Positions 1-64,000 of a stretch of DNA of 64,000 nucleotides are shown in pieces (positions within the stretch are counted from its first letter, which is position 1; each line of letters begins with the position of its first letter). Below the pieces are notes generated by a model that saw only the letters and a program-made list of their open reading frames with translations, did not search any database and was not told where the DNA came from. Origin of the DNA: Sinorhizobium sp. BG8 (GTDB lineage Bacteria; Pseudomonadota; Alphaproteobacteria; Rhizobiales; Rhizobiaceae); contig NZ_CP044011.1 of the NCBI RefSeq assembly GCF_016864555.1, forward strand, positions 124,001 to 188,000. Direction: 5' to 3'. A program made the translations under genes and the position numbers.

Positions 1-874
1 GCTCCGGTCCGATGCCGCAGCAGCCGCCGACAACCGAGGCGCCGTCCGCGAGCCAACGCTCGATCCACTTCAGGTAGTTTTCCGGATCGAGATCGGCGCG
101 AATTTCGGAGATGCCGGCATAGGGCGTGTCCGAGGGCGGTTCGGGCGCGAAGGCGTTCGCATAGACCCCGATGGAAATTGCCCCCGGCACCTCGTTCACG
201 ACCTTGCGGGCTGCCCGCACCGCATCGCTCATCACCTCGGGCTGGCTGCAGTTGAAGAACACGCTGCTTGCCCCGGCGGCGAGCGTCCGGCGCACGGCAT
301 CCTCGACCGGCTCGCCCGAGCGCAACTCCGGCGGCCCTGTTCGTCCGTCTTCGTCTTTCAGCGTGTAGGAAACGTAGACGGGCTTGCCGTCGCCGATGAC
401 GGCGGCAAGCGAGGTCAGGGCCTCCACGGTCGAGCTCTGGGTTTCGATCAGCCACAGATCGACATGCGGCCGCAAGCCTTCGACGAGGCTTTCGATGATA
501 CGTGGCGCCTCTCCCGCCTGGAACCGTTCGGGCCGGTAGCTCTCGAATAGCGGCGGCAGCGACCCCGCGACCAGGACCCGCCGGCCTGCGCCGTCGGCAA
601 CCTCGCGCGCGAGACGCCCAGCCCGGTCGGCAAGGGTGCGCCCGTGGGCTGCAAACCGATCCTCTCCGAGCATATGGGGCACGAGCCCGTAGGAATTCGT
701 GGTGATGATGTCGGTTCCGCTGTCGACATAGGCCTGATGGGCTCGAGAGACGTATTCGGGTGCCTCGATCAGGGAAAGAGCGGACCATTCCGGCAGGCGG
801 AACGGTGCGCCGAGCCGTTCGAGTAGGCGTCCCATGCCGCCGTCGAGGATGGTGAAGGTGGGTTCGGTTGTCAT
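1..874 (-). CDS. Homocysteine S-methyltransferase family protein (3' end outside window)
   Basis: About 291 N-terminal residues are visible; the stop lies beyond base 1. The protein begins MTTEPTFTILDGGMGRLLER and carries the pterin-independent homocysteine S-methyltransferase signature: a conserved Cys in FFNCSQPE and the GGCCGIGPE zinc site near the window edge. Family members move a methyl group from S-methylmethionine (or similar) to homocysteine, giving methionine, in the cytoplasm. The ATG lies 2 nt after the permease stop, with AGGGAGGA inside the permease end, so the two are translationally coupled. The neighbouring amino-acid-type ABC genes suggest the methyl donor is imported by them. 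The methyl donor itself is inferred. Confidence 0.88.
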   Translation of the reverse strand, partial: MTTEPTFTILDGGMGRLLERLGAPFRLPEWSALSLIEAPEYVSRAHQAYVDSGTDIITTNSYGLVPHMLGEDRFAAHGRTLADRAGRLAREVADGAGRRVLVAGSLPPLFESYRPERFQAGEAPRIIESLVEGLRPHVDLWLIETQSSTVEALTSLAAVIGDGKPVYVSYTLKDEDGRTGPPELRSGEPVEDAVRRTLAAGASSVFFNCSQPEVMSDAVRAARKVVNEVPGAISIGVYANAFAPEPPSDTPYAGISEIRADLDPENYLKWIERWLADGASVVGGCCGIGPE

Positions 875-876
875 TG

Positions 877-1731
877 CTATCCTCCCTGTCGACCGGCGGC
901 GAAGCCCCGGCCGAAGCGCCGTTCCAGGCGATTCTGCACGAGCTCGAGTCCGATCGACAATAACCAGTAGATTGCAGCCGCCGTCAGCAGCATTTCCATG
1001 TAGTGATAGGTGGCCCGCCCGTAGGACTGGGCCAGGAAATTCAGTTCCCACAGCCCCATGACGGAGACCAGGGACGAATCCTTCAGCATCGAGATGAAAT
1101 GCCCGCCGGCAGGCGGAATGATGATGCGCATCGCCTGTGGAGCGATGATCTTGAAGGCGATGACGCCGCGGCCGAGCCCCAGCGCCCTGGCGGCCTCGGC
1201 CTGTCCAAGCGGAACGGAAAGGATACCTGCCCGGATGGTCTCGGCGAGATAGGCGCCATAGTTGAGCGAGAGCGCCAGAATACCGGAAACGAATCCGGAC
1301 AGCACGATCCCGAATTGCGGCAGCGCGAGGTAGATGATCAGCACCTGGACCAGCAGCGGCGTGCCGCGAAAAAACGACGCGTAGAAGGTCGCGCATCCGA
1401 AGGCCAGCGCATTGGACGAAAGCCGCCCCAGCGCCGTCAGAACAGCAACGACGAGCGAGACGATCATCGATGTCACGGTGATCAGGATCGTGAGCACGAC
1501 GCCCTGGACAAACCCGTCCGGCGACAGGCGCAATCCCAGCATGAAGGGAAGCTTCTCCCCTATCAGGCCGAAATCGAGGCCGAGATTGTAGAAAAGGCTC
1601 AGCAACAGCGTCAGCAGCGCCAGCCAGACCAGTTGTACGCGCAGGCGAAAACCGGCAGGCCCGGACAGGGGAAACCGTGCCCGGACCCGCTCGGGATTCT
1701 CGACTGCTGGCAGAACGATATCAGAAGGCAT
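877..1731 (-). CDS. Amino-acid ABC transporter permease (HisM/GlnP family)
   Basis: A 284-aa inner-membrane permease of the polar amino-acid (PAAT, HisMQ) family. About five hydrophobic segments surround the EAA-type cytoplasmic loop (LGQAEAARALGLG). I start it at MPSDIVLP rather than at the longest ORF (1788) because this gives an 11-nt overlap with the upstream binding-protein gene, typical of translational coupling. A single permease would act as a homodimer. No ATPase gene is present here; it may lie beyond base 1 or be shared. It is co-transcribed with the binding protein (1721-2548) and the homocysteine S-methyltransferase. Confidence 0.9.
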   Translation of the reverse strand: MPSDIVLPAVENPERVRARFPLSGPAGFRLRVQLVWLALLTLLLSLFYNLGLDFGLIGEKLPFMLGLRLSPDGFVQGVVLTILITVTSMIVSLVVAVLTALGRLSSNALAFGCATFYASFFRGTPLLVQVLIIYLALPQFGIVLSGFVSGILALSLNYGAYLAETIRAGILSVPLGQAEAARALGLGRGVIAFKIIAPQAMRIIIPPAGGHFISMLKDSSLVSVMGLWELNFLAQSYGRATYHYMEMLLTAAAIYWLLSIGLELVQNRLERRFGRGFAAGRQGG

Positions 1732-2548
1732 ATTTCGTGATATCGACCTTGAACCACTTCTCCGAGATCTTGGCGAGCGTACCGTCATCCTTCAGTTCGG
1801 TTATGACGCGCTTGATCTCCGCATCCCATTCAGCGTCGCCCTTGTCGGTCACCACGGCGTTCGGCTCGGCGAAGAGCGGCTCGCCAGCGAGCTTCAGCTT
1901 GCCGGTTGCGTCGATCTGGCCCTGCGCCGTCCCGAGCGAAGCGACGATGGCATCGAGCCGCACGCCTGCACCCAGCGCAAGGTTCTGGAAGTTGACGGTT
2001 TCGTCGTTCGGCACGACCTGAACTTCGCCGAAGGGAAACGCGATGGCAGGCTGGCCGGGGATCGAGAAATTGCGGTTTACATAGGCCTCATAGGACGAAC
2101 CGGTGCCAACACCGACACGCTTGCCCGTGATGTCGGCCACCGACTTGATCGCCTGCTCATCCTTGTTCACGACCAGCACGGCCGGAACGCTATAGTAATT
2201 GACCGGGAAATTGACGACTTTCGCCCGTTCTTCCGTCGGCGTCGATGACGTGATCGCAATGTCCCACCGGCCCGCCCAACGGCCGCCGATGATCGTTTCC
2301 CAGCCGGGAGTTTCGAGCTTCAGCTTCACGCCGAGCTTGTCGGCAAATGCCTTGGCAACGTCCACATCAAAGCCGTCGAGCTCGTTCTTGTCGTTGATGT
2401 AGGCAAAGGGCGGATAGTCGTTCACAAGTGCATTGACGACCTCGCCCTTCTGTTTCACCCGGTCGAGCACTTCGCCCGCAAGGGCCGTCGTGGCGAAGGT
2501 GGAGAAGGCTAGAGCTGCAACGACTGTGGTTTTCAAAGATCTGGGCAT
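1721..2548 (-). CDS. Amino-acid ABC transporter periplasmic binding protein (SBP family 3)
   Basis: 275 aa with a classical signal peptide (MPRSLKTTVVAALAFSTFA..ALA, cleavage near residue 24). The mature part begins with the family-3 pattern: YPPFAYINDKNELDGFDVDVAKAFADKLG, followed by the ligand-binding WETIIGGRWAGRWDIAITSSTPTEERA. It is the first gene of a three-gene operon with a permease and homocysteine S-methyltransferase, and it lies just downstream of the AT-rich element at 2612-2636. The ligand is not readable from sequence. S-methylmethionine or another sulfur amino acid is inferred from the methyltransferase neighbour. Confidence 0.88.
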   Translation of the reverse strand: MPRSLKTTVVAALAFSTFATTALAGEVLDRVKQKGEVVNALVNDYPPFAYINDKNELDGFDVDVAKAFADKLGVKLKLETPGWETIIGGRWAGRWDIAITSSTPTEERAKVVNFPVNYYSVPAVLVVNKDEQAIKSVADITGKRVGVGTGSSYEAYVNRNFSIPGQPAIAFPFGEVQVVPNDETVNFQNLALGAGVRLDAIVASLGTAQGQIDATGKLKLAGEPLFAEPNAVVTDKGDAEWDAEIKRVITELKDDGTLAKISEKWFKVDITKYAF

Positions 2549-2611
2549 GTGAACCTCGGAGTGGCGACGTGAAACGCTATGCTAGGCTTACCATCTTCAA
2601 TCCAATAGACA

Positions 2612-2636
2612 GTAATTTCCATAGAATTTATCTATT
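2612..2636 (-). promoter_or_regulatory. AT-rich promoter element A (candidate sulfur-regulon operator)
   Basis: On the + strand it contains TAATTTCCATAGAATTTATC. It matches element B (5603-5627) at 19 of 25 positions and resembles element C (12338-12362). It contains the imperfect dyad TAGA-N5-TCTA and sits about 65 nt upstream of the binding-protein start. All three elements have the same orientation relative to their gene. It is probably the site of a common activator or the core promoter region. Confidence 0.5.
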
Positions 2637-2764
2637 ATAGGATGGTATGCGATTTCTTCTGCAAATCTGACCATGTCTTGCTCAGGCACCTCTCCTCGTG
2701 CGCGAGGGGATTGGCGAAGTCGCCTGTGCCGGCCGTTCACGCGCTGCCGATCGGCGGTTCGATG

Positions 2765-2799
2765 CCTCGCAGTCCGAATCCATGCTTCGGACTGCGAGG
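2765..2799 (-). terminator. Hairpin downstream of metI (likely terminator)
   Basis: A perfect 14-bp inverted repeat (CCTCGCAGTCCGAA / TTCGGACTGCGAGG) with a 7-nt loop lies just beyond the metI stop. There is no U-tract, so it may act as an RNA-stabilising or Rho-assisted end rather than an intrinsic terminator. Confidence 0.5.
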
Positions 2800-2817
2800 G
2801 GTTGCGACCAGGCGTTG

Positions 2818-3474
2818 TCAGCCCCGATGGTCGAGCCGGGTGACGATCCGGTCACCCAGCCACTGTATGCCGCAGACGAGAACGATCAGAACGGCGACCA
2901 CCGCGATCATGACGGTCGTTTCGAAGCGCTGGTAGCCATAGCGTATGGCAAGGTCGCCGAGGCCTCCTGCGCCGATGGCTCCGGCCATCGCGGACGCACC
3001 GATGAGGGTGACGATCGTCACGGTAAAGCCGGCAACAATACCGGGCAGAGCTTCCGGGATGAGCACCTCGCGAACGATTGTCCAGCGATTTCCACCCATG
3101 GCGCGCACCGCCTCGATGAGCCCCCTGTCGACCTCGCGCAACGACACCTCTGCGATGCGCGCATAATAGGGCGTCGCTGCGATCGACAGGGGCACGATCG
3201 CCGCCCATGTACCGATGGAGGTCCCGACGATCAGCCGTGTGACGGGAATGAGCGCGACCAGCAAGATGATGAAGGGCAACGACCGGAACGCGTTGATCAC
3301 AGCCCCAAGCAGGCGGTTGATCGAAAGGTTCTCGGCGATGCCGCCGCGCGATGTGACGACCAGAGCCAGACCGAGCGGCAGACCGAACACAAGCGAGATG
3401 AAACCGGAGGCGGCCGTCATAAGGATCGTTTCCCAGAGCGACTGGATGAGCAGTTCAACCATGATCGGCGACAT
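2818..3474 (-). CDS. metI: Methionine ABC transporter permease MetI
   Basis: A 218-aa inner-membrane permease of the MetI family with about five to six membrane segments. The conserved coupling region reads MGGNRWTIVREVLIPEALPGI and the later segment has the family pattern GAIGAGGLGDLAIRYGYQRF. Length matches MetI (about 217 aa). It overlaps the end of metN by 20 nt and is the last gene of a metQ-metN-metI operon. It would import D/L-methionine or a related sulfur compound with MetN and MetQ. The substrate may have diverged, because a second complete set lies at 8453-11008. Confidence 0.92.
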   Translation of the reverse strand: MSPIMVELLIQSLWETILMTAASGFISLVFGLPLGLALVVTSRGGIAENLSINRLLGAVINAFRSLPFIILLVALIPVTRLIVGTSIGTWAAIVPLSIAATPYYARIAEVSLREVDRGLIEAVRAMGGNRWTIVREVLIPEALPGIVAGFTVTIVTLIGASAMAGAIGAGGLGDLAIRYGYQRFETTVMIAVVAVLIVLVCGIQWLGDRIVTRLDHRG

Positions 3475-4525
3475 GACCGAGCACCTCCACCTGTGCGCCG
3501 AGGCGCTCTGCGAATGAAACCAGGCGACCGGCGGAACCGGTGCTCACGGAAATGAAGAACCGGCCGACAGGCTGCTCCCGGATATGATCGACACCGCCAT
3601 GGATGAGGCGGTAGCCGTTCGGAAACGCATCCGAGAGATCCTGCAGAAGTGGCCCGGCCGCCGCGGGACCGGCGATGTCGACTGCGAGTACGGCATCGCC
3701 CTTTGCGGTCTGGGACAGCTTCTCCGCGATGTGGGCCGGCAGTTGCGGACGGATGCCGCTGAGCAGGCTTTTGGTCGTTTCGGCCTGGGGTCTCGAAAAG
3801 ACCTGCCACACCGGCCCCTCCTCGACGACACGGCCGGCATCCAGCACGGTGACGCGATCGGCGATATTGCGCACCACCTCCATCTCGTGGGTGATGAGCA
3901 GAATGGTAAGTCCAAGCTTACTATTGATGTCTCTCAGAAGAGCCAGGATCGACCGCGTCGTTTCGGGGTCGAGTGCCGAGGTCGCCTCATCGGAAAGCAA
4001 CAGCGCCGGGCTCGCGGCAAGTGCGCGCGCGATGCCGACGCGCTGCTTCTGCCCCCCGGAGAGTTCGGAAGGATAAGCCTTGGCCTTGTCCAGGAGACCG
4101 ACGAGCTCGAGCAATTCGGCGGCGCGTGCCAGCCGCTTTGCCTTCGGCCAGCCTTCGATCTTCAGCGGCAAGGCGACATTCTGTTCCACCGTCTTTGCCG
4201 AGAGAAGGTTGAAGTGCTGGAAGATCATGCCGATCTTCCGACGGAGCGGCTGCAGTTCGACCTCGCGAAGGCTGGTGATCTCCCTGCCCTCGATCTGGAT
4301 CTTGCCGCTATCCGGCCGTTCGAGCCCGTTAAGGCAGCGAATGAGGGTGGATTTTCCCGCACCGCTTCGTCCTATGATGCCAAGGATCTCACCACGCCGG
4401 ACACCGAGAGAAACACCGTCGAGCGCTGCGGTGTCGCCGAAGCGCCGTCTGACGTCGGTCAGCCGGACGACGTCGCTGCCGCTTACCTCCATCTCCCCGG
4501 ATGTCCATGATACGTGACTGTTCAT
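3455..4525 (-). CDS. metN: Methionine ABC transporter ATP-binding protein MetN
   Basis: 356 aa. The Walker A is GRSGAGKST, the signature LSGGQKQRVGIARALA and the Walker B LLLSDEATSALD, followed by the C-terminal NIL (ACT-like) regulatory domain of about 90 residues that is diagnostic of MetN. In E. coli the NIL domain binds methionine and trans-inhibits transport. The start MNSHVSW has an AAGG motif 8 nt upstream; starts further in are also possible. It lies between the 17-bp hairpin after metQ and the overlapping metI. Confidence 0.93.
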   Translation of the reverse strand: MNSHVSWTSGEMEVSGSDVVRLTDVRRRFGDTAALDGVSLGVRRGEILGIIGRSGAGKSTLIRCLNGLERPDSGKIQIEGREITSLREVELQPLRRKIGMIFQHFNLLSAKTVEQNVALPLKIEGWPKAKRLARAAELLELVGLLDKAKAYPSELSGGQKQRVGIARALAASPALLLSDEATSALDPETTRSILALLRDINSKLGLTILLITHEMEVVRNIADRVTVLDAGRVVEEGPVWQVFSRPQAETTKSLLSGIRPQLPAHIAEKLSQTAKGDAVLAVDIAGPAAAGPLLQDLSDAFPNGYRLIHGGVDHIREQPVGRFFISVSTGSAGRLVSFAERLGAQVEVLGHVADHG

Positions 4526-4546
4526 TCTGCTTGCCTTCGAAACGGT

Positions 4547-4587
4547 GAGACAGCCCGCGACGCCGATTGCGCGTCGCGGGCTGTCTC
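4547..4587 (-). repeat. 17-bp perfect inverted repeat between metQ and metN
   Basis: The arms are GAGACAGCCCGCGACGC and its exact reverse complement, with a 7-nt loop (CGATTGC). It sits in the short gap between the metQ stop and the metN start. There is no U-tract. By analogy with malE-malF type intercistronic stem-loops, it probably protects the metQ message and gives the binding protein a higher yield than the ATPase and permease. Confidence 0.7.
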
Positions 4588-4606
4588 GATTGACGGTTGG
4601 CTGCTC

Positions 4607-5446
4607 TTAGTAGGCGCTGATGCCGGTACCCTTGTAGACACGGTCGAACTCGGCCTTCACGGCGTCGTTCTGATAGGCCGCGACGAGCGGCTTGACCCAC
4701 GCCTCATCCTTCGATTCTTCGCGGACCGCGATGAAGTTGCGGTACGGGTTCTCGGCCACCGGCTCCTGCGCAATGCGGTTTTCCGGAGTGAGGCCGCTCT
4801 TCAGTGCCCAGTCCGTGTTGACGACGGCCGCATCGAGATCCTCGACCGAGCGGCCGACGATGCCGGCATCGAGCTCCTTGATCTGGATGTTCTTGGGATT
4901 TTCGGAAATGTCGGCGATGGTCGCCAGAATTCCGGTACCGTCCTTCAGCTTGATCAGGCCTTCGTTCTGCAGAACGCGAAGTGCGCGGCCCTCGTTGGAG
5001 GGGTCGTTCGGGACCCCGATGATGGCACCTTCCGGCAGTTCGGCCGTCTTGGCATGCTTCTTCGAGTAGAGGCCGATCGGCCAGACGCCGGTGTAGCCTA
5101 CCGGCACGATCTTGTAGCCCTGCGTCTTGATCTGGTTCTCGAGATACGGAAGGTGCTGGAAGGCATTCGCATCGATCTCACCGCGGGAGAGCGCTTCGTT
5201 CGGCTGGGTGTAGTCGTTGAAGACGACCGTCTGGATGGTCAGGCCCTTCTTGGCGGCCTCGGCCGTCACCACACGCCAGACATCCTCGTCCTCGCCGGAG
5301 ATGATGCCAACCTTCAGTTCCGTCTTGTCTTCGGCGAACGCCGGAGCCGAAGCCGAGTAGGTCGTGACCGCTACGGCGACAGTCGCCAGGGCGGCAAGCG
5401 CCACGCGGCGGGAAAAGAGTTTATTTTCAAGGAGGTTCTTTGACAT
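4607..5446 (-). CDS. metQ: MetQ/NlpA family methionine-binding protein
   Basis: 279 aa of the NlpA/MetQ binding-protein family. It has an N-terminal signal peptide (cleavage near ASAPAFA) but no lipobox cysteine, so it is predicted to be a soluble periplasmic protein rather than the usual lipoprotein. Family landmarks include the FNDYTQPNEALSRGEIDANAFQHLPYLE block and the IGVPNDPSNEGRALRVLQ block. It is the first gene of the metQNI operon, preceded by AT element B. Ligand specificity within sulfur compounds is inferred only. Confidence 0.9.
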   Translation of the reverse strand: MSKNLLENKLFSRRVALAALATVAVAVTTYSASAPAFAEDKTELKVGIISGEDEDVWRVVTAEAAKKGLTIQTVVFNDYTQPNEALSRGEIDANAFQHLPYLENQIKTQGYKIVPVGYTGVWPIGLYSKKHAKTAELPEGAIIGVPNDPSNEGRALRVLQNEGLIKLKDGTGILATIADISENPKNIQIKELDAGIVGRSVEDLDAAVVNTDWALKSGLTPENRIAQEPVAENPYRNFIAVREESKDEAWVKPLVAAYQNDAVKAEFDRVYKGTGISAY

Positions 5447-5602
5447 GGTAATCTTGCTCTCGCCATTGGGAAGATCGACTTCGAAACGTCAGCGTTTCTG
5501 GCATCAAGATCGCAAATGCCGATTTTCCGGACAACGAATGGCAATTTGTTAGGCAAAGCGAACGTGAACTTTCCCTATCGCCAATCGAAGCCATCAAGAA
5601 AA

Positions 5603-5627
5603 ATAATTTCTATTGAATTTATAGACT
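5603..5627 (-). promoter_or_regulatory. AT-rich promoter element B (candidate sulfur-regulon operator)
   Basis: Contains ATAATTTCTATTGAATTTAT followed by AGACT, including the dyad TCTAT-N7-ATAGA. It lies about 157 nt upstream of the first metQ and just beyond the end of the LLM monooxygenase gene. It is closely related to element A and shares TTTATAGA with element C. Confidence 0.5.
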
Positions 5628-5678
5628 ACATTGTACCAGACAAGACCCGACGCCTTGGAAGAAGTATTGAACGCGCCT

Positions 5679-7079
5679 CTACCGTTCGTATTCGAGCGAA
5701 CTGCTCGCGGCGGCCGCGCCGGGCCTGAAACGCGCGCCGGGATGACGGTCCGGCAGACGGTCGCCTTCCCCGAACAACCGGTTGCGGAGGCTCCCTTTCG
5801 CGTAGGCGGTCTTGTATCGGCCGCGTTCCTGCAGCACTGGAACGACGAGATCGATGAAATCCTCGTAGCTTTCCGGCGTCACTGTGCGGGCGAGATTGAA
5901 GCCATCGATCTCCCCCTTGTCGACCCATTCCTCAAGTGCATCGGCCACCTGTGCCGGATCGCCCACGATCAGCGGGTACCGTCCGCCAATCGCCAGGTCG
6001 GAAAGGATGCTGCGCTTCGTCCAGCCGCGTTCGCGCGCGAGATCGACCGAGGACTGAACGAAGTTGCCCTTGCCGTAGGTGATCTTCTCATCGAGGTCGT
6101 ATTGCGAAAAGTCGATGCCCGTGCCGGCCGAAAAGTGGGCGAGGCCCGCCTCCGGGCTCGCATAGCGAACATAGTCCTCGTATTTCTCCCGCGCGGCGTT
6201 TTCCGTCCTGTCAACCACGACGGTGACGCCGGCAAAGATCTGTACGTCCTCCGCTCGCCTACCTTGCGCAACCGCCCCTTGCCGGATCGCACGCGAAGCG
6301 GTCCGTGCCAGGGTTGTATCCGGCGAAGAGATGAATACGCATTCGGCGTGCCGGGCAGCGAACTGCCTGCCGCGGCCGGAGGTGCCTGCCTGGTATAGGA
6401 CGGGCGTGCGCTGGCGCGACGGTTCGCTGAGGTGATAGCCTTCGGCGCGGTAGTATTTGCCCTCGTGCCTTATCTTTCGCACAAGCCGCGGATCCGCATA
6501 GACCCTCGCATTCCGGTCACGCAGCACGGCCTTGTCGTCCCAGCTGCCTTCCCAAAGCGCATAGAGCAGATCGAGACATTCGTCCGCGCGATCGTAGCGC
6601 GTGTCGTGTTCGCCGAGCGCTGCTTGGCCCACGGCACGGGCCGCACTGTCGAGATAGCCGGTGACGATGTTCCAGCCGATGCGGCCCTCCGTCAGGTGGT
6701 CCAGCGTCGACATGCGGCGCGCGAAAATATACGGCTCCTCGGCATGCACGTTCACGGTGACGCCAAAGCCCAGTCCTTTGGTGACCGCGGCCATTGCGGA
6801 AACCAGCATCAACGGATCGTTGACAGGAAGCTGGATCGATTCCTTCAACGTCAGGTCCACGGACTGCTGGTAGACGTCGTAGACGCCGACGATGTCCGCC
6901 AGGAACAGGCCGTCGAACAGACCGCGCTCCAGGGTCGCCGCGAGCGACGTCCAGTAGTCGAGCCTGTGATACTGGTCAGACCGATCGCGCGGATGGGTCC
7001 ACAGACCGTGATTGATGTGACCGACGCAGTTCATGTTGAACGCGTTGAGGAGAATTTCTTTTGGCATGCGCGAACTCAC
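5679..7079 (-). CDS. LLM-class flavin-dependent monooxygenase (NtaA/SnaA/DszA/SfnG type)
   Basis: 466 aa, the usual length of the NtaA/SnaA/DszA branch of bacterial luciferase-like monooxygenases. Landmarks are the EEPYIFARRMSTLDHLTEGRIGWNIVT stretch and the FMN-site region SPVLYQAGTS-like (here TPVLYQAGTSGRGRQFAARHAE). Such enzymes use FMNH2 supplied by a separate reductase and O2 to oxidise organosulfur or N-containing substrates. It is the last gene of an operon with two acyl-CoA-dehydrogenase-like enzymes and a second Met transporter, pointing to desulfurisation of an imported organosulfur compound. The substrate is unknown; no flavin reductase lies in this operon. Confidence 0.88.
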   Translation of the reverse strand: MSSRMPKEILLNAFNMNCVGHINHGLWTHPRDRSDQYHRLDYWTSLAATLERGLFDGLFLADIVGVYDVYQQSVDLTLKESIQLPVNDPLMLVSAMAAVTKGLGFGVTVNVHAEEPYIFARRMSTLDHLTEGRIGWNIVTGYLDSAARAVGQAALGEHDTRYDRADECLDLLYALWEGSWDDKAVLRDRNARVYADPRLVRKIRHEGKYYRAEGYHLSEPSRQRTPVLYQAGTSGRGRQFAARHAECVFISSPDTTLARTASRAIRQGAVAQGRRAEDVQIFAGVTVVVDRTENAAREKYEDYVRYASPEAGLAHFSAGTGIDFSQYDLDEKITYGKGNFVQSSVDLARERGWTKRSILSDLAIGGRYPLIVGDPAQVADALEEWVDKGEIDGFNLARTVTPESYEDFIDLVVPVLQERGRYKTAYAKGSLRNRLFGEGDRLPDRHPGARFRPGAAAASSSLEYER

Positions 7080-7103
7080 GGACAGCGTTCGAAATGCACC
7101 CTG

Positions 7104-8369
7104 TCAGATCCAGGAATGCAGCGGCGGTTGGACGCCGTTCAGATAGTACTGGCCGATCGCATGGAATTTCCAGCGCACGGGATCATGAAGCGTATGCGTG
7201 CGGGCATCACGCCAGAAGCGATCGAGATTGTGCATGCCGAGCGTCGAACGCGTGCCGGCGAGCTCGAACAGCTTGTTTGCTGCGGCAAGCGCCACCTCGG
7301 TCGTCAGAACCTTCGCCTCGGCCACGGCAATCTTCGCCTTGGCGATCGTCTCGTCATTGACCTCGGCAATGGTTTCGTCGAGCTGCCGGCCGGCCCGCTC
7401 GAGCAGGGCTTCCGCGGCATGCAGGCGGATCTTGAGATCGCCGATCGCGGCAATCGTGTAGGGATCGTCGCCTGCCCTGTCCGCGCCGCTGTCGATCCAT
7501 GGCCGGGCATGATTGCGCACGAGATCGATGGTCTCTTCGATCGCGCCCCGCGCGATCCCGGCATCGATCGCCGCATGGATAAGCTGGCTCTGAGGCCCCA
7601 CCGCACTCTGGTTCTCGTAGACGATGTGGGCGGGCAGAACCCGGCTTTGCGGGATCGGCACCGCGTCCAGTATCACGGTTCCGCTCGCCGTGGTGCGCTG
7701 GCCGAAGGCCGACCAGTCGTTGACGACCTCAAGGCCCGAGGCGTCACGATCGGCAACCGCGACGACGACATGCCCCTCCTCGTCGAGAGCCACGATCGGT
7801 ACAAGATGGGCAAAGAGCGCGCCGGTGGAATAGAATTTTCGGCCCGTCACGGTGAAATTCTCACCGTTGCGGACCAACTTCGTCTCGAAGGCTTCGACGT
7901 TCTTGCCGCCGAACTCCGAAAAAGCGTTGCCAAGGCGCTTGCCCGAAAGGACGGCGCCAAACAGTTCGCGCTTCTGCGCCTCGCTCCCGGTCTGGCGGAT
8001 GACATCGATGATCTCGAAGCTGTTCTGGGCGATCTGTGTCAGTGAAGGGTCGCCGGCCGCGAGTGTCGCGAAAACCTTCGCAAGGGTCACCTGGGAGACC
8101 TCGGCCCCGCCATAGGCCTTCGGAATGGTGATCCCCCACAATCCGCTTTGCGAGAAGAGATTGACTTCCGCGAAAGGAAGGCGCCGCTCACGATCCCTCT
8201 CCTTCGCCTCGGCGGCAAATAACGGCTGCAGGCGTTCGGCCACTGCAAGCGCTTCGGCCTCGCCGGCGATCACGTGCGCCGGCGCGGACGGCGCGCTCGG
8301 CACCCAGCCGGGCTGGCCGGGAGCCGGGGTGGAAGGAAAGCTTGTCGCGGCGACTTTGGTTTGCGTCAT
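7104..8369 (-). CDS. SfnB-type acyl-CoA-dehydrogenase-like sulfur acquisition oxidoreductase
   Basis: 421 aa from MTQTKVAA, chosen over the ATG at 8417 because the extra N-terminus is arginine-rich and unlike the family. It has the fold of flavin-dependent acyl-CoA dehydrogenases: the FSEFGGKNVEAFETKLVRNGENFTVTGRKFYSTGA flavin/substrate block and a helical C-terminal domain. SfnB/DszC-like members are induced by sulfur limitation and oxidise sulfur compounds with reduced flavin. It lies between the second metQ and the LLM monooxygenase. Its exact reaction cannot be read from sequence. Confidence 0.85.
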   Translation of the reverse strand: MTQTKVAATSFPSTPAPGQPGWVPSAPSAPAHVIAGEAEALAVAERLQPLFAAEAKERDRERRLPFAEVNLFSQSGLWGITIPKAYGGAEVSQVTLAKVFATLAAGDPSLTQIAQNSFEIIDVIRQTGSEAQKRELFGAVLSGKRLGNAFSEFGGKNVEAFETKLVRNGENFTVTGRKFYSTGALFAHLVPIVALDEEGHVVVAVADRDASGLEVVNDWSAFGQRTTASGTVILDAVPIPQSRVLPAHIVYENQSAVGPQSQLIHAAIDAGIARGAIEETIDLVRNHARPWIDSGADRAGDDPYTIAAIGDLKIRLHAAEALLERAGRQLDETIAEVNDETIAKAKIAVAEAKVLTTEVALAAANKLFELAGTRSTLGMHNLDRFWRDARTHTLHDPVRWKFHAIGQYYLNGVQPPLHSWI

Positions 8370-8401
8370 GATCTCATCGTTTCTCGATCGGGAAGAAAAA
8401 C

Positions 8402-8433
8402 GGCCGGACCGCGTCATGGACAGCGGCCCGGCC
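8402..8433 (-). repeat. Intercistronic hairpin after the second metQ
   Basis: The arms GGCCGGACCGC and GCGGCCCGGCC pair at 10 of 11 positions across a 10-nt loop. It lies between the metQ stop and the start of the SfnB-like gene. There is no U-tract, so it is probably an RNA-stability or processing element like the one at 4547-4587. Confidence 0.5.
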
Positions 8434-8452
8434 AGCCTTGGGAGGCTATTCG

Positions 8453-9265
8453 TCAGAAGGCGGCGATGACCTGGCCCTTGTAGTGATCTTCGATGAACGC
8501 GCGCGTCTCGGCACTGTTGAGCACCTTGGCAAGCTTGGCGACGCGCGGATCATCCTTGGTTTCGGGACGCGTAACGAGATACTCGCTCCAGACATTGTAG
8601 CCATCCTGGCCACGATCGATCAGCAGCGACTTGGAGATGTCGAGCTTGGCCTCGAACACGTAGTTGCCGTTCAGCGCCGCGAGATCCACCTCACCCAGCG
8701 CGCGCGGCAGAAGGGCCGATTCCAGTTCGACGATCTTCAGGTTCTTCGGGTTCTCGACGATATCCTTCACCGTTGGCAGCGGGTCTTCCGGCGAGGTCAG
8801 TTCCGGTTTGCCGGAAACCTTGATCAGGCCGAGCTTCTGCAAGAGCAGCAGGCCGCGCCCGCCATTGACCGGATCGTTCGGGATCGCGACGGTCGCGCCA
8901 TCCTCAAGCTTGTCGATCGAGTCGATCTTTGTCGAATAGGCAACGAAGGGCTCGATATGGACGGGAACGATCGGAACAAGATCCGTGCCGCGCTGCTTGT
9001 TGTAGTCGTTGAGGAACGGCCTGTACTGGTAGTAATTGGCGTCGAGTTCGCCGGAAACGAGCTGGGCGTTCGGCTGGATGTAGTCCGTGAACACCCGAAC
9101 ATCGAGGTCGAGCCCGTCCTTGGCCAGGATCGGCTTCACGAATTCGAGGATCTCGGCATGCGGGATTGCGGTGGCGCCAACGACCAGCGTCTCGTCGGCC
9201 TTGGCGGATCCGATGGCTGCAAGAGCCAGGCCGGCCGCGATGGTGAGTGTTCTAAGGATGCGCAT
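8453..9265 (-). CDS. metQ: Second MetQ/NlpA family binding protein
   Basis: 270 aa from MRILRTLTIAAGLALAAIGSAKA (signal peptide, no lipobox Cys). The frame extends far upstream, but only this start has a signal sequence and follows metI closely. Landmarks are VFTDYIQPNAQLVSGELDANYYQYRPFL and AIPNDPVNGGRGLLLLQKLGL. It is distinct from the first metQ and probably has a different ligand. It belongs to the second Met-type transporter, encoded together with sulfur oxidoreductases. Confidence 0.9.
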   Translation of the reverse strand: MRILRTLTIAAGLALAAIGSAKADETLVVGATAIPHAEILEFVKPILAKDGLDLDVRVFTDYIQPNAQLVSGELDANYYQYRPFLNDYNKQRGTDLVPIVPVHIEPFVAYSTKIDSIDKLEDGATVAIPNDPVNGGRGLLLLQKLGLIKVSGKPELTSPEDPLPTVKDIVENPKNLKIVELESALLPRALGEVDLAALNGNYVFEAKLDISKSLLIDRGQDGYNVWSEYLVTRPETKDDPRVAKLAKVLNSAETRAFIEDHYKGQVIAAF

Positions 9266-9285
9266 TTGGGTCCTCCGACTGCTGT

Positions 9286-9945
9286 TCATTTGCGGGAAAA
9301 GTGGATGACGAGGCGGTTGCCGCCCGCCTGGATGAGTTGAACGAACACGATGAGGATCGCGACGCAGACCAGCATGATCTCCGTCTGGAACCGGTGGTAT
9401 CCGTAGCGGATGGCGAGATCGCCGAGGCCGCCGCCGCCGATGGCGCCGGACATGGCCGTGTAGTCCACGAGCACGATCGCGGTGACGGTCACGCCGGCAA
9501 GCAGGCTGGGCAGAGCTTCCGGCAGGACGGCGCGCAGGATCGTCTGCGAGGTCGAGGCGCCCATGGCGAGGCTCGCCTCTATGATGCCCCTGTCGACCTC
9601 GCGCAGCGCCGTCTCGACAAGCCGCGCAAAGAAGGGCGACGTACCGACGACGAGCGGAAAGATCACGCCCCGGATGCCGAGTGATGTTCCCGTGACGATG
9701 ACCGTCACCGGCATCAGAACGATCAGCAGGACGATGAACGGTACCGACCGGATTATGTTCAGCACGAAGGAAAGGCTGCCATAGGCGACCGGTGCCTGAA
9801 AAAGCTGCTGGCGTCCGGTGAGGTAAAGCAGGATGCCGAGCGGGAGGCCGACCAGGACGGTCAGAGCCAGGGCTCCCCCGACCATGGCCAGTGTCTGGCC
9901 GAGCGCCGCACCGATGTCGCCCCAATAGAGATTGTCAAACGACAT
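9286..9945 (-). CDS. metI: Second MetI-type ABC permease
   Basis: 219 aa from MSFDNLYWGDIG. This start overlaps the end of the upstream metN by 11 nt, the same coupling seen in other operons here. It has the MetI pattern (MGASTSQTILRAVLPEALPSLLAG; GAIGGGGLGDLAIRYGYHRFQTEIM). It pairs with MetN at 9935-11008 and MetQ at 8453-9265. Confidence 0.92.
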   Translation of the reverse strand: MSFDNLYWGDIGAALGQTLAMVGGALALTVLVGLPLGILLYLTGRQQLFQAPVAYGSLSFVLNIIRSVPFIVLLIVLMPVTVIVTGTSLGIRGVIFPLVVGTSPFFARLVETALREVDRGIIEASLAMGASTSQTILRAVLPEALPSLLAGVTVTAIVLVDYTAMSGAIGGGGLGDLAIRYGYHRFQTEIMLVCVAILIVFVQLIQAGGNRLVIHFSRK

Positions 9946-11008
9946 GGAGCGACCTTTCCGAAAGCTGCTTAGAAGCGGCAGCGAGTTCATCCGCAGGCAC
10001 ACCGCCCTGAAGCTCGACATCGACGCCGCTTGCGCGCAGGCCGGCGATCGCTCCCGCAACATCGCGTCCGCTCAGGGAGACGATGAACTGGGCATAGGGC
10101 ATGTCCCGGATGTGCCCCACGCGACCGGCGAGAATGCTGTAGTCAACCAGGTTTTCCCGGGCGATCCGCCCGAGGATCGGCTTGTGCGCCGTCGCCCCCG
10201 TGAAGGTCAGCCGCGCGGTCCGGCCGGCGAGATCAATCGCTGTCGCACTATCCGGCAAGCCGCCATCGGGTTCGGCCTCGCGAACGAGCCTCAGCGTGGC
10301 CGGATGACGCGGGTGGAGAAAGACGTCGGCGACCGTGCCCTGTTCGACGACATTGCCGCCATCGAGCACCGCGATGCGGTCGCAGGTACGCCGGATCACG
10401 TCCATCTCGTGGGTGATCAGGACAATCGTCACGCCGAGCTCGCGGTTGATCTCTCGAAGCAAATCGAGCACGGCGCCCGTCGTCTGCGGGTCGAGAGCAC
10501 TCGTTGCCTCGTCGCAAAGGAGAACCTTCGGCTCGCAGGCAAGCGCCCGGGCGATGCCGACGCGCTGCTTCTGGCCGCCGGAAAGCTGGCGCGGATACTT
10601 CTGGGCATGTTCGGTGAGGCCGACGCGCGCGAGCAGCGCTGCCACGCGCTCAGCAATTTCGAGCTTTCCGAACTGCCCTGTGAGCTCCAGCGGATAGGCG
10701 ACGTTTCCGGCGACCGTGCGGGCGCTCAGCAGGTTGAAATGCTGGAACACCATGCCGATCGACCGGCGCAGGTTCTGCAGCCGCTCGCCCTTGGCGTCCG
10801 TCACCCGTTCGCCACCGACGAAGACATCACCGCCGGTCGGACGCTCCAGCAGATTGATCAACCGCACGAGCGTCGACTTGCCCGCGCCCGATGAGCCGAT
10901 GATGCCGAAGATCTCGCCTTTCGCCACCGAGAGATCGATGCGGTCGAGCGCGACGACTGGTCCGTCCTTGCCGGCGAAGCTCTTCGTGATGCCTTCGAGC
11001 CTGATCAT
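9935..11008 (-). CDS. metN: Second MetN-type ABC ATPase
   Basis: 357 aa from MIRLEGITKSF, with GGAGGATGAGGCG just upstream; the longer ORF start (11131) lies inside the neighbouring gene. The Walker A is GSSGAGKST, the signature LSGGQKQRVGIARALA and the Walker B VLLCDEATSALD. A C-terminal NIL-type domain is present (residues about 265-357). The gene starts 4 nt after the stop of the upstream oxidoreductase. Confidence 0.92.
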   Translation of the reverse strand: MIRLEGITKSFAGKDGPVVALDRIDLSVAKGEIFGIIGSSGAGKSTLVRLINLLERPTGGDVFVGGERVTDAKGERLQNLRRSIGMVFQHFNLLSARTVAGNVAYPLELTGQFGKLEIAERVAALLARVGLTEHAQKYPRQLSGGQKQRVGIARALACEPKVLLCDEATSALDPQTTGAVLDLLREINRELGVTIVLITHEMDVIRRTCDRIAVLDGGNVVEQGTVADVFLHPRHPATLRLVREAEPDGGLPDSATAIDLAGRTARLTFTGATAHKPILGRIARENLVDYSILAGRVGHIRDMPYAQFIVSLSGRDVAGAIAGLRASGVDVELQGGVPADELAAASKQLSERSLHVV

Positions 11009-11012
11009 CGCC

Positions 11013-12245
11013 TCATCCTCCGCTTGCGCCGATCCGCCACTGATAGGGCGGCGGGGTGCCGTTGACGGCGAAGTCACCGATGATGCGGTGCTTGTAGATA
11101 CGGGGGTTATGGGACGCGAGGGTCCGGGCATTGCGCCAGTGCCTGTCGAGGCCGGCCGGCTTCTTGGTCGCGGAAGCGCCGAGTGCGTCGAAGAGGAGGG
11201 TCGAGGCGTCGAGAATCAGGTCGGAAACGACGGTTTGCGCCTGGGCAGTCTCCAGCTCGGCAAGGGCATTCGCCGTCTCCTCCGCTTCCGGGTCTCTGGA
11301 GAAGTGCGTTTCGAACGCGCGTTCCAGACTGTTTGCGGCCTGAAGCACGATTGCGCTCGCCGCGTAGGCTGCTGCGCGTATGCGGCCGACCACCTGCAGC
11401 ACCTGCGGATCCCGGCTGGAAACAGATGCGGCAGCATGCGTATAGGTGCGCTTGCGCTCGGCAACCGCCTTCGCCACATCATTGGTGATCGCGCGCCCGA
11501 TCCCCGCGAGAGTCGCCAGATGCACCAGCTGGTAGAAGGCGGCACTGTATTTGAAGCGGTCGTCATCGACCACGACCTGGTCCGGAGCAATGGCGACATC
11601 GCGGAACGTTGCCGTGCCGCTCGCGGTCAGCACCTGGCCGAAGCCGTCCCAGTCGTCGATCACCTCGACACCGTCCGCATTGCGCCTCACGGCGACCGAG
11701 ATCCCCTCGCCTTCAGCGTCCGACGCCCCGACATCGATCCAGTCGGCAAACAGCGAACCGGTCGTGTAGTACTTCGCGCCGTTGAGAACGAGCTTGCCGT
11801 TCTTTTCCGCGACCTGGGTGGAAAACCGGGAAAGCGCTGCCCCTTCGCCGATCTCGCTCCACGCGCTGCCGACGATTTCTCCACGGGCGATGCGCTCGAA
11901 CCAGATGGCACGGCGGTCCGGCGAACGGGAATTGAGGATATCCTCGGTAAAGCCGAAATGGGCGCGCAAGGCCTGCGTTACGTTGGAATCCGCTTCGGAC
12001 AGCTCGATCAGCAGGTTGAAGAACTGCGGCAAGGAAGCTCCCCGGCCGCCATTCTCGCGCGGAAGTCGCACGGCCCCGAAGCCGGCCTCCTTCAGCTTGC
12101 GGATGGCTGCGTGAGGGAGGTCCCGCTCCTGATCCCGTCGCGCTGCCTCCTTCGCGATATCCTCGAAGATCGGACGGAAGGGAGCCGACAAGGCCTCATA
12201 GTCGTTTCCCGGGGCGGAGCCCCAGGCATAGGTGAGCTGCGTCAT
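11013..12245 (-). CDS. Acyl-CoA-dehydrogenase-like flavin oxidoreductase (DszC/SfnB type)
   Basis: 410 aa, first gene of the six-gene sulfur operon 12245-5679. The N-terminal helical domain (ALSAPFRPIFEDIAKEAARRDQERDLPHAAI), the GSAWSEIGEGAA flavin-binding block and the LNGAKYYTTGSLFADWI block identify the DszC/SfnB-like branch of the acyl-CoA dehydrogenase fold. It is not a close duplicate of the protein at 7104-8369. DszC-type members are FMNH2-dependent sulfoxidising monooxygenases. That role here is inferred from context. Confidence 0.85.
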   Translation of the reverse strand: MTQLTYAWGSAPGNDYEALSAPFRPIFEDIAKEAARRDQERDLPHAAIRKLKEAGFGAVRLPRENGGRGASLPQFFNLLIELSEADSNVTQALRAHFGFTEDILNSRSPDRRAIWFERIARGEIVGSAWSEIGEGAALSRFSTQVAEKNGKLVLNGAKYYTTGSLFADWIDVGASDAEGEGISVAVRRNADGVEVIDDWDGFGQVLTASGTATFRDVAIAPDQVVVDDDRFKYSAAFYQLVHLATLAGIGRAITNDVAKAVAERKRTYTHAAASVSSRDPQVLQVVGRIRAAAYAASAIVLQAANSLERAFETHFSRDPEAEETANALAELETAQAQTVVSDLILDASTLLFDALGASATKKPAGLDRHWRNARTLASHNPRIYKHRIIGDFAVNGTPPPYQWRIGASGG

Positions 12246-12337
12246 TCTTCATGTGCCTGTGCAATCGTGACGAGGCGCCTTGCCCTGTCGCATCCGATGC
12301 CGGCACCGATCGTAAGCCGCGGCGCGACTTAATACAG

Positions 12338-12362
12338 AAATTATATCTTTTTTATAGATTAA
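12338..12362 (-). promoter_or_regulatory. AT-rich promoter element C (candidate sulfur-regulon operator)
   Basis: Contains AAATTATATCTTTTTTATAG followed by ATTAA, about 93 nt upstream of the six-gene sulfur operon. It shares TTTATAGA and the surrounding A/T pattern with elements A and B, but less closely than those match each other. Confidence 0.45.
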
Positions 12363-12906
12363 TATTGGAAATGATGTTTCGATTTCGCTCGAACAGAATC
12401 TAATTTCATCTTGGGCCCTTCGAAAATGCGCCATTGGGCAGCGAAAACCACCAAACCTGCGATCGCGACCCAACGCCCGTAGTTCCGGTTAAAACAGGGA
12501 CTAGAAGGAGTTTAGTGGACAAGTGGAAGCAGAAGCGGGCCGCATTGGCTGACAGGCTGCACCAGATTGAAGGGAGCGGGCTGACATTCGGAACCTGATG
12601 AAGTGTTGGATTGCGTCATTCCTGGCTATGTGCCTGACGACCCAGCCGCCAGTGTCGACGCGACCTGAACACGGTGAACGTTCTCGAAAGGTCAAGCCAT
12701 CGTCATCCGACGATGAAATCGGCGATGAGCCATCAGTAAATTCCTCTACCACAGTTTCAATTCTATTCTTGCTTCCACCCTGGGCTGCCGCAAAACGGCG
12801 ATCGCCGAAAAGTTGCGACAGTAATTTAGACTTAGATCACGAACCGCTTGCTTAGGTTGCGCCAAGTGTGGTTGGCTTGGCTTCCTGAAGTGGGGCGACA
12901 CGCGCA
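12363..12906. other. Intergenic stretch without a convincing gene
   Basis: About 540 nt between the divergent sulfur operon and the cyclase/ATPase gene. Short frames exist on both strands, but none has a good start, an RBS and family features together. A minus-strand piece near 12400-12480 would read GRWVAIAGLVVFAAQWRIFEG, a possible membrane segment interrupted upstream by a stop. This could be a gene remnant. A small 7-bp dyad (CATCGTC/GACGATG) lies near 12700. Confidence 0.4.
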
Positions 12907-15882
12907 ATGAAGAGCCTCAACACGCAGATGCGGCTTGCAGGTGAGCGGCGACAGGTGACCGCTCTATTCTATGACATTGTCGGTTCCACCGAGATTCTGG
13001 TTCGAGGCGATCCGGAACAGTTCTTCCGTTCCGTCACCGCACTCCATCACACAGCCGAAGCGATCGTCGCCAGGCGTGGCGGATTTCTGCACAAGAGGCT
13101 GGGAGATGGAGGGTGCTGCTATTTCGGGTATCCCAAGCAGGCCGAGGATGCTGCCGAAAATGCGGTCGAGGCGGCGCTTGAGCTGATCCAGTCCACGTCG
13201 AAGCGGAACCGGAAATCGGAAGAGACCCTCAGGTTGCGCATCGGGATAGCAACGGGCCTCGTAGTGTTTTCGTCCGAAACCGACGAGATCGTCGGAACGG
13301 CCCCCATACTGGCCTCGCGTCTGCAGGCCGAGGCGGAACCGAATTCGGTACTGGTTGCGGACAGCACCTTCGAACTCACCCGCGGCAAATTCGAATATAG
13401 CCGGGTCGGCGAAGCCAAACTGAAGGGCTTCGGGTCGAACGTAACCCTGTGGCGCCCCGAATCCAAACTGCGCGGCCCCGGTCCGGTTCGACTGGCGCGC
13501 AATGATGGCCAGGCCATGATGGGCCGCGACGAGGAACTGGCGACCCTGGTCGATGCCTGGAACGCCGCACGGGGCAAAACCGGAGGGTCGTTCGCCATTG
13601 TCGGCGAGGCCGGCATTGGAAAGTCGAGGCTTGTCGCGGAACTTCGCCGGAGCATCGATGGCAGCGGTTTGTCCTTCCAATGCAACAAACGCTTTGAAGG
13701 CCAGCCGTTTCATCCGTTCATCGGGTTCCTGGAAACCATGGTTGAAGAACGTGTTCTGAAGGGCGGCAGCGGTGGCCCCCTTCGGGAAGCACTCCAGGCG
13801 GCCGGCATGGAAATCGACGCGGAAGCAGCCGAAATCATCGGAGCGTTTACCGCGGAGAGATCGGGCGCGACGGCGGGAAACATCCTGGTCGCCGACCTGA
13901 CCGGCCGCGCCTTCCGCGGACAGGTGATCGATGCGGCGGTTCGACTGCTGTGCTCTGCTGCGTCGTCCGGTCCTGTCCTGATCGTCTTCGAAGATGTCCA
14001 CTGGGCCGACGAGATGACCTTGGAATTGCTGGACAGCCTGTGTGCGCTCGCGGTCACCTTGCCTATCCTCGTCATTCAGACCTCGCGGGTTGCCCGCGTC
14101 GAAGCGAACGCGACGAGGCTGGCGCTGACGGGCCTTCCGGCCGCTGCGATCCGCGATCTCGTAACGTCGATATGGGATGGGCCACCTCCCGCCGGGCTGT
14201 CCGACTTCATACTGGACCGGTGTGACGGCATGCCTCTCTACGCCGAGGAACTCGCGCATTTCTTCCGAGCAAAGCACGCGTCGGGCCAACCTGTTTCGGA
14301 GTGGAAGGAACTCCTCCTGGAAGGTGGCGTGTCGTCGTTGAACGACCTGCTATCCTCGAGGCTTGCGGGAGCCGGGGCGGCCCGCCGCGTGGCGCAGTTT
14401 GCAAGCGTCATCGGACGGGAATTCACGATCGGATTGCTCGCCAATCTTCTCGATGGAGCGGACCGATCTGGATTGGACCTCGACCTGAAAGTCCTCACCT
14501 CTCATGGCATCATCGAACCATCCTCCACCCAGTCCGACACCTACCAGTTCCGCCATGTGCTCCTGCAAGAGGCCGCCTATAGCAGCCTCCTGAAGAGCGA
14601 TCGGCGAAAAATCCACATGCGGATCGCCAAGCTGCTGGTCGAGAAGTTCGTGCCGCCCCTGCCCGACGCGATCGCGGCGTGGCAATGCGCTGAGGCCGGC
14701 AGGCATGACGATGCCGCTCGGTTCGCGCTGACGGCGGCTGAGGCATGCGTCCTTCGCTCGGCCATGAAGGAAGCGGCGATATCGCTGGACCTCTGCAACA
14801 GGGAAGTCGCATCCCTGTCGAGACGGCACCCGGATCGCCCCGAACTGATCCTGGGCATGTTGCAGCTCCAGGGCGTGGTTGCGACAGCTTTGGAAGGCGA
14901 AGGATCGGAGAGGGCACGCAGGACATATTCGCGCGCGATGCAACTCGTCAGGCGGCATCAGACAGCAACGAGGGAAGCCCACTTTCCAACCTACTGGGGA
15001 TGGTGGTTCACGGCGCCTGATATCCGGACCCAGCAGTCACGGGCCCGCATCCTGGTCGAGGACATGATGACAGTGAACAACCCGGAGACGAGGCTCCAGT
15101 CCTACCACTGCGCCTGGGCCACGGGCTTCCATGCCGGCGAGCACGGCTTTTGCCTGGACTGCGTCGAGAAGGGCCTGGAACTCTACGATGCGGATCGGGC
15201 AGTAAGGAACAGGGCTTTCTTCGGCGGCCATGACGCAAAGGTTTGCGGGCTGGGCGAGAGCGCGCTGTCCCATCTCATCATCGACCAGGCCGACGCGAGC
15301 GAAAAGGCGATCAGCCTGTCCCTGGAATACGCCACCTCGCTAGACCACGTCGGCAGCCTCGTCCATGCGCTTTACTACGCCATCGTCCTTCGTCGATGCC
15401 AGGGCAAGTACGAGGACGTCCACGCGCTCGGCGAACAGATGCTCTCGCTGGCGGAGCGACATGGCCTGGTCGCAAGCCAGGCTCGCGCCAATCTTTATTG
15501 CGGCTGGGCCGAGGCAATGGCCGACTCGATCGATTGCGGCACCAGGCGCTTCGACGAGGGCCTTGCCCTCCAGAAACAGATCGGGACCGACGAAAACCTG
15601 TCGATTCATATCGATATGCAGTCCCAGATCCTGGAGCGGTCGGGTCGGCCGAGACAGGCGCTGGCCCTCATCGACGACGCGATAGCGGGTGGGCGCAAGA
15701 GCGGACAGAGGTTCTGGCTTGCCGAGCTGTACCGGCGGAGGGCGGCATTGAGGCAATTGCTGGGGGCAAGGCCGGCCGAGGTCAAGGCAGACCTCAAGCG
15801 GGCCGTTCAGACGGCCGAGGCGCAGGGGGCCCTTTGGCTCGCGGGGCGCGCCAGGCATGATCTGCAACACCATATCCGCTGA
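12907..15882 (+). CDS. Class III nucleotidyl cyclase / STAND ATPase / TPR regulatory protein
   Basis: 991 aa. Residues about 10-185 are a class III adenylate/guanylate cyclase domain with both metal-binding aspartates (Asp23 in FYDIVGST, Asp67 in LGDGGCCYFG). It is followed by an AAA/STAND ATPase domain with Walker A GEAGIGKSRL (about 232-241) and Walker B LIVFEDVHWAD (about 358-368), then a long alpha-helical TPR-like region. No helix-turn-helix or membrane segment is evident. The product could be cAMP or cGMP; the specificity residues were not assigned. It ends 9 nt before the YcaO gene, so it is probably co-transcribed with it and may sense a signal controlling that pathway. The RBS is weak. 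Confidence 0.85.
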   Translation: MKSLNTQMRLAGERRQVTALFYDIVGSTEILVRGDPEQFFRSVTALHHTAEAIVARRGGFLHKRLGDGGCCYFGYPKQAEDAAENAVEAALELIQSTSKRNRKSEETLRLRIGIATGLVVFSSETDEIVGTAPILASRLQAEAEPNSVLVADSTFELTRGKFEYSRVGEAKLKGFGSNVTLWRPESKLRGPGPVRLARNDGQAMMGRDEELATLVDAWNAARGKTGGSFAIVGEAGIGKSRLVAELRRSIDGSGLSFQCNKRFEGQPFHPFIGFLETMVEERVLKGGSGGPLREALQAAGMEIDAEAAEIIGAFTAERSGATAGNILVADLTGRAFRGQVIDAAVRLLCSAASSGPVLIVFEDVHWADEMTLELLDSLCALAVTLPILVIQTSRVARVEANATRLALTGLPAAAIRDLVTSIWDGPPPAGLSDFILDRCDGMPLYAEELAHFFRAKHASGQPVSEWKELLLEGGVSSLNDLLSSRLAGAGAARRVAQFASVIGREFTIGLLANLLDGADRSGLDLDLKVLTSHGIIEPSSTQSDTYQFRHVLLQEAAYSSLLKSDRRKIHMRIAKLLVEKFVPPLPDAIAAWQCAEAGRHDDAARFALTAAEACVLRSAMKEAAISLDLCNREVASLSRRHPDRPELILGMLQLQGVVATALEGEGSERARRTYSRAMQLVRRHQTATREAHFPTYWGWWFTAPDIRTQQSRARILVEDMMTVNNPETRLQSYHCAWATGFHAGEHGFCLDCVEKGLELYDADRAVRNRAFFGGHDAKVCGLGESALSHLIIDQADASEKAISLSLEYATSLDHVGSLVHALYYAIVLRRCQGKYEDVHALGEQMLSLAERHGLVASQARANLYCGWAEAMADSIDCGTRRFDEGLALQKQIGTDENLSIHIDMQSQILERSGRPRQALALIDDAIAGGRKSGQRFWLAELYRRRAALRQLLGARPAEVKADLKRAVQTAEAQGALWLAGRARHDLQHHIR

Positions 15883-15891
15883 GGCCGGGCG

Positions 15892-17064
15892 ATGGAGGCG
15901 CCGTTGCAGCATCTGCGAAATCTGGAACAGCTCCTGCACCGGCCGCTTTCGCCCCAACCCGAAACCTGGGAGACGGTCCGGCGCATTCTTGCGCGCAGGC
16001 GGGAATTCGGCATTACCAGGCTCGGATCGGTCACCGGGCTCGACCGCGCGGGAATCGAGGTCGTCCAGGTGATACGCCCGGCCTCGCGGTCGGTGGCGGT
16101 CAATATGGGAAAGGGGCTCACTTACGCGGCGGCCGCGATTTCCGGTCTCATGGAATCGCTCGAGGGATGGGCCTCCGAACGCATCGCGGCTGATCGCGCA
16201 TGGATGGCCGAACTTGGGGAGACGGACGGGGACGGTATCTGGTCCCACTTGCCGCCATCCGTTCGCGAAAGTCACGCCGATCTTTCGTGGATCGACGGCT
16301 GGGATCTGCTGTCGGCCGCGCCGCGCCCCGTGCCGCTCGCCTTGGTCGACACCGCCTACATCGTTCCCTCGCCCCATCCGCACGGCTTTGCCCGCGACAC
16401 GACCGGGCTGGCGGCGGGAACCAGCCTGCAGCAGGCAATGGCGCACGCCTGCTTCGAGATACTGGAGCGCCACGCGCACTGCATGGCGATGGCAACGCCG
16501 CACTTCTTCGATCGCTTCCAGATCGACACGGAAGCCATACGCTCGGGCAAGGCCGGCGAGGTGATGGGACGCCTTGCGGGTGCAGGCTTTGCGGTCGGCG
16601 CCTGGACCGTCCCCGCCGGGCACGACCTCCCCATCTACTGGTGCCACGTGATGGAAGGCGCAGGCCACGCTCCGCTCGCTCCCCTTCCCGCCGCCGGGTT
16701 CGGCTGCGACCTCACTCATGATCGCGCACTCTCCAAGGCCCTGCTGGAGGCCTGTCAGTCGCGTCTCGGCGTCATTTCCTCGGCACGCGAAGACGTGAGC
16801 GGCCACCTCTACCAGCCATCAGACCGGCGCGAGATGGTCGCCTGGCGCGAGTCTCTGTCGAAGTCCGCATTGCCCTATTGCGACGCGCCGGAGGACTGCA
16901 GTTCGGGGAGCGCCCTGGAGGCGGCCCTGCACGCCCTGAAGTCGGCAGGCGCGGCGGCGGTGATCGCCGTGGTCCTCCATTCCGACGAAAGCATCCCCCT
17001 CCACGTGGTGAGAATTGTGGCGCCGCCCCTGCAGACCAATCCGGAACTCTACGATGAACAATAG
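15892..17064 (+). CDS. YcaO-family ATP-dependent peptide backbone-modifying enzyme
   Basis: 390 aa. The three ATP/Mg-binding blocks of YcaO proteins are visible: GKGLTYAAAAISGLMESLEG (residues about 72-92), TTGLAAGTSLQQAMAHACFEILERHAH (about 170-196) and GFGCDLTHDRALSKALLEACQSRLG (about 268-292). YcaO enzymes activate backbone amides by phosphorylation, forming azolines or, with TfuA, thioamides. The C-terminus lacks the PxPxP ending common in azoline-forming YcaOs. No E1-like partner or azoline dehydrogenase is encoded nearby. The last 11 nt overlap the tfuA-like gene, a strong sign that the two proteins work together. Confidence 0.92.
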   Translation: MEAPLQHLRNLEQLLHRPLSPQPETWETVRRILARRREFGITRLGSVTGLDRAGIEVVQVIRPASRSVAVNMGKGLTYAAAAISGLMESLEGWASERIAADRAWMAELGETDGDGIWSHLPPSVRESHADLSWIDGWDLLSAAPRPVPLALVDTAYIVPSPHPHGFARDTTGLAAGTSLQQAMAHACFEILERHAHCMAMATPHFFDRFQIDTEAIRSGKAGEVMGRLAGAGFAVGAWTVPAGHDLPIYWCHVMEGAGHAPLAPLPAAGFGCDLTHDRALSKALLEACQSRLGVISSAREDVSGHLYQPSDRREMVAWRESLSKSALPYCDAPEDCSSGSALEAALHALKSAGAAAVIAVVLHSDESIPLHVVRIVAPPLQTNPELYDEQ

Positions 17065-17818
17065 GATCGTCGTCTTCCTGGGACCCACCCTCAGCGCCGG
17101 TGAGGCGCGGTCGCATCTCGATGCCCTCTACCTGCCCCCTGTTTCCCAGGGGGACGTCGCCCGCGCGGTGATCGATCACGCGCCGCGCGCGATCGTCATC
17201 GTGGACGGCGTCTTCGCCCAGCGGCCCGCCGTGCGGCACAAGGAGATACTGTGGGCCATGGCAGCCGGCGTCCGGGTCTTCGGCGCCTCCAGCATGGGAG
17301 CCATCCGCGCCGCCGAACTGGACGAGTGCGGAATGGTCGGTCACGGCTTCGTCTACCGATGGTACCGGCGCACGCCGCTTGCGGACGACGCCGACGTGGC
17401 CGTGCCGATGGCGCCGCCCGAACTCGGTTCCCGTGCGCTCGGCGAAGCCCTTGTCGACATCCGGCTGACATTGAGGAAGGCCGAGCGCGAAGGCGTGATC
17501 CACCGGGAGCTGCGCCTGGGCCTGGAGGAGGCAGCCCGCGCGCTCCACTTCACCGATCGCACCTACGACCGGATCCTTTCCGGCAAAGGACTGGATGAGG
17601 CGGATGGAACCGCCCTGCGCGGCCTTCAAGACTGGATTTCCCAAGGTGTCGTGCACCAGAAGAAGGCGGATGCGATCAGTTTGCTCTCCGCCCTGTCGAA
17701 AAAGACGGGATTACTGGATAAAGATCAGCAATATCAGGATTTTGAGCTGACGGAAGCACTGGCTTCGGACCTTCAATACTCAGGTCTTCTCGACTGTGTC
17801 CTGCGTCACACGCGATAA
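17054..17818 (+). CDS. TfuA-like protein (YcaO partner)
   Basis: 254 aa from MNNRIVVFLGPTLSAGEAR. The TfuA-like domain (VVFLGPTL.., DGVFAQRPAVRHKEILWAMAAGVRVFGASSMGAIRAAEL) fills roughly residues 4-130, followed by a helical C-terminal half. TfuA was first described in trifolitoxin production by Rhizobium. TfuA partners of YcaO are needed for thioamide formation in thioviridamide-type peptides and in archaeal methyl-CoM reductase, probably by delivering sulfur. Here it overlaps the YcaO gene by 11 nt. The predicted reaction, backbone thioamidation, is inferred from the pairing. Confidence 0.92.
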   Translation: MNNRIVVFLGPTLSAGEARSHLDALYLPPVSQGDVARAVIDHAPRAIVIVDGVFAQRPAVRHKEILWAMAAGVRVFGASSMGAIRAAELDECGMVGHGFVYRWYRRTPLADDADVAVPMAPPELGSRALGEALVDIRLTLRKAEREGVIHRELRLGLEEAARALHFTDRTYDRILSGKGLDEADGTALRGLQDWISQGVVHQKKADAISLLSALSKKTGLLDKDQQYQDFELTEALASDLQYSGLLDCVLRHTR

Positions 17819-17862
17819 GCCAAGTATAGTGACAATTTTTCCACCTCATGAGAGATTGAGCG

Positions 17863-19086
17863 ATGGGGGAAATATTGGACACCATCGCTCTAAGACCTGA
17901 GGCGGGACTTGGCGGAAGGGCCGAGCCATCCCTCGGCACGCGATTCCTGGTCTTCCCGCAACCGCCCTATGTCAGCGGCTACGAGAAGCCGGAAGTCGTC
18001 TGGCTCACGCCGGCCGCCGGCAGGATCCTGGCGGGCCCATCCGACGATCGCATGTACGTCATCGATCCTGTCGAACCCAAGCAACCCTATGCATTTCCAG
18101 TCCTGCCGCCTTATTCGGGCAGCGTCCGGGCGCCCGCCGAGCCCGGGCCGGACGGTCATTTCGATCATATCGTCCCGGGCATGCCGGCATTTCTGTCGGC
18201 GCACAGCTATGCCTGCGCGCGGCGGGTTCTGGACGTCTGCGAGGGCTACGTCGGCCGACGGATCCGCTGGTTCTTCGAGCCGACCATCGCGCGTCTGGAG
18301 ATCGTCCCGCGCATTCTCGACTTCGACAATGCACAGTCGGGCTTCGGCTTCCTCGAACTTGGGGAAAGCGAACCGACAAGGACGGCGTCGTCCTTCGCGC
18401 TCAACTTCGATTCCGTCGCCCACGAGATGGGCCATCTGGTCCTGTTAAGCGAGCTTGGCCTTCTCCTTGGAGACGGCCGGGGCACCGATTTCTTCGCCTA
18501 CCACGAGGCGGTCGCCGACTTTGTCTCCCTGCTCGGGCTTCTCCATTTCGACACGGCCATCGACCGGATCCTGCGCCGCACGAACGGCAATCTCCTGATC
18601 AACAACGAACTCGACCGCTTTGCCGAACTGAGCGACGAACGGCAGATCAGGTCGTTCAGCAACTCGCTCCGGCAGCGGGACGTCAGCGACGAGGTCCATG
18701 ACCGTTCAAAACCCTTCGCGGCGGGCCTGTTCGATTGTGTCGTGGAGATCTACCAGACGCTACTGTTCGACCGCGGCCTGTCGGAGATAGATCCAAGGCT
18801 CTACAGCAACCTCCGCCGGCAGATGGCCTCGGACCTGATCGAGACCAGCCTGAGCGAAACCCGCGCCGACTACGAGCCGAGGCACTTCGCGAGCAAGGCC
18901 GCGCTGCAGGAAGCCCGCGACATTGTCGGCGAAAGCCTGGTCCGCTCCTGGGCCTATCTGGAACCCGACGGCCTGACCTTCGAAACGGCGGCAAACGCCT
19001 TCCTCGACACGGCCCAGACGGGCCGGGCACGACCCTATGTGACGCAGCTCGAAGACTGCATGAAGTGGCGTGAAATCATCCTCTAG
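17863..19086 (+). CDS. Thermolysin-like (gluzincin) HEXXH metallopeptidase in the YcaO-TfuA locus
   Basis: 407 aa, no signal peptide. A zinc site VAHEMGHLVLL (His187, Glu188, His191) is followed by YHEAVADFVSLL, with Glu215 as the likely third ligand. This arrangement resembles M4/M36 gluzincins, where the downstream glutamate sits in an NEAxSD-like motif. A further conserved-looking segment (RSKPFAAGLFDCVVEIYQTLL) could form the active-site wall. The family could not be named. Its place between the YcaO-TfuA genes and two small proteins suggests it matures the modified product, for example by leader or core cleavage, in the cytoplasm. Confidence 0.75.
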   Translation: MGEILDTIALRPEAGLGGRAEPSLGTRFLVFPQPPYVSGYEKPEVVWLTPAAGRILAGPSDDRMYVIDPVEPKQPYAFPVLPPYSGSVRAPAEPGPDGHFDHIVPGMPAFLSAHSYACARRVLDVCEGYVGRRIRWFFEPTIARLEIVPRILDFDNAQSGFGFLELGESEPTRTASSFALNFDSVAHEMGHLVLLSELGLLLGDGRGTDFFAYHEAVADFVSLLGLLHFDTAIDRILRRTNGNLLINNELDRFAELSDERQIRSFSNSLRQRDVSDEVHDRSKPFAAGLFDCVVEIYQTLLFDRGLSEIDPRLYSNLRRQMASDLIETSLSETRADYEPRHFASKAALQEARDIVGESLVRSWAYLEPDGLTFETAANAFLDTAQTGRARPYVTQLEDCMKWREIIL

Positions 19087-19103
19087 AGATCAAGGAGATT
19101 GAG

Positions 19104-19610
19104 ATGGTAGACGAGACAGTACCAGCCCCTCCGATGAAACCCGTATACCACCCGGATTCAATCATTCTTTATGGGGTCAAGCTGAACAGCGATACGGACT
19201 ACGCAACGTTTAGCGTTGGCAACGTGCCCAACACCGGACTGCGCGTCCAGTTGTTCACCGGCAACCAGGGGCAGTCCGCAGCGGAACACTCCATAGTGCT
19301 GGCTTATGGCTATGCATTCGAGGGCCATTGCTACAGATTCGACACCCCGCGTACTTTCATCGTTTTTTCAGGTTTCGACTACGACGCTGTAGGCTGCGGC
19401 TTTGATTCCCCGGCAGCCCTACCCGCTTTCCTGATGCCCTACAGGATGTGGTACGTCCGGTCGTCCGATGAACTGCTTGAACTGAGCCCGAACTTTGGCG
19501 ATGCAAAGGCGCTGATTCTGGACGCGAACTTACCCGGGAAGAGATCGCCGGCCTCCTATGCCATCAACATGTCGATGGCGCATCGCGGCGGTCGCCTCAC
19601 TCACGACTAG
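19104..19610 (+). CDS. Unrecognised 168-aa protein in the YcaO-TfuA locus
   Basis: 168 aa, preceded by AAGGAG 8 nt before the ATG and 17 nt after the metallopeptidase stop, so translated as part of the operon. No signal peptide. It is rich in aromatic residues and beta-prone stretches (AEHSIVLAYGYAFEGHCYRF; TFIVFSGFDYDAVGCGFDS), with two cysteines, and ends MSMAHRGGRLTHD. I do not recognise the family. It may be a large substrate of the YcaO-TfuA pair, a recognition or scaffold protein, or an immunity protein. Confidence 0.7.
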   Translation: MVDETVPAPPMKPVYHPDSIILYGVKLNSDTDYATFSVGNVPNTGLRVQLFTGNQGQSAAEHSIVLAYGYAFEGHCYRFDTPRTFIVFSGFDYDAVGCGFDSPAALPAFLMPYRMWYVRSSDELLELSPNFGDAKALILDANLPGKRSPASYAINMSMAHRGGRLTHD

Positions 19611-19741
19611 CGCAACTCTAGTGCACCAGCACGATGAACCGGCATGGAGTTGCATGCACTCAACAGTCCGACTCACTCGAACAATGCGACAGATACGAGA
19701 TCTTTCTGATCACTACGCTCGCACCCAATGAGGAGAGAACA

Positions 19742-20002
19742 ATGTTTATCCATGGGACCATCAATTTTGGAAAGGCTTTGACAGAAGTATCTGCTACAAG
19801 CGACTACGAATGGAACTATTGCAGGGATTATAAATCGCATGATATAAATAATATAAATGTCAAAAAAGAAAAAATACTTCGATTCGTCACAAAATCACAA
19901 AATGGATCAAAAACGATAAGACTAACAATTTCAGCAAAGGACGAAAAAACAACAGTAATTGAACAATTTTCAGACTGCGATAACATTGACTACCCTGAAT
20001 AA
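19742..20002 (+). CDS. AT-rich small protein (86 aa), candidate substrate or cargo
   Basis: 86 aa from MFIHGTINFG, preceded by GAGGAGAG at good spacing; the frame stays open back to an ATG at 19634, giving 122 aa, but that start lacks an RBS. The protein is polar and lysine-rich with two cysteines (NYCRDY, SDCDNIDYPE). The base composition is strikingly AT-rich (runs such as ATATAAATAATATAAATG) against a GC-rich background, pointing to recent or foreign origin. The family is not recognised. Its position at the end of the YcaO-TfuA operon makes it a candidate precursor or target. Confidence 0.6.
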   Translation: MFIHGTINFGKALTEVSATSDYEWNYCRDYKSHDINNINVKKEKILRFVTKSQNGSKTIRLTISAKDEKTTVIEQFSDCDNIDYPE

Positions 20003-20316
20003 TAATCTGAATTTGCCAGATGACAACTCAGCACTAAAGCGACTATCAGCTCTGCTGGACCAAAGTTGGCCTAGCGGCTCAAGCTCTCCGCGCGGCAGCG
20101 GTCTGCGTCTGTGGCGCACGGTCCTGACGTAAGAAGCCCCGGCGGCCAGAACCGTTCGGGGCCCTGCGCATTTGATTGATCTTTCGTGAGTTTGACTGTG
20201 CAGGGCTCAGTTGACCGAACCTTGCAACGGTCATCTTGATCCAGTCCCCGCCTCTCCCGAATTCAACAAGCAACAACGCGCAAAAGCAGCGTTGCAGGCG
20301 GGATGAGTGCGTCCAC
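20003..20316. other. Gap between the YcaO locus and the epimerase gene
   Basis: About 310 nt. No convincing gene, strong terminator or repeat seen. Composition returns from AT-rich to GC-rich near 20080. A 51-codon minus-strand frame (MTVARFGQLSP...) has no recognisable features and is not called. Confidence 0.4.
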
Positions 20317-21282
20317 CTAGAAGCTTGGACCAGGCCCGTCCTTGTGACGGTCGGCTGCTGTCGCAGGTGTTGATGCAGGCGACGCCAGCAGGCCGTCATC
20401 CAGGAAGCGCAGGCAGAGGTCGATGCCCTGCTCCATTGTCGTCTTCGGCTCAATCCCGATTGCGGACTTCAGGCCGTCATTCCAGAACCCCCATGCCGAG
20501 GGAGGCGTGACGGCAGCCTTCGGGATAAGTCGCGCGGCAGGGTAGCGAGCGGCGAGAAGCTGGGCGGCATCGCGCATCCTGCGCTTGTCACCGACGACGT
20601 TGAAGACTCTGCTTCCGGCAATCTCCGCATCGAGCATGCGCACCGTGACGTCCGTGGCGTCTTCCACCCAGGTCCAGTCGACGGGGTCGGGATAGTCGGG
20701 AAAGACGATCTCGGTGTCCCCGCGGTGCGCGGCTTCCACCATCTCCTGCATTTCTCGCCAGCCCCGGGCTCGGCCCGGCCCGTAGACATACCCGTAACGC
20801 AGACCGATGAACGTTGTATCGGGATGGTTTGGCGCAACGCAGTTCGCCAGATGCTCGCCATATGCTTTTGTGGCGCCGTAGACGCTTCCCGGCTGAGGTA
20901 CCGATCGATCCCCGAAGCTGGTGTCCGCGCCCCCAAGGGCTGCAACCGAGCTGGCGTAGATGATGCGTGAGGCGCCTGCGGCCAGCGCTTCGGCGAAGAT
21001 ATGGGCCGTGCCGAGGGCATTGACGCGCGTGGCGGCGACGATGTCGGATCCTGACTCGAGGGTCAGAAGTGCTGCCAGGTGGATTACGGCTTGTGGTGCA
21101 AAGGCCTGCAGCGCATCGCGGACTGCATCGTGATCCGAGATGTCGCAGGCTGACGCCTCGCATCCAGCCGGCAAATGTGACCCGGCCCGATCCATCCCGA
21201 GCACCTGATGACCACTGCCGGCCAGCCGGGTGCAGACGCTGCTGCCCAGAAATCCGGCCGCTCCGGTAACCGCGATGCGCAT
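20317..21282 (-). CDS. NAD-dependent epimerase/dehydratase (extended SDR)
   Basis: 321 aa. The N-terminal Rossmann motif is TGAAGFLGSSV (TGxxGxxG) and the catalytic motif YGATKAYGEHL (YxxxK), with SSVAALGG supplying the serine: an extended SDR. Family members epimerise nucleotide sugars or oxidise sugar acids such as erythronate or uronates. It is the last gene of the minus-strand run ATPase-IclR-epimerase and is probably co-regulated with the catabolic genes at 25069-29534. The substrate is unknown. Confidence 0.82.
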   Translation of the reverse strand: MRIAVTGAAGFLGSSVCTRLAGSGHQVLGMDRAGSHLPAGCEASACDISDHDAVRDALQAFAPQAVIHLAALLTLESGSDIVAATRVNALGTAHIFAEALAAGASRIIYASSVAALGGADTSFGDRSVPQPGSVYGATKAYGEHLANCVAPNHPDTTFIGLRYGYVYGPGRARGWREMQEMVEAAHRGDTEIVFPDYPDPVDWTWVEDATDVTVRMLDAEIAGSRVFNVVGDKRRMRDAAQLLAARYPAARLIPKAAVTPPSAWGFWNDGLKSAIGIEPKTTMEQGIDLCLRFLDDGLLASPASTPATAADRHKDGPGPSF

Positions 21283-21429
21283 GCTTTCATTCCATTTCTC
21301 AGGATGGGAATTTCTTTGGAGAGCGTCGATCGTCAGCGGTTCGCGAGCCCCTAGCTACCGCCAAACCCTTCGTCGCCGCGGGCGCCCGGTTTTGACCTAC
21401 AGAATGAGGCCGATTGACCGCAACGCGCT

Positions 21430-22224
21430 CTAGGACGTTTCCCAGGCAATCGCCATGTTGCTTGCCGCCCGCTCCAGGAGGGGGACGATCTCTGAGACCT
21501 TGTCGTCGGTCAATCGCGTCAGCGGCGCTGCAACGCTCATGGTTCCGACCACCCGGTCGTCCTGCTTCACCGCCACGGCGATTGCCCCCACACCTTCTTC
21601 CGCCTCTCCGCGGGCACGGCCATAGCCCTGCCTGGCTGTCTCATCGAGCTCCTTGTTGAGCGCGTCGATCGTGCGGATGGCAGCAGCGGCAGCACTCTGT
21701 CCCTGCTGTCCCAGTCCTGTTTCCAGGGCAATCCTGAGGGCCAGTTCGCGCTCTATGCTGGCGAGCCATATCTTACCGTTGGCGGTCGCATAGGGCACGA
21801 TCGTCGCGCTCATGTCCGGTTCGAAGACGAGGCCGGACCGGCGCCCTCGAGCGGATCCGATCCACACCAGACTGTTGTTCTGCACCGCCGTCAGGCGGAC
21901 CAGTTCGCGGGTCCGCTCTGCCAGGTCGTTGAGGATCGGCTGCTTGAGATCCGTCACCTCCAGCCTGTCGAGTTGCTTCTGGCCGATGAGAGCCATGCGG
22001 ATGGTCAGGGCGTAGCAATCACTTTCATTGCTCTGCCGTGCCCAGCCGTTTTCCAACAGCGAAGTGAGTATCCGATGCGACGCGCTCTTGGGGATAGCGA
22101 GCCGATGCGCGATTTCCGAAAGCTTGAGCGGTTCCTCCGCCAGCGCCAGAAGTTCGAGCATGGCAATCGTGCGTTCGACGCTCCCGCCCGAAGCGCTCAA
22201 CATCTTGTCCATCAGCCTCTCCAT
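21430..22224 (-). CDS. IclR-family transcriptional regulator
   Basis: 264 aa. An N-terminal winged helix-turn-helix (GGSVERTIAMLELLALAEEPLKLSEIAHRLAIPKSASHRIL) is followed by the IclR effector-binding domain (VWIGSARGRRSGLVF..., ARQGYGRARGEAEEGVGAIAVAV). Family members bind short palindromes and respond to small carboxylic acids. It begins 10 nt after the ABC ATPase stop, so it shares that transcript. The palindrome at 23124-23138 between the divergent units is its probable operator. Confidence 0.9.
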   Translation of the reverse strand: MERLMDKMLSASGGSVERTIAMLELLALAEEPLKLSEIAHRLAIPKSASHRILTSLLENGWARQSNESDCYALTIRMALIGQKQLDRLEVTDLKQPILNDLAERTRELVRLTAVQNNSLVWIGSARGRRSGLVFEPDMSATIVPYATANGKIWLASIERELALRIALETGLGQQGQSAAAAAIRTIDALNKELDETARQGYGRARGEAEEGVGAIAVAVKQDDRVVGTMSVAAPLTRLTDDKVSEIVPLLERAASNMAIAWETS

Positions 22225-22234
22225 CCGAAAGGGT

Positions 22235-23041
22235 TCATGCGTGCCGCTGCAGAATGCCGCGCGAAAGGAAAATCTCCGTTATCTCTTCCGACTTCTCGAT
22301 GAATTCGGGTTCGCGCCGGGCTGCAAGTCCGCGCGGCCGCGGCATTTCGATTTCCAGCACTCTCTCGATGCGGCCGGGACGCGGCGTCATCACGATCACC
22401 CGATCGGCCAATAGAACCGCCTCGTCGATCGAATGGGTAATGAAGACGACGGTCATCCGGTTCTTCAGCCATAACGCTTCGAGATCGATGCGCATCTGTT
22501 CGCGCGTCAGGGCGTCGAGCGCACCGAACGGCTCATCCATCAGGAGCAGGCGCGGCTGGAGGAGAAGAGCCCTGGCGATCGAGGCGCGCTGCTTCATGCC
22601 GCCTGACAGCTCATGAGGGTAGCGGTTCGCAAAATCCTTCAGCCCCACGGATTCCAATAGCTCCAGGGCATGGGGACGAAGCTCTTCACAGTTCCTCCCG
22701 GTCATTTCCGCGGGAAAAAGTACATTGTCCAGGATCGTGCGCCACGCGAGCAGGACGTGGTTCTGAAAGACAATGCTCATGCCCGCGGGCGGTTCTTTCG
22801 ACACGTCGCCGAACACCGAGATCTCGCCGGTGCTCGCCTGGGAAAGACGCGAGATCAGTCGCATCATCGTGGACTTGCCGCAGCCCGAGGGGCCGACAAT
22901 GGCCACGAACTCTCCGTCTCCGATTGTCAGGTCCAGCTTTTCGAGGGCGATGACGGGTGAATCCGCGTGGCCGAAGTGCTTGCTCACGCCTTCTAGTCTT
23001 ACACCAGGCTCATAACGCGGCTTCGTGCTGTGAATGTTCAA
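22235..23041 (-). CDS. ABC transporter ATP-binding protein (SsuB/TauB/NrtD family)
   Basis: 268 aa. The Walker A is GPSGCGKST, the Q-loop VFQNHVLLAWRTI, the signature LSGGMKQRASIARALLLQPRLLLMDEPFGALD. This is the ATPase type of nitrate/sulfonate/taurine and NMT1-type importers. It is divergent from the matching permease (23188-23990) and binding protein (24015-25003), an unusual split around the regulatory region. The ligand cannot be inferred to be a sulfonate; the downstream catabolic genes suggest an organic acid or heterocycle. Confidence 0.9.
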   Translation of the reverse strand: MNIHSTKPRYEPGVRLEGVSKHFGHADSPVIALEKLDLTIGDGEFVAIVGPSGCGKSTMMRLISRLSQASTGEISVFGDVSKEPPAGMSIVFQNHVLLAWRTILDNVLFPAEMTGRNCEELRPHALELLESVGLKDFANRYPHELSGGMKQRASIARALLLQPRLLLMDEPFGALDALTREQMRIDLEALWLKNRMTVVFITHSIDEAVLLADRVIVMTPRPGRIERVLEIEMPRPRGLAARREPEFIEKSEEITEIFLSRGILQRHA

Positions 23042-23123
23042 GACAGTTCCTCCCGTCTGATCGCTTTCGATGCGAATGCTCCGATTGGGACGTAAATAGC
23101 ACTTGACGGAACATCAGTCCATA

Positions 23124-23138
23124 TGGAACAGTGTTCCA
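23124..23138. promoter_or_regulatory. Perfect palindrome TGGAAC-AGT-GTTCCA (likely IclR operator)
   Basis: A perfect 6-bp dyad around a 3-nt centre, between the divergent ABC ATPase and permease genes. IclR-family sites are commonly GGAA/TTCC palindromes. An imperfect additional half site (GGAACATCAGTCC) lies about 15 nt upstream. Confidence 0.6.
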
Positions 23139-23187
23139 AGTTAAAAATTGTCAGGCACGCCTCGACGGTTTTCATCGGGAGGATCAT

Positions 23188-23990
23188 ATGTTTTCGAAAG
23201 CGATCGGCGCCTTGCGGGGCCAGACGCGTACACTTGCGAGCCTTGGCGGCGCAATACTCATCTGGGAGATCGCTGTGCGTCTCCTATCGGTGCCGGAGTA
23301 TATCCTGCCGGCGCCCAGCCGGGTCTTCGAGGACCTCGTCGCAAACTTCGGCATTGTCGCAAGCGCCTCGCTCTACACGTTGCAGCCGATGGTCCTCGGC
23401 TTCCTCGTTGCCGTGGTCATGGGGTCCTGCTGGCGCTCCTGGTGGTCTACTCGAAGGGATTCGAGCAGGTCTTCTATCCCCTTCTCGTGGTGCTTCAGAT
23501 CATTCCGAAGATTGCGATTGCGCCGCTCTTCATTATCTGGGTCGGCTTCGGCCTGCCATCCAAGGTCTTGCTCGTCTTCCTGCTGTCGTTCTTTCCGATC
23601 GTCGTGAACTCGATCGTGGCGTTCAAGTCCATAGAGCCCGATGTCTACGACCTGGCGAAGAGCTACCGTGCGAGCCGGCTGAAGGTTTTCTGGAAGGTCG
23701 AGCTTCCCGGTGCGCTGCCGTCCCTGTTCGCGGGCTTCAAGGTTGCCGCGGCGCTCTCTGCAACGGCCGCTGTTGTCGCCGAGTTCGTGGCGTCGGACAA
23801 CGGGCTTGGCTACCTGCTGCTCAACTACAACGGAAACATGAACACCAGCATGACCTTTGCGGTCATCGTGGTCCTCAGCCTGCTCGGACTGCTGCTCTAC
23901 GGCATCGTCGAACTGGTCGAGCGCTGGGCTATTCCGTGGCACGTGTCTCAACGTCGTGACGACTTCGCCGTTGGCAAGAGCCCAACGTAA
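23188..23990 (+). CDS. ABC transporter permease (SsuC/TauC type), frame broken near 23421-23424
   Basis: Starts MFSKAIGALRG. The reading frame is lost at ATGGGGTCC (23419-23427). Adding one G restores MGVLLALLVVYSKGF and runs on through the typical BPD_transp_1 core (DLAKSYRASRLKVFWKVELPGALPSLFAGFKVA) to the stop at 23990. With that base the length becomes 267 codons in frame. Both halves are family-like, so I treat it as one gene with a probable base-call loss in a G run. It forms an importer with the ATPase at 22235 and the binding protein at 24015. Confidence 0.85.
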
Positions 23991-24014
23991 CAAGACTTAA
24001 CCTGGGAGGTTGGA

Positions 24015-25003
24015 ATGCTGAAAGTAATGCGGAAAATGGTTACGGGCGGTCTGCTTGCGCTCGCGATAGGTTCGGCTGGCGCATCGTCCGCCGCAGCCGA
24101 GGACAAGGTGACGCTACGCTTGAATTTTCTTCTGAGCGGCGTCCATACGATCTTCTACTACGGGGTGGAGAAAGGCTTCTACAAGGAAGCCGGAATTGAC
24201 CTGGAAATTGGCGAGGGACAGGGTTCTGCACGCACCGTCCAGGCCGTTGCGACGGGCGGTGATACGTTCGGCATCGCAGATGGCGGCAGCGTCATTGCCG
24301 GTGCGACCCGCGGTGCGCCGGTCAAGTCGGTTCTCGGGCTCCTGAACACGTCGCCCTATGCGATCACATTCCGTGCAGACGCCAGCGTGAACACCATCAA
24401 GGATGTGGAGGGCAAGTCCGTCGCGGCATCGGCCGGCGAGGCATCGCTCGCGCTGCTGCCGGCGATCTGGAAGAAAAATGGCATTGATCCTTCAAAGGTC
24501 AGCATCCTGAATGTCGACGGGCCGGGCAAGATCATCGCGATCATGCAGAACCGTACCGACGGGACGCTGGCGGGCCTCGAGAACCAGGTTGTGGTTCTGA
24601 ACAACAAGGGCTGGAGCAGAAGGTCTTTTCGTTCGCGGAACTGGGTGTGAACACGCAGGGGCTGACGATCGTCGCCAACTCGAACCTGGTCGATGAAAAC
24701 CAGGATCTCGTCAAGCGCTTCGTGGCCGCGTCCATGAAGTCCATCGAAGCGGCCAAGGCCGATCCGGACAGCGCTGTCGCCGCCGCGGTCAAGGTGAAGC
24801 CGACTGGCGACGCCAAGCTGCTCAAGGATCAGCTCGATGTCTCCCTCAAGCTGCTTGCTTCGCCGACGAACGCTTCCGCCCCGTTGGGTGAAATGTCGCT
24901 CGCGGACTGGCAGCAGACCCTCGATCTCATGAAGGAGTACCAGGATATCAAGACGGATATGCCTGCGGACGCCTTCTTCACCAATGCGTTCATAGCGAAC
25001 TAG
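24015..25003 (+). CDS. NMT1/THI5-type ABC binding protein, frame broken near 24608-24610
   Basis: Preceded by GGGAGG. The signal peptide (GGLLALAIGSAGASSAAA) is followed by VTLRLNFLLSGVHTIFYYGVEKGFYKEAGIDLEIGEGQGS, typical of the NMT1/SsuA group. The frame fails at AACAAGGGCTGG. One extra G gives NKGLEQKVFSFAELGVNT and continues to the stop at 25003, for 329 aa in total. It is followed by a hairpin at 25020-25043. Ligand unknown. Confidence 0.85.
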
Positions 25004-25019
25004 GGCTTAAGCCTTGTCG

Positions 25020-25043
25020 GGCCCGGGCGTGACCGCTCGGGCC
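25020..25043 (+). repeat. Hairpin after the NMT1-type binding protein gene
   Basis: GGCCCGGGCG and CGCTCGGGCC pair at 9 of 10 positions around a TGAC loop, between the binding-protein stop and the SDR start. No U-tract. Similar to the stem-loops after other binding-protein genes in this window. Confidence 0.5.
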
Positions 25044-25068
25044 GCAACTCTCAGCTCGGATAACCAAC

Positions 25069-25824
25069 ATGCAGGCAATGGCGACATATGATCTTCGCGG
25101 CAGGGTAGCCGTGCTAACCGGCGCCGCCGGCGGCTTCGGCGCCGCCATTCGCGAACGCCTCACGGCGTCTGGGGCGACCGTGGTCGCGTGGGACCTGCCA
25201 GAAGCGCTTCAACAGCAGGATCTCGCTGGAATTCCTCACTACGGCGTGGATGTGACGAAGGAGGAAAGCGTCGAGGCCGCCGCGGCCGACATTCGTCGGC
25301 ATTTCGGCAAGCTCGATATTCTCATCAACAACGCAGGCGTTGTCGGGACAGTCCAGCCGACATGGGAGATACCCGCGGCAGAGTTTCGCAGGATCCTCGA
25401 CGTCAATCTCTACGGAGCATTCCTCGTCTGCCGTTCGCTCGTTCCGCTGATGCTGGAAAGCGCCGCGGCAAGCCGGTTTGGACGCATCGTCAACGTGGCA
25501 TCGATCCAGGCCAAGGAAGGCATGCACAATGCCGCGGCCTACAGCGCCGCCAAGGCCGGCCTTGTGGCGCTCACGAAGAGCCTCGGCAAGGAGCTGGCAA
25601 CCTCGGACATTCTCGTCAACGCGATCACGCCGGCCGCGTCCTTGACTGCGATGAGCGTCGACGCGCCCAAGGACCGGCTGGACGATATCCTGTCCCGCAT
25701 TCCGATGCGGCGCTTTCTCGAACCGGCAGAGGTGGCAGCCATGGTGGCATGGCTCTCCTCTTCCGAATGCAGCTTTTCGACCGGGGCGGTGTTCGACCTG
25801 TCCGGCGGTCGAGCAACTTACTGA
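25069..25824 (+). CDS. Short-chain dehydrogenase/reductase
   Basis: 251 aa (or 248 from the ATG at 25078). A classical SDR with the cofactor motif TGAAGGFGAAI, NNAG (INNAGVVG) and the catalytic YSAAK. It resembles 3-oxoacyl-ACP-reductase-like and sugar-acid dehydrogenases such as 2-keto-3-deoxy-fuconate dehydrogenase. First catabolic gene after the transporter, and very close to the next gene (25835). It probably oxidises an alcohol of the imported substrate. Confidence 0.85.
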   Translation: MQAMATYDLRGRVAVLTGAAGGFGAAIRERLTASGATVVAWDLPEALQQQDLAGIPHYGVDVTKEESVEAAAADIRRHFGKLDILINNAGVVGTVQPTWEIPAAEFRRILDVNLYGAFLVCRSLVPLMLESAAASRFGRIVNVASIQAKEGMHNAAAYSAAKAGLVALTKSLGKELATSDILVNAITPAASLTAMSVDAPKDRLDDILSRIPMRRFLEPAEVAAMVAWLSSSECSFSTGAVFDLSGGRATY

Positions 25825-25834
25825 GGTGTCAGAC

Positions 25835-26536
25835 ATGGCGTTACTGGGCAAGGCGGTCGTCGCCATCTGGAATGATATCCTGCCTGAGGGGCGGGAAAAT
25901 TTCATCGAGTGGCACAATCGCGAGCACATTCCCGAGCGCGTCGCCATTCCGGGCTTTCTGCGTGGACGGCGCTACGTCGCCGAATACGGCAACCCGGAAT
26001 ATTTCACGCTCTACGAGGCCGTCGACGGCGCGGTTCTCACGGGATCGGCCTATCTGGAACGCCTCAACAGGCCGACCCCCTGGACCAAGCAATCGACCGC
26101 CGACTTTCGCAACACCGTGCGTGGGGTCTGCGGAACGGAGTACTCCCGTGGAAGCGGCGACGGCGGCTTCATTCTCACACTGCGCTTCGACGCGGATCTC
26201 GACCGCCGTACGGCGCTTGAGAAGGCCATCGTCGCCCAACTCGAACCCATCGGCCGCCTCAAGGGCGTCAGCGGGGCCCACCTGTGCATTGCCGACAGCG
26301 CAGCCAGCGGGATCGAAACGGCCGAGCGAAAAGGGCGGCAGGTTGGCGTTCCGAACTGGATCATCCTCATCGAGGGCTCTTCCGTCGCGGCAATCGATGC
26401 CGCGGGGATCGCGCTGATGAGTGCCCTTCCCACCGAGATCGGCACCGACGGGATCGAAAAGGGTCTCTACCGCCTGGAATTTTCTCTCGTCGACTTCCCG
26501 ACGGAAAACACGGAACTTGAAAGGAAAGCATCATGA
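25835..26536 (+). CDS. DUF4286-like dimeric alpha/beta-barrel protein
   Basis: 233 aa from ATG 25835 (GAGG 10 nt upstream; an in-frame GTG at 25826 is possible). It contains FIEWHNREHIPERVAIPGFLRGRRY, the pattern of DUF4286/EthD-like ferredoxin-fold proteins, followed by a second similar half. Biochemical role unknown. In catabolic operons such proteins are often accessory or isomerase-like. It overlaps the next gene by 4 nt (ATGA), so it is part of the operon. Confidence 0.7.
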   Translation: MALLGKAVVAIWNDILPEGRENFIEWHNREHIPERVAIPGFLRGRRYVAEYGNPEYFTLYEAVDGAVLTGSAYLERLNRPTPWTKQSTADFRNTVRGVCGTEYSRGSGDGGFILTLRFDADLDRRTALEKAIVAQLEPIGRLKGVSGAHLCIADSAASGIETAERKGRQVGVPNWIILIEGSSVAAIDAAGIALMSALPTEIGTDGIEKGLYRLEFSLVDFPTENTELERKAS

Positions 26537-27384
26537 AACTTCTGCGTTACGGCGAAGCCGGCCAGGAACGCCCCGGACTGCTCGGCGCGGACGGACGTAT
26601 CAGGGACCTGTCGGGCGTCGTTGCCGATATCTCCGGGGAGGTCCTTTCCCGGGCTGGAAGGGAACGTCTTGCAAGCCTTGACGTTGCCTCACTGCCGGTC
26701 GTTCCGGATGGCGTACGGATCGGCCCCTGTGTCGGCAACGTCGGCAATTTCGTCGCCGTCGGCTTGAACTATATCGACCATGCCCTGGAAACGAATACGC
26801 CTATTCCCGAGGAGCCGGTGCTCTTCAACAAGGTCACGTCCTGCATCTCGGGCCCCAACGATCCGGTCTTTCTGCTGAAGGACTCGAAGAAGACGGACTG
26901 GGAGGTGGAGATTGCCTTCGTCATCGGCGAGCCGGCCTACAATGTCAGCGAAAAGGACGCGCTCTCCGTCATAGCCGGCTTCTGCGTATGCCATGACGTG
27001 TCCGAGCGCGAATTCCAGACGGAGCGCGGCGGTCAATGGACCAAGGGCAAGAGCGGCCCCACATTCGGTCCGCTTGGCCCCTGGCTTGTCACCCCGGAAG
27101 AGGTTGGCGACGTGCAGAACCTCGGCCTCTGGCTCGACGTCAACGGAAAGCGCATGCAAACGGGTTCGACGAGCAAGATGATCTTCTCGATCGCACACCT
27201 CGTCTCCTACATCACGCGCTTCATGAAACTGATGCCTGGCGATGTCGTGACCACGGGAACGCCGCCGGGCGTCGGCCTCGGCATGAAGCCTCCTGTCTTC
27301 CTGTCCGCCGGCGATGTCGTCGAACTGGGCGTGGACGGACTTGGAAGCCAGCGGCAGGTCATTACAGCCTTCCAACAGGCGTAA
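26533..27384 (+). CDS. Fumarylacetoacetate hydrolase family protein
   Basis: 283 aa. A short N-terminal domain is followed by the FAH fold: LNYIDHALETN, the metal-binding WEVEIAFVIGEPAY (Glu-x-Glu) and KGKSGPTFGPLGPWLVT. Close relatives hydrolyse 2,4-diketo-3-deoxy acids or act as ureidoglycolate lyase-like and acylpyruvate hydrolases. Translationally coupled to the upstream gene. With the SDR and the dehydratase-like neighbours it suggests breakdown of an oxidised sugar acid or ring-cleavage product. Confidence 0.85.
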   Translation: MKLLRYGEAGQERPGLLGADGRIRDLSGVVADISGEVLSRAGRERLASLDVASLPVVPDGVRIGPCVGNVGNFVAVGLNYIDHALETNTPIPEEPVLFNKVTSCISGPNDPVFLLKDSKKTDWEVEIAFVIGEPAYNVSEKDALSVIAGFCVCHDVSEREFQTERGGQWTKGKSGPTFGPLGPWLVTPEEVGDVQNLGLWLDVNGKRMQTGSTSKMIFSIAHLVSYITRFMKLMPGDVVTTGTPPGVGLGMKPPVFLSAGDVVELGVDGLGSQRQVITAFQQA

Positions 27385-27541
27385 ACTCGCGGCAATCGCG
27401 ATCAGGTCGCCGTCGCAAACGTCCCTTGCGGCAAATGCCGCCAGGGTCTCACCACCCGCGCGGCTGCCAGTCGCACGCCGCGCTCGTGCAGCGTGAAACC
27501 GGTGCTGCGGCACTGTGACTGCCTGCTCAAAGGACAGACAA

Positions 27542-28624
27542 ATGGCCCCCGTTCTTCACCCCGCCAATACCCTCCCGGAAGATGGCTGCTCGGGAACACT
27601 CGTCGGCCGCGCCTGGAGGCCGGACGTCGGAGGCCCTTCGGTCGTCGCAATCCGCCCCGATGGTGTGTACGACCTCACCGACCGCTTTCCGACCGTTCGC
27701 GATCTTTGCGAGACGGCAGATCCAGCCGCGAGCCTTGCCGGAGTGACGGGCGAGTTTCTCTGCACGATCGAAGAACTGCTGGCCAATACCCGGGTCGACG
27801 GGAGGGACAAGGCAAAGCCCCACCTGTTGGCACCGGTGGACCTGCAGGCGGTCAAGGCGGCGGGCGTGACATTCGCCGTCTCCATGATCGAGCGCGTGAT
27901 CGAAGAGCGTGCGAGAGGCGACTCCGAGGTAGCTGATGGCATCCGCAAGGAAGTGCAGGACATCATCGGCTCCGAGTTGCAGGCGCTGAAGCCTGGCTCC
28001 GCTCAAGCCGCCGCGCTCAAAAAGGCCCTCATCGAGAAAGGCCTGTGGAGCCAGTATCTCGAAGTGGGCATCGGTCCAGACGCCGAAATCTTTACGAAGG
28101 CACAGGTCATGTCGTCCATTGGTACCGGCATGGATGCGGGGCTGCACCCGATGTCATCGTGGAACAACCCCGAGCCTGAGGTCGTCATTGCCGTGAGTTC
28201 CGACGGACGCATCGTCGGTGCCACTCTGGGCAACGACGTCAATCTTCGCGACGTGGAGGGACGTTCGGCCTTGCTGCTTTCCAAGGCCAAGGACAACAAT
28301 GCAAGCTGCGTGGTTGGTCCCTTCCTCAGACTTTTCGACAGCACGTTTACGCTCGACGACGTCCGCGCGATGACGGTTACGCTTGCTGTCGACGGAGAAG
28401 ACAACTTCCGCCTCGAGGGCGCCTCACACATGGACAGGATCAGCAGGGATCCCGAAGAACTCGTCAGGCAATTGATCGGGGCGAACCACCAGTATCCCGA
28501 TGGCGCCGTGCTTTTTCTGGGCACCCTGTTCGCGCCGACCATGGACCGGAACGCAAAGGGTCAGGGATTTACCCATCACAGAGGCGACGTCGTCACGATT
28601 GCCTCTCGAGAATTGGGGGCTTGA
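27542..28624 (+). CDS. FAH-fold dehydratase-like protein (2-keto-3-deoxy-acid dehydratase type)
   Basis: 360 aa from MAPVLHPANTL, closely preceded by AAAGGACAGACAA. The C-terminal half has the FAH-superfamily core: EPEVVIAVSSDGRIVGATLGNDVNLRDVEGRSALLLSKAKDNNASCVVGPFLRLFD. This variant is typical of 2-dehydro-3-deoxy-pentonate dehydratase-like enzymes rather than hydrolases. It may dehydrate a 2-keto-3-deoxy acid to a semialdehyde. Substrate inferred only from family. Confidence 0.75.
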   Translation: MAPVLHPANTLPEDGCSGTLVGRAWRPDVGGPSVVAIRPDGVYDLTDRFPTVRDLCETADPAASLAGVTGEFLCTIEELLANTRVDGRDKAKPHLLAPVDLQAVKAAGVTFAVSMIERVIEERARGDSEVADGIRKEVQDIIGSELQALKPGSAQAAALKKALIEKGLWSQYLEVGIGPDAEIFTKAQVMSSIGTGMDAGLHPMSSWNNPEPEVVIAVSSDGRIVGATLGNDVNLRDVEGRSALLLSKAKDNNASCVVGPFLRLFDSTFTLDDVRAMTVTLAVDGEDNFRLEGASHMDRISRDPEELVRQLIGANHQYPDGAVLFLGTLFAPTMDRNAKGQGFTHHRGDVVTIASRELGA

Positions 28625-28715
28625 TCAACCGGATGAATATCTGCAGTGACTGCGAGCCATGGACGTTCGGAGCAAGCCATCTGCTTCGCAACCTTGCCGC
28701 ACGAGGAGTGTTGAT

Positions 28716-29534
28716 ATGAGTGAAACGGATCGAGTTGATTTAACCGGAGTGCTGGCCGAAAAGCTCAGCGAAGCAGAGCGGCTTGGTAGCGAGCTTTCCT
28801 TTGACAGCCTGCAGTCCGACGGGCTGGTTCCGGACACGATCGAGGCGGGGATCGCTGCCCAAGCCGCCGCGACAAGGGCCATTGGCAAGGGCGTTGCCGG
28901 CTGGAAGATCGCGATCAGTGCCTCGGGCACCGCGGTTGCAGCCCCCATTCTCGATGCATATCTCGTCGACAGTGACGCCCGCGTCGAGATCCTCAAGCCT
29001 GGAGTAAAAGCAATCGAGGTCGAGATCTGCTTCCAGCTCAAGGAGGACGTCCCACCGCCCCTCCCCGGCAGTCCCTATTCGCGCGAGGATGCCCTTGGGA
29101 AGATCGGCTCGATCCACCTCGGAGCAGAACTCATCGATTACCGCATCGATCAACGCAACAAGGTGCCGTTTCCACTCTTTCTGGCAGATCGGCTTGGAAA
29201 CCATTCCTATGTGATCGGGCCGGAAGTATCCGCAGAACTCGTCGACCTGCTGGCTTCAGGAGATGCATCCCGGATGTCGCTCCACCTGGACGACCAGAGC
29301 GCCGAGCTGTTTTCTGGGACCCCTTCCCATCCCCAAAAGGATCCGCTCCTCCCGCTCATCGCATTCATGAACAATCCGAACGATGGCCTGGGCGGACTGA
29401 AACGCGGCCAGTTCGTAACGACCGGCAGCCTTTGCGGGGCCATTCCGATCCGTTCGGATGCCAACCTTCATGTCTACGGAGACATGCTGCCGCAAATGAA
29501 GCTCGTCATGACGGACGCTTCTGATCCGGCATAG
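28716..29534 (+). CDS. 2-keto-4-pentenoate hydratase-like protein (MhpD family)
   Basis: 272 aa from MSETDRVDLTG; an upstream in-frame ATG at 28659 lacks a suitable RBS. It shows the hydratase-family core GWKIAIS..APILDAYL, the metal motif AIEVEICFQL, and GGLKRGQFVTTGSLCG near the C-terminus. MhpD-type enzymes add water to 2-hydroxypenta-2,4-dienoates in meta-cleavage pathways. Last gene of the plus-strand catabolic run, followed by a hairpin at 29573-29599. Confidence 0.8.
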   Translation: MSETDRVDLTGVLAEKLSEAERLGSELSFDSLQSDGLVPDTIEAGIAAQAAATRAIGKGVAGWKIAISASGTAVAAPILDAYLVDSDARVEILKPGVKAIEVEICFQLKEDVPPPLPGSPYSREDALGKIGSIHLGAELIDYRIDQRNKVPFPLFLADRLGNHSYVIGPEVSAELVDLLASGDASRMSLHLDDQSAELFSGTPSHPQKDPLLPLIAFMNNPNDGLGGLKRGQFVTTGSLCGAIPIRSDANLHVYGDMLPQMKLVMTDASDPA

Positions 29535-29572
29535 GCGCCTTTCACGAACGGACATGACTGGATCATGCACCT

Positions 29573-29599
29573 GGCCTGCTTTCAAGCCGAAAGCGGGCC
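29573..29599. terminator. Hairpin between convergent genes
   Basis: GGCCTGCTTTC / GAAAGCGGGCC pair over 11 bp with one G-U wobble and a 5-nt loop. It lies between the converging hydratase and deaminase genes, so it may end both transcripts. No clear U-tract on either side. Confidence 0.5.
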
Positions 29600-29631
29600 T
29601 CTCAGCTAGAGCAGCCCTCTTGCGGTACGAC

Positions 29632-30126
29632 CTAGCGGCGAGACCAGTATTCTTCGTGGAGTTCCGCCGCCTCGTCCACAAGCATGGGACCGACGACTTC
29701 CGTTGGGCGCTGACCGGCGGCGAACACCGTACGGCTGGGGAGATCGAGCGTCGGATTTTCCTCGCTTGGGCCTATCAGTTGCTTCATCTCGCTCTCGGAC
29801 AGGCCAAACACGACGCGTCCTATCCCCGCCCAGTAGATCGCGCCTGAGCACATGGCGCATGGCTCCGCGGATGTGTACATCGTGCATCCGGCAAGAAACT
29901 CCAGATCGTAGGCCTTGCCGGCGCGCGTGGCGAGAAGCTTCTCCGCGTGGGCCGTGCGGTCGCCACCTTCTGCACTGTAGCCGTTGCACTGTTCCAGCAA
30001 GACATTGCCATCCTTGTCGGCGAGAATTGAACCGAATGGATGGTCCCCGCCCTCGCGCGAACGCCGCGCCACCTCGAAGGCCTTCCGCAAGAGTGACTCG
30101 TCATAGGGCCGGTTGGTGCTTGCCAT
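29632..30126 (-). CDS. Nucleoside/nucleobase deaminase (CMP/dCMP deaminase fold)
   Basis: 164 aa from MASTNRPYDES with GGGAG 8 nt upstream. The zinc-deaminase motifs are complete: HAE (catalytic Glu) and PCAMCSGAI (PCxxC). WAGIGRVVFG follows as in guanine deaminase and TadA-like proteins. It converts an amino-purine or pyrimidine to its oxo form with release of ammonia. Monocistronic and on the opposite strand from the preceding catabolic operon; a link with it is uncertain. Confidence 0.85.
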   Translation of the reverse strand: MASTNRPYDESLLRKAFEVARRSREGGDHPFGSILADKDGNVLLEQCNGYSAEGGDRTAHAEKLLATRAGKAYDLEFLAGCTMYTSAEPCAMCSGAIYWAGIGRVVFGLSESEMKQLIGPSEENPTLDLPSRTVFAAGQRPTEVVGPMLVDEAAELHEEYWSRR

Positions 30127-30359
30127 TGTGTGAGCTCCCGAGAACGATCGCTGTATATCGATCAATCCATGCTTTCCCGCGCAAGGTGCAGGGAATTGAA
30201 CTTCTCCGCAATATGGAAAGTCGCCGGATATCCAGCGCAGGCAATCTGGCCTTCGCCGGATGACCAGGTATCAAAGATCAAGTGTGCGGCGCCGGCCACG
30301 TTGCCGGCCCGCCTTCCGATGTCATAGGCCGATGCGCCGTTGTTCGGCTGAATTCTGAC

Positions 30360-31127
30360 CTAGATCGTCAGAGCCGCGATGTAGCTTTTCTGGTAGTCGA
30401 CCACCTTTTGCGCCACGAGCGACCGCAAGGCAGCAAGTTGCTCGCGGTCCACCGAAACCTTGCCGGAAGAGTGCCGGAGGGTGACGTCCGAGGAGCGGAA
30501 CTTGAAGAAGAGGATCTGGGTCAGGTTCGAACGCGCCTCGAGGTTGAAGGCCATGACGGAGAGTATTGTCGCGTCTCCTTCCGCCGGCTCGGCGACCGAT
30601 ATCTGGAACCGGCCAGCGCGTGCACCTTGGCTTTCCCGCTGGAAGAGCGTGAACCACGGTTCGTCACTCGTGTCCGCCATCGCGGAGAGGGTTGACTGCA
30701 CCAGGGCATATGCGCCGGCAGCCGGTCCGAACACGGTCGCGGCGACCTGCAGCACCGCCTTGTGTGCTTCGAAATTATCTCCGCTCTCGGTGTACTCGGA
30801 GAAGCCGCGTTCCTGGGCGACCCAGCCGAGGTGGGTGAGCGTGTCGAAGTAGACGTTGTACCACGCCTCCACCTCTTCACGCGCGGGCACCTGCTTCGTG
30901 GCGGCGAGTTGAGAAAGGAGCGTGCACTTGCTGATGTCTCCCCTCAGGTCCGCCGAAATCCCCTTTGCAAAGGAAATGATGTCGGAACCGACGACAATGG
31001 CCTGCTCGCTCTCGGACTTCAGTTGATCGAGTACCGTCGGTTCGCCCCCGCCCCGGGTCGACCGTTTCGGCGCCGCCGGCAGCTCCAGTGCCTCCACGAA
31101 TAGGTGGTCGTTGTCGAACTTGCCCAT
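30360..31127 (-). CDS. Unrecognised 255-aa protein divergent from the CHAT protein
   Basis: 255 aa from MGKFDNDHLFVEALELP (GGAGGG 8 nt upstream; the longer start at 31274 adds unlikely sequence). No signal peptide. A long central helical part includes EEVEAWYNVYFDTLTHLGWVAQERGF and a weakly hydrophobic stretch AAATVFGPAAGAYALVQSTLSAMA-like near residues 140-165, followed by a beta-rich C-terminal half. Divergent from the large CHAT protease gene with about 330 nt between starts. It could be a substrate, effector or regulator of the protease. No family function is known to me. Confidence 0.65.
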   Translation of the reverse strand: MGKFDNDHLFVEALELPAAPKRSTRGGGEPTVLDQLKSESEQAIVVGSDIISFAKGISADLRGDISKCTLLSQLAATKQVPAREEVEAWYNVYFDTLTHLGWVAQERGFSEYTESGDNFEAHKAVLQVAATVFGPAAGAYALVQSTLSAMADTSDEPWFTLFQRESQGARAGRFQISVAEPAEGDATILSVMAFNLEARSNLTQILFFKFRSSDVTLRHSSGKVSVDREQLAALRSLVAQKVVDYQKSYIAALTI

Positions 31128-31455
31128 TGGTCGCCCTCCATCCCACTGTACGCGCATCGACGGCACGGCGATGCCTTGCATGACAATACGCGGCGAAAGG
31201 TGGCCGCTCAATGCCGATTGAATTTTGTCATGTGCAGCTCCGGGTGTAGCATCGGGATCGGGCTCCCTCTTCATCGCTAAATTCGGACGGCCAGTTTCTC
31301 GTGCGGCCGATCCCTCCGCGGGGCGCCGCTATGGATGTTCGGCACGTGATCTCGAAAGGCGACGCGGCTTCGCGATGTGTCCGCCTCTCCCCGTATCACG
31401 ATGCACTGGTTGCGTCCCCCCGTCGTCTCCTGCCAGGGCACAAGGAGGCAGAAAC

Positions 31456-34400
31456 ATGCGGTATCCTGAGAACCGAGCCGGACAGGTCTGGGTCGAGCAG
31501 TACTTCGCAGCACTCGCAGAGTTCTTTCAATCGGGGAGAGAGGATGGCGCAGCGCTCGCACGCGCGGCTCAGTCACTTGCCCATCTGCTCCAGCGCGCGC
31601 CGACCTACGCAGCAGAGACGCGGCAACTGGCCGCCCAGTTCGTCATGGCGAACTGGAATGCCGGGTGGCCGGAGGTCATCGTGGACGCGGTCCGCACGGG
31701 CATGGACGCCGATATCATTTCGCCAGAGCTGAGAGCGGTGCCGGCACCGGCCGCACTTCTTCATATCTGCATGGCCGAAGCCCGGAACCTCGACGGCGAA
31801 CGGCTGCTCGGGCTGCAAAGCCTCGGTCGCGCCCTTAATCGCCTGGAGGAGGCGGCCGAGGACGACCTCTTGGCGCTCTTCCTTCGTGGACGTGCCCTGG
31901 TGCTGCGCGGCGAGCTCCAGGAAATCGGTCGGGAGCAGGTGCGGGCGCTCGAAGATTTCCGCGCCGCCGAATCCGTGCTTGCGCCGCTCGTGGAGGACCA
32001 GAACGCAACCTCTGCAATCGCAGACGCATGGATCCTCCAGATCTTCGGACCGAAGGACGACGGATCGCTGGCCGGCCAGACCGACGGCATGGCCGCAATG
32101 GCGCTCCATCAGTTCAACGACAGCTTCGTCCGGTCGCTGATGGGGATCTTTCGGACCGACCCGAACACGCCCGATGGGGGCATGCTGTCAAAGTTGAAGG
32201 AGAGGATCCAGACCTATGGCCTGGGGACAGCGGTCAACCCGATCCTGATGCTGCCGGCCCTGTCGCGGCTTGATCCCGGGACAAGCGTGGAGATCGGCTC
32301 CTTCCTCGCCCACGCAGCGGCGGAGGCCCCCGGCAGGTTGACGGTAGGCGCGATGTCGGAAGGACTGGCTCCTGAGTTGCGGTCTCTCGTGGAAAAGTTC
32401 GCTCAGTCCAAGGTCGATCCCGCGATCGCCGCTCTCTGGGAACTCGTCACGAAGATCGCGAAAGCGAGGGGCATCGCACGCGCAGGCGACAGGAGCACGG
32501 CGGTCGAACTCCTGAATGCGACGTTCCGACAGACCTTTGAAACCCCCACCTCGGCGGTCGGGAAGGCGCTCGCGATCGGCGAACTTGCCCGGGAGGTGAT
32601 AGTCGCGGCGCAGGACGAGGATTTCGCGGACTCGATGTGCGATCTCTTTTTCCTTGTGTTCGAGGCCGCGTGGAGGGCGGATCCCGAGGCGTTCCGCGAT
32701 CTCAGGTTCCGCAGTCAGTTTGATGAGGCGATCGCCGCGGTGGCGGGCCGGCGGTTGGAGCGGGAGAGGGTCGAGACAGAGCAGGATCTGCTGAGCCTGT
32801 CGGTTCTGCTGGACCTCCTGCGGGTGACCGACATGCCGTCGGTTCTCGGGCTTTCGGACGAGGCACCCTTCGAAACGCCGAACGCGGAACTGCGCGCAGG
32901 CTTTGCACTGCTCGGAAACACGCTGTCGCGCACCGTCGACGGGGTTGCCGAACGCTTCGGGACTGTGGCGGTCATCACGCACGACGTGACGCCGACGGAG
33001 GGGTTCCTGATACTCGTCACCGAGGACGGCATCGAGGTGGCGCGAAAGGACGCTGCTCTGGCGAAGGCTTTCGAAAACCTCGACGGCGCCATCGTCTATG
33101 CGCCTGAGGCCCCGCAGGAGGACAAGTCGGCCTTCGACCCCGTGCGCCGCCCCGCAGAAGCGGTCTGGCAGGCGCTTCCACCGGCCGTGCGCAACGCGAT
33201 CGCTGGCGCGGATGTCCTTCACGTGGCGCCCGATTTTCGCAGCACCGACACGTCGGAACCATGGGAGATGATCCATGACGGGAAGGACTATCTTCTGAAC
33301 TCGACCATCGTGATCCGGCATGGATCGCTGAGGCAGATGGCACGCACCTTCGACACGAGGTCTGCGCGAAGACGGAAGAACCGGGCGCTCATCGTGGCGG
33401 CCCTCACGGCATTCCGGAACGTCCCCTGCCGACCGCTGAGGGGGAACAGGAAAGCATCGGCACGCTTCTTCGAGACCGCAAAGTCGATGCGCCCGCGATC
33501 TCGGAGAGCCGGCTCGGCGCCGACTTCCTGACCGATCGCCTGCCGTGGGTCGACGCCGTCCACGTTGCGGCCCACGGCGAATGGGCTGTGGGCACCGAGT
33601 ATCTTGTCCTCTCGCCGAAGGACCGCCTGACGGTCGACGATCTGCTCGCCCGGCATCGCCGGTCCGTGCCCTTCGTCTACCTGAATACCTGCGAGCTCGG
33701 CCGCACGCGATATGTCGGCGGCGGACAGGCACGGGGTCTGGCCTACACGCTCGCCGAACTCGGAGCGCCGGCTGTCGTGGCCAACACCGCAGCGGTGCTG
33801 GATGAAATGTCTGCCGAGGTTGCCGTTGCATTCTATGAACACGCGCTTGAACTTCCGGTGGGCGAGGCCCTTCTTGCGGCGCGCCGGGAGGCGACGAGGA
33901 CGTGGCATCCGGCCCTCGTTTCAAGCGTCATTCTCTTCGGGGATGCCGATCACTCTATCTTTGGTGAGGAGGACGTCGACGAGCCCGATGTCGCGGGCGA
34001 GTTTCTCGACGCCTATTTCGACGGGCGGGATGCAGCGGCGCGTCTGAAGACGTTGGACGACGCCGACCTGATCGATGCGATCGTGAATGGTGGGCCGCGG
34101 GAGCGGGCGGCGCTCGATCTCGTCAATGGCTTCTCCAAGGTCACGCCCGAGACCCCCTATGAAGGCCGGATCGAAGAGATCGGCCATGCCATCGCCTTGG
34201 CGGACGAACTGCACCATCCCTGCGCCATGGCCATGCTTCGGTTCGTGCGCGCGTCGCACGCGATGGATGTCCCGGACGAAAGCAACACGAGGCGCTGGAT
34301 CGACGATGCGATTGCCCATATCGACGCCGTGGACAACGGTAACAGGATCTGGGCGCAGGCCTTGACCAGGATGCGCGCGGCCGTGCGCCGGGATCGTATG

Positions 34401-36193
34401 GAAAAGCAGGGGCTGCAGGTGCAGCACCACGGCCCCCCTGACGATTCCGGAGTGCTCGACGCGGTGCTAGACATCAAGCTCGCGGTGGCACAGGCACAGG
34501 AGGAAGAGCGCCGGCCGGTCGAGCAACGGGATATCGAGGAGGATGTCGAAGACGTCCTCTGGAACGCCGTGGTCGCAGGCCACCCCAACCGCTTTGAAGA
34601 TACCTCCGAGGCAAGCGACTACGCGGCGGTCGTGACGCGCAAGCTCGTAGCCATGGGTGCGTTCAAAGACACGGACTTCGAACGTGCGCACCCGATGATG
34701 ACCGCGCTCCTCTGCTGGCTCTGGTCTCGCCAGGACACCACTTTCCTGTCTTCGGAAATGGTGAAGGGCCAGGCCGGCACGCTTGCCGTGATGGTAGCAG
34801 ACATTGCAGACGGGGCGATCGCCGCGGGCGACGAGCCATGGCGGCAGGATGTCCTCGGCTTCGATTCCGAAGTGGCTGCTGTCCTCTCCGAGCTGGAGAA
34901 AGTGCCATGGGAGCGTGCGCACGAGGAAATCCCCCGACGTCTCGAGGCACTCGGTGCGCGAGCGGTGGCGATCCTTGACGAGGTGGCGAAGGCGTCGCCC
35001 GATGCCCTCGCCTGGTCCGCCGCATACGTCTCGGGTGTCCTTGCGACGCGCAACCGCTTCTCTGTGCTCGAGTGCGAGGACTATCTCTACGAAGGGATGG
35101 TGGCTGCGCACCGAAGCGTGGACGGGGGCAACGAGGGTCGCTTCTGGCGCTACCTCATGGATGGCTTCAGGACAGTGCGCGAGAAGGAGCCGGACGAACT
35201 GGAGCGGTGGCGGATGGAAGGTCTCGCAGCGCGCGCGCCCGATAGTGACGAAGAGGACGATGACAACGACATGGAGGGTGCGATGACCGACGGGGAAGAA
35301 GATGAAAGCGATTTGGAGGGCGTTGAACCGGAAAGCAAAGCGGCCGGTCCAAAGCTCAGCCGCGAGGAACGTGAGGCCCGGATCCGGGACCTTCTCGATC
35401 AGCCGCCCACCGGGATCGACAACCTTCCGGAGGGTTTGCTGGCCCTGATCATCGACGAGAGCTACCTGCCTGTCCTCGAGGAAAGCCTCGATGCTGACGC
35501 CCCGCTCACGATGATCTGCAACGCGGTAAAGGCGATCGCACTCTGCGCGGACTGGGGATGGGATCATCGCGAGATCGTCTCGCCCGACACCTCGATACCT
35601 CGGCTGGTTGCGCTCTACGAGGCGACAGGGAGCCGGCGGGTTCGCCTCCACGTCATCGACGCGCTCTTCAACTTCGCGCCAACCGACCTCCCGCTTTCTT
35701 TCCTGATCGACCGGCTGGCCAAGGATCCTGTCCCGCTGAAGGCGAGGATCCTTGCGAGCATGCAGTTCATTCTCGATCGCCCCTATCTCAAGGACACGAT
35801 TCACGAGGGCGTGCTCCCGCTGCTCCATAGCTTCTGCAAGGAACCGCTCAGAACCAGTGTCTACACGGAAGAAATGATGGGAGAGATGGACTACCGCCAC
35901 TGGGTCTTCCGGTGCATACGCGCCGTGGGGACGAGAGCTCGGTCCCGATCATAGAAGAATACCTGGACACGCACGACTGGCCGATCGATACGCTCGCCGA
36001 GGCCGCTCACGCGCACTGGCAGATCACGCATTCGCTGAAGTACCTGTCGGTTCTCAGGGAAGCGAAGAAACAAGGTGCGGCGGGCAACACCGAAAGTGCG
36101 CTGAAGGAGATGGAAAAGCTCTCCCGGGGGCAGAAAGGCAAGACGACCGCACGGAAGACCGGCGACCACCGCAAACCAACGGCACCGCACTAG
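31456..36193 (+). CDS. Giant CHAT-protease / repeat protein, frame broken at about 33401 and 35927
   Basis: Starts MRYPENRAGQ with AAGGAGG 9 nt upstream. Read directly, the frame breaks twice. Adding one C at 33401-33403 gives ALIVAAPHGIPERPLPTAEGEQES, a typical CHAT start. Adding one G at 35927-35930 restores IRAVGDESSVPIIEEYL. The corrected length (4740 nt) is an exact multiple of 3 and encodes 1579 aa. The N-terminal about 600 residues are helical/TPR-like. The CHAT caspase-like domain (about 640-820) has His707 (VHVAAHGEW) and Cys746 (YLNTCELG). Then come a long helical region, a very acidic linker (35230-35330) and HEAT-like repeats with a lysine-rich tail. An intact cysteine-protease dyad implies proteolytic signalling. 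Confidence 0.8.
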
Positions 36194-36245
36194 CAGCTGC
36201 AGGGTTCGCTGAGAGCTGCCTTACCCGCTGGTCGCACCCACCGGG

Positions 36246-37271
36246 CTAGTCGTGATTGGCGACCACCGGGACTGTCGCCTCGTCCGGAGCGCGGGTTTCG
36301 GTCTGCCGGGCGGCGGAGACGAGGCGACGCTGCGCGCGGATCGCGTTCCATTGCTGGTCGATCAGGACGCCAATGAGGATCACGCCACCCATAACGGCGA
36401 AATTCAGCGACGAGGGGATGCCAAGCAGATTGACGAGGTTCTGCAACTCCTGGAGCAGCACCGTTCCGAGCACGACGCCAACGATCGATCCCTCGCCGCC
36501 GCGCAGCGAAAAGCCGCCGAGCACGGCGGCGGCAATCGCGTAGAGTTCATAGAACTGCCCATGGCTCGCCGGCGAGATCGAGCGTGTGTACATGGCGAAA
36601 TAGATCGCCGAAAGCGCCGTCAGCAGTCCGCAGATAATATAGGCCGACATCACCATCCGGCCGGTGCGGATACCGGAATAGCGGGCCGCCTCCTCGTTCT
36701 TGCCGATTGCGTAAAGATATCGCCCAAAGACGGAGCGATGCAGCACCACCCACATGACCACGGAAATGATGACGAGCGCGATGAAGGTATTGGGAACGCC
36801 GTAGAACCGCCCGGCGGTCAGGAATTCAAGGTCCGGAAAATTTTGGCCGAATGCAAAACCCGCCGTTCCGTCGGCCGTGTAGAAGCGCGCCGCCCCGCGA
36901 TAGATCAGGAGGCCGCAGAGGGTGACGACGAAGGGTTGCAGGTTCAGCCGGGTGATCAGCCAGCCGTGAATGGCACCGATAACCGCGCCGAGCACCAGGA
37001 TGAGTGGCAGCGCCAGCATCCATGACATGTCCTGGACCGCGATGAAATCGATGAACAGCACGCCGAGAAGCGCGACGAGCGAACCCACGGAAAGTTCGAT
37101 GCCGCCGGTAATGATGACGAAGGCCTGGCCGATTGACAGGATGCCGAAGAGGCCGATCAGGTTGGCGGTATTCGCCAGGTTGATGGGCAGTAGGAAGCGC
37201 GGGTTTATGATGGCGACGACGATGCCGACGACGACGATCAAAATCAGCAGTCCGAGATCTTTCTTGATCAT
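36246..37271 (-). CDS. Ribose/sugar ABC transporter permease (RbsC family)
   Basis: 341 aa and strongly hydrophobic, with eight to ten membrane segments. RbsC-family features include GQAFVIITGGIELSVGSLVAL, GAIHGWLITRLNLQPFVVTLCGL and AAVLGGFSLRGGEGSIVGVVLGTVLL. It forms the membrane channel, probably as a homodimer, for the importer with the ATPase (37315-38856) and binding protein (38929-39894). Last gene of that operon. Sugar unknown. Confidence 0.92.
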   Translation of the reverse strand: MIKKDLGLLILIVVVGIVVAIINPRFLLPINLANTANLIGLFGILSIGQAFVIITGGIELSVGSLVALLGVLFIDFIAVQDMSWMLALPLILVLGAVIGAIHGWLITRLNLQPFVVTLCGLLIYRGAARFYTADGTAGFAFGQNFPDLEFLTAGRFYGVPNTFIALVIISVVMWVVLHRSVFGRYLYAIGKNEEAARYSGIRTGRMVMSAYIICGLLTALSAIYFAMYTRSISPASHGQFYELYAIAAAVLGGFSLRGGEGSIVGVVLGTVLLQELQNLVNLLGIPSSLNFAVMGGVILIGVLIDQQWNAIRAQRRLVSAARQTETRAPDEATVPVVANHD

Positions 37272-37314
37272 TCGAGATCCATTCCCCGATACCTGACTAT
37301 ATGGCCGCAGCCGC

Positions 37315-38856
37315 CTATTTTACGCGTTTGCCGACGGCAAGCAAAAGCACGCTTTCCTGACTGAACTCGTCTTCATCGAGAATACCGGCGATCTGGCCCT
37401 CATGCATCACGGCAATGCGGTCGGAAACGCCGATCACCTCTTCCATGTCGCTCGAGATCATCAGGATCGCGACACCCGCATCGGCAAGCGCCCGCATCAG
37501 CCCGTAGATCTCGTTCTTCGCGCCGATATCGATGCCGCGTGTCGGTTCGTCGAAGATCATCACCTTCGGCCTCATCGACAGCCATTTGGCAAGCACCACC
37601 TTCTGCTGGTTGCCGCCGGACAGAGTGCCGGTGCGGGTCGAAACGGATGGCGCCTTGATGCCGAGGCGAACACGCTGCTTCTCGGCCGCCGCCGTCTCCC
37701 GCTCGGCGGAAAGCATGAAGTGGCTGGCGAGCATGGGGAGATCGGCAAGGCTTATGTTCTGGGCGATCGGGAAATCGAGAAGAATGCCGTTGCGCTTGCG
37801 ATCCTCCGGCACGAGGAAAATGCCGCGAGCAACGGCGTCCCGCGCTGACCGGATCGCCACTTCCTGTCCGTCCTGCAGAACAGTTCCGCCGTAACTCCGG
37901 TCGATGCCGAAGAGTACCCTTGCGAGCTCCGTGCGGCCCGAGCCGACGAGACCCGCAAGCCCCATGATTTCTCCATACCTGATTTCAAGATCAACGGGGT
38001 GGCCGGGATAGGCCGCAGTGCGCACGCCGCTTGCCTTCAGCGCAACGGAACCGGGCAAGCGCTGCGGCTTTGCCGTCCGGGCCGCAAGCACCCGGCCGAT
38101 CATCAGCTTGACCATCTGGTCGTGGCCGATGTCCTTCCTGGCGAGCGTGCCCACAAGCGCGCCATCTCGAAGTACGACGACCCGGTCGGCCACACGCTCG
38201 ACCTCGTGGAGGCGATGCGAGATGAAAATGACGCTTATTCCATCCGCCTTCAGCGATTTGATGATGCTGAGCAGCCGCTCGGTTTCCGCCAGTGGGAGGC
38301 TGGAAGTGGGCTCGTCGAAGATGACGAGCCTCGCGTTGATGGACAGCGCCTTGGCGATTTCCACCATCTGCTGCTCGGCGAGCGAAAGCGACGCCACGGG
38401 TGTGTCGGCGGAAAAATGCGCGCCCACACGCTTCAGGAGCGGCTTCACCATGTCCCTTAGCCGATCGCGATCGACGAGCTTGAAAGGTCCCGCCTTGAGC
38501 GGTTCGCGCCCCAGGAAGATATTGGCGGCGACGTCGAGATTCTCAAAGAGATTGAGTTCCTGATGCACGAAGGCGATGCCGGACGCGATGCTCGATTCTA
38601 CAGTGAGGTAACGAAGCTCTGCTCCGTCCAGCAGGATCGTGCCCCGATCGGGTGCGATCACGCCGCCGAGAATTTTCATCAACGTCGATTTTCCAGCCCC
38701 GTTTTCGCCGACAAGGCCTATGACCTCGCCTCGCACGATCTCCATCGAGAGATCATCGAGGGCAACGACGCCTGGATAGGTCTTGCCAACGCCGGAAAGG
38801 GAAAGGAACGGCGTTGGGCGCGCGTCCGGTGACGGAATGTCGGGGCTATGATTCAT
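37315..38856 (-). CDS. Sugar ABC transporter ATPase (RbsA/MglA family)
   Basis: 513 aa with two fused ATPase domains as in RbsA. The first has Walker A GENGAGKSTLMKIL and signature LSLAEQQMVEIAKAL; the second has LSGGNQQKVVLAKWLSMRPKVMIFDEPTRGIDIGAKNEIY. The second Walker A is degenerate (GLVGSGRTEL), as usual. It follows the binding protein after a hairpin gap. No sugar kinase or isomerase genes lie in this operon, so the substrate is not evident. Confidence 0.92.
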   Translation of the reverse strand: MNHSPDIPSPDARPTPFLSLSGVGKTYPGVVALDDLSMEIVRGEVIGLVGENGAGKSTLMKILGGVIAPDRGTILLDGAELRYLTVESSIASGIAFVHQELNLFENLDVAANIFLGREPLKAGPFKLVDRDRLRDMVKPLLKRVGAHFSADTPVASLSLAEQQMVEIAKALSINARLVIFDEPTSSLPLAETERLLSIIKSLKADGISVIFISHRLHEVERVADRVVVLRDGALVGTLARKDIGHDQMVKLMIGRVLAARTAKPQRLPGSVALKASGVRTAAYPGHPVDLEIRYGEIMGLAGLVGSGRTELARVLFGIDRSYGGTVLQDGQEVAIRSARDAVARGIFLVPEDRKRNGILLDFPIAQNISLADLPMLASHFMLSAERETAAAEKQRVRLGIKAPSVSTRTGTLSGGNQQKVVLAKWLSMRPKVMIFDEPTRGIDIGAKNEIYGLMRALADAGVAILMISSDMEEVIGVSDRIAVMHEGQIAGILDEDEFSQESVLLLAVGKRVK

Positions 38857-38890
38857 CGCCTGCCCATCAAAATACTGTCGGCGTGCTCCT

Positions 38891-38922
38891 TTCGCGGCAG
38901 CGGCGAGTGCCGCCGCCGCGAA
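38891..38922 (-). repeat. Hairpin between the sugar-binding protein and ATPase genes
   Basis: TTCGCGGCAGCGGC and GCCGCCGCCGCGAA pair at 13 of 14 positions around a GAGT loop. It lies just after the binding-protein stop. Without a U-tract it is probably an mRNA-stabilising stem that favours binding-protein yield. Confidence 0.6.
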
Positions 38923-38928
38923 GGCAGG

Positions 38929-39894
38929 TTATTTACCAGCCATGGCCTTCAGGTTGGCAGCATACTTGTCCACGTCATCCTTGCCGATGATCACGGTGGG
39001 GATGATGATCAGGCCGTCGGCGGGAACGCCTGACTTGTCCCCCTTGAGGTAAGCGGCCATGAGTTTCATACCCTGGTAGGCCCATTCGAACGGCTGCTGT
39101 ACGACGGTCGCGGCGACAGTGCCTTCCTTGACGCCGCCGAGCGTGATCGGGTCGTCATCAAAGCCGACGACGGTGATCTGGCCAAGTTTGCCTGCGTCGC
39201 GCAGCGCCTCGTAGATGCGCGGGGTGTTGTAGGAGTAGAAGCCGACCATGCAGGTCAGGTCGGGGTTCGCCACCAGCGCGTCCTCGACGTTCTTCTTGGC
39301 GCGGGTCTGGTCGATATCGTCACCGCGGACATCGACAAGCTCGATCTTGGTGCCCTTGAGCCCCTCCTTCATGCCTTCGATGCGTTCGCGGGCATTATCG
39401 GCGCCCAGCAGACCGACGAAGCCCATGCACTTGCCGCCATCCGGCATCGCCTTCTTGGCGATCTCGGCGGCCTGCTTGCCGGCGTCGACGTTCGAGGAAC
39501 CGATATAGGCGACGCGGTTGGTCTTCGGTGCGTCGCTGTCGGTGGTGAAGAGAGCCGTCTGCGAACCGATCTTGTTGAGGCCGTCCGTCTGGGTCTTGGG
39601 ATCGACGGCGGAAACCATGATCCCCTTGACGCCGGCGCTGACGAGGTCCTCCATGAGACGCTGCTGAATGGCGACAGCCGCCTGCTCAGGATACTTCAGC
39701 TCCATGATGTAGTCAGGCATTTCGCCCTGCGCCTTCTTCACCCCCGCCTCGGCGGCTTTCCAGAAGTCGGACGCGCCGTTGACGACGAATGCGAGTGTCG
39801 GCTTGTCGTCGGCATGGGATGCAGCCAACGGTGCCGCACTCAGCACCAACCCGGCAATGAACAAGGCTGCATTCTTACGTTTCAGCTGTTTCAT
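38929..39894 (-). CDS. Sugar ABC transporter periplasmic binding protein (RbsB/peripla_BP_4)
   Basis: 321 aa from MKQLKRKNAALFIAGLVLSAAPLAASHA (signal peptide). The mature part has the RbsB-type pattern TLAFVVNGASDFWKAAEAGVKKA, GIMVSAVDPKTQTDGLNK and AYIGSSNVDAGKQAA. First gene of the sugar transport operon. The upstream 230 nt are AT-rich near 40030-40060 and include the palindrome TAGTACTA, a possible promoter or operator. Confidence 0.9.
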   Translation of the reverse strand: MKQLKRKNAALFIAGLVLSAAPLAASHADDKPTLAFVVNGASDFWKAAEAGVKKAQGEMPDYIMELKYPEQAAVAIQQRLMEDLVSAGVKGIMVSAVDPKTQTDGLNKIGSQTALFTTDSDAPKTNRVAYIGSSNVDAGKQAAEIAKKAMPDGGKCMGFVGLLGADNARERIEGMKEGLKGTKIELVDVRGDDIDQTRAKKNVEDALVANPDLTCMVGFYSYNTPRIYEALRDAGKLGQITVVGFDDDPITLGGVKEGTVAATVVQQPFEWAYQGMKLMAAYLKGDKSGVPADGLIIIPTVIIGKDDVDKYAANLKAMAGK

Positions 39895-40123
39895 GATACG
39901 CCTCCCGAGGGCCGCGGTTGCGAGGGCCCGTTCGCGACTTGCGGCCGGCCGGATGCGCGCCCCCTCCAAGGGCTCGTCGTCGAGCGACGTGTGGCATGGG
40001 TGCCGATCGCTCCTCGACGGTATACCAGAATCTTAATTAGTAAATAGTACTATGAATGTAGATCCGAACATGTTGAGGCCGGTCAATCCGCCCGCGGCGG
40101 CGCACAAGGCCTGCGCCCCGGCC

Positions 40124-40894
40124 TCAGGCGACGGACCATCCACCGTCCACCAGCAGGTTCGCGCCGGTGATCAGGCTCGCAGCAGGTGAAGCAAGGAAGA
40201 CGACCGCACCCACCACATCATCGGTTTCCCCGATCCGGCCGAGCGGAATGTGATCGAGCGTGGCCTTGCGGTTGTCGGCATCGGATAGAAAAGGGGCTGT
40301 ACCATCCGTGTGGATGAACGTCGGCGATACGGTATTCACGGTGACGTTGTAGCGTGCCCATTCGGCTGCAAGGCAGCGCGTGAGATGATTGATAGCCGCC
40401 GTGCTCATGCAATAGATTGCCTCGCCGCGCAGCGCCACCGTACCGGCCTGCGAGCTGATGCTGATGATCCGGCCCCCATTGCACCCGATCATGTGACGGC
40501 CAACCGCCTGCGTCATCAGGAAGGTGCCCTTGATGTTGACATCGAGTATCGCGTCGAGGTCCTTCTCCTCCACGAGTTCCGCGAGATTGCCCGGAGCCAC
40601 CCCGACATTGTTGACGAGGACGTCGATCCGACCGAACGTGGCAAGCGCCGCGTCGACGGCTTGCGCGATATGGACCTTGTTGGGAATGTCCAGTTCGACG
40701 GGAAGAACTCTTCGTCCCGCGCCCTCGAGTTCGGCGACGAGGCCCGCCGACGCTGCGACATCGCGGACGCCCAGGACAATATCGGAGCCCGCTGCGGCAC
40801 AGGCAAGTGCGCAAGCCCGACCGATGCCACGGCTCGCGCCGGTCACCAAAGTCACCTTGCCCTCAAGGCTGAAGTTCGGCGCAGTGTTCTGCAT
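40124..40894 (-). CDS. SDR family protein with catalytic Lys replaced by Thr
   Basis: 256 aa from MQNTAPNFSLEGKVTLVTGASRGIGRA, with GGGAGGT before the ATG. TGASRGIG, NNVGV and SISSQAG are normal. The active site reads YCMSTAAINHLTR: the expected YxxxK lysine is Thr (codon ACG), one base from AAG. It may therefore lack dehydrogenase activity or use a different mechanism, or the base may be an error. Located just upstream of the sugar ABC operon on the same strand, so a sugar alcohol or acid substrate would have been expected. Confidence 0.82.
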   Translation of the reverse strand: MQNTAPNFSLEGKVTLVTGASRGIGRACALACAAAGSDIVLGVRDVAASAGLVAELEGAGRRVLPVELDIPNKVHIAQAVDAALATFGRIDVLVNNVGVAPGNLAELVEEKDLDAILDVNIKGTFLMTQAVGRHMIGCNGGRIISISSQAGTVALRGEAIYCMSTAAINHLTRCLAAEWARYNVTVNTVSPTFIHTDGTAPFLSDADNRKATLDHIPLGRIGETDDVVGAVVFLASPAASLITGANLLVDGGWSVA

Positions 40895-41087
40895 CGTGAT
40901 ACCTCCCTCGACGAAGCTCATTTATGGCAGTGTCGGCGTACGGATGCCAGTTCTTCCGAGCATGCTTGGGGCGTCCCCTTGACCAGTGGCCGATCCCACC
41001 GGCGTCGGTGGATTGTACAAAGTTTGGGTTGACCGCATTCGAGGGCAAGGTGACACTCCAACCCTCAGCAAGGGAGGAGAAGAAACG

Positions 41088-41387
41088 ATGGACGAGCCAG
41101 ACCGGTGGCGCCACATGGCCAGCGCGCCGAAAGACGGCAGTCGGATCCTCGTCACCATCCGCCCATCCGAACAGGGGCCGGCGGAAGTTGACCTCGCATA
41201 TTGGTCGAATGGCGATCGGTTCGGCGCAGAAGGCTGGCGTGCCTCCGATTCCTCCCCAGGCCGTATCATTGCATATGCCGAGCCGGAGCTGAGGTGCTGG
41301 ATGCCGATGCCATCGGTTGGCCGCGCCTTCACGCCCGCTCCCTGGGAAGGCGAAGACGCCGAGGAACTCGACGGGTCGGGAATCTAG
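41088..41387 (+). CDS. Small conserved protein (DUF551-like, WMPMP motif)
   Basis: 99 aa from MDEPDRWRHMASAPKDGSRILV, with AGGGAGGAGA upstream. The pattern SAPKDGSRILV ... AYW ... CWMPMP is shared by small phage- and plasmid-associated proteins of unknown function. No catalytic motif or signal peptide. Divergent from the SDR at 40124-40894. Confidence 0.65.
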   Translation: MDEPDRWRHMASAPKDGSRILVTIRPSEQGPAEVDLAYWSNGDRFGAEGWRASDSSPGRIIAYAEPELRCWMPMPSVGRAFTPAPWEGEDAEELDGSGI

Positions 41388-41607
41388 CGCGCCTTCCCCT
41401 TGCCAGAACACCAGCCTATGGATCAGCACTCGAGCAGTGTGTCGTGATCACGAGGGCAGCCGCGACGCGCTCTAGGAGCGGTCTCGGGGCCTGATCGGAA
41501 TTGACCACGGCGAGCCGTAAGGTTCGCCGCTTGGGCATTTCCGGGACGATTGGACTTCCCCGCAATGCCGGCAGGCAACAGCGGCCGGCAGGAGCAATCT
41601 TGCCCGG

Positions 41608-42540
41608 TCAGCGCGCACCACGCACAAAGCTCTCGCCAAGTGCCTGTGGCAGGCTCGCCTTCCGCCCGGCGACGAGCAACACCAACATCACCATCGCAAA
41701 TGGCAGCATCTGAATGACGTCGGTTGGCACGTTGACGCCCGCGACCTGAAATGCCGTGGCCAGCGAAAGGCTCGCGCCGAACAGGAGGGCTCCTCCGAGG
41801 ACCCAGAGCGGACGACCGCGCGCCAGCATGGCAAGGACGATGGCGATGAAACCGTTGCCGTGGCTCATGAACGGGATGAAGACCCCCGCGACCGCGACCG
41901 ACATGAATGCGCCGCCGAGCCCCGCCAGCGCGCCTGCCGTCAGGACGGCGATGCTGCGCGTGCGCACAACGTCCACGCCCATCGCGTCAAGTGCGGCCGG
42001 CTTGTCCCCTGCGGCCTGCAGGACGGAGCCGAGATGGGTCATGCGGTATATCCAGGCGAACAGCGCGACACAGGCTATCGCCAGATAGACGATCGGGTTG
42101 TGGTTGAAGAGAATGGGCCCGACGACGGGGATCTCCGAAAGCGGCCATATCGGCCATTTCGAGACGCCGTCCAGGCGCGGATAGCTGCGGGAAAATTGCA
42201 CGAAGTGCAGGAGCGCGGTGAGACCCTGCACCGCAAGGGTCAAGGCGATGCCGATCACGATCTGGTTGAGACCCAGGCGCACGCAGAACAGCACCATGAA
42301 GGCTGCAATGAAGGCGCCGCCCGCGGCGCCGCCGATGAACCCCAGCCCCGCGGAGCCGCTGGCCCAGGCCGCAAGAAAGCCGGCATAGGCTCCAGCGAGA
42401 ATCATGCCCTCAAGGCCGATGTTGAGCACGCCTGCCTTTTCGGAGAGCTGCTCCCCGAGGCCCGCCAGCAGAAGCGGAGTTCCCGCCGCAATTGCTCCGA
42501 GAAACAGAGTGATGACGAAACTTTCGGTGAATAGCGACAT
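41608..42540 (-). CDS. ABC permease of a BMP/PnrA-type importer (second permease)
   Basis: 310 aa and hydrophobic, with NupQ/YufQ-type features: AAGTPLLLAGLGEQLSEKAGVLNIGLEGMILAGAYAGFLAAW and GSVLQAAGDKPAALDAMGVDVVRTR. Pairs with the permease at 42556-43647 as a heterodimer. Characterised family members import nucleosides. The catabolic setting here suggests a pyridine or vitamin-like substrate, which is inference. Last gene of the operon 46335-41608. Confidence 0.9.
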   Translation of the reverse strand: MSLFTESFVITLFLGAIAAGTPLLLAGLGEQLSEKAGVLNIGLEGMILAGAYAGFLAAWASGSAGLGFIGGAAGGAFIAAFMVLFCVRLGLNQIVIGIALTLAVQGLTALLHFVQFSRSYPRLDGVSKWPIWPLSEIPVVGPILFNHNPIVYLAIACVALFAWIYRMTHLGSVLQAAGDKPAALDAMGVDVVRTRSIAVLTAGALAGLGGAFMSVAVAGVFIPFMSHGNGFIAIVLAMLARGRPLWVLGGALLFGASLSLATAFQVAGVNVPTDVIQMLPFAMVMLVLLVAGRKASLPQALGESFVRGAR

Positions 42541-42555
42541 GTACTGACCTTTTAC

Positions 42556-43647
42556 TCAGAGCTTTGCCCGGTACTGCCGGTGCTTGTCCATGTATTCCGC
42601 GAGCGCCAGGGTGATCAGCAGCAGCGCGACGATGACGAGCGAGAAAAAGCTCGGCACCCCGAGCCGCCGGGCGGCGCTCTCGCTACCGATGGTGAGCGCG
42701 GAAAACAGGAACACATAGGCGATGGAGCCGAAGCCGTTCAGACGGGCCAGGAAAACCAGCGGCACGACAGTCAGGCTGTAGGCCGGGTTCCAATCGGCGC
42801 GTACATTGCCCTGGGTGCCCAGAATGTCCACGGCGCCCGACAGCCCCGCCAGACCCGCCGAAATGGCGAACACCGCTATGGTCAGCTTCGGCACCGACAG
42901 GCCTGCATGAACCGCGGCGCGCGGGTTGGCCCCCACGACACGCAGCTTCATGCCGAAGGAGGTGCGCGTCATCATCAGATGCACCGCGACGATGACGACG
43001 AGGCCGATGATCAGGCCGGACGAAACCGTCGTGTCGAAGAGTTTCGGCAGGCGCGCGTCCACCGGCAGCGTACGGGTCTGCGGCGTCGTCGTGGCCGGGT
43101 CGAGGAAGGCGAGCTTGACCAGCACATTGGCGAGCGACACGCCGAGAAAGCTCATCATGAGCGTCGTGATGATCTCGTTGATGCCGTGCCAGGCTTTCAG
43201 GAGGGCCGGCACCACGCCCCACAGCGCCCCGATCACAACACCGACGATCAGTCCGATCAGCAGGTTGAGCCAGATCGGCACGCCGGAATCGAACATCAGA
43301 GGGGTCGTCGCGGCCACGATGACGGCTGCCAGCAGGAACTGCCCATCGCCGCCGAGATTCCAGATACCCGCCCGGAACGCGACAATGAGGCTGGCCGCAA
43401 TCAGGAGAAACGGTCCCATTCTTGTCAGCGTCGCCGCCAGGCCGGAAGGCGACAGAATGGCGCGCTCGACCACATAGACGTAGTAGCTCAACGGGTTGAC
43501 GCCCATCGCCAGAAGAATGAGTCCGCCGAGCGCGAGGGCGGCGACGAGCGGCGCGAGGCTGACGCCCAGCATCCTGCCCCATGCCGGAAGAACACTTCGC
43601 CCGGAGGAATTTTCCATGCTGACGGCGTTGGCTTGTGGATCGCTCAT
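42556..43647 (-). CDS. ABC permease of a BMP/PnrA-type importer (first permease)
   Basis: 363 aa with about eight to ten membrane segments. It contains the NupP/YufP landmarks RAGIWNLGGDGQFLLAA and KAWHGINEIITTLMMSFLGVSL. It overlaps the upstream ATPase stop by 4 nt and precedes the second permease by 15 nt. Confidence 0.9.
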   Translation of the reverse strand: MSDPQANAVSMENSSGRSVLPAWGRMLGVSLAPLVAALALGGLILLAMGVNPLSYYVYVVERAILSPSGLAATLTRMGPFLLIAASLIVAFRAGIWNLGGDGQFLLAAVIVAATTPLMFDSGVPIWLNLLIGLIVGVVIGALWGVVPALLKAWHGINEIITTLMMSFLGVSLANVLVKLAFLDPATTTPQTRTLPVDARLPKLFDTTVSSGLIIGLVVIVAVHLMMTRTSFGMKLRVVGANPRAAVHAGLSVPKLTIAVFAISAGLAGLSGAVDILGTQGNVRADWNPAYSLTVVPLVFLARLNGFGSIAYVFLFSALTIGSESAARRLGVPSFFSLVIVALLLITLALAEYMDKHRQYRAKL

Positions 43648-45214
43648 TCTTCTTCTCCGGTACTCATCAGACGGCCGATCGCATCGCGCGCTCCTGCTCC
43701 ATTCTGAACCGCGCCCAGCAATTTGCCCCTGTCGATGACGGTGATCCGGTCTGCAAGTTCCAGGAGCTCGTCGAGATCGGTGGAAATCAGCAGGACCGCC
43801 TTGCCGGCATCGGCGGCGTCGCGGATGCGCTGGCGTGTGGCACGAATATTCTTCACGTCGAGACCATAAGTCGGCTTGGCGAAGATCACCGCCTCAGCCG
43901 CGCCTGTCAGTTCGCGGGCCAGCAGGACTTTCTGGATATTGCCGCCCGAAAGCGTTCCCACCGGTGTTTGAATATCGGGCGTGCGAATATCGAAACTGCG
44001 AACATGTTCGGCAGCCTGCGCATTGATCGCCTTCGGCTTTTCCAGGCCCCGGCGCCAGAAGGGCGCGGCGCCGATATCCTTCAGCAGAAAATTGGTGGCG
44101 ACCGCGAAGGCGCCCACCGTTCCTTCGCCGAGGCGATCGTCGGTCACATAGCGCAGCCCCGCGATGCGGCGCGCACCGACAGGCAAAGTCCCGATCTCCG
44201 TGTCGTGCAGCCTTACGCTGCCCGACGAGGGTGTCTGGCCCGAGAGAGCCTCGGCGAGTTCCTTCTGACCGTTGCCATCGATCCCGCGATGCCCAGGATT
44301 TCTCCCGAGCGCAGGGTGAAGGAGATCGCGTTCAACGGGATACGCCCTGCCCCGGAGCTGAGATTCGCGACTTCCAGGACGACCGGTCCGAGATCCCGCG
44401 GCGCGCGCGGCTGATCGTTGCCGTTGCCGACCGCCGATTGACCGAACATCAGCCCGATGATGTTGGCCGTGTTCTGTTCGTCCGATTGTGCCCGAAGCTC
44501 CTGCGGGCTGATGGCCCCTGCATTCCGACCGAGTCGCAGGACCGAAATCCGGTCACCATAGGCCAGCGCCTCGTTCAGCTTGTGCGTGATGAAAATGACC
44601 GCGAGCCCGCCGGCCGCGAGCCGGCGCATCAATTCGCCGAGAGCGACCGCCTCGTGCGGGGTCAGCATGGCGGTGGCTTCATCGAGGATCAGACAGCGGC
44701 TGCCGCGCATCAGCGCCCGCAGTATTTCGACCTGCTGGCGCTCGCCGAGCGAAAGGCTCGAGACGAGGGCGAAGGGATCGACCCTCAGGCCCACGCGTTC
44801 CGCGGTTTCATGAATGCGCTTGGCGACGCCGCTTCGATCCGGCTTGCGCCACCAGACGCCATCGAGTGTGAAATTGTCCACGACCGTCAGGCTCGGCACC
44901 AGCATGGAATGCTGAAAGACCGTGCCTATTCCCAAGGACAGGGCCTGACGGGGGGAGGTTATGGTGACGGCCGCCTCATCGACCTCGATCGCCCCTTCAT
45001 CCGGCTGCTGCAGGCCCGAGAGCATACCGACAAGGGTGGATTTTCCGGCGCCATTTTCGCCGAGCAGAACATGCACTTCGCCGGGCCAGATATCGATGTT
45101 GACGTTATTGTTGGCGATGACGCCGGGAAAACGTTTGGTTACGCCGCGCAGACCGATGAACGGCCTCGCGGACGCATGTGACGGAGAGGCTGCCGCCTCG
45201 ATTGTCGCCTGCAT
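43644..45214 (-). CDS. BMP/PnrA-type ABC ATPase (tandem domains), frame broken near 44283
   Basis: Start MQATIEAAAS has AAGGA 7 nt upstream; another ATG lies at 45229. The first domain has LLGENGAGKSTLVGMLSG and LSLGERQQVEILRALMRGSRCLILDEATAMLTPHE. The frame is lost at the minus-strand GCGGGATCGATG. One extra G gives GIAGIDGNGQKELAEALSG and joins the second domain (VGTLSGGNIQKVLLARELTG; AVIFAKPTYGLDV). Corrected length 523 aa, normal for the tandem-domain family. Probably intact in the organism. Confidence 0.85.
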
Positions 45215-45239
45215 CTCATTATCCTTCATGGAACGTCCA

Positions 45240-45270
45240 TCTCGCCGCATGCCCGGAGCATGCGGCGAGA
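45240..45270 (-). repeat. Perfect hairpin between the BMP binding-protein and ATPase genes
   Basis: A 13-bp perfect inverted repeat (TCTCGCCGCATGC / GCATGCGGCGAGA) around a 5-nt loop, directly in the gap after the binding-protein stop. Probable mRNA-stability element as in the other transporter operons here. Confidence 0.65.
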
Positions 45271-45291
45271 CAGCTATCGGAGCAGGATGGC

Positions 45292-46335
45292 TCAGTCGGC
45301 GCTGACGGTCTTTACCAGCGCGTGAACGCTGTCAGCGTCGAACTTGGGCTCGACCTTGATCTTGCCGGAGACGACGTCCGCCCGAAGCGCTTCGATTTCG
45401 GCCCAGATGTTGTCGGGAACGTTAGCCGTCTTCAGCAGACGCAGGCTGCCGTCATCGAGCTTGATGTTGTAGTTCTGGCTACCGAACTTCCCGTCCTTGA
45501 GATCCTTGATCATCGCGCCATAGACCGGCGTCAGATCCCAGATGACCGACGACAGCAGGTGGCCCTTGTCGATGGACGTTTTGTCACCGATCACGTCGAT
45601 GAAATAGGCTTTTCCGCCGTCGGTGGCAGGCGTGGTTTCCACGGCCTGCAACATGCCGAAGCTCGAGCCGTTGCCCTGGCCGAAGATGATATCCGCACCC
45701 GAAGCGATGACCGTTTCGGTTACGCGCTTGCCGCCGGCCGCATCCGCATAGGCAGCCGGTCCGATAACCGCGTAGCGAACTTCGACCGCCGGGTTTTCCG
45801 CCTTCACGCCCTGGGCGAAGGCGACCGACATGTTGTTCCACGACGGCGGTTCGCCCGAGACGACGATGCCGACGACCTTGGTGCGGGACATCTTGGCAGC
45901 CAGGCGGCCGGCAAGGTAGGAGCCGTCGCTGCCCGCTGCGGTGTAGTCGGCAACCTTGCCGGCGGCCAGCTTGTCGGGGCTATCGACGATTGCGACCGGG
46001 ACGCCCAGTTCTTCGCCGATTTCCGGTGCAGCGGTGTTGTAGCCGGAGGCATGGGCGATGAGGAGGTCGGCACCGTCTTCGGCCAACTCGCGCAGGGTGG
46101 GACGCACGTCCCCGTAGCCGAGATTTTCGGCGACGATCACCTTGACGCCTGCAGCTTCCCCGGCGGCCTTGGCGGCATCCACGCCCTGCTGGTTCCAGCC
46201 CATGTCGGTGCCCATCTCCGGAGCCAGGATCGCGATAGAATCCAGATCTTCGGCCGATGCGAATCCAGCAACACCTCCGCAGATTGCCAGTGCAATTGCG
46301 AAACGGCTGACGGACGACTTAATATTTATCCTCAT
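45292..46335 (-). CDS. BMP/PnrA-family ABC substrate-binding protein
   Basis: 347 aa. The signal peptide (FAIALAICGGVAGFASA) lacks a lipobox cysteine. BMP-family landmarks are GWNQQGVDAAKAAGEAAGVKV, DLLIAHASGYNTAAPEIGEE, GSDGSYLAGRLAAKMSRTKVVGIV and a C-terminal ADIIFGQGNGSSFGMLQAVE. Binds purine nucleosides in PnrA and related proteins. Here it may serve the nearby pyridine/vitamin B6-type pathway. First gene of the transporter operon. Confidence 0.88.
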   Translation of the reverse strand: MRINIKSSVSRFAIALAICGGVAGFASAEDLDSIAILAPEMGTDMGWNQQGVDAAKAAGEAAGVKVIVAENLGYGDVRPTLRELAEDGADLLIAHASGYNTAAPEIGEELGVPVAIVDSPDKLAAGKVADYTAAGSDGSYLAGRLAAKMSRTKVVGIVVSGEPPSWNNMSVAFAQGVKAENPAVEVRYAVIGPAAYADAAGGKRVTETVIASGADIIFGQGNGSSFGMLQAVETTPATDGGKAYFIDVIGDKTSIDKGHLLSSVIWDLTPVYGAMIKDLKDGKFGSQNYNIKLDDGSLRLLKTANVPDNIWAEIEALRADVVSGKIKVEPKFDADSVHALVKTVSAD

Positions 46336-46387
46336 TTTATTGTTCCCATTTTCGATTGTTGTTGACCACTATTTGAAGTCTGTTTAA

Positions 46388-46407
46388 ATTTTACTTGAAA
46401 GTAAAAT
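46388..46407. promoter_or_regulatory. Perfect AT-rich palindrome in divergent promoter region
   Basis: ATTTTAC-TTGAAA-GTAAAAT: 7-bp arms and a 6-nt centre, between the BMP operon (start 46335) and the small secreted protein (start 46426). It lies 19 nt before the latter's ATG, so it could be an operator acting on one or both. Confidence 0.45.
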
Positions 46408-46425
46408 CGAAAAACTGGATTTGAT

Positions 46426-46830
46426 ATGAGACTTCACCTCCTTTTTATTTCCGCCTCTCTTGCCATGGCTTGTTCCGCAACGGCCTCCGCAGCCACACAA
46501 TCGCTGGACTTCGCGGTTGAGAATACGGGCGAGACAACGTTGGCCTGCAGCGCCGCCATCGCACACTGGTTTTCCGCCGATCTCGGAGAAATCGCTCCCG
46601 GCGCAAATCTTTCGTTCAGCCTCGGTATCGATGTTGATTCCGGCACCGTTTTCCAGATGAATGCGGTCGGCAACAAAATGGCGGTGCAGCGAGTCTGGTG
46701 TGGCCACAAGGGCGACGACTGGCGAACGAGAGAAGAGATACCGCTGGAACGCCGGGCTGGCGTGGTTCCCGAGGCGGTGCACCTGCGCTGCGCGGCAGAA
46801 GGGGACAAGACCCGCTGCTCGGCGCCGTAG
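46426..46830 (+). CDS. Small secreted cysteine-containing protein of unknown function
   Basis: 134 aa with a clear signal peptide (MRLHLLFISASLAMACSATASAA). The Cys at residue 16 might be a lipidation site, but the context is a weak lipobox. The mature protein is beta-rich (LDFAVENTGETTLACSAAIAHWFSADLGEIAPGANLSFSLGID) with cysteines that could form disulfides (LACS, VWCGHKG, LRCAAE, TRCSAP). No family recognised. Divergent from the BMP transporter. Confidence 0.65.
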   Translation: MRLHLLFISASLAMACSATASAATQSLDFAVENTGETTLACSAAIAHWFSADLGEIAPGANLSFSLGIDVDSGTVFQMNAVGNKMAVQRVWCGHKGDDWRTREEIPLERRAGVVPEAVHLRCAAEGDKTRCSAP

Positions 46831-46984
46831 CCGCCTTCGCGGCGCGGTGTCCGCCGTCTTGCGTCGCGCGACAAGCGACCGCCCTTTTCGTCTGGGGCGG
46901 GGTGGCAGCGCAAGAAATCAAAGATTGCCTGGAAACCCATAGCCATGTTCTCGATTGACAGCGTGAGAATACGATAGCATGATC

Positions 46985-47003
46985 ATACCGTAATACAATA
47001 ATG
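46985..47003. promoter_or_regulatory. ACCGTAAT-containing site upstream of the SDR-like gene (candidate GntR site)
   Basis: Contains ATACCGTAATACAATAATG. The ATACCGTAWTA core matches the palindrome region at 48802-48821 in front of the GntR gene at 10 of 11 bases, and ACCGTAAT also occurs in the operator at 54456-54478. Likely recognition by the GntR regulator at 48052-48768 is inference. Confidence 0.4.
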
Positions 47004-47106
47004 AAAAAACTTGATCGACGCGAATTTTGGAGTTCGCGACATACCACGATGATTTTAAAAGGAAATTTTGTAAATCATCGTCGCTGCATTCGAGAGGAAA
47101 CAGGAA

Positions 47107-47874
47107 ATGCGTACTGCAATTGTCACCGGGGCCAGCCGCGGATTGGGGCGGGCTTTCGCGATAGGACTGGCGAAGGACGGGTTCGCGCTGAGCCTTTGCG
47201 CACGCGATGCGGCCGCACTGGAAGAAACCGCCGAAATGGCCCGCGCCGCCGGCTCGCCCAAAGTCGTCATCATCGCCGCCGATCTTTCAAAGTCTGGCGT
47301 TGCCGAGGAGATCGTCAGCGAGACGCTTGAGGCGACCGGTCGCATCGACGCGTTGATCAACAATGCCGGCGCGACCAAGCGCGGCGACTTCCTCACCCTG
47401 ACGGAGGAGGATTTTCAGGAAGGCTTCGCACTCAAGTTCCATGCGACGGTGCGTTTCTGCAGGGCGGCCTGGCCGGCGCTTTCCGAAAGCAAGGGTGTGA
47501 TCGTCAACATTTCCGGCGTCGGCGCGCATACGCCCGAACCGGACTTCACCATCGGCGGCTCGGTCAATTCCGCACTGATCAATTTCACCAAGGCGATCGC
47601 GAAGCGCGCGCGCAACACCGGGATGAGGATCAATACGCTCTGCCCCGGCCATATCGTCACGGACCGGCTTGCCCGGCGCATTGAAACCCTTGCCCGCGAA
47701 CGGAATATTTCACTTGAGGCCGCACGCGAGGAAATGCGCCTGGATCATGGCATCCAGCGCTTTGCCGATCCCGAGGAAGTGGCAAACGTCGTCCGGTTTC
47801 TCTGCAGCCCTGCGGCTTCCTATGTCCATGGGACAGTGATCAACGTGGATGGCGGAGCCACGCCGGGGATCTGA
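47107..47874 (+). CDS. SDR-fold protein lacking the YxxxK catalytic pair
   Basis: 255 aa. Cofactor motif TGASRGLG and LINNAGAT are normal and it ends VINVDGGATPG. Where YxxxK is expected the sequence is DFTIGGSVNSALINFTKA: Tyr is replaced by Gly and Lys by Asn. The serine region ISGVGAHTPEP remains. It may be a non-canonical SDR or a non-catalytic binding protein. Located between the BMP transporter and the GntR gene. Confidence 0.8.
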   Translation: MRTAIVTGASRGLGRAFAIGLAKDGFALSLCARDAAALEETAEMARAAGSPKVVIIAADLSKSGVAEEIVSETLEATGRIDALINNAGATKRGDFLTLTEEDFQEGFALKFHATVRFCRAAWPALSESKGVIVNISGVGAHTPEPDFTIGGSVNSALINFTKAIAKRARNTGMRINTLCPGHIVTDRLARRIETLARERNISLEAAREEMRLDHGIQRFADPEEVANVVRFLCSPAASYVHGTVINVDGGATPGI

Positions 47875-47882
47875 TCCCCGGC
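47862..47882 (+). terminator. Hairpin at the stop of the SDR-like gene
   Basis: GCCGGGGAT-CTG-ATCCCCGGC: a 9-bp GC-rich stem with a 3-nt loop, overlapping the stop codon and placed between convergent genes. No U-tract. Confidence 0.5.
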
Positions 47883-48051
47883 TCTCGGACGGTTCTTAGG
47901 AAGTAGTTTAAGGAGGGGCCGGCCTGCTCGAACAGAGCAGGCGGATCGCTCTGAAACCGGCGCCGTCTTGCTCGGGCGCCATACGATATCCTTCGTCTGC
48001 CGCGTCGGAGCACTTCGGCCGGGCCTTGAAGGTCCGAGCCGAACCGGTCGG

Positions 48052-48768
48052 TCAGTTCTCGCCTTCTTCGGCCAGGCGCTCACGCAGAATGGCAATCGCC
48101 GTCTTTCCCGCGTTCATCACATGGCGTGCCGCCGCCTTGCGGGCTTCCTTGCCTCGCCGGGCGGCCAGGTGGCCAACCACTTCCTCGAGTTCTTCAAGGC
48201 TTTCGCGCGTTCTGCCGGGCGCACCGAGCGATGTTGCGCGCAACACCATGACCCGCGCATTCAGCGAAGACAGCGTATGCCCCAGCGCCTCGTTATGGGC
48301 GCCGAAGATCAGGCAATCGTAAAAGGCATTCTTCGCGGTCAGACGCTCCAGCGGATCCGTGATCTGCTCCCCGCGCTTCAGAACCTCGAAAGCCGCCTTC
48401 AGCGCCTCGATATCGCCATCGGTCGCATTGCGGGCAAACAGTTCGCAGGCCAGGCCCTCGAGCTCGACGCGCACCTGATAGATGCCTTCGGCCTGCTCCG
48501 GCATGAGGCGCGCTACAATCGGTCCGCGATGCGGCACGACCTGTACGAGGCCTTCGCTTTCCAGCTGGCGAAGTGCTTCGCGAACGGCCGTTCGGCTGAC
48601 GCCGGTCATTTCGCAGAGATCTCGCTCCGTGATGCGCTCTCCAGCCTTGAAATAGCCGATCGCGATCGAATTGCGGATGCTTTCGGTTACGCTGTGGCGG
48701 ACCGGGGCTGCAGCCTTAACCACTTTAAAATCAATGGGTGGGGTTCTCCCATGCATAGGCTTGACCAT
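48052..48768 (-). CDS. GntR-family transcriptional regulator (FadR/FCD subgroup)
   Basis: 238 aa. The N-terminal winged HTH (SIRNSIAIGYFKAGERITERDLCEMTGVSRTAVREALRQLESEGLV) is followed by an all-helical FCD effector domain (YQVRVELEGLACELFARNATDGDIEALK, FYDCLIFGAHNEAL, HVMNAGKTAI). FCD regulators usually repress and respond to carboxylic acids. A perfect palindrome at 48806-48821 lies 38 nt upstream of its start, suggesting autoregulation. It probably controls the surrounding transporter and pyridine-catabolic operons. Confidence 0.9.
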   Translation of the reverse strand: MVKPMHGRTPPIDFKVVKAAAPVRHSVTESIRNSIAIGYFKAGERITERDLCEMTGVSRTAVREALRQLESEGLVQVVPHRGPIVARLMPEQAEGIYQVRVELEGLACELFARNATDGDIEALKAAFEVLKRGEQITDPLERLTAKNAFYDCLIFGAHNEALGHTLSSLNARVMVLRATSLGAPGRTRESLEELEEVVGHLAARRGKEARKAAARHVMNAGKTAIAILRERLAEEGEN

Positions 48769-48805
48769 CCGTTTTCTCCCCGCTTGCGATACGGGTTCGA
48801 TAATA

Positions 48806-48821
48806 CCGTATTATTATACGG
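48806..48821. promoter_or_regulatory. Palindrome CCGTAT-TATT-ATACGG (probable GntR operator)
   Basis: A perfect 6-bp dyad with a 4-nt centre immediately upstream of the GntR gene, inside an AT-rich promoter-like stretch. The same ACCGTAWT core occurs near 46985 and at 54461. Confidence 0.55.
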
Positions 48822-49229
48822 GAAACGCCTGTTTTGAAAGCGCTAGATTACACTCGGTGCCTGTTTGGGATGCAAAGTCGTACTCTTTCTGACACGTGCT
48901 TGCGAATATTATAGCCGCTTTTGTTCGTTCGCCCTGATCTTGCGCCCGTTAACAGGATCGGCGCGCATGGTGTCAGGGACGGTTGGAAAGAAGCGAGGAT
49001 CCGAAGCAGATCCAGATGAACCAAGATCAGAAAGACCTGGACATCGTGGCGATCCGACTCGAAGAAAGAATCACACTATGACGACACGGATCGACAACGG
49101 CAACTGGTTGTGCCGAAAGAACGTAAGCGCCTCCGTCTCCTGGTCAATTCACAGAGTTGCTCGCGATTGTATATCTTTATCTTGATGCCGAACGAGTCTT
49201 CTTGTCGCCTGAGGTGTGGTGCCCGTCCA
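48822..49229. other. Gap without a convincing gene
   Basis: About 400 nt between the GntR promoter and the transaminase terminator. A plus-strand frame at 48865-49185 has no family features, no good RBS and unusual composition, so it is not called. No repeats or RNA genes recognised. Confidence 0.4.
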
Positions 49230-49266
49230 CATCCTTCCGGAAAAGAGTTTCATTTCCGGAAGGATG
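49230..49266 (-). terminator. 14-bp perfect hairpin after the transaminase gene
   Basis: CATCCTTCCGGAAA / TTTCCGGAAGGATG with a 9-nt loop, 33 nt beyond the stop of the last gene of the minus-strand operon. It lacks a U-tract but is the obvious end structure for that transcript. Confidence 0.6.
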
Positions 49267-49299
49267 GGAATTCCTGCCTTTAGGAACGAAACATCATGG

Positions 49300-50478
49300 T
49301 TATGCCTCGTCTATGACAGACATTGCTTGGGCCACGCCGGCCCCGACATCAATTCCCTTTGCGCCGGCGGCCTTCAGTCCACCCGCGATGGCCGCGACTG
49401 ATATGAGCGAATAGGTCGGCCGCGCTGTCGGTCCCATGTGGCCGATGCGTGTCAGCTTGCCGAGCGTCTCGGCCCGGCCTGACGAGAACACCACGCCGTA
49501 TCGCTCGCGAATGGACGCGCGCAGCTTCGCTTCGTCGATACCCTCGGGGATGGCGACTGCCGTGCAGGTCGGCGAGGAAATCGCTTCGCTTGCGGCCCAC
49601 AGCTTGAGGCCTGCGGCCTGTATGCCTGCCCGGCACGCCTTGGCCGTCAGCGCATGGCGCGCCCAGACCGCCTCCTCGCCTTCCTCCAAATAGAGATCGA
49701 GTGCCGCATCGAGTGCATTGATCTCCGAGACAGAGGGTGTGAACGGGAACGGTTGGCCGGCCTCATGGGCGCGCTTCCAGTCGCTGATCGACAGGATCGA
49801 AGCACGTGGCGCATCGGGATTGGCCGCGATCTTCTCCCAGGCCGCTTCGCTGACATGCAGGAGAGACAGTCCCGGCGGGCAGCCGAGGCACTTGTTCGGG
49901 CCTGTCACGAAGATGTCGGCACAGGAGGTTTCAGGAAGGACCTCCATTCCCCCGAAGGCCGAGACGGAATCCACGATGAGGAATTTTCCGGCTGCCCTCA
50001 CGACCGCGCCGATCTCCGCCACCGGATTGACGGTGCCCGACGGCGTATCGTGGTGGCAAAGCGACACGACTGCGATATCCGGGCGCTTCTTCAGCATGTC
50101 GGCGACGGCGTCGGCAGTCAGCGCCTCGTTGTAGGGCACTTCCAGTTCCACCAGTTCCTTTGCATAGCGCGCTGCCCAATAGCCGAAGCCCTTCCCGTAG
50201 ACGCCTGAAACGAGATTGAGCACCACGTCATTCTTCGCGATCAGCGAGGCGGCGGCGGCTTCCAGCCCCAGAACCGGTTCGCCCTGCAGGATCACCGGCG
50301 GCGTTTTGGTGTGGAAGGCCCGCTGGACCTTGGCATTCACGGCCTCGTAGTGGGCGAGGAAGGCCGGATCATAGTCGTAGAGCACCGGCCGGGACAGCGC
50401 CCGTAGCACGGCCGGATAGGCATCGACCGGGCCGGTCGTCAGCGTGAAGATGGGATCTGCGAATGTCGTGCTGCTCAT
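49300..50478 (-). CDS. ppaT: Pyridoxamine-pyruvate transaminase
   Basis: 392 aa, close in length and sequence pattern to Mesorhizobium loti pyridoxamine-pyruvate transaminase (393 aa). That fold-type I enzyme converts pyridoxamine and pyruvate to pyridoxal and L-alanine without a PLP cofactor. Key residues are in place: Glu67 (ILQGEPVLGLE), Lys196 (VTGPNKCLG, forms the Schiff base with substrate pyridoxal) and the two arginines in SSGRAETLGKLTRIGHMG. Numbering is shifted by one from M. loti (Glu68, Lys197). Generic alanine-glyoxylate aminotransferases lack this combination. Overlaps the upstream MmgE/PrpD gene by 4 nt. Confidence 0.85.
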   Translation of the reverse strand: MSSTTFADPIFTLTTGPVDAYPAVLRALSRPVLYDYDPAFLAHYEAVNAKVQRAFHTKTPPVILQGEPVLGLEAAAASLIAKNDVVLNLVSGVYGKGFGYWAARYAKELVELEVPYNEALTADAVADMLKKRPDIAVVSLCHHDTPSGTVNPVAEIGAVVRAAGKFLIVDSVSAFGGMEVLPETSCADIFVTGPNKCLGCPPGLSLLHVSEAAWEKIAANPDAPRASILSISDWKRAHEAGQPFPFTPSVSEINALDAALDLYLEEGEEAVWARHALTAKACRAGIQAAGLKLWAASEAISSPTCTAVAIPEGIDEAKLRASIRERYGVVFSSGRAETLGKLTRIGHMGPTARPTYSLISVAAIAGGLKAAGAKGIDVGAGVAQAMSVIDEA

Positions 50479-51854
50479 GACGGTGATTCCCCCTGTTCGT
50501 CACGATAATTGGTCTGTGTTGCGCGCAGGAAGGCTGCGCCATCGGCCGCGCCCTCGATGTTTGCAAGGGCGGCAATCAGCGCGTCGCCATCCAGCGGGAG
50601 GCGACGCCATTCTATCTGCGTGCGAAATTTTCCGGCGAGGTCGGCATCGCTCATCGGGTGATCGAGCCCGCCCGCGGCGGCGGCCACATGGTGCAAGACC
50701 GCGCTTCCGTCGGTCAGGCGCAGGCGGACCTCCACGGCGTCCAGTCGATAGGTGGGATCGTCGCGGAAGAGGAGCTTGTCGCCGAAGGCCCGCAGTTGCG
50801 GATCGGCAACCGCCTCGTCGGAAAAGGCTGCCAGATCGGCTCGGCCGCGCAGCAGGCTGACCGCGACCGCGTGCTGGGCGCTGACCTGCGCCAGCCTGCC
50901 CGAGGTCACGCCCGGCCGATCCGTGCGCTGGCGCAGGAGCGGATGCCCGGTAAGTTCCACCGAAGCGATATCGGCCGCGTCGAAGCCACCCCTGGCATGG
51001 AGGGCCAGGCAGGCCTCGATCACGGGGTTGAGCACGACGCCGCAAGGATAGGGCTTGAAGGTGTTGTTCAGGATCTCCCAGCGCGTGCCGAGTTCTCCGG
51101 TCAGCGCGGCATGGTCTGGCGCATCGGAATGAAGGGCAAGAAATCCGCGTTGGCCCTCGAGCGGCGCTTCGGGGCCGGTATACCCATCCGCCGCCAGCAG
51201 CGCCGCCATCAGGCCGCCCCGCGCAGCTTGGCCGACCGAGAGGCTTTTCGACATGGTGCCCAGCGTCTCGACCGACCCCGCCCCCTGCGCCAGCGCGTGT
51301 CCCAGAGCGTCGACGAGCTGCTGGGGAGACAAGCCCAGGAGCCGTCCTGCCGCCATGGCGGCACCGAAGACGCCGCAGGTCGATGTGATATGCCAGCCGC
51401 GCGCATAGTGGACCGGATGAACCGCATTCCCCAGCCGGCAGGTGATCTCCATGCCGAGCACGAGCGCTTCGATCAGCGCATCTCCGCCGACCGGGCGCCC
51501 CCTGGATGCCAGTGTCTCCGCCAGCGCCAGGAGAGCGGGCGCGACGGGTGCCGAAGGGTGGATCACCGTCGGGATATGCGTGTCGTCGTTGTCGAAGATG
51601 TTGGCCGAAGCCGCATTGATATAGGCGGCCCAGAGCATGTCGCCCCGCTCCGGCCGACCGATCAGCGTTGCCGTCGCCGGACCGGAAAAGACCGGTAGCA
51701 GGGCCGCCAGTTTGTCGATCGCCGTTTCGCCCGAACCGCCGATGGCCGTGCCGACCATGTTGAGCAGGGAACGTCGCCCGGCCGCGCGTACCCCCTCGGG
51801 CAGCGCAGGCGGACGATGTACGAATTCGGCGAGCGTGGCGCTGAGATCGGCCAT
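50475..51854 (-). CDS. MmgE/PrpD family protein
   Basis: 459 aa. Characteristic blocks are YINAASANIFDNDDTHIPTVIHPSAPVAPALLALAE, GWHITSTCGVFGAAMAAGRLLGLS and LGTRWEILNNTFKPYPCGVVLNPVIEA. Members include 2-methylcitrate dehydratase PrpD and cis-aconitate decarboxylase, which act on branched di/tricarboxylic acids. In this operon it could dehydrate, hydrate or isomerise a substituted dicarboxylate from the ring-opened product. Coupled to the transaminase (ATGA overlap) and 1 nt from the HIBADH-like gene. Confidence 0.85.
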   Translation of the reverse strand: MADLSATLAEFVHRPPALPEGVRAAGRRSLLNMVGTAIGGSGETAIDKLAALLPVFSGPATATLIGRPERGDMLWAAYINAASANIFDNDDTHIPTVIHPSAPVAPALLALAETLASRGRPVGGDALIEALVLGMEITCRLGNAVHPVHYARGWHITSTCGVFGAAMAAGRLLGLSPQQLVDALGHALAQGAGSVETLGTMSKSLSVGQAARGGLMAALLAADGYTGPEAPLEGQRGFLALHSDAPDHAALTGELGTRWEILNNTFKPYPCGVVLNPVIEACLALHARGGFDAADIASVELTGHPLLRQRTDRPGVTSGRLAQVSAQHAVAVSLLRGRADLAAFSDEAVADPQLRAFGDKLLFRDDPTYRLDAVEVRLRLTDGSAVLHHVAAAAGGLDHPMSDADLAGKFRTQIEWRRLPLDGDALIAALANIEGAADGAAFLRATQTNYRDEQGESPS

Positions 51855-51855
51855 G

Positions 51856-52752
51856 TCAGGCGCCGGCGGCCTTGCCGCGCACCTCGGCGCCGGCCCACTG
51901 TTCGAGCGGGCGGATGATCGCGGTCATGTCTGCCTCCGGACCAAGGTCGGCCTTGGTAATCGAGAAGAGCATGCGCACGGCGTTGCCGACCAGCATCGGC
52001 ACGCCGAGCCGATCCGCCTCTTCAAGGCAAAGCCTGATGTCCTTGAGCGACAGTCCGATAGCGAAGCCGAAATCAAAGCTGCGGGGAAGAACAAAGCGCG
52101 GAATCTTGTCGACGCTCGCCGACGTGCGGCCGGAGCCCGCATTGAGCACTTCGATCATGACGTCGGCATCGAGGCCCGCCTTGGCACCCATCACCATCGC
52201 TTCCGAAGTGATCGCCAGCGCGGCGGCCGAGCAAATGTTGTTGATGAGCTTCATCACCTGGGCCTTTCCGGGCTCCTCGGCGACGCGGATCACCTTGCCG
52301 AGCGCAAGAAGCATTGGCTCCACCACCGCAAAATGCGCGGATGGCCCGGCGGCCATGAGGGCCAGGGTGCCCTTCGTCGCGCCTGCGACGCCGCCAGAAA
52401 CCGGGCTGTCGATCACGGCAATCCCGGCTGCAGACAGGATCTCCGCGAAATCCATTTCGGCCTTTGGTCCGGTCGTGGACAGATCGACCACGCGCTTCAC
52501 GACGCCGGGGTTTGCCGCGATGCTCCGGCCCACGGCAATAACGACCTCGGGTGTCGGCAGGGAGAGGAAGATCGTTTCGACCCTTCCGGTCATTTCGGCG
52601 ATGCTTTCGGCGGCGTGCGCTCCAGCCGCGGTCAGGGCTGCGACCGCCGCTTCGGCACGGTCGTTCACAACGAGCTTGTGGCCGGCACCGATCAGGCGCT
52701 CCGCCATCGGGCGCCCCATATTGCCAAGGCCTACAAAACCGATTTCAGTCAT
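51856..52752 (-). CDS. 3-hydroxyisobutyrate dehydrogenase-like beta-hydroxyacid dehydrogenase
   Basis: 298 aa. N-terminal GFVGLGNMGRPMAERLI (GxGxMGxPM signature), DSPVSGGVAGATKGTLALM and catalytic-lysine motif KLINNICSAAAL identify the beta-hydroxyacid dehydrogenase family (MmsB, GarR, 2-hydroxymethylglutarate dehydrogenase). They oxidise primary alcohols beta to a carboxylate or reduce the semialdehyde. This suits a hydroxymethyl-substituted acid, such as would be left from the pyridoxal side chain. Substrate inferred. Confidence 0.87.
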   Translation of the reverse strand: MTEIGFVGLGNMGRPMAERLIGAGHKLVVNDRAEAAVAALTAAGAHAAESIAEMTGRVETIFLSLPTPEVVIAVGRSIAANPGVVKRVVDLSTTGPKAEMDFAEILSAAGIAVIDSPVSGGVAGATKGTLALMAAGPSAHFAVVEPMLLALGKVIRVAEEPGKAQVMKLINNICSAAALAITSEAMVMGAKAGLDADVMIEVLNAGSGRTSASVDKIPRFVLPRSFDFGFAIGLSLKDIRLCLEEADRLGVPMLVGNAVRMLFSITKADLGPEADMTAIIRPLEQWAGAEVRGKAAGA

Positions 52753-52781
52753 TCCACTCTCCTGTTATCGCGGCCACGCCC

Positions 52782-53564
52782 TCAGGCGAACGACCAGCCG
52801 TTGTCCACCGGGATGGCCGCGCCGTTGATTCCCTCGCTGGCGGGGCCGCAAAGGAACTGCGCAAGCGCCGTCACCGTCTCCATCGGAATAAACTTCCCGC
52901 CCGGCTGCCGGGTGGAAAGGAAAAGGCTCGTCGCCTCCTCGCTGCTCACTCCCTTTTCGGCCGCCAGCGTCTCGATGCGCGCAAGCGCCGAATCCGTTGC
53001 CATCAGGCCGGGGCATATCGCGTTGCAGGTGATGCGTGTGGCGGCGAGTTCGAGCGCGACGGTGCGCGTGAGGCCGATCATTGCGTGCTTGGTGGTGACG
53101 TAGTCGGCCCGTCCTGCGAGCGCGATCAGACTGTAGACCGAAGCCATGTTGATGATTCGCCCCCAGCCCCGCTCCCGCATGCTTGGAAGGCAGGAACGTA
53201 TCAGTCGGAAAGGAGCGGAAAGATTGACCTCCAGCGCCCGATCCCAGTCCGGGTCACCAAGCGCCTCCACCGGCGACATTTTGCGAATGACGGCGTTGTT
53301 GACGAGAATGTCGATCCCGCCGAGATGCCTTTCTGCCTCAGTGGCGAGACTGTCTGCCGCGCCTTCCCTGGAAAGGTCGATTTCGAGCGCGCCTACGCGC
53401 CGGCCGGTTTCCGCTTCCAATGTGGCCGCCGCATCCGTCACGCCGGGCAGGATGTCCGTCAGGAATACCCGGTCTCCCGCCTTGGCAAAGGTTCGCGCCA
53501 GTTCCAGTCCCAGGCCGAGGGCCGAGCCGGTGATCAAGACGCCACGTCCGGCACCGGTCCTCAT
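52782..53564 (-). CDS. SDR family dehydrogenase (possible pyridoxal/hydroxy-acid dehydrogenase)
   Basis: 260 aa from MRTGAGRGVLITGSALGLG, with GGGAGGAG 8 nt upstream and an ATGA overlap with the lactonase-like gene. Typical SDR: cofactor motif TGSALGLG, NNAVI, catalytic YVTTK, and the 3-hydroxybutyrate-dehydrogenase-like C-terminal lid with PVDNGWSFA. In the M. loti vitamin B6 pathway an SDR oxidises pyridoxal to 4-pyridoxolactone. This protein is not an obvious orthologue of that enzyme but is next to a lactonase-like protein, so a similar step is possible. Confidence 0.82.
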   Translation of the reverse strand: MRTGAGRGVLITGSALGLGLELARTFAKAGDRVFLTDILPGVTDAAATLEAETGRRVGALEIDLSREGAADSLATEAERHLGGIDILVNNAVIRKMSPVEALGDPDWDRALEVNLSAPFRLIRSCLPSMRERGWGRIINMASVYSLIALAGRADYVTTKHAMIGLTRTVALELAATRITCNAICPGLMATDSALARIETLAAEKGVSSEEATSLFLSTRQPGGKFIPMETVTALAQFLCGPASEGINGAAIPVDNGWSFA

Positions 53565-54409
53565 CGCGACAACTCCTCCCATGAGAGTTTCGGCTGCCTG
53601 TCCAGTCGAACGACGATGCCTTCCAGTGCGCTCGATGGTGCCGGATAGGCGCGCATCACCGCCGGATCGTGCCCCGGTACGATGTGATCGAGGCTGGGAG
53701 CGAGTTCGGCCAGCCGCGAATAGCCGCGAATGAGAGCGGCTTCGTCAAACAGGACGGGAAAGGGATTGCGCCGCTCCATATTGGCGTAGAAATGCGTGGC
53801 GTCGGAGGCCAAAACCACCCATCCGCGCTCGGTGAAGACCCGAATGACCTGCAATCCCGCGCTATGACCGGGAACCGCGTGCAGCCAGAAACCCGGCGCG
53901 ATCTCCCTGTCTCCTCGGTGGAACTCGATTCGCCCGGCATAGAGGCTTCGGATGTAGGCGACGATGTTCTCGACGTCGAACGGTGCGCGCGCCTTGGGGT
54001 CGCACATGCAGGGTCCCGTGGCGTGCCCGGCCTCGTCGACCTGAAGGTGAAAGCGCGCCGCCGGAAAGGCGCCCAGCGTTCCCGCGTGATCATAGTGAAG
54101 GTGCGTCAGAACCACCTGCGGCACCTCGCGCGCGTCGACGCCGAGAAGCGCAAGCGCCTCCGCTGGGTCGCGCAATAGCGTACGTCCACGTGCCTTGGCG
54201 GCATCCGCGCCGAAACCGGTATCGATGACGATAACCTCCTCGCCGCGGCGCGCGAGCCAGACATAGTAGTCGAGATCTGCGCCCGATTCATGCGGGTCCG
54301 CATGGAGGAAATTGTCCTTGGCGGCCCGGCCTGCGTGGGTGGCGTAGCGCAGAGCGTAAAGCTCGAAAGGCACTATTTCTGCGTCAGGCGTTGCGGCCGG
54401 ATCCACCAT
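53561..54409 (-). CDS. Metallo-beta-lactamase fold lactonase-like hydrolase
   Basis: 282 aa. Metal site LTHLHYDHAG (HxHxDH) plus later ligands in PGHSAG, SDATH and VPGHDP, as in N-acyl-homoserine lactonases and 4-pyridoxolactonase. First gene of the minus operon lactonase-SDR-HIBADH-MmgE-PPAT. Given the pyridoxal-forming genes around it, hydrolysis of a pyridoxolactone-type ring is more likely than quorum quenching, but the sequence does not look like a direct orthologue of M. loti 4-pyridoxolactonase. Confidence 0.82.
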   Translation of the reverse strand: MVDPAATPDAEIVPFELYALRYATHAGRAAKDNFLHADPHESGADLDYYVWLARRGEEVIVIDTGFGADAAKARGRTLLRDPAEALALLGVDAREVPQVVLTHLHYDHAGTLGAFPAARFHLQVDEAGHATGPCMCDPKARAPFDVENIVAYIRSLYAGRIEFHRGDREIAPGFWLHAVPGHSAGLQVIRVFTERGWVVLASDATHFYANMERRNPFPVLFDEAALIRGYSRLAELAPSLDHIVPGHDPAVMRAYPAPSSALEGIVVRLDRQPKLSWEELSR

Positions 54410-54455
54410 GATCGTTCCAACTCTTGAGCCCGCATCTGCATCCGGCTCGCTTTCA

Positions 54456-54513
54456 GTATGACCGTAATCTTGTCATACAATCTATTGACAGGTCAAGTCT
54501 GGCATGTCTAGAT
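54456..54513 (+). promoter_or_regulatory. Operator plus sigma-70 promoter for the plus-strand catabolic operon
   Basis: A perfect 7-bp inverted repeat GTATGAC-N9-GTCATAC (54456-54478), overlapping TTGTCATACAA, the TTGT-N3-ACAA form favoured by FCD-type GntR proteins. It is followed by TTGACA (54485-54490), a 17-nt spacer and CTAGAT (54508-54513), a good rhizobial promoter about 70 nt before the first ATG. The site lies between the divergent catabolic operons and probably controls both. Confidence 0.6.
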
Positions 54514-54583
54514 TTGAGGCAATCAGAACGGCAAGGCTCTGAACTCGACAACCGCCGGACTGCCCACCTTAACGGAGAGATGC

Positions 54584-54994
54584 ATGACTCGTCCCGAATT
54601 CAGCGGTGAACAATTCCAGAAAGGGTTGCAGGTGAGGCGCGAAGTCCTCGGCGATGCATATGTCGCCCCTTCGCTGGCCAATGCCGACGACCTGACTGCC
54701 CCCTTGCAGAAGCTCGTTACCGAGTGGTGCTGGGGCGAAATCTGGACCCGCCCCGGACTGGAGCGCAAGACCCGCAGCTTTCTCAATCTGGCGATGCTGA
54801 CGGCGTTGAACCGTCCGCACGAGATCAAGATTCACGTTCGCGGCGCGCTCAACAATGGCGTGACCGAGGAAGAAATCGTCGAAGTGATTCTGCAGGCCGC
54901 GATCTATTGCGGCGTACCGGCTGCGCTCGACGCAATGCGCGTGGCCACGGAAGTAATCCGCCAGATACGCGACGAAAAGGCTTCGAACACCTGA
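54584..54994 (+). CDS. Carboxymuconolactone decarboxylase family protein (PcaC-like)
   Basis: 136 aa, with GGAGAG 6 nt upstream. PcaC-like features: GDAYVAPSLANADDLTAPLQKLVTEWCWGEIWTRPGLERKTRSFLNLAMLTALNRPHEIKIHVRGALNNGVTEEEIVEVILQAAIYCGVPAAL. Length and pattern match 4-carboxymuconolactone decarboxylase rather than AhpD. The classical substrate is unlikely here, as no other protocatechuate genes are present. It may decarboxylate a lactone or act on a related intermediate. First gene of the operon. Confidence 0.85.
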   Translation: MTRPEFSGEQFQKGLQVRREVLGDAYVAPSLANADDLTAPLQKLVTEWCWGEIWTRPGLERKTRSFLNLAMLTALNRPHEIKIHVRGALNNGVTEEEIVEVILQAAIYCGVPAALDAMRVATEVIRQIRDEKASNT

Positions 54995-55056
54995 CTTTAA
55001 CCGCAGGCGCCCTTTCGGGGCGTCGTCGGCTATTCCAATTTCAACAGGAGGCCCAA

Positions 55057-56547
55057 GTGACAGAAACGGGAACGCTCAAGTCTGCAAAAGAGATACCGCA
55101 CAGACTTAAAACTGGAGAGGAATACAAGGAATCGCTCAAGGACAACCGCCAGATCTGGGTTGGCGGCGAGAAGCTGAACTCGGTCTATGACGAGCCGGCG
55201 CTGGCCAGGGGCATCGATCTTCTGGCGTCGATGTTCGACGACCAGTTCACCGAAGAGCATGCCGACGCCACGACCTACTATGATGAAAAGGCTGGCGCCG
55301 TCCTCAGCCGCTCGTGGCAGATTCCGCGCACCAAGGAAGATCTTGCCGCTCGTCGCAAGATGATCGAGTACACCTCGCTCAAGACCGCCGGCACCTTTGG
55401 CCGTCCGCCGGATCTAGCCCCTTCCATCGTTGTCGGCCTCTATGCCTATCTGCCGACCTTCAAGAAGAAGAAGTCGCTGATCGAGGGGATCGATCCCGAT
55501 TTCGCCGAGAACATCGAGCGCTACATGGAGTTCGGTCAGAACAACAATCTGACCGCATCGGAAAGCCTTGCCGGCCCGCAGGCGGACCGCTCGTCGCCCA
55601 AGGCCTCCGAGGCTTCGCTGCTCAAGGCACGCAAGGTCACGAAGGATGGCGTCTACATCTATGGCGCCAAGACCGTCGGTTCCATCGCCGCCCAGGCGAA
55701 CGACATCTTCTTCACCAACCTCGGAGGCATCCAGGAAACACCGGCTGACGCCTGCATCTGGGGTTCGGTTCCGATCGACACCCCCGGTATCAAGATGATC
55801 TCGCGCGAAATGGTCTCGCAGCCGCTGTCGAGCAAGTTCGACCACCCGGTGTCCAGCCTCGGTGAGGAAGCCGACCAGTTCATCGTCTTCGACAACGTCT
55901 TCGTGCCGAAGGAGCGTCTCTTCAATCTCGGCGACCCGACGGCCATGAGCTACTACGGTCCGGTCTGCGTTTTCGCGCATTGGCACGTACTGACGCGTCT
56001 GGCGGTAAAGGCCGAGCTGTTCGTCGGCGCTGGCCAGATGGTGCTGGACTATCTCGGAACGGGCAAGATCCCGGCCGTTCAGATGATGCTCGGCCAGCTC
56101 GTCGAGTATGCCCAGACGCTGCGCGCCTTCGTGACGGCGGCCGAGGCGCTCGCCGTTCCGACTGAGGGCGACGTCATGCGCCCGGATGTCGGCATGTTGA
56201 CCGCCGGCCGTCTCTACTCGATCGAGAACTATCCGAAGATCATCCATATCCTGCAGGAAATGTGCGGCCAGGGCCTGGTCATGCGCTTCGGCAAGAAGGC
56301 CTTCGACAATCCGGACGTCGGTCACTTCCTGCACGAGCTCCTGCCCGGACACGGCGTCTCGGCAATGGTCAAGGAACAGCTGATGAACTTCATCTGGGAC
56401 ATGACCTCGGGTTCGCTCGCCGGCCGCGTGGCGCTGTTCGAGAATGTCAACGCCACACCGGCGCCCGCCCTTCGCGCGCGGCTTTACAACGAAGTCAAGC
56501 GCGACGGCTATGTCGCCCAGGTGAAGAAGATCGCCGGGATCGAGTAA
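55057..56547 (+). CDS. HpaB-family FADH2-dependent aromatic monooxygenase, oxygenase component
   Basis: 496 aa starting at GTG (AGGAGG 7 nt upstream); the longer ATG-initiated frame runs through the preceding gene and is rejected. HpaB features: TGEEYKESLKDNRQIWVGGEKLNSVYD at the N-terminus, ASESLAGPQADRSSPK, DNVFVPKERLFNLGDP and a helical C-terminal domain with VGHFLHELLPGHGVSA. Such enzymes hydroxylate phenols ortho or para to the OH using FADH2 from a small flavin reductase, probably the one at 59731-60246. A 3-hydroxypyridine substrate is inferred from NicX and B6 genes. A strong terminator follows. Confidence 0.88.
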   Translation: MTETGTLKSAKEIPHRLKTGEEYKESLKDNRQIWVGGEKLNSVYDEPALARGIDLLASMFDDQFTEEHADATTYYDEKAGAVLSRSWQIPRTKEDLAARRKMIEYTSLKTAGTFGRPPDLAPSIVVGLYAYLPTFKKKKSLIEGIDPDFAENIERYMEFGQNNNLTASESLAGPQADRSSPKASEASLLKARKVTKDGVYIYGAKTVGSIAAQANDIFFTNLGGIQETPADACIWGSVPIDTPGIKMISREMVSQPLSSKFDHPVSSLGEEADQFIVFDNVFVPKERLFNLGDPTAMSYYGPVCVFAHWHVLTRLAVKAELFVGAGQMVLDYLGTGKIPAVQMMLGQLVEYAQTLRAFVTAAEALAVPTEGDVMRPDVGMLTAGRLYSIENYPKIIHILQEMCGQGLVMRFGKKAFDNPDVGHFLHELLPGHGVSAMVKEQLMNFIWDMTSGSLAGRVALFENVNATPAPALRARLYNEVKRDGYVAQVKKIAGIE

Positions 56548-56558
56548 GCCCTCGACGA

Positions 56559-56595
56559 CCCCGCCCGACCACTGATCGGGCGGGGTTCTTTTTTA
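56559..56595 (+). terminator. Rho-independent terminator
   Basis: CCCCGCCCGA-CCACTGA-TCGGGCGGGG followed by TTCTTTTTTT: a perfect 10-bp GC stem with U-tract, just after the HpaB-type gene. It probably attenuates expression of the downstream genes relative to the first two. Confidence 0.88.
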
Positions 56596-56613
56596 GTGCA
56601 TGTGGAGGCCGCG

Positions 56614-57003
56614 ATGGATCATGCCGACCTAATCGACCGCTTTTATCGCGCTTACGCGTCACGCGACGCGGAGGAGGCGGCATCCCTTTATCATCCCGAC
56701 GGCTGGCACGAAGAAGTCGCCATGGCAAAGCGCCGCGAGGGGCACGCCGCCCTTGCCGAAGGGCTGGTCGGCTTCTGGCGCATGCTGCCTGACGTCTCCT
56801 GGGACCGGCGCGGCTATGTCCGGGCGGGCAACAGCGTCGCCGTCCCCTACCACATGACCGGCACGTTTACGCCACGTGGCGAGGGCGCGGCGCCACGTCT
56901 GATCGCGCTCGACGGTCTGCATCTCTTCGAATTCCGCGACGGGCTGCTCGCCGGAACCAGGGACATGTGGGACCTCGATCTTTTCAAAGCGCAGATGAGT
57001 TGA
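56614..57003 (+). CDS. SnoaL-like/NTF2-fold protein
   Basis: 129 aa from MDHADLIDRFYRAYASRDAEEAASLYHPDGWHEE, with GGAGG upstream. The N-terminal helix pair and the closing FEFRDGLLAGTRDMWDLDLF are typical of SnoaL-like polyketide-cyclase/NTF2 domains, often isomerases, dehydratases or ligand-binding accessories in aromatic catabolism. Specific reaction unknown. Ends 4 nt before the first amidase. Confidence 0.75.
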   Translation: MDHADLIDRFYRAYASRDAEEAASLYHPDGWHEEVAMAKRREGHAALAEGLVGFWRMLPDVSWDRRGYVRAGNSVAVPYHMTGTFTPRGEGAAPRLIALDGLHLFEFRDGLLAGTRDMWDLDLFKAQMS

Positions 57004-57007
57004 GACG

Positions 57008-58450
57008 ATGGACGATCTTGAAAGAATCGACGGGATCGCCCTTTCCGCGCTGATCGCGAAGGGCGAGATCAGCGCTGGCGAGGTGCTGGAGACCACGATC
57101 GCGCGCGTCGAACGGCTGAACCCGAAACTGAACGCGGTCGTCCATGAGCATTTCGATCTCGCACGCCAGCAGGTTGCGAGCGGGCTACCAGAGAGCCCGC
57201 TTTCGGGCGTGCCCACTCTCTTGAAGAACACCGGCTTCGAAGCCGAAGGCATGATCCTCTCGACCGGCTCGGAGCTGCTGCGCAACAACGTCAGCAAGCG
57301 CGACTCCACGATCACCGCGCGCTACAAGGCGGCGGGCCTGGTGATCCTGGGCAAGTCCAACACGCCGGAATTCGCGCTGAGCTTCACCACGGAGCCCGAT
57401 GCCTTCGGTCCGACGCGCAATCCCTGGGATCTGAACCGCACGGCGGGCGGCTCCTCCGGCGGCTCCACCGCCGCGGTCGCAAGCGGATTGGTACCTCTCG
57501 CCAACAGTTCGGACGGAGCGGGATCGACAAGGCTTCCGGCAAGCCATTGCGGGCTGTTCGGTTTCAAGCCCTCGCGGCTCGTCAATCCCGTCGGTCCCGT
57601 CGTCGCCGAAGCAATCGGTGGCATGTCGACACCGCATGCCGTCAGCTGGTCGGTGCGCGACAACGCCGCCATGCTCGATGTTTCGGCAGGTGCCGACCTG
57701 GGCGATCCCTGGGCATCGCCGGCCGCGCCCGGCAGCTATCTTTCCGCGCTGGAGACGGCGCCGTCCCGCCTCAAGGTGGCATTGCTCGTCACCTCCCCTA
57801 CCGGCAACGTCATCGAGCCGGAAATGACCCGGAGCGTTCGCGACACGGCGCAGCTCTTGCAGGACATGGGCCATCATGTCGAGGAAGTCGAAAGCGCAGG
57901 CTATGATGCGGAAGCGCTGAAGGCTGCCTGGCGCATCGTCGTCGGCGTCAATGTCGCTCTGGGCGTGACGGGCGGAGATCCGGCGTCGGCGAACATTTCG
58001 AAGCTCGAGCCGGTCAACCAGGAATGGGTGCGCGAAGCTCTATCCGTTCCCGGCACGCGCTATCTCTGGGCGATCGGCCAGCTTCATGCCTCTTCCCGCG
58101 CCCTGGCTCGGTTCTTCGACCGTTACGATGTCATGCTCACCCCGGCGGCGGCCGAGCCGGCGCCCCTCTTGGGCAAGCTCGCCGGCAGAGGCAAAAGCCT
58201 CGACGAGTTCTACGATCTGTTCTGGTCCCATTCGCCGTTTACCGCGGTCTTCAACACCTCGGGCTGCCCTGCAATGTCGGTGCCGCTCGGCATGAGCCCC
58301 ACCGGTCTGCCAATCGGATCGCATCTCGGCGCAGCCTTCGGGAAGGATGCCATGCTCTTCTCGCTGGCAGCGGAACTGGAACGCGCCGCCCCATGGATCG
58401 ACCGGCGTCCCCCTCTTTTCGGTTGCGGAGAATCCCGTGAAAAATACTGA
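57008..58450 (+). CDS. Amidase (AS family), first of two
   Basis: 480 aa. Amidase-signature features: catalytic Lys in GVPTLLKNTG, TAGGSSGGSTAAVASGLVPL and DGAGSTRLPASHCGLFGFKPSR giving the Ser-Ser-Lys triad. Hydrolyses an amide to an acid and an amine or ammonia. Overlaps the second amidase by 14 nt. Two different amidases beside a NicX-type dioxygenase suggest sequential cleavage of an N-acyl-maleamate-type ring-opening product. Confidence 0.88.
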   Translation: MDDLERIDGIALSALIAKGEISAGEVLETTIARVERLNPKLNAVVHEHFDLARQQVASGLPESPLSGVPTLLKNTGFEAEGMILSTGSELLRNNVSKRDSTITARYKAAGLVILGKSNTPEFALSFTTEPDAFGPTRNPWDLNRTAGGSSGGSTAAVASGLVPLANSSDGAGSTRLPASHCGLFGFKPSRLVNPVGPVVAEAIGGMSTPHAVSWSVRDNAAMLDVSAGADLGDPWASPAAPGSYLSALETAPSRLKVALLVTSPTGNVIEPEMTRSVRDTAQLLQDMGHHVEEVESAGYDAEALKAAWRIVVGVNVALGVTGGDPASANISKLEPVNQEWVREALSVPGTRYLWAIGQLHASSRALARFFDRYDVMLTPAAAEPAPLLGKLAGRGKSLDEFYDLFWSHSPFTAVFNTSGCPAMSVPLGMSPTGLPIGSHLGAAFGKDAMLFSLAAELERAAPWIDRRPPLFGCGESREKY

Positions 58451-59734
58451 AATCCTCGCCCTGACCGCCCGGGAAATCGCTTCAGCCGTCGGCTCCGGTG
58501 CGCTTACCGTCCGTGCGGTCGCTGAGGCGCATCTGGAACATGTTGCGAAGACCGACGGCCCCGTTATGGCCTGGCAGCATCTCGACGCGGATCATGCACT
58601 GGCGTGTGCCGCCGCGATGGATCGCAAAGGGGTCAAGGGCGCCTTGGCGGGCGTGCCGATCGGCGTCAAGGACGTGATCGACACGGCCGACATGCCCACC
58701 GGCTACGGCACCGCGATTTATGAGGGATTTCAGCCGCCGTGGGATGCCCCGGCAGTGCAGATCGCGAAGAATTCGGACGCTCTCATTCTCGGCAAGACGG
58801 TCAGCACCGAACTGGCGATGGCGAGCCCCAACAAGACGCGCAATCCGCACAATCCCGCCCATACGCCCGGCGGCTCGTCGTCTGGTTCCTGCGCCGCGGT
58901 CGCTGCCGGCATGGTGCCGCTGGCTTTCGGCACGCAGACTTCCGGCTCCGTGATCCGTCCGGCGAGCTTTTGCGGCGTAACCGCCTTCAAGCCGACCTTC
59001 GGCATGATCAACACGGTCGGCATCAAGGTTCTGTGCCACGGACTCGATACGCTTGGCATCATTTCCCGCAACATAGGCGACGCAGCCCACTGCGCCGCAG
59101 TGCTCGGCGGAAGGCCGGAGCTGGCACAGCTGACGCCGCCCGCGCGTCCGCGCATCGGCATCCTGCTTGGAACCCGTCTCGAGAAGGCCGAAACCAGTTC
59201 GATCGAGGCGGTCAACCGACTCGCCTCCATCGCTCAAGTCGCGGGCGCGGAAGTCACGACCATCCCGGTTCCCGCCTGGTACGACGGCATCTTCGACCTG
59301 CATGAGGCGGTCATGGGATGGGAAGTGACCCAGTCGCTCGCCTTCGAGATCGGCCGTCACTGGGATGAACTGACGCCGGTCACGCGCGCCATGCTGGCAG
59401 ACCAGGGCCGCGTCGGCGAGGTCCGCTATCGCTCCGCGATGGCCGAAATCCCGCCCATTCGTCACCTGATGGATTCGATCCTGTCGCGCTTCGACGCCGT
59501 TCTCACGCTTGCCGCTCCCGGCGAGGCCCCCGAGGGCACGGCGACCGGCGATCCGATCTTCAACCGCCTCTGGAGCGTGCTGCAGGTGCCGTTGATCTGC
59601 CTGCCCGTCGCCAAGGGCCCAAGGGCCTGCCGGTCGGGGTTCAGCTCGTCGGGGCTCGCGGCGCGGATCACCGCCTCGGTTCCGCCGCCCTGTTTCTCGA
59701 AACCGCCATCGCGGCAAATGGAGAGATCGCATGA
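58437..59734 (+). CDS. Amidase (AS family), second of two, frame broken near 59618
   Basis: Starts at GTG 58437 (VKNTEILAL). Triad motifs: Lys in GVPIGVKDVID, PGGSSSGSCAAVAAGMVPLAFGTQTSGSVIRPASFCG. The frame is lost after LPVAKGP (59613-59620). One extra C (or G) restores LPVAKGPKGLPVGVQLVGARGADHRLGSAAL and ends at TGA 59732-59734, which overlaps the flavin reductase ATG. Corrected length 432 aa. Only moderately similar to the first amidase, so the two likely have different substrates. Confidence 0.85.
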
Positions 59735-60246
59735 CCCAACTCCCGACCGATCAGCTGGCCGACGATTTTCGCACGGCAATGCGGCAGTTGGCGGCAACGG
59801 TGAACATCATCACCGCCGGGGAGGGCGAGTCCCGGCGCGGATTGACCGCGACCGCGGTCTGCTCGATGTCGGTGACCCCGCCCTCGATGCTCGTCTGCGT
59901 CAATCGCTTCGGCGAGGCGCACAAGGCGATCACGGCGGCTGGCAGCTTCTGCGTCAACATTCTCGCTGACGGACAGCGCGAAATCGCGATGCGCTTCGCA
60001 GGCCAGATCGGAGAGCGGGGAGAAGACAAGTTTGCGCCTTACGGCTGGACGCGTCTGGCAACCGGTGCGCCGGCGCTCGATGGCGCTATGGCCAACCTCG
60101 ACTGCGAAATCGCATCGGTGTCCGAGACGGAGAGCCACTCCATTTTCATCGGCAATGTGAGGGCCATCCGCTTCGGTCCGGAAACATCGCCGCTACTGCA
60201 CTACAATCGCAACTTTTTTTCACTGGCCAATCAGATCGCGCTCTAG
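59731..60246 (+). CDS. Flavin reductase (HpaC/NtaB type)
   Basis: 171 aa, the usual size. FMN/FAD-binding split-barrel reductase: FRTAMRQLAATVNIITAG, RRGLTATAVCSMSVTPPSMLVCVNRFGEAHKAI, GSFCVNILADGQREIAMRFAG. Uses NAD(P)H to make free FADH2/FMNH2 for a two-component monooxygenase, most likely the HpaB-type protein encoded earlier in this operon. Coupled to the second amidase by an ATGA overlap. Confidence 0.9.
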   Translation: MTQLPTDQLADDFRTAMRQLAATVNIITAGEGESRRGLTATAVCSMSVTPPSMLVCVNRFGEAHKAITAAGSFCVNILADGQREIAMRFAGQIGERGEDKFAPYGWTRLATGAPALDGAMANLDCEIASVSETESHSIFIGNVRAIRFGPETSPLLHYNRNFFSLANQIAL

Positions 60247-60368
60247 AGAGGCCCACAAAAGAACGGGAACGGGCTTCGACTTTTAGCGTCTGCGAGCATG
60301 CTCGCCAGGCGCACGCGGTCGCGGTCACAAACATCAAACGGGCGACGCCCAACAGGAGGTATCAAACC

Positions 60369-61412
60369 ATGTCTATCAGTGACGCTCAGTTCTTGAAGGG
60401 CTGGAGGCAGGTGCTCGAAATGTGCAACCTGAAAGCCGGCGAGCAGGTCACGATCCTGACCAGCGACGACAGCAACAAGCAGATCGCCTATATCGCCAAG
60501 CTTGCCGCTTCCGATCTGGGCGCCGTCGTCACCGAACTGAACCTTGCCCCGGTCAACAGCGAAAAGGCGATCTCGCCCGACAAGTCCGGCTACATCGGCA
60601 AGACGCCGCTGGACGGCAACTCGGCCGCGCTCGCCTGCCTGAAGGCGTCGGACATGGTGATCGACACGCTGCAGCTCTTGTTCTCGAAGGAGCAGGAAGA
60701 GGTGCTGAAGACGGGCACGCGCATGCTGCTGGCCGTCGAGCCGCCGGCGATCATGATGCGTCAGATCCCCCGCCCCGAGGACAAGCTGCGCGTTCTGGCC
60801 GCGGCCAAGAAGATCGGCGCGGCGAAGGAAATGCACGTCACCTCCAAGGCGGGCACGGATTTCCGCTGCCGTCTCGGTCAGTACCCCGTGCTCACGCAAT
60901 ATGGCCTTGCCGACGAACCCGGCCGCTGGGATCACTGGCCGAGCTGCTTCTCTGCCCGCTGGCCGGATGAAGGCAGTGCGGAAGGCACCATCGTCATCGA
61001 CGAAGGCGACATCCTGCTGCCGTTCAAGAAATATGCCCGTGCGCCGATCACCGTCACGATCGAGAAAGGCTACATCGTCGACATCAAGGGCGGCTACGAC
61101 GCCGAGTTCATGCGCAAGTTCATGGAAAGCTTCAACGATCCGCGCGCCTACGCCATGGCCCATGTCGGCTGGGGTCTCGAGAACCGCGCGAACTGGACCG
61201 TGCTCGGCCTCTACAATCCGGAAGCCCAGCTCGGCATGGATGCGCGCTCGTTCGCCGGCAATTTCCTCTGGTCCTCCGGTCCGAACACCGAGGCTGGCGG
61301 CGACCGCGATACGCCCTGCCACCTCGACATTCCGCTTCGCAACTGCTCGGTCTCGCTCGACGGAGAAGTCATGACGCTGGATGGCGTGGTCGTTCCCGAA
61401 GACCAGAAGTAA
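60369..61412 (+). CDS. 2,5-dihydroxypyridine 5,6-dioxygenase-like (NicX family)
   Basis: 347 aa (NicX of Pseudomonas putida about 350). RBS AGGAGGT. Closely NicX-like throughout: VIDTLQLLFSKEQEEVLKTGTRMLLAVEPP, LGQYPVLTQYGLADEPGRWDHWPS and the C-terminal SSGPNTEAGGDRDTPCHLDIPLRNC. The latter, with HVGWG, holds the Ser/His/Asp/His-type Fe(II) ligands described for NicX. NicX splits the ring of 2,5-dihydroxypyridine to N-formylmaleamate. With a 6-methyl ring (from vitamin B6) it would give an N-acetyl product. Generic M29 aminopeptidase annotations would be misleading. Confidence 0.88.
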   Translation: MSISDAQFLKGWRQVLEMCNLKAGEQVTILTSDDSNKQIAYIAKLAASDLGAVVTELNLAPVNSEKAISPDKSGYIGKTPLDGNSAALACLKASDMVIDTLQLLFSKEQEEVLKTGTRMLLAVEPPAIMMRQIPRPEDKLRVLAAAKKIGAAKEMHVTSKAGTDFRCRLGQYPVLTQYGLADEPGRWDHWPSCFSARWPDEGSAEGTIVIDEGDILLPFKKYARAPITVTIEKGYIVDIKGGYDAEFMRKFMESFNDPRAYAMAHVGWGLENRANWTVLGLYNPEAQLGMDARSFAGNFLWSSGPNTEAGGDRDTPCHLDIPLRNCSVSLDGEVMTLDGVVVPEDQK

Positions 61413-61416
61413 GCCT

Positions 61417-62940
61417 ATGGCCCAATATGATGTGGCAATCATTGGCGCCGGTTCCGCCGGCGCCCTCCTCGCGGCACGTCTGAGTGAGGACCCGTCACGC
61501 TCGGTGGTGCTGATCGAGGCGGGCGGTGAACCGACGGATCCGGACATCTGGAAGCCCGCCATGTGGCCGGCGATCCAGCATCGCAGCTACGACTGGGACT
61601 ATCGCACCGTGCCGCAACAGGGCACTGCCGGACGCGTCCATTCCTGGGCGCGCGGCAAGGCCCTGGGTGGATCGAGCCTGCTGCACGCAATGGGCTATAT
61701 GCGCGGACACCCCGCCGATTTCGCCGCCTGGGCCGAGGCAACGGGCGACGAGCGCTGGAGCTGGGAGGGGCTGCTGCCGGCCTTCCTGGCGATCGAAGAC
61801 CATTCGCTCGGAGGTGACGGCGTGCACGGGAAAGACGGACCGATGCCGGTCTGGATCCCGGGCGAGGAAGTCAGCCCGCTAGCGCGGGCCTATATGCAAG
61901 CCGGCGCCGCACTGGGCCTGCCCCACATCGCCGGCCACAGCAGCGGTGAGATGATCGGCGTCACGCCCAATTCGCTGATGATCCGGGACAATCGCCGGAT
62001 CACCGTATCGGAAGCGTGGCTTACGCCGGCCGTACGTGCAAGACCGAACCTGACGATCATGACGGGAGCCCTTGTCCGGTTGCTGGAGCTCGAGGGAACC
62101 CACGTCGCGGGCCTCGACCTCGACGGACCGGACGGTCGCGTCAGGATCGGTGCCGGCCAGATCATCCTGTCGGCCGGATCGCTGGAGAGCCCGGCGCTCC
62201 TTATGCGCTCCGGCATCGGCCCCGAGGACGTCCTGAGCCAGGCGGGCGTGACCTGCCTCGTCAAGTCGCCGGAACTCGGGCGCAATCTGATGGATCATCT
62301 ATTGGGAGCCGGCAATCTCTATGCCGCAAGACGAGAGGTAGCGCCGTCCCGCCTGCAGCATTCCGAAAGCATGGCATACATGCGCGCGGGCGATTTTTCG
62401 GCAGGCGGTCAGCCCGAGATCGTCGTCGGATGCGGTGTCGCGCCGATTGTCTCGGAATGCTTTGATGCGCCCGCGCCTGGCAGGGCCTACTCCTTCCTCT
62501 TTGGCGTCACCCATCCGACCAGCCGCGGGGAAATCCGCATCACCGGGCCGGAGCCGGACGATCCCTTGCGGATCGACCCGTGCTACCTCCAGACCGAACA
62601 CGACCGGCGTCTGTTCCGCGCCGCGCTTGCCGCAGCCCGCGAAATAGGTCATCGCCCGGAGCTGGACGAATGGCGCGATCATGAAATACTGCCGGGACCG
62701 CTCAATACTGTCGATGAAATCGATGCATTCATTGCAAGGGCGGCGATAACGCACCACCACCCGTCTGGAACCTGCCGCATGGGCAAGGACGATGCCGCAG
62801 TTGTTGATTCCGGCCTGCGCTTGCAGGGTCTGGACAATCTCTACGTCGTTGACGGTTCCGTATTGCCGAGCCTGACCGCGGGTCCGATCCATGCCGCCAT
62901 TCTTGCGATCGCCGAAACCTTTGCCGGTAGCTGGGCCTGA
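61417..62940 (+). CDS. GMC oxidoreductase, pyridoxine 4-oxidase type
   Basis: 507 aa from MAQYDVAIIGAGSAGALLAARLSE (FAD GxGxxG). Close match in pattern to M. loti pyridoxine 4-oxidase: EAGGEPTDPDIWKPAMWP, GKALGGSSLLHAMGYMRGHPADFAAWAEATGD, SRLQHSESMAYM, VVGCGVAPIVSECFDAP, and the C-terminal HHHPSGTCRMG with active-site His, TAGPIHAA. It would oxidise the 4-hydroxymethyl of pyridoxine to pyridoxal with O2. Last gene of the operon, 4 nt after NicX-like. Start chosen for the dinucleotide motif; the RBS is weak. Confidence 0.85.
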   Translation: MAQYDVAIIGAGSAGALLAARLSEDPSRSVVLIEAGGEPTDPDIWKPAMWPAIQHRSYDWDYRTVPQQGTAGRVHSWARGKALGGSSLLHAMGYMRGHPADFAAWAEATGDERWSWEGLLPAFLAIEDHSLGGDGVHGKDGPMPVWIPGEEVSPLARAYMQAGAALGLPHIAGHSSGEMIGVTPNSLMIRDNRRITVSEAWLTPAVRARPNLTIMTGALVRLLELEGTHVAGLDLDGPDGRVRIGAGQIILSAGSLESPALLMRSGIGPEDVLSQAGVTCLVKSPELGRNLMDHLLGAGNLYAARREVAPSRLQHSESMAYMRAGDFSAGGQPEIVVGCGVAPIVSECFDAPAPGRAYSFLFGVTHPTSRGEIRITGPEPDDPLRIDPCYLQTEHDRRLFRAALAAAREIGHRPELDEWRDHEILPGPLNTVDEIDAFIARAAITHHHPSGTCRMGKDDAAVVDSGLRLQGLDNLYVVDGSVLPSLTAGPIHAAILAIAETFAGSWA

Positions 62941-63045
62941 TCGCACGAAGGTCTGTAACGAGAGCCGTGTGCAACGGCGCTCCGTCTCTCTCCGCTCGCC
63001 CTCACATCGGAAGGCACGACCCATCGATGTAGCAGGCGCTGGCTG

Positions 63046-64000
63046 CTACTCGGCCGCGATCGCCACCGGGACGGGAAGGGCTCGATCATCGTCGTCGCCG
63101 ACGACGTCCGCAGGCGATGCATCGGCCTCCGGGACCGTCTTCTGCTTGCCGAAGAACAGCGCGTAGGCGGCCGGCAGGACGAGGATGGTCAGCACCGTCG
63201 CGACCAGGATGCCGCCCATCATGGCGTAGGCGAGCGGTCCCCAGAAGACGCCCCGCGAGATCGGGATGAGCGCCAGCACAGCCACCAGGGCCGTCAGCAT
63301 GATCGGGCGGAAGCGGCGCACGGCCGCCCCGATGATCGCCTCGGAGCGTTCCATGCCGGCCGCGATGTCCTGGTCGATCTGGTCGACGAGGATGATCGAG
63401 TTGCGGATGATGATGCCGAGAAGCGCGATGACGCCGAGGATCGCCACGAAGCCGAAGGGAGCGCCACTGATCAGAAGGGCCGCCGCCGCACCGATGATGC
63501 CGAGCGGACCGGTGGCAAGCACCAGCATTGCCTTGCCGAAGTGCTGCAGCTGAATCATCAGCAGCACGACGATGACGAGCAGCATGATCGGTGCTTTCGC
63601 CGCGATCGAGGCCTGGCTTTCGGCCGCGTCTTCGGCACCGCCCTGGATCTCGATCTTGTAGCCGGGGGCGAGGCCCTCGCGCAGGCCCTTGAGCTCGTCG
63701 TAGAGCTTCATCGTCACATCATTCGACTGGATACCATCTGGCAGGGTAGCGCGAACGGTGATCGTCGGCAGGCGGTCGCGCCGCCATTCGATGCCCTGTT
63801 CCAGCACCGGGACCACCTTGGCGACCTGCGAGACCGGGACGAAGCCACCGAAATCGGTCGGAACGTAGATCGAATTGACGGCCGACAGCAGGCGGCGGTT
63901 GGCATCGGGCTCACGGGCGACGATGGAGACCGTCTCCTCGCCGTCACGGAAATCATCGAGCGGCACGCCGGACATGGTCGCCTGCAGCATCTGGCGGATC
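63046..64000 (-). CDS. RND efflux permease, C-terminal part (5' end outside window)
   Basis: At least 318 codons are visible, the start lying beyond base 64000. C-terminal part of an AcrB/MexB/HAE-type RND transporter: porter-domain sequence, then the membrane block APIMLLVIVVLLMIQLQHFGKAMLVLATGPLGIIG, GFVAILGVIALLGIIIRNSIILVDQIDQDIAAG and RFRPIMLTALVAVLALIPI, ending with an acidic cytoplasmic tail. Probably encoded with a membrane-fusion protein outside the window. Unrelated to the adjoining catabolic genes; convergent with the pyridoxine oxidase gene. Confidence 0.9.
   Translation of the reverse strand, partial: IRQMLQATMSGVPLDDFRDGEETVSIVAREPDANRRLLSAVNSIYVPTDFGGFVPVSQVAKVVPVLEQGIEWRRDRLPTITVRATLPDGIQSNDVTMKLYDELKGLREGLAPGYKIEIQGGAEDAAESQASIAAKAPIMLLVIVVLLMIQLQHFGKAMLVLATGPLGIIGAAAALLISGAPFGFVAILGVIALLGIIIRNSIILVDQIDQDIAAGMERSEAIIGAAVRRFRPIMLTALVAVLALIPISRGVFWGPLAYAMMGGILVATVLTILVLPAAYALFFGKQKTVPEADASPADVVGDDDDRALPVPVAIAAE

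Follow-up and report, generated by a model that had tools for sequence, protein, structure and literature searches.

A YcaO-TfuA operon of rhizobia encoding a candidate protein substrate with a variable domain and a constant tail

ATP-dependent activation of backbone amides by YcaO proteins, with sulfur delivered by TfuA, is the accepted reaction both in McrA (PMC5589413) and in thiovarsolin biosynthesis (PMC6511847). TfuA has been described as a hydrolase that works with a ThiS-like carrier (PMC13063428). Glycine thioamidation of McrA provides a precedent for the modification of a protein, the substrate being an enzyme subunit (PMC5589413). Escherichia coli YcaO likewise acts on a whole folded protein, uL16, but it does so without TfuA and on a target that is ribosomal, conserved and unlinked (PMC13063428). 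The thiovarsolin cluster associates a YcaO protein (VarY) and a TfuA protein (VarT) with VarA, a substrate that ends in imperfect tandem repeats; related precursors range from no repeat to five (PMC6511847). The accessible part of that description presents an actinobacterial cluster with no cluster-encoded protease, and speaks of no folded hypervariable domain, cyclase or additional partner protein. A survey counted TfuA-related clusters in Rhizobium (over 500) and other Proteobacteria, so that the type of locus considered here had already been seen as a cluster (PMC8120280). Precursors were sought there as short peptides with RiPPER, and the peptide families named in the portion of the survey available are berninamycin-like, CCRG-2-like, albusnodin-like and Nif11-like.

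The window, that is the whole stretch of 64,000 nucleotides of Sinorhizobium sp. BG8 DNA that was analysed, contains an operon with the following genes, given in their order:

12907-15882, plus strand: cyclase/AAA, a 991-residue class III cyclase with an AAA ATPase, probable regulator (PF00211, 2e-20; PF13191, 7e-23)
15892-17064, plus strand: YcaO, 390 residues (PF02624, 1e-46; TIGR00702 above cut-off)
17054-17818, plus strand: TfuA, 254 residues (PF07812, 1e-41)
17863-19086, plus strand: MP, a 407-residue HExxH protein, gluzincin-like, probable maturation protease (HEMGH at residues 187-191, HExxAD at 214-219)
19104-19610, plus strand: g5, 168 residues, candidate YcaO-TfuA substrate (position after MP in related loci; alignments)
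19742-20002, plus strand: g6, 86 residues, AT-rich and fast-evolving, probable cognate partner of g5 (GC content, position in Rhizobium, co-variation)

The YcaO and TfuA genes are adjacent, and PF02624 and PF07812 both score above their Pfam cut-offs in the window. YcaO carries the motifs ExxER (residue 189) and ExxQxR (residue 286). Both proteins resemble the models of the McrA system but fall below the equivalog cut-offs: YcaO matches TIGR03266 (McrA-glycine thioamidation) at 7e-34, with 117 bits against a cut-off of 365, and TfuA matches NF033432 at 4e-59, with 199.5 bits against 235.2. TfuA is single-copy in the host genome, as judged by a search of that genome. The cyclase/AAA protein, which would regulate the operon, aligns along most of TIGR03903, the TOMM kinase/cyclase fusion (E 2e-112, nearly full length, under the curated cut-off), and in a comparison with a defence library its resemblance was limited to the cyclase domain, to Pycsar cyclases. 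TOMM systems differ, however, in their partner proteins, since among the operon genes no E1-like (C protein) or dehydrogenase partner adjoining YcaO was found with Pfam and NCBIfam.

The neighbours of the operon include genes for an epimerase, an IclR regulator, ABC transport and an acyl-CoA dehydrogenase. Beyond g6 lies a gene for an NAD-dependent epimerase on the opposite strand (20320-21282), leaving g5 and g6 as the final genes of the operon. Upstream, positions 8456-12245 of the minus strand encode a member of the acyl-CoA dehydrogenase family as well as a methionine-type ABC transporter (NlpA lipoprotein, permease and NIL-domain ATPase); the transporter genes possibly serve sulfur assimilation.

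A sequence-only reading of this DNA had singled out the two final genes for their good ribosome-binding sites, for two cysteines each and for belonging to no recognisable family. That description is accurate: AAGGAG precedes g5 (19092-19097) and GAGGAGA precedes g6 (19730-19736), each protein has two Cys, no Pfam or NCBIfam model reaches its curated cut-off with either of them, and no toxin or immunity family is matched. The same reading took either gene for the possible target of YcaO-TfuA, and the comparison of homologous loci had been set beforehand as the test. This comparison strongly revealed a conserved YcaO-TfuA core followed by a variable operon end.

Related loci were gathered with MP. 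Within the order, 34 of the 397 genomes searched had a match, about 20 of them strong, and a search of a plasmid collection returned 127 records, nearly all from Rhizobium; g5 homologues occur in 74 plasmid records. A further scan, with one genome per species, used a repeat-type MP (see below) and kept the best 80 of 351 relatives, so that the counts lean toward the repeat type; a few loci are present twice under different ids. YcaO lies upstream of MP in all 100 annotated MP loci and TfuA in 99. The exception, L130 (a Kiloniellales MAG), has a 949-residue YcaO ORF without a separate TfuA, possibly a YcaO-TfuA fusion. Of the 94 loci that have at least 900 bases left, 91 carry a g5 homologue directly after MP; the other three (L128, L129 and L131, from Leisingera and relatives) hold YcaO-TfuA-MP without g5 and have apparently lost or relocated the candidate substrate gene. 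The earlier remark that no short precursor is evident is borne out, since across 28 divergent loci no short ORF was conserved in the operon other than shadows of the cyclase genes. On the strength of these linkage counts and of the lack of another conserved short ORF, g5 is the sole conserved non-enzymatic gene of the operon in the Alphaproteobacteria sampled. Relatives sought outside the Alphaproteobacteria were merely remote peptidase-like matches, without YcaO, TfuA or g5, and viral contigs held no relative of g5 or MP.

The loci fall into two kinds. Window-type loci belong to Rhizobium, Ensifer, Sinorhizobium, Mesorhizobium and Phyllobacterium and have the long cyclase protein upstream. 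They are found also on plasmids of trifolitoxin and phazolicin producers, L148 (R. anhuiense T24) and L146 (Rhizobium sp. Pop5). Most Ruegeria and Leisingera loci have a second class III cyclase of about 600 residues, convergent and directly after g5 (L072:10036-11862 on the minus strand, L088, L096, L103), so that a cyclase is nearby in both kinds of locus. In repeat-type loci (e.g. L047:5620-6984) TfuA has about 450 residues owing to a C-terminal extension, against about 250 in the window type; the extension from one repeat-type locus gave a weak match, 2e-4 and below cut-off, to TIGR04500 (putative peptide maturation, PpiC-related).

The g5 protein appears to consist of a folded N-domain and a C-terminal tail, with two regions of particular concern:

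19176-19283, plus strand: g5 variable loop, residues 25-60, the place of long inserts in other members (lowest conservation; insert variation in Ruegeria)
19530-19607, plus strand: g5 constant tail, residues 143-168, LPGKRSPASYAINMSMAHRGGRLTHD, predicted modified core (invariant residues, low pLDDT, repeats in relatives)

Window-type and repeat-type g5 share the N-domain motifs LLFGR, ARIYGFxYEG, FLVHG, WxYD and EQVLL. AlphaFold2 models of the two (pLDDT 68 and 64, respectively) place the main strands and helices of the N-domain in the same order and leave the tails without structure, with pLDDT below 50 at residues 147-165 of the window g5 and 162-210 of the repeat-type protein. It must be noted that these models are of moderate confidence, being built on shallow alignments of window and genome-scan sequences, and that low pLDDT is not proof of disorder. 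The g5 model had no neighbour among PDB structures (best E 0.42). Proteusin-like large leaders, too, have a long, structured N-domain ahead of the region that is modified, but g5 matches no known leader family.

Along 20 Rhizobium-type sequences the least conserved stretches of g5 are residues 49-60 (0.40) and 97-108, and the best conserved is 145-156. The tail motif PGxRSPxxY is constant in all 22 window-type loci, and P144, G145, R147, S148, P149 and Y152 do not vary among 21 window-type sequences whose whole proteins are down to 27% identical with the window g5. The g5 proteins of the other kind have tandem 5-7-residue Gly-containing repeats in place of this tail in 80 of 82 non-redundant sequences, their repeat scores being reached by none of 300 shuffles; no window-type g5 (0 of 22) is repetitive. 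The units have five residues (SGAKV, SGARV, SGSRV, GASVR, GMSAR, GGKVG), six (YSGGKA, GSGANL, MTGRSM) or seven (SRSGGAL). Among 13 repeat types, Gly is present in all, a basic residue in 11, exactly one bulky hydrophobic residue in 11 and Cys in none. Identical residues are nearly always encoded by differing DNA: the units are all distinct in 7/7, 6/6 and 9/9 copies and their DNA identity is 67-84% in eight of nine loci, L055 (94%) being the exception. This indicates that the peptide is under selection and that the copies do not reflect recent DNA duplication. In L130 the end of g5 is non-repetitive, YSGKFTRAKKGGRHNNWSD.

Could these repeats be structural pentapeptide repeats, forming a beta-helix, with the target of YcaO-TfuA elsewhere? 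Pentapeptide-repeat proteins (PF00805) likewise consist mostly of 5-residue repeats, and the five-residue units of g5 relatives do match such models weakly, once above the Pfam cut-off (L046 g5, 24.1 bits). However, 6- and 7-residue units exist too, the tails are Gly-rich, basic and so short that they allow no more than about two coils, and they are predicted to be disordered, the repeat tail being modelled without structure. Window-type g5 is free of repeats altogether, and the linkage to YcaO-TfuA would be left unexplained. We consider this explanation quite improbable.

Which residue would be modified? The window tail contains no Cys, and thus departs from the Cys/Ser/Thr-rich core that serves as a criterion of TOMM systems. 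The cysteines of g5, to which the sequence-only reading had drawn attention, are rejected as the modification site: both are lost together in L044 (EGHTY, DSGYD), in which YcaO, TfuA and the tail are kept.

Linkage, the constant or repeated tail, the disorder prediction and the lack of another short conserved ORF make g5 the best candidate for the substrate, with its tail as the putative modified core. In the scheme that we propose, g5 would be held through a folded domain, about 140 residues long, that serves recognition, leaving the disordered C-terminal core free. YcaO would activate backbone amides with ATP and sulfur would come from TfuA, most likely converting to a thioamide a glycine in the tail, which would be G145 in the window g5 and, in relatives, the Gly of each repeat unit. 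MP would then act on the modified tail by cutting it, and g6 would be a strain-specific partner co-evolving with the variable N-domain. As a whole, the explanation that the operon makes a YcaO-TfuA-modified protein with g5 as substrate and g6 as partner seems to us reasonably probable; thioamidation of g5 is its predicted chemistry.

The assignment of MP as a probable maturation protease derives from its motifs. Nineteen aligned homologues all retain H-E-x-x-H together with the E and D downstream of it, a combination characteristic of gluzincin peptidases. One database record labels MP a peptidase M4 family protein; Pfam offers no family for MP, and among PDB sequences it gave just unrelated short matches and one to angiotensin-converting enzyme that was brief and at the level of the motif. 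With a thermolysin-like preference, MP would cleave on the N-terminal side of the one bulky hydrophobic residue that nearly every repeat unit has. The available part of one report describes certain HExxH enzymes of RiPP clusters as oxidative (PMC12636437). The MP gene is apparently broken in L181 (R. etli IE4771; internal stop); in L183 (RCAM0610) it is unannotated and split, and YcaO is unannotated too. In both, g5 and g6 are still open.

Four Rhizobium plasmid loci (L037, L139, L140 and L145) depart from the usual linkage in that MP and a repeat-tailed g5 occur without YcaO and TfuA; three of the four replicons lack TfuA entirely. These are MP-g5-small protein operons with 7-residue SRSGG repeats, a cyclase lies upstream in three of the four, and in both annotated records the operon adjoins acetyl-CoA carboxylase/5-oxoprolinase genes. 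It follows that modification of the g5 tail would be dispensable in some lineages. The retention of MP and g5 in this branch also lends something to the idea that YcaO-TfuA in reality modify an unlinked protein or a short peptide missed by annotation, with g5 as a scaffold for the two enzymes. Indeed, E. coli YcaO modifies uL16 with no short precursor gene adjoining it (PMC13063428). Against this stand the position of g5 as the sole conserved non-enzymatic gene and the fact that the tail is its best conserved part in Rhizobium. A scaffold role therefore appears unlikely, and g5 is retained as the candidate substrate.

The other final gene, g6, is as sharply AT-rich as had been stated: its GC content is 32.6% (GC3 29.9%) against 62.5% for the window and 56.6% for g5. 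An in-frame upstream ATG at 19634 would extend the protein to 122 residues with an N-terminus unlike that of other g6; the start at 19742 is preferred because it better fits the ribosome-binding site and the N-termini of other g6. In the window 131 bases (19611-19741) separate g5 from g6, against 20-30 in other Rhizobium loci. A g6 family occupies the equivalent position in Rhizobium (38 plasmid records, all Rhizobium). In all compared loci its GC content (0.46-0.53) is lower than that of MP (0.57-0.64); the lowest value, 0.33, is that of the window g6. That the window g6 is homologous to this family is at most suggested by its score of 14.9 bits, the highest of 500 shuffled decoys having reached 7.5; a profile-profile comparison with Rhizobium g6 was not significant, and the plasmid collection gave no match.

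A role of g6 as the modified target might be imagined from its place in the same operon, its variability and its low GC content. Yet it is missing from most loci, including the Ensifer and Mesorhizobium window-type and Ruegeria-type loci examined (in Ruegeria the interval from g5 to the next gene is too small for it). The g6 proteins of the first nine Rhizobium loci compared are 13-64% identical and share no constant core motif, and g6 co-varies with the N-domain of g5. We therefore reject g6 as the substrate; very likely it is not the target, and the chance that it is appears slight indeed. Its scarcity, divergence and co-variation point instead to a probable strain-specific partner that co-evolves with the g5 N-domain. 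Thus, of the early proposal that either gene could be the target, the half concerning g5, with its core-like C-terminus, has been strengthened and the half concerning g6 has not.

The co-variation is seen in 18 Rhizobium window-type loci, with mean identities of 76 for YcaO, 83 for MP, 65 for the g5 N-domain, 84 for the last 30 residues of g5 and 34 for g6. The identity of g6 tracks that of the N-domain with MP and YcaO held constant (partial Mantel r 0.77, p 2e-4); conversely, it does not track MP once the N-domain is held constant. Pairs of strains illustrate this. Between R. johnstonii 3841 and R. leguminosarum 22B (L034/L178), identity is 100% for MP, 98% for YcaO, 74% for the N-domain, 93% for the tail and 44% for g6. 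For Vaf10 and T24 (L035/L148), the figures are MP 95, YcaO 92, N-domain 53, tail 83 and g6 17%. In DNA, g5-g6 is roughly 45-75% identical between Rhizobium strains, against 90-100% in the flanks and 92-100% in YcaO/MP; the drop begins at g5 and stops with g6 or just past it, and the downstream flank is back to 90-100%. A co-varying, variable gene pair between conserved flanks is the pattern of polymorphic toxin-immunity type cassettes, and the Rhizobium window-type loci show it.

In Ruegeria, which has no g6, variation takes the form of g5 inserts of 36 versus 133 residues although MP is 98% identical, and the long insert resembles phage tail-fibre and head-decoration families (E down to 1e-10). 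Many repeat-type g5 carry, inserted at the variable loop, a domain of about 90 residues that is related to PHROG 2647, 11518 and 17264 and that close relatives lack. It is found in Ruegeria, Aurantimonas and Mesorhizobium (L097:9321-10256, L089:6436-7281, L095) and, by sequence pattern, in L073, L077, L126 and L137.

A variable putative leader over a constant putative core is the reverse of ordinary RiPP precursors. This arrangement is unlike a plain leader/core precursor and counts against the main explanation. The repeats and MP suggest that short peptides are released; an intact protein as the active form is suggested by the variable N-domain together with g6. It is possible, though less likely than the main explanation, that tail-modified g5 stays intact, with the tail as a constant functional element and with the N-domain pairing with g6 in a strain-specific manner, for recognition or in the way of a toxin and its immunity protein. 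The sharp drop in g5-g6 identity between near-identical flanks, the tracking of the N-domain by g6 and the Ruegeria inserts all argue for it, and thioamidating YcaO enzymes with protein substrates are known (PMC5589413, PMC13063428). Exact tandem repeats and a dedicated HExxH protein, however, resemble multi-core peptide release; no secretion signal or toxicity is known, no exporter gene conserved with the operon was seen in related loci, and g6 is so often missing. More tentatively still, YcaO-TfuA might mark the constant tail of a polymorphic protein that forms with g6 an exchangeable specificity cassette, as a thioamide-tailed recognition or competition system. Such a system, itself rather doubtful, would keep enzymes and tail fixed and swap the recognition part between strains.

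Returning to g5 as a modified substrate, the system, as judged from its genes, is a variant of the thioamide systems built on YcaO-TfuA in which the pattern of variation is inverted. Like the thiovarsolins, it joins YcaO-TfuA to a putative substrate that ends in repeats or, as in the window, is repeat-free. It differs from the McrA system in that its candidate substrate is a linked variable protein. The survey of TfuA-related clusters, in its accessible part, does not name g5 among its peptide families and gives no account of MP, g5, the repeats or the cassette (PMC8120280). No description of the YcaO-TfuA-MP-g5 combination, nor a named substrate for this YcaO-TfuA family, was found in the open literature, subscription papers lying outside the scope of the search.

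TfuA-related peptide-modification clusters are common in rhizobia, as the available part of the survey indicates (PMC8120280), and once a candidate substrate is defined and its site predicted, the nature of their product can be put to a test. If the proposal is true, the constant tail under a variable N-domain would represent a further case of protein-level thioamidation by YcaO, after McrA and uL16, or alternatively a new class of precursor with inverted variation. Either would explain why searches for short peptides missed g5. The exchange cassette suggests competition or recognition between closely related rhizobia, and such competition could matter for nodulation competitiveness.
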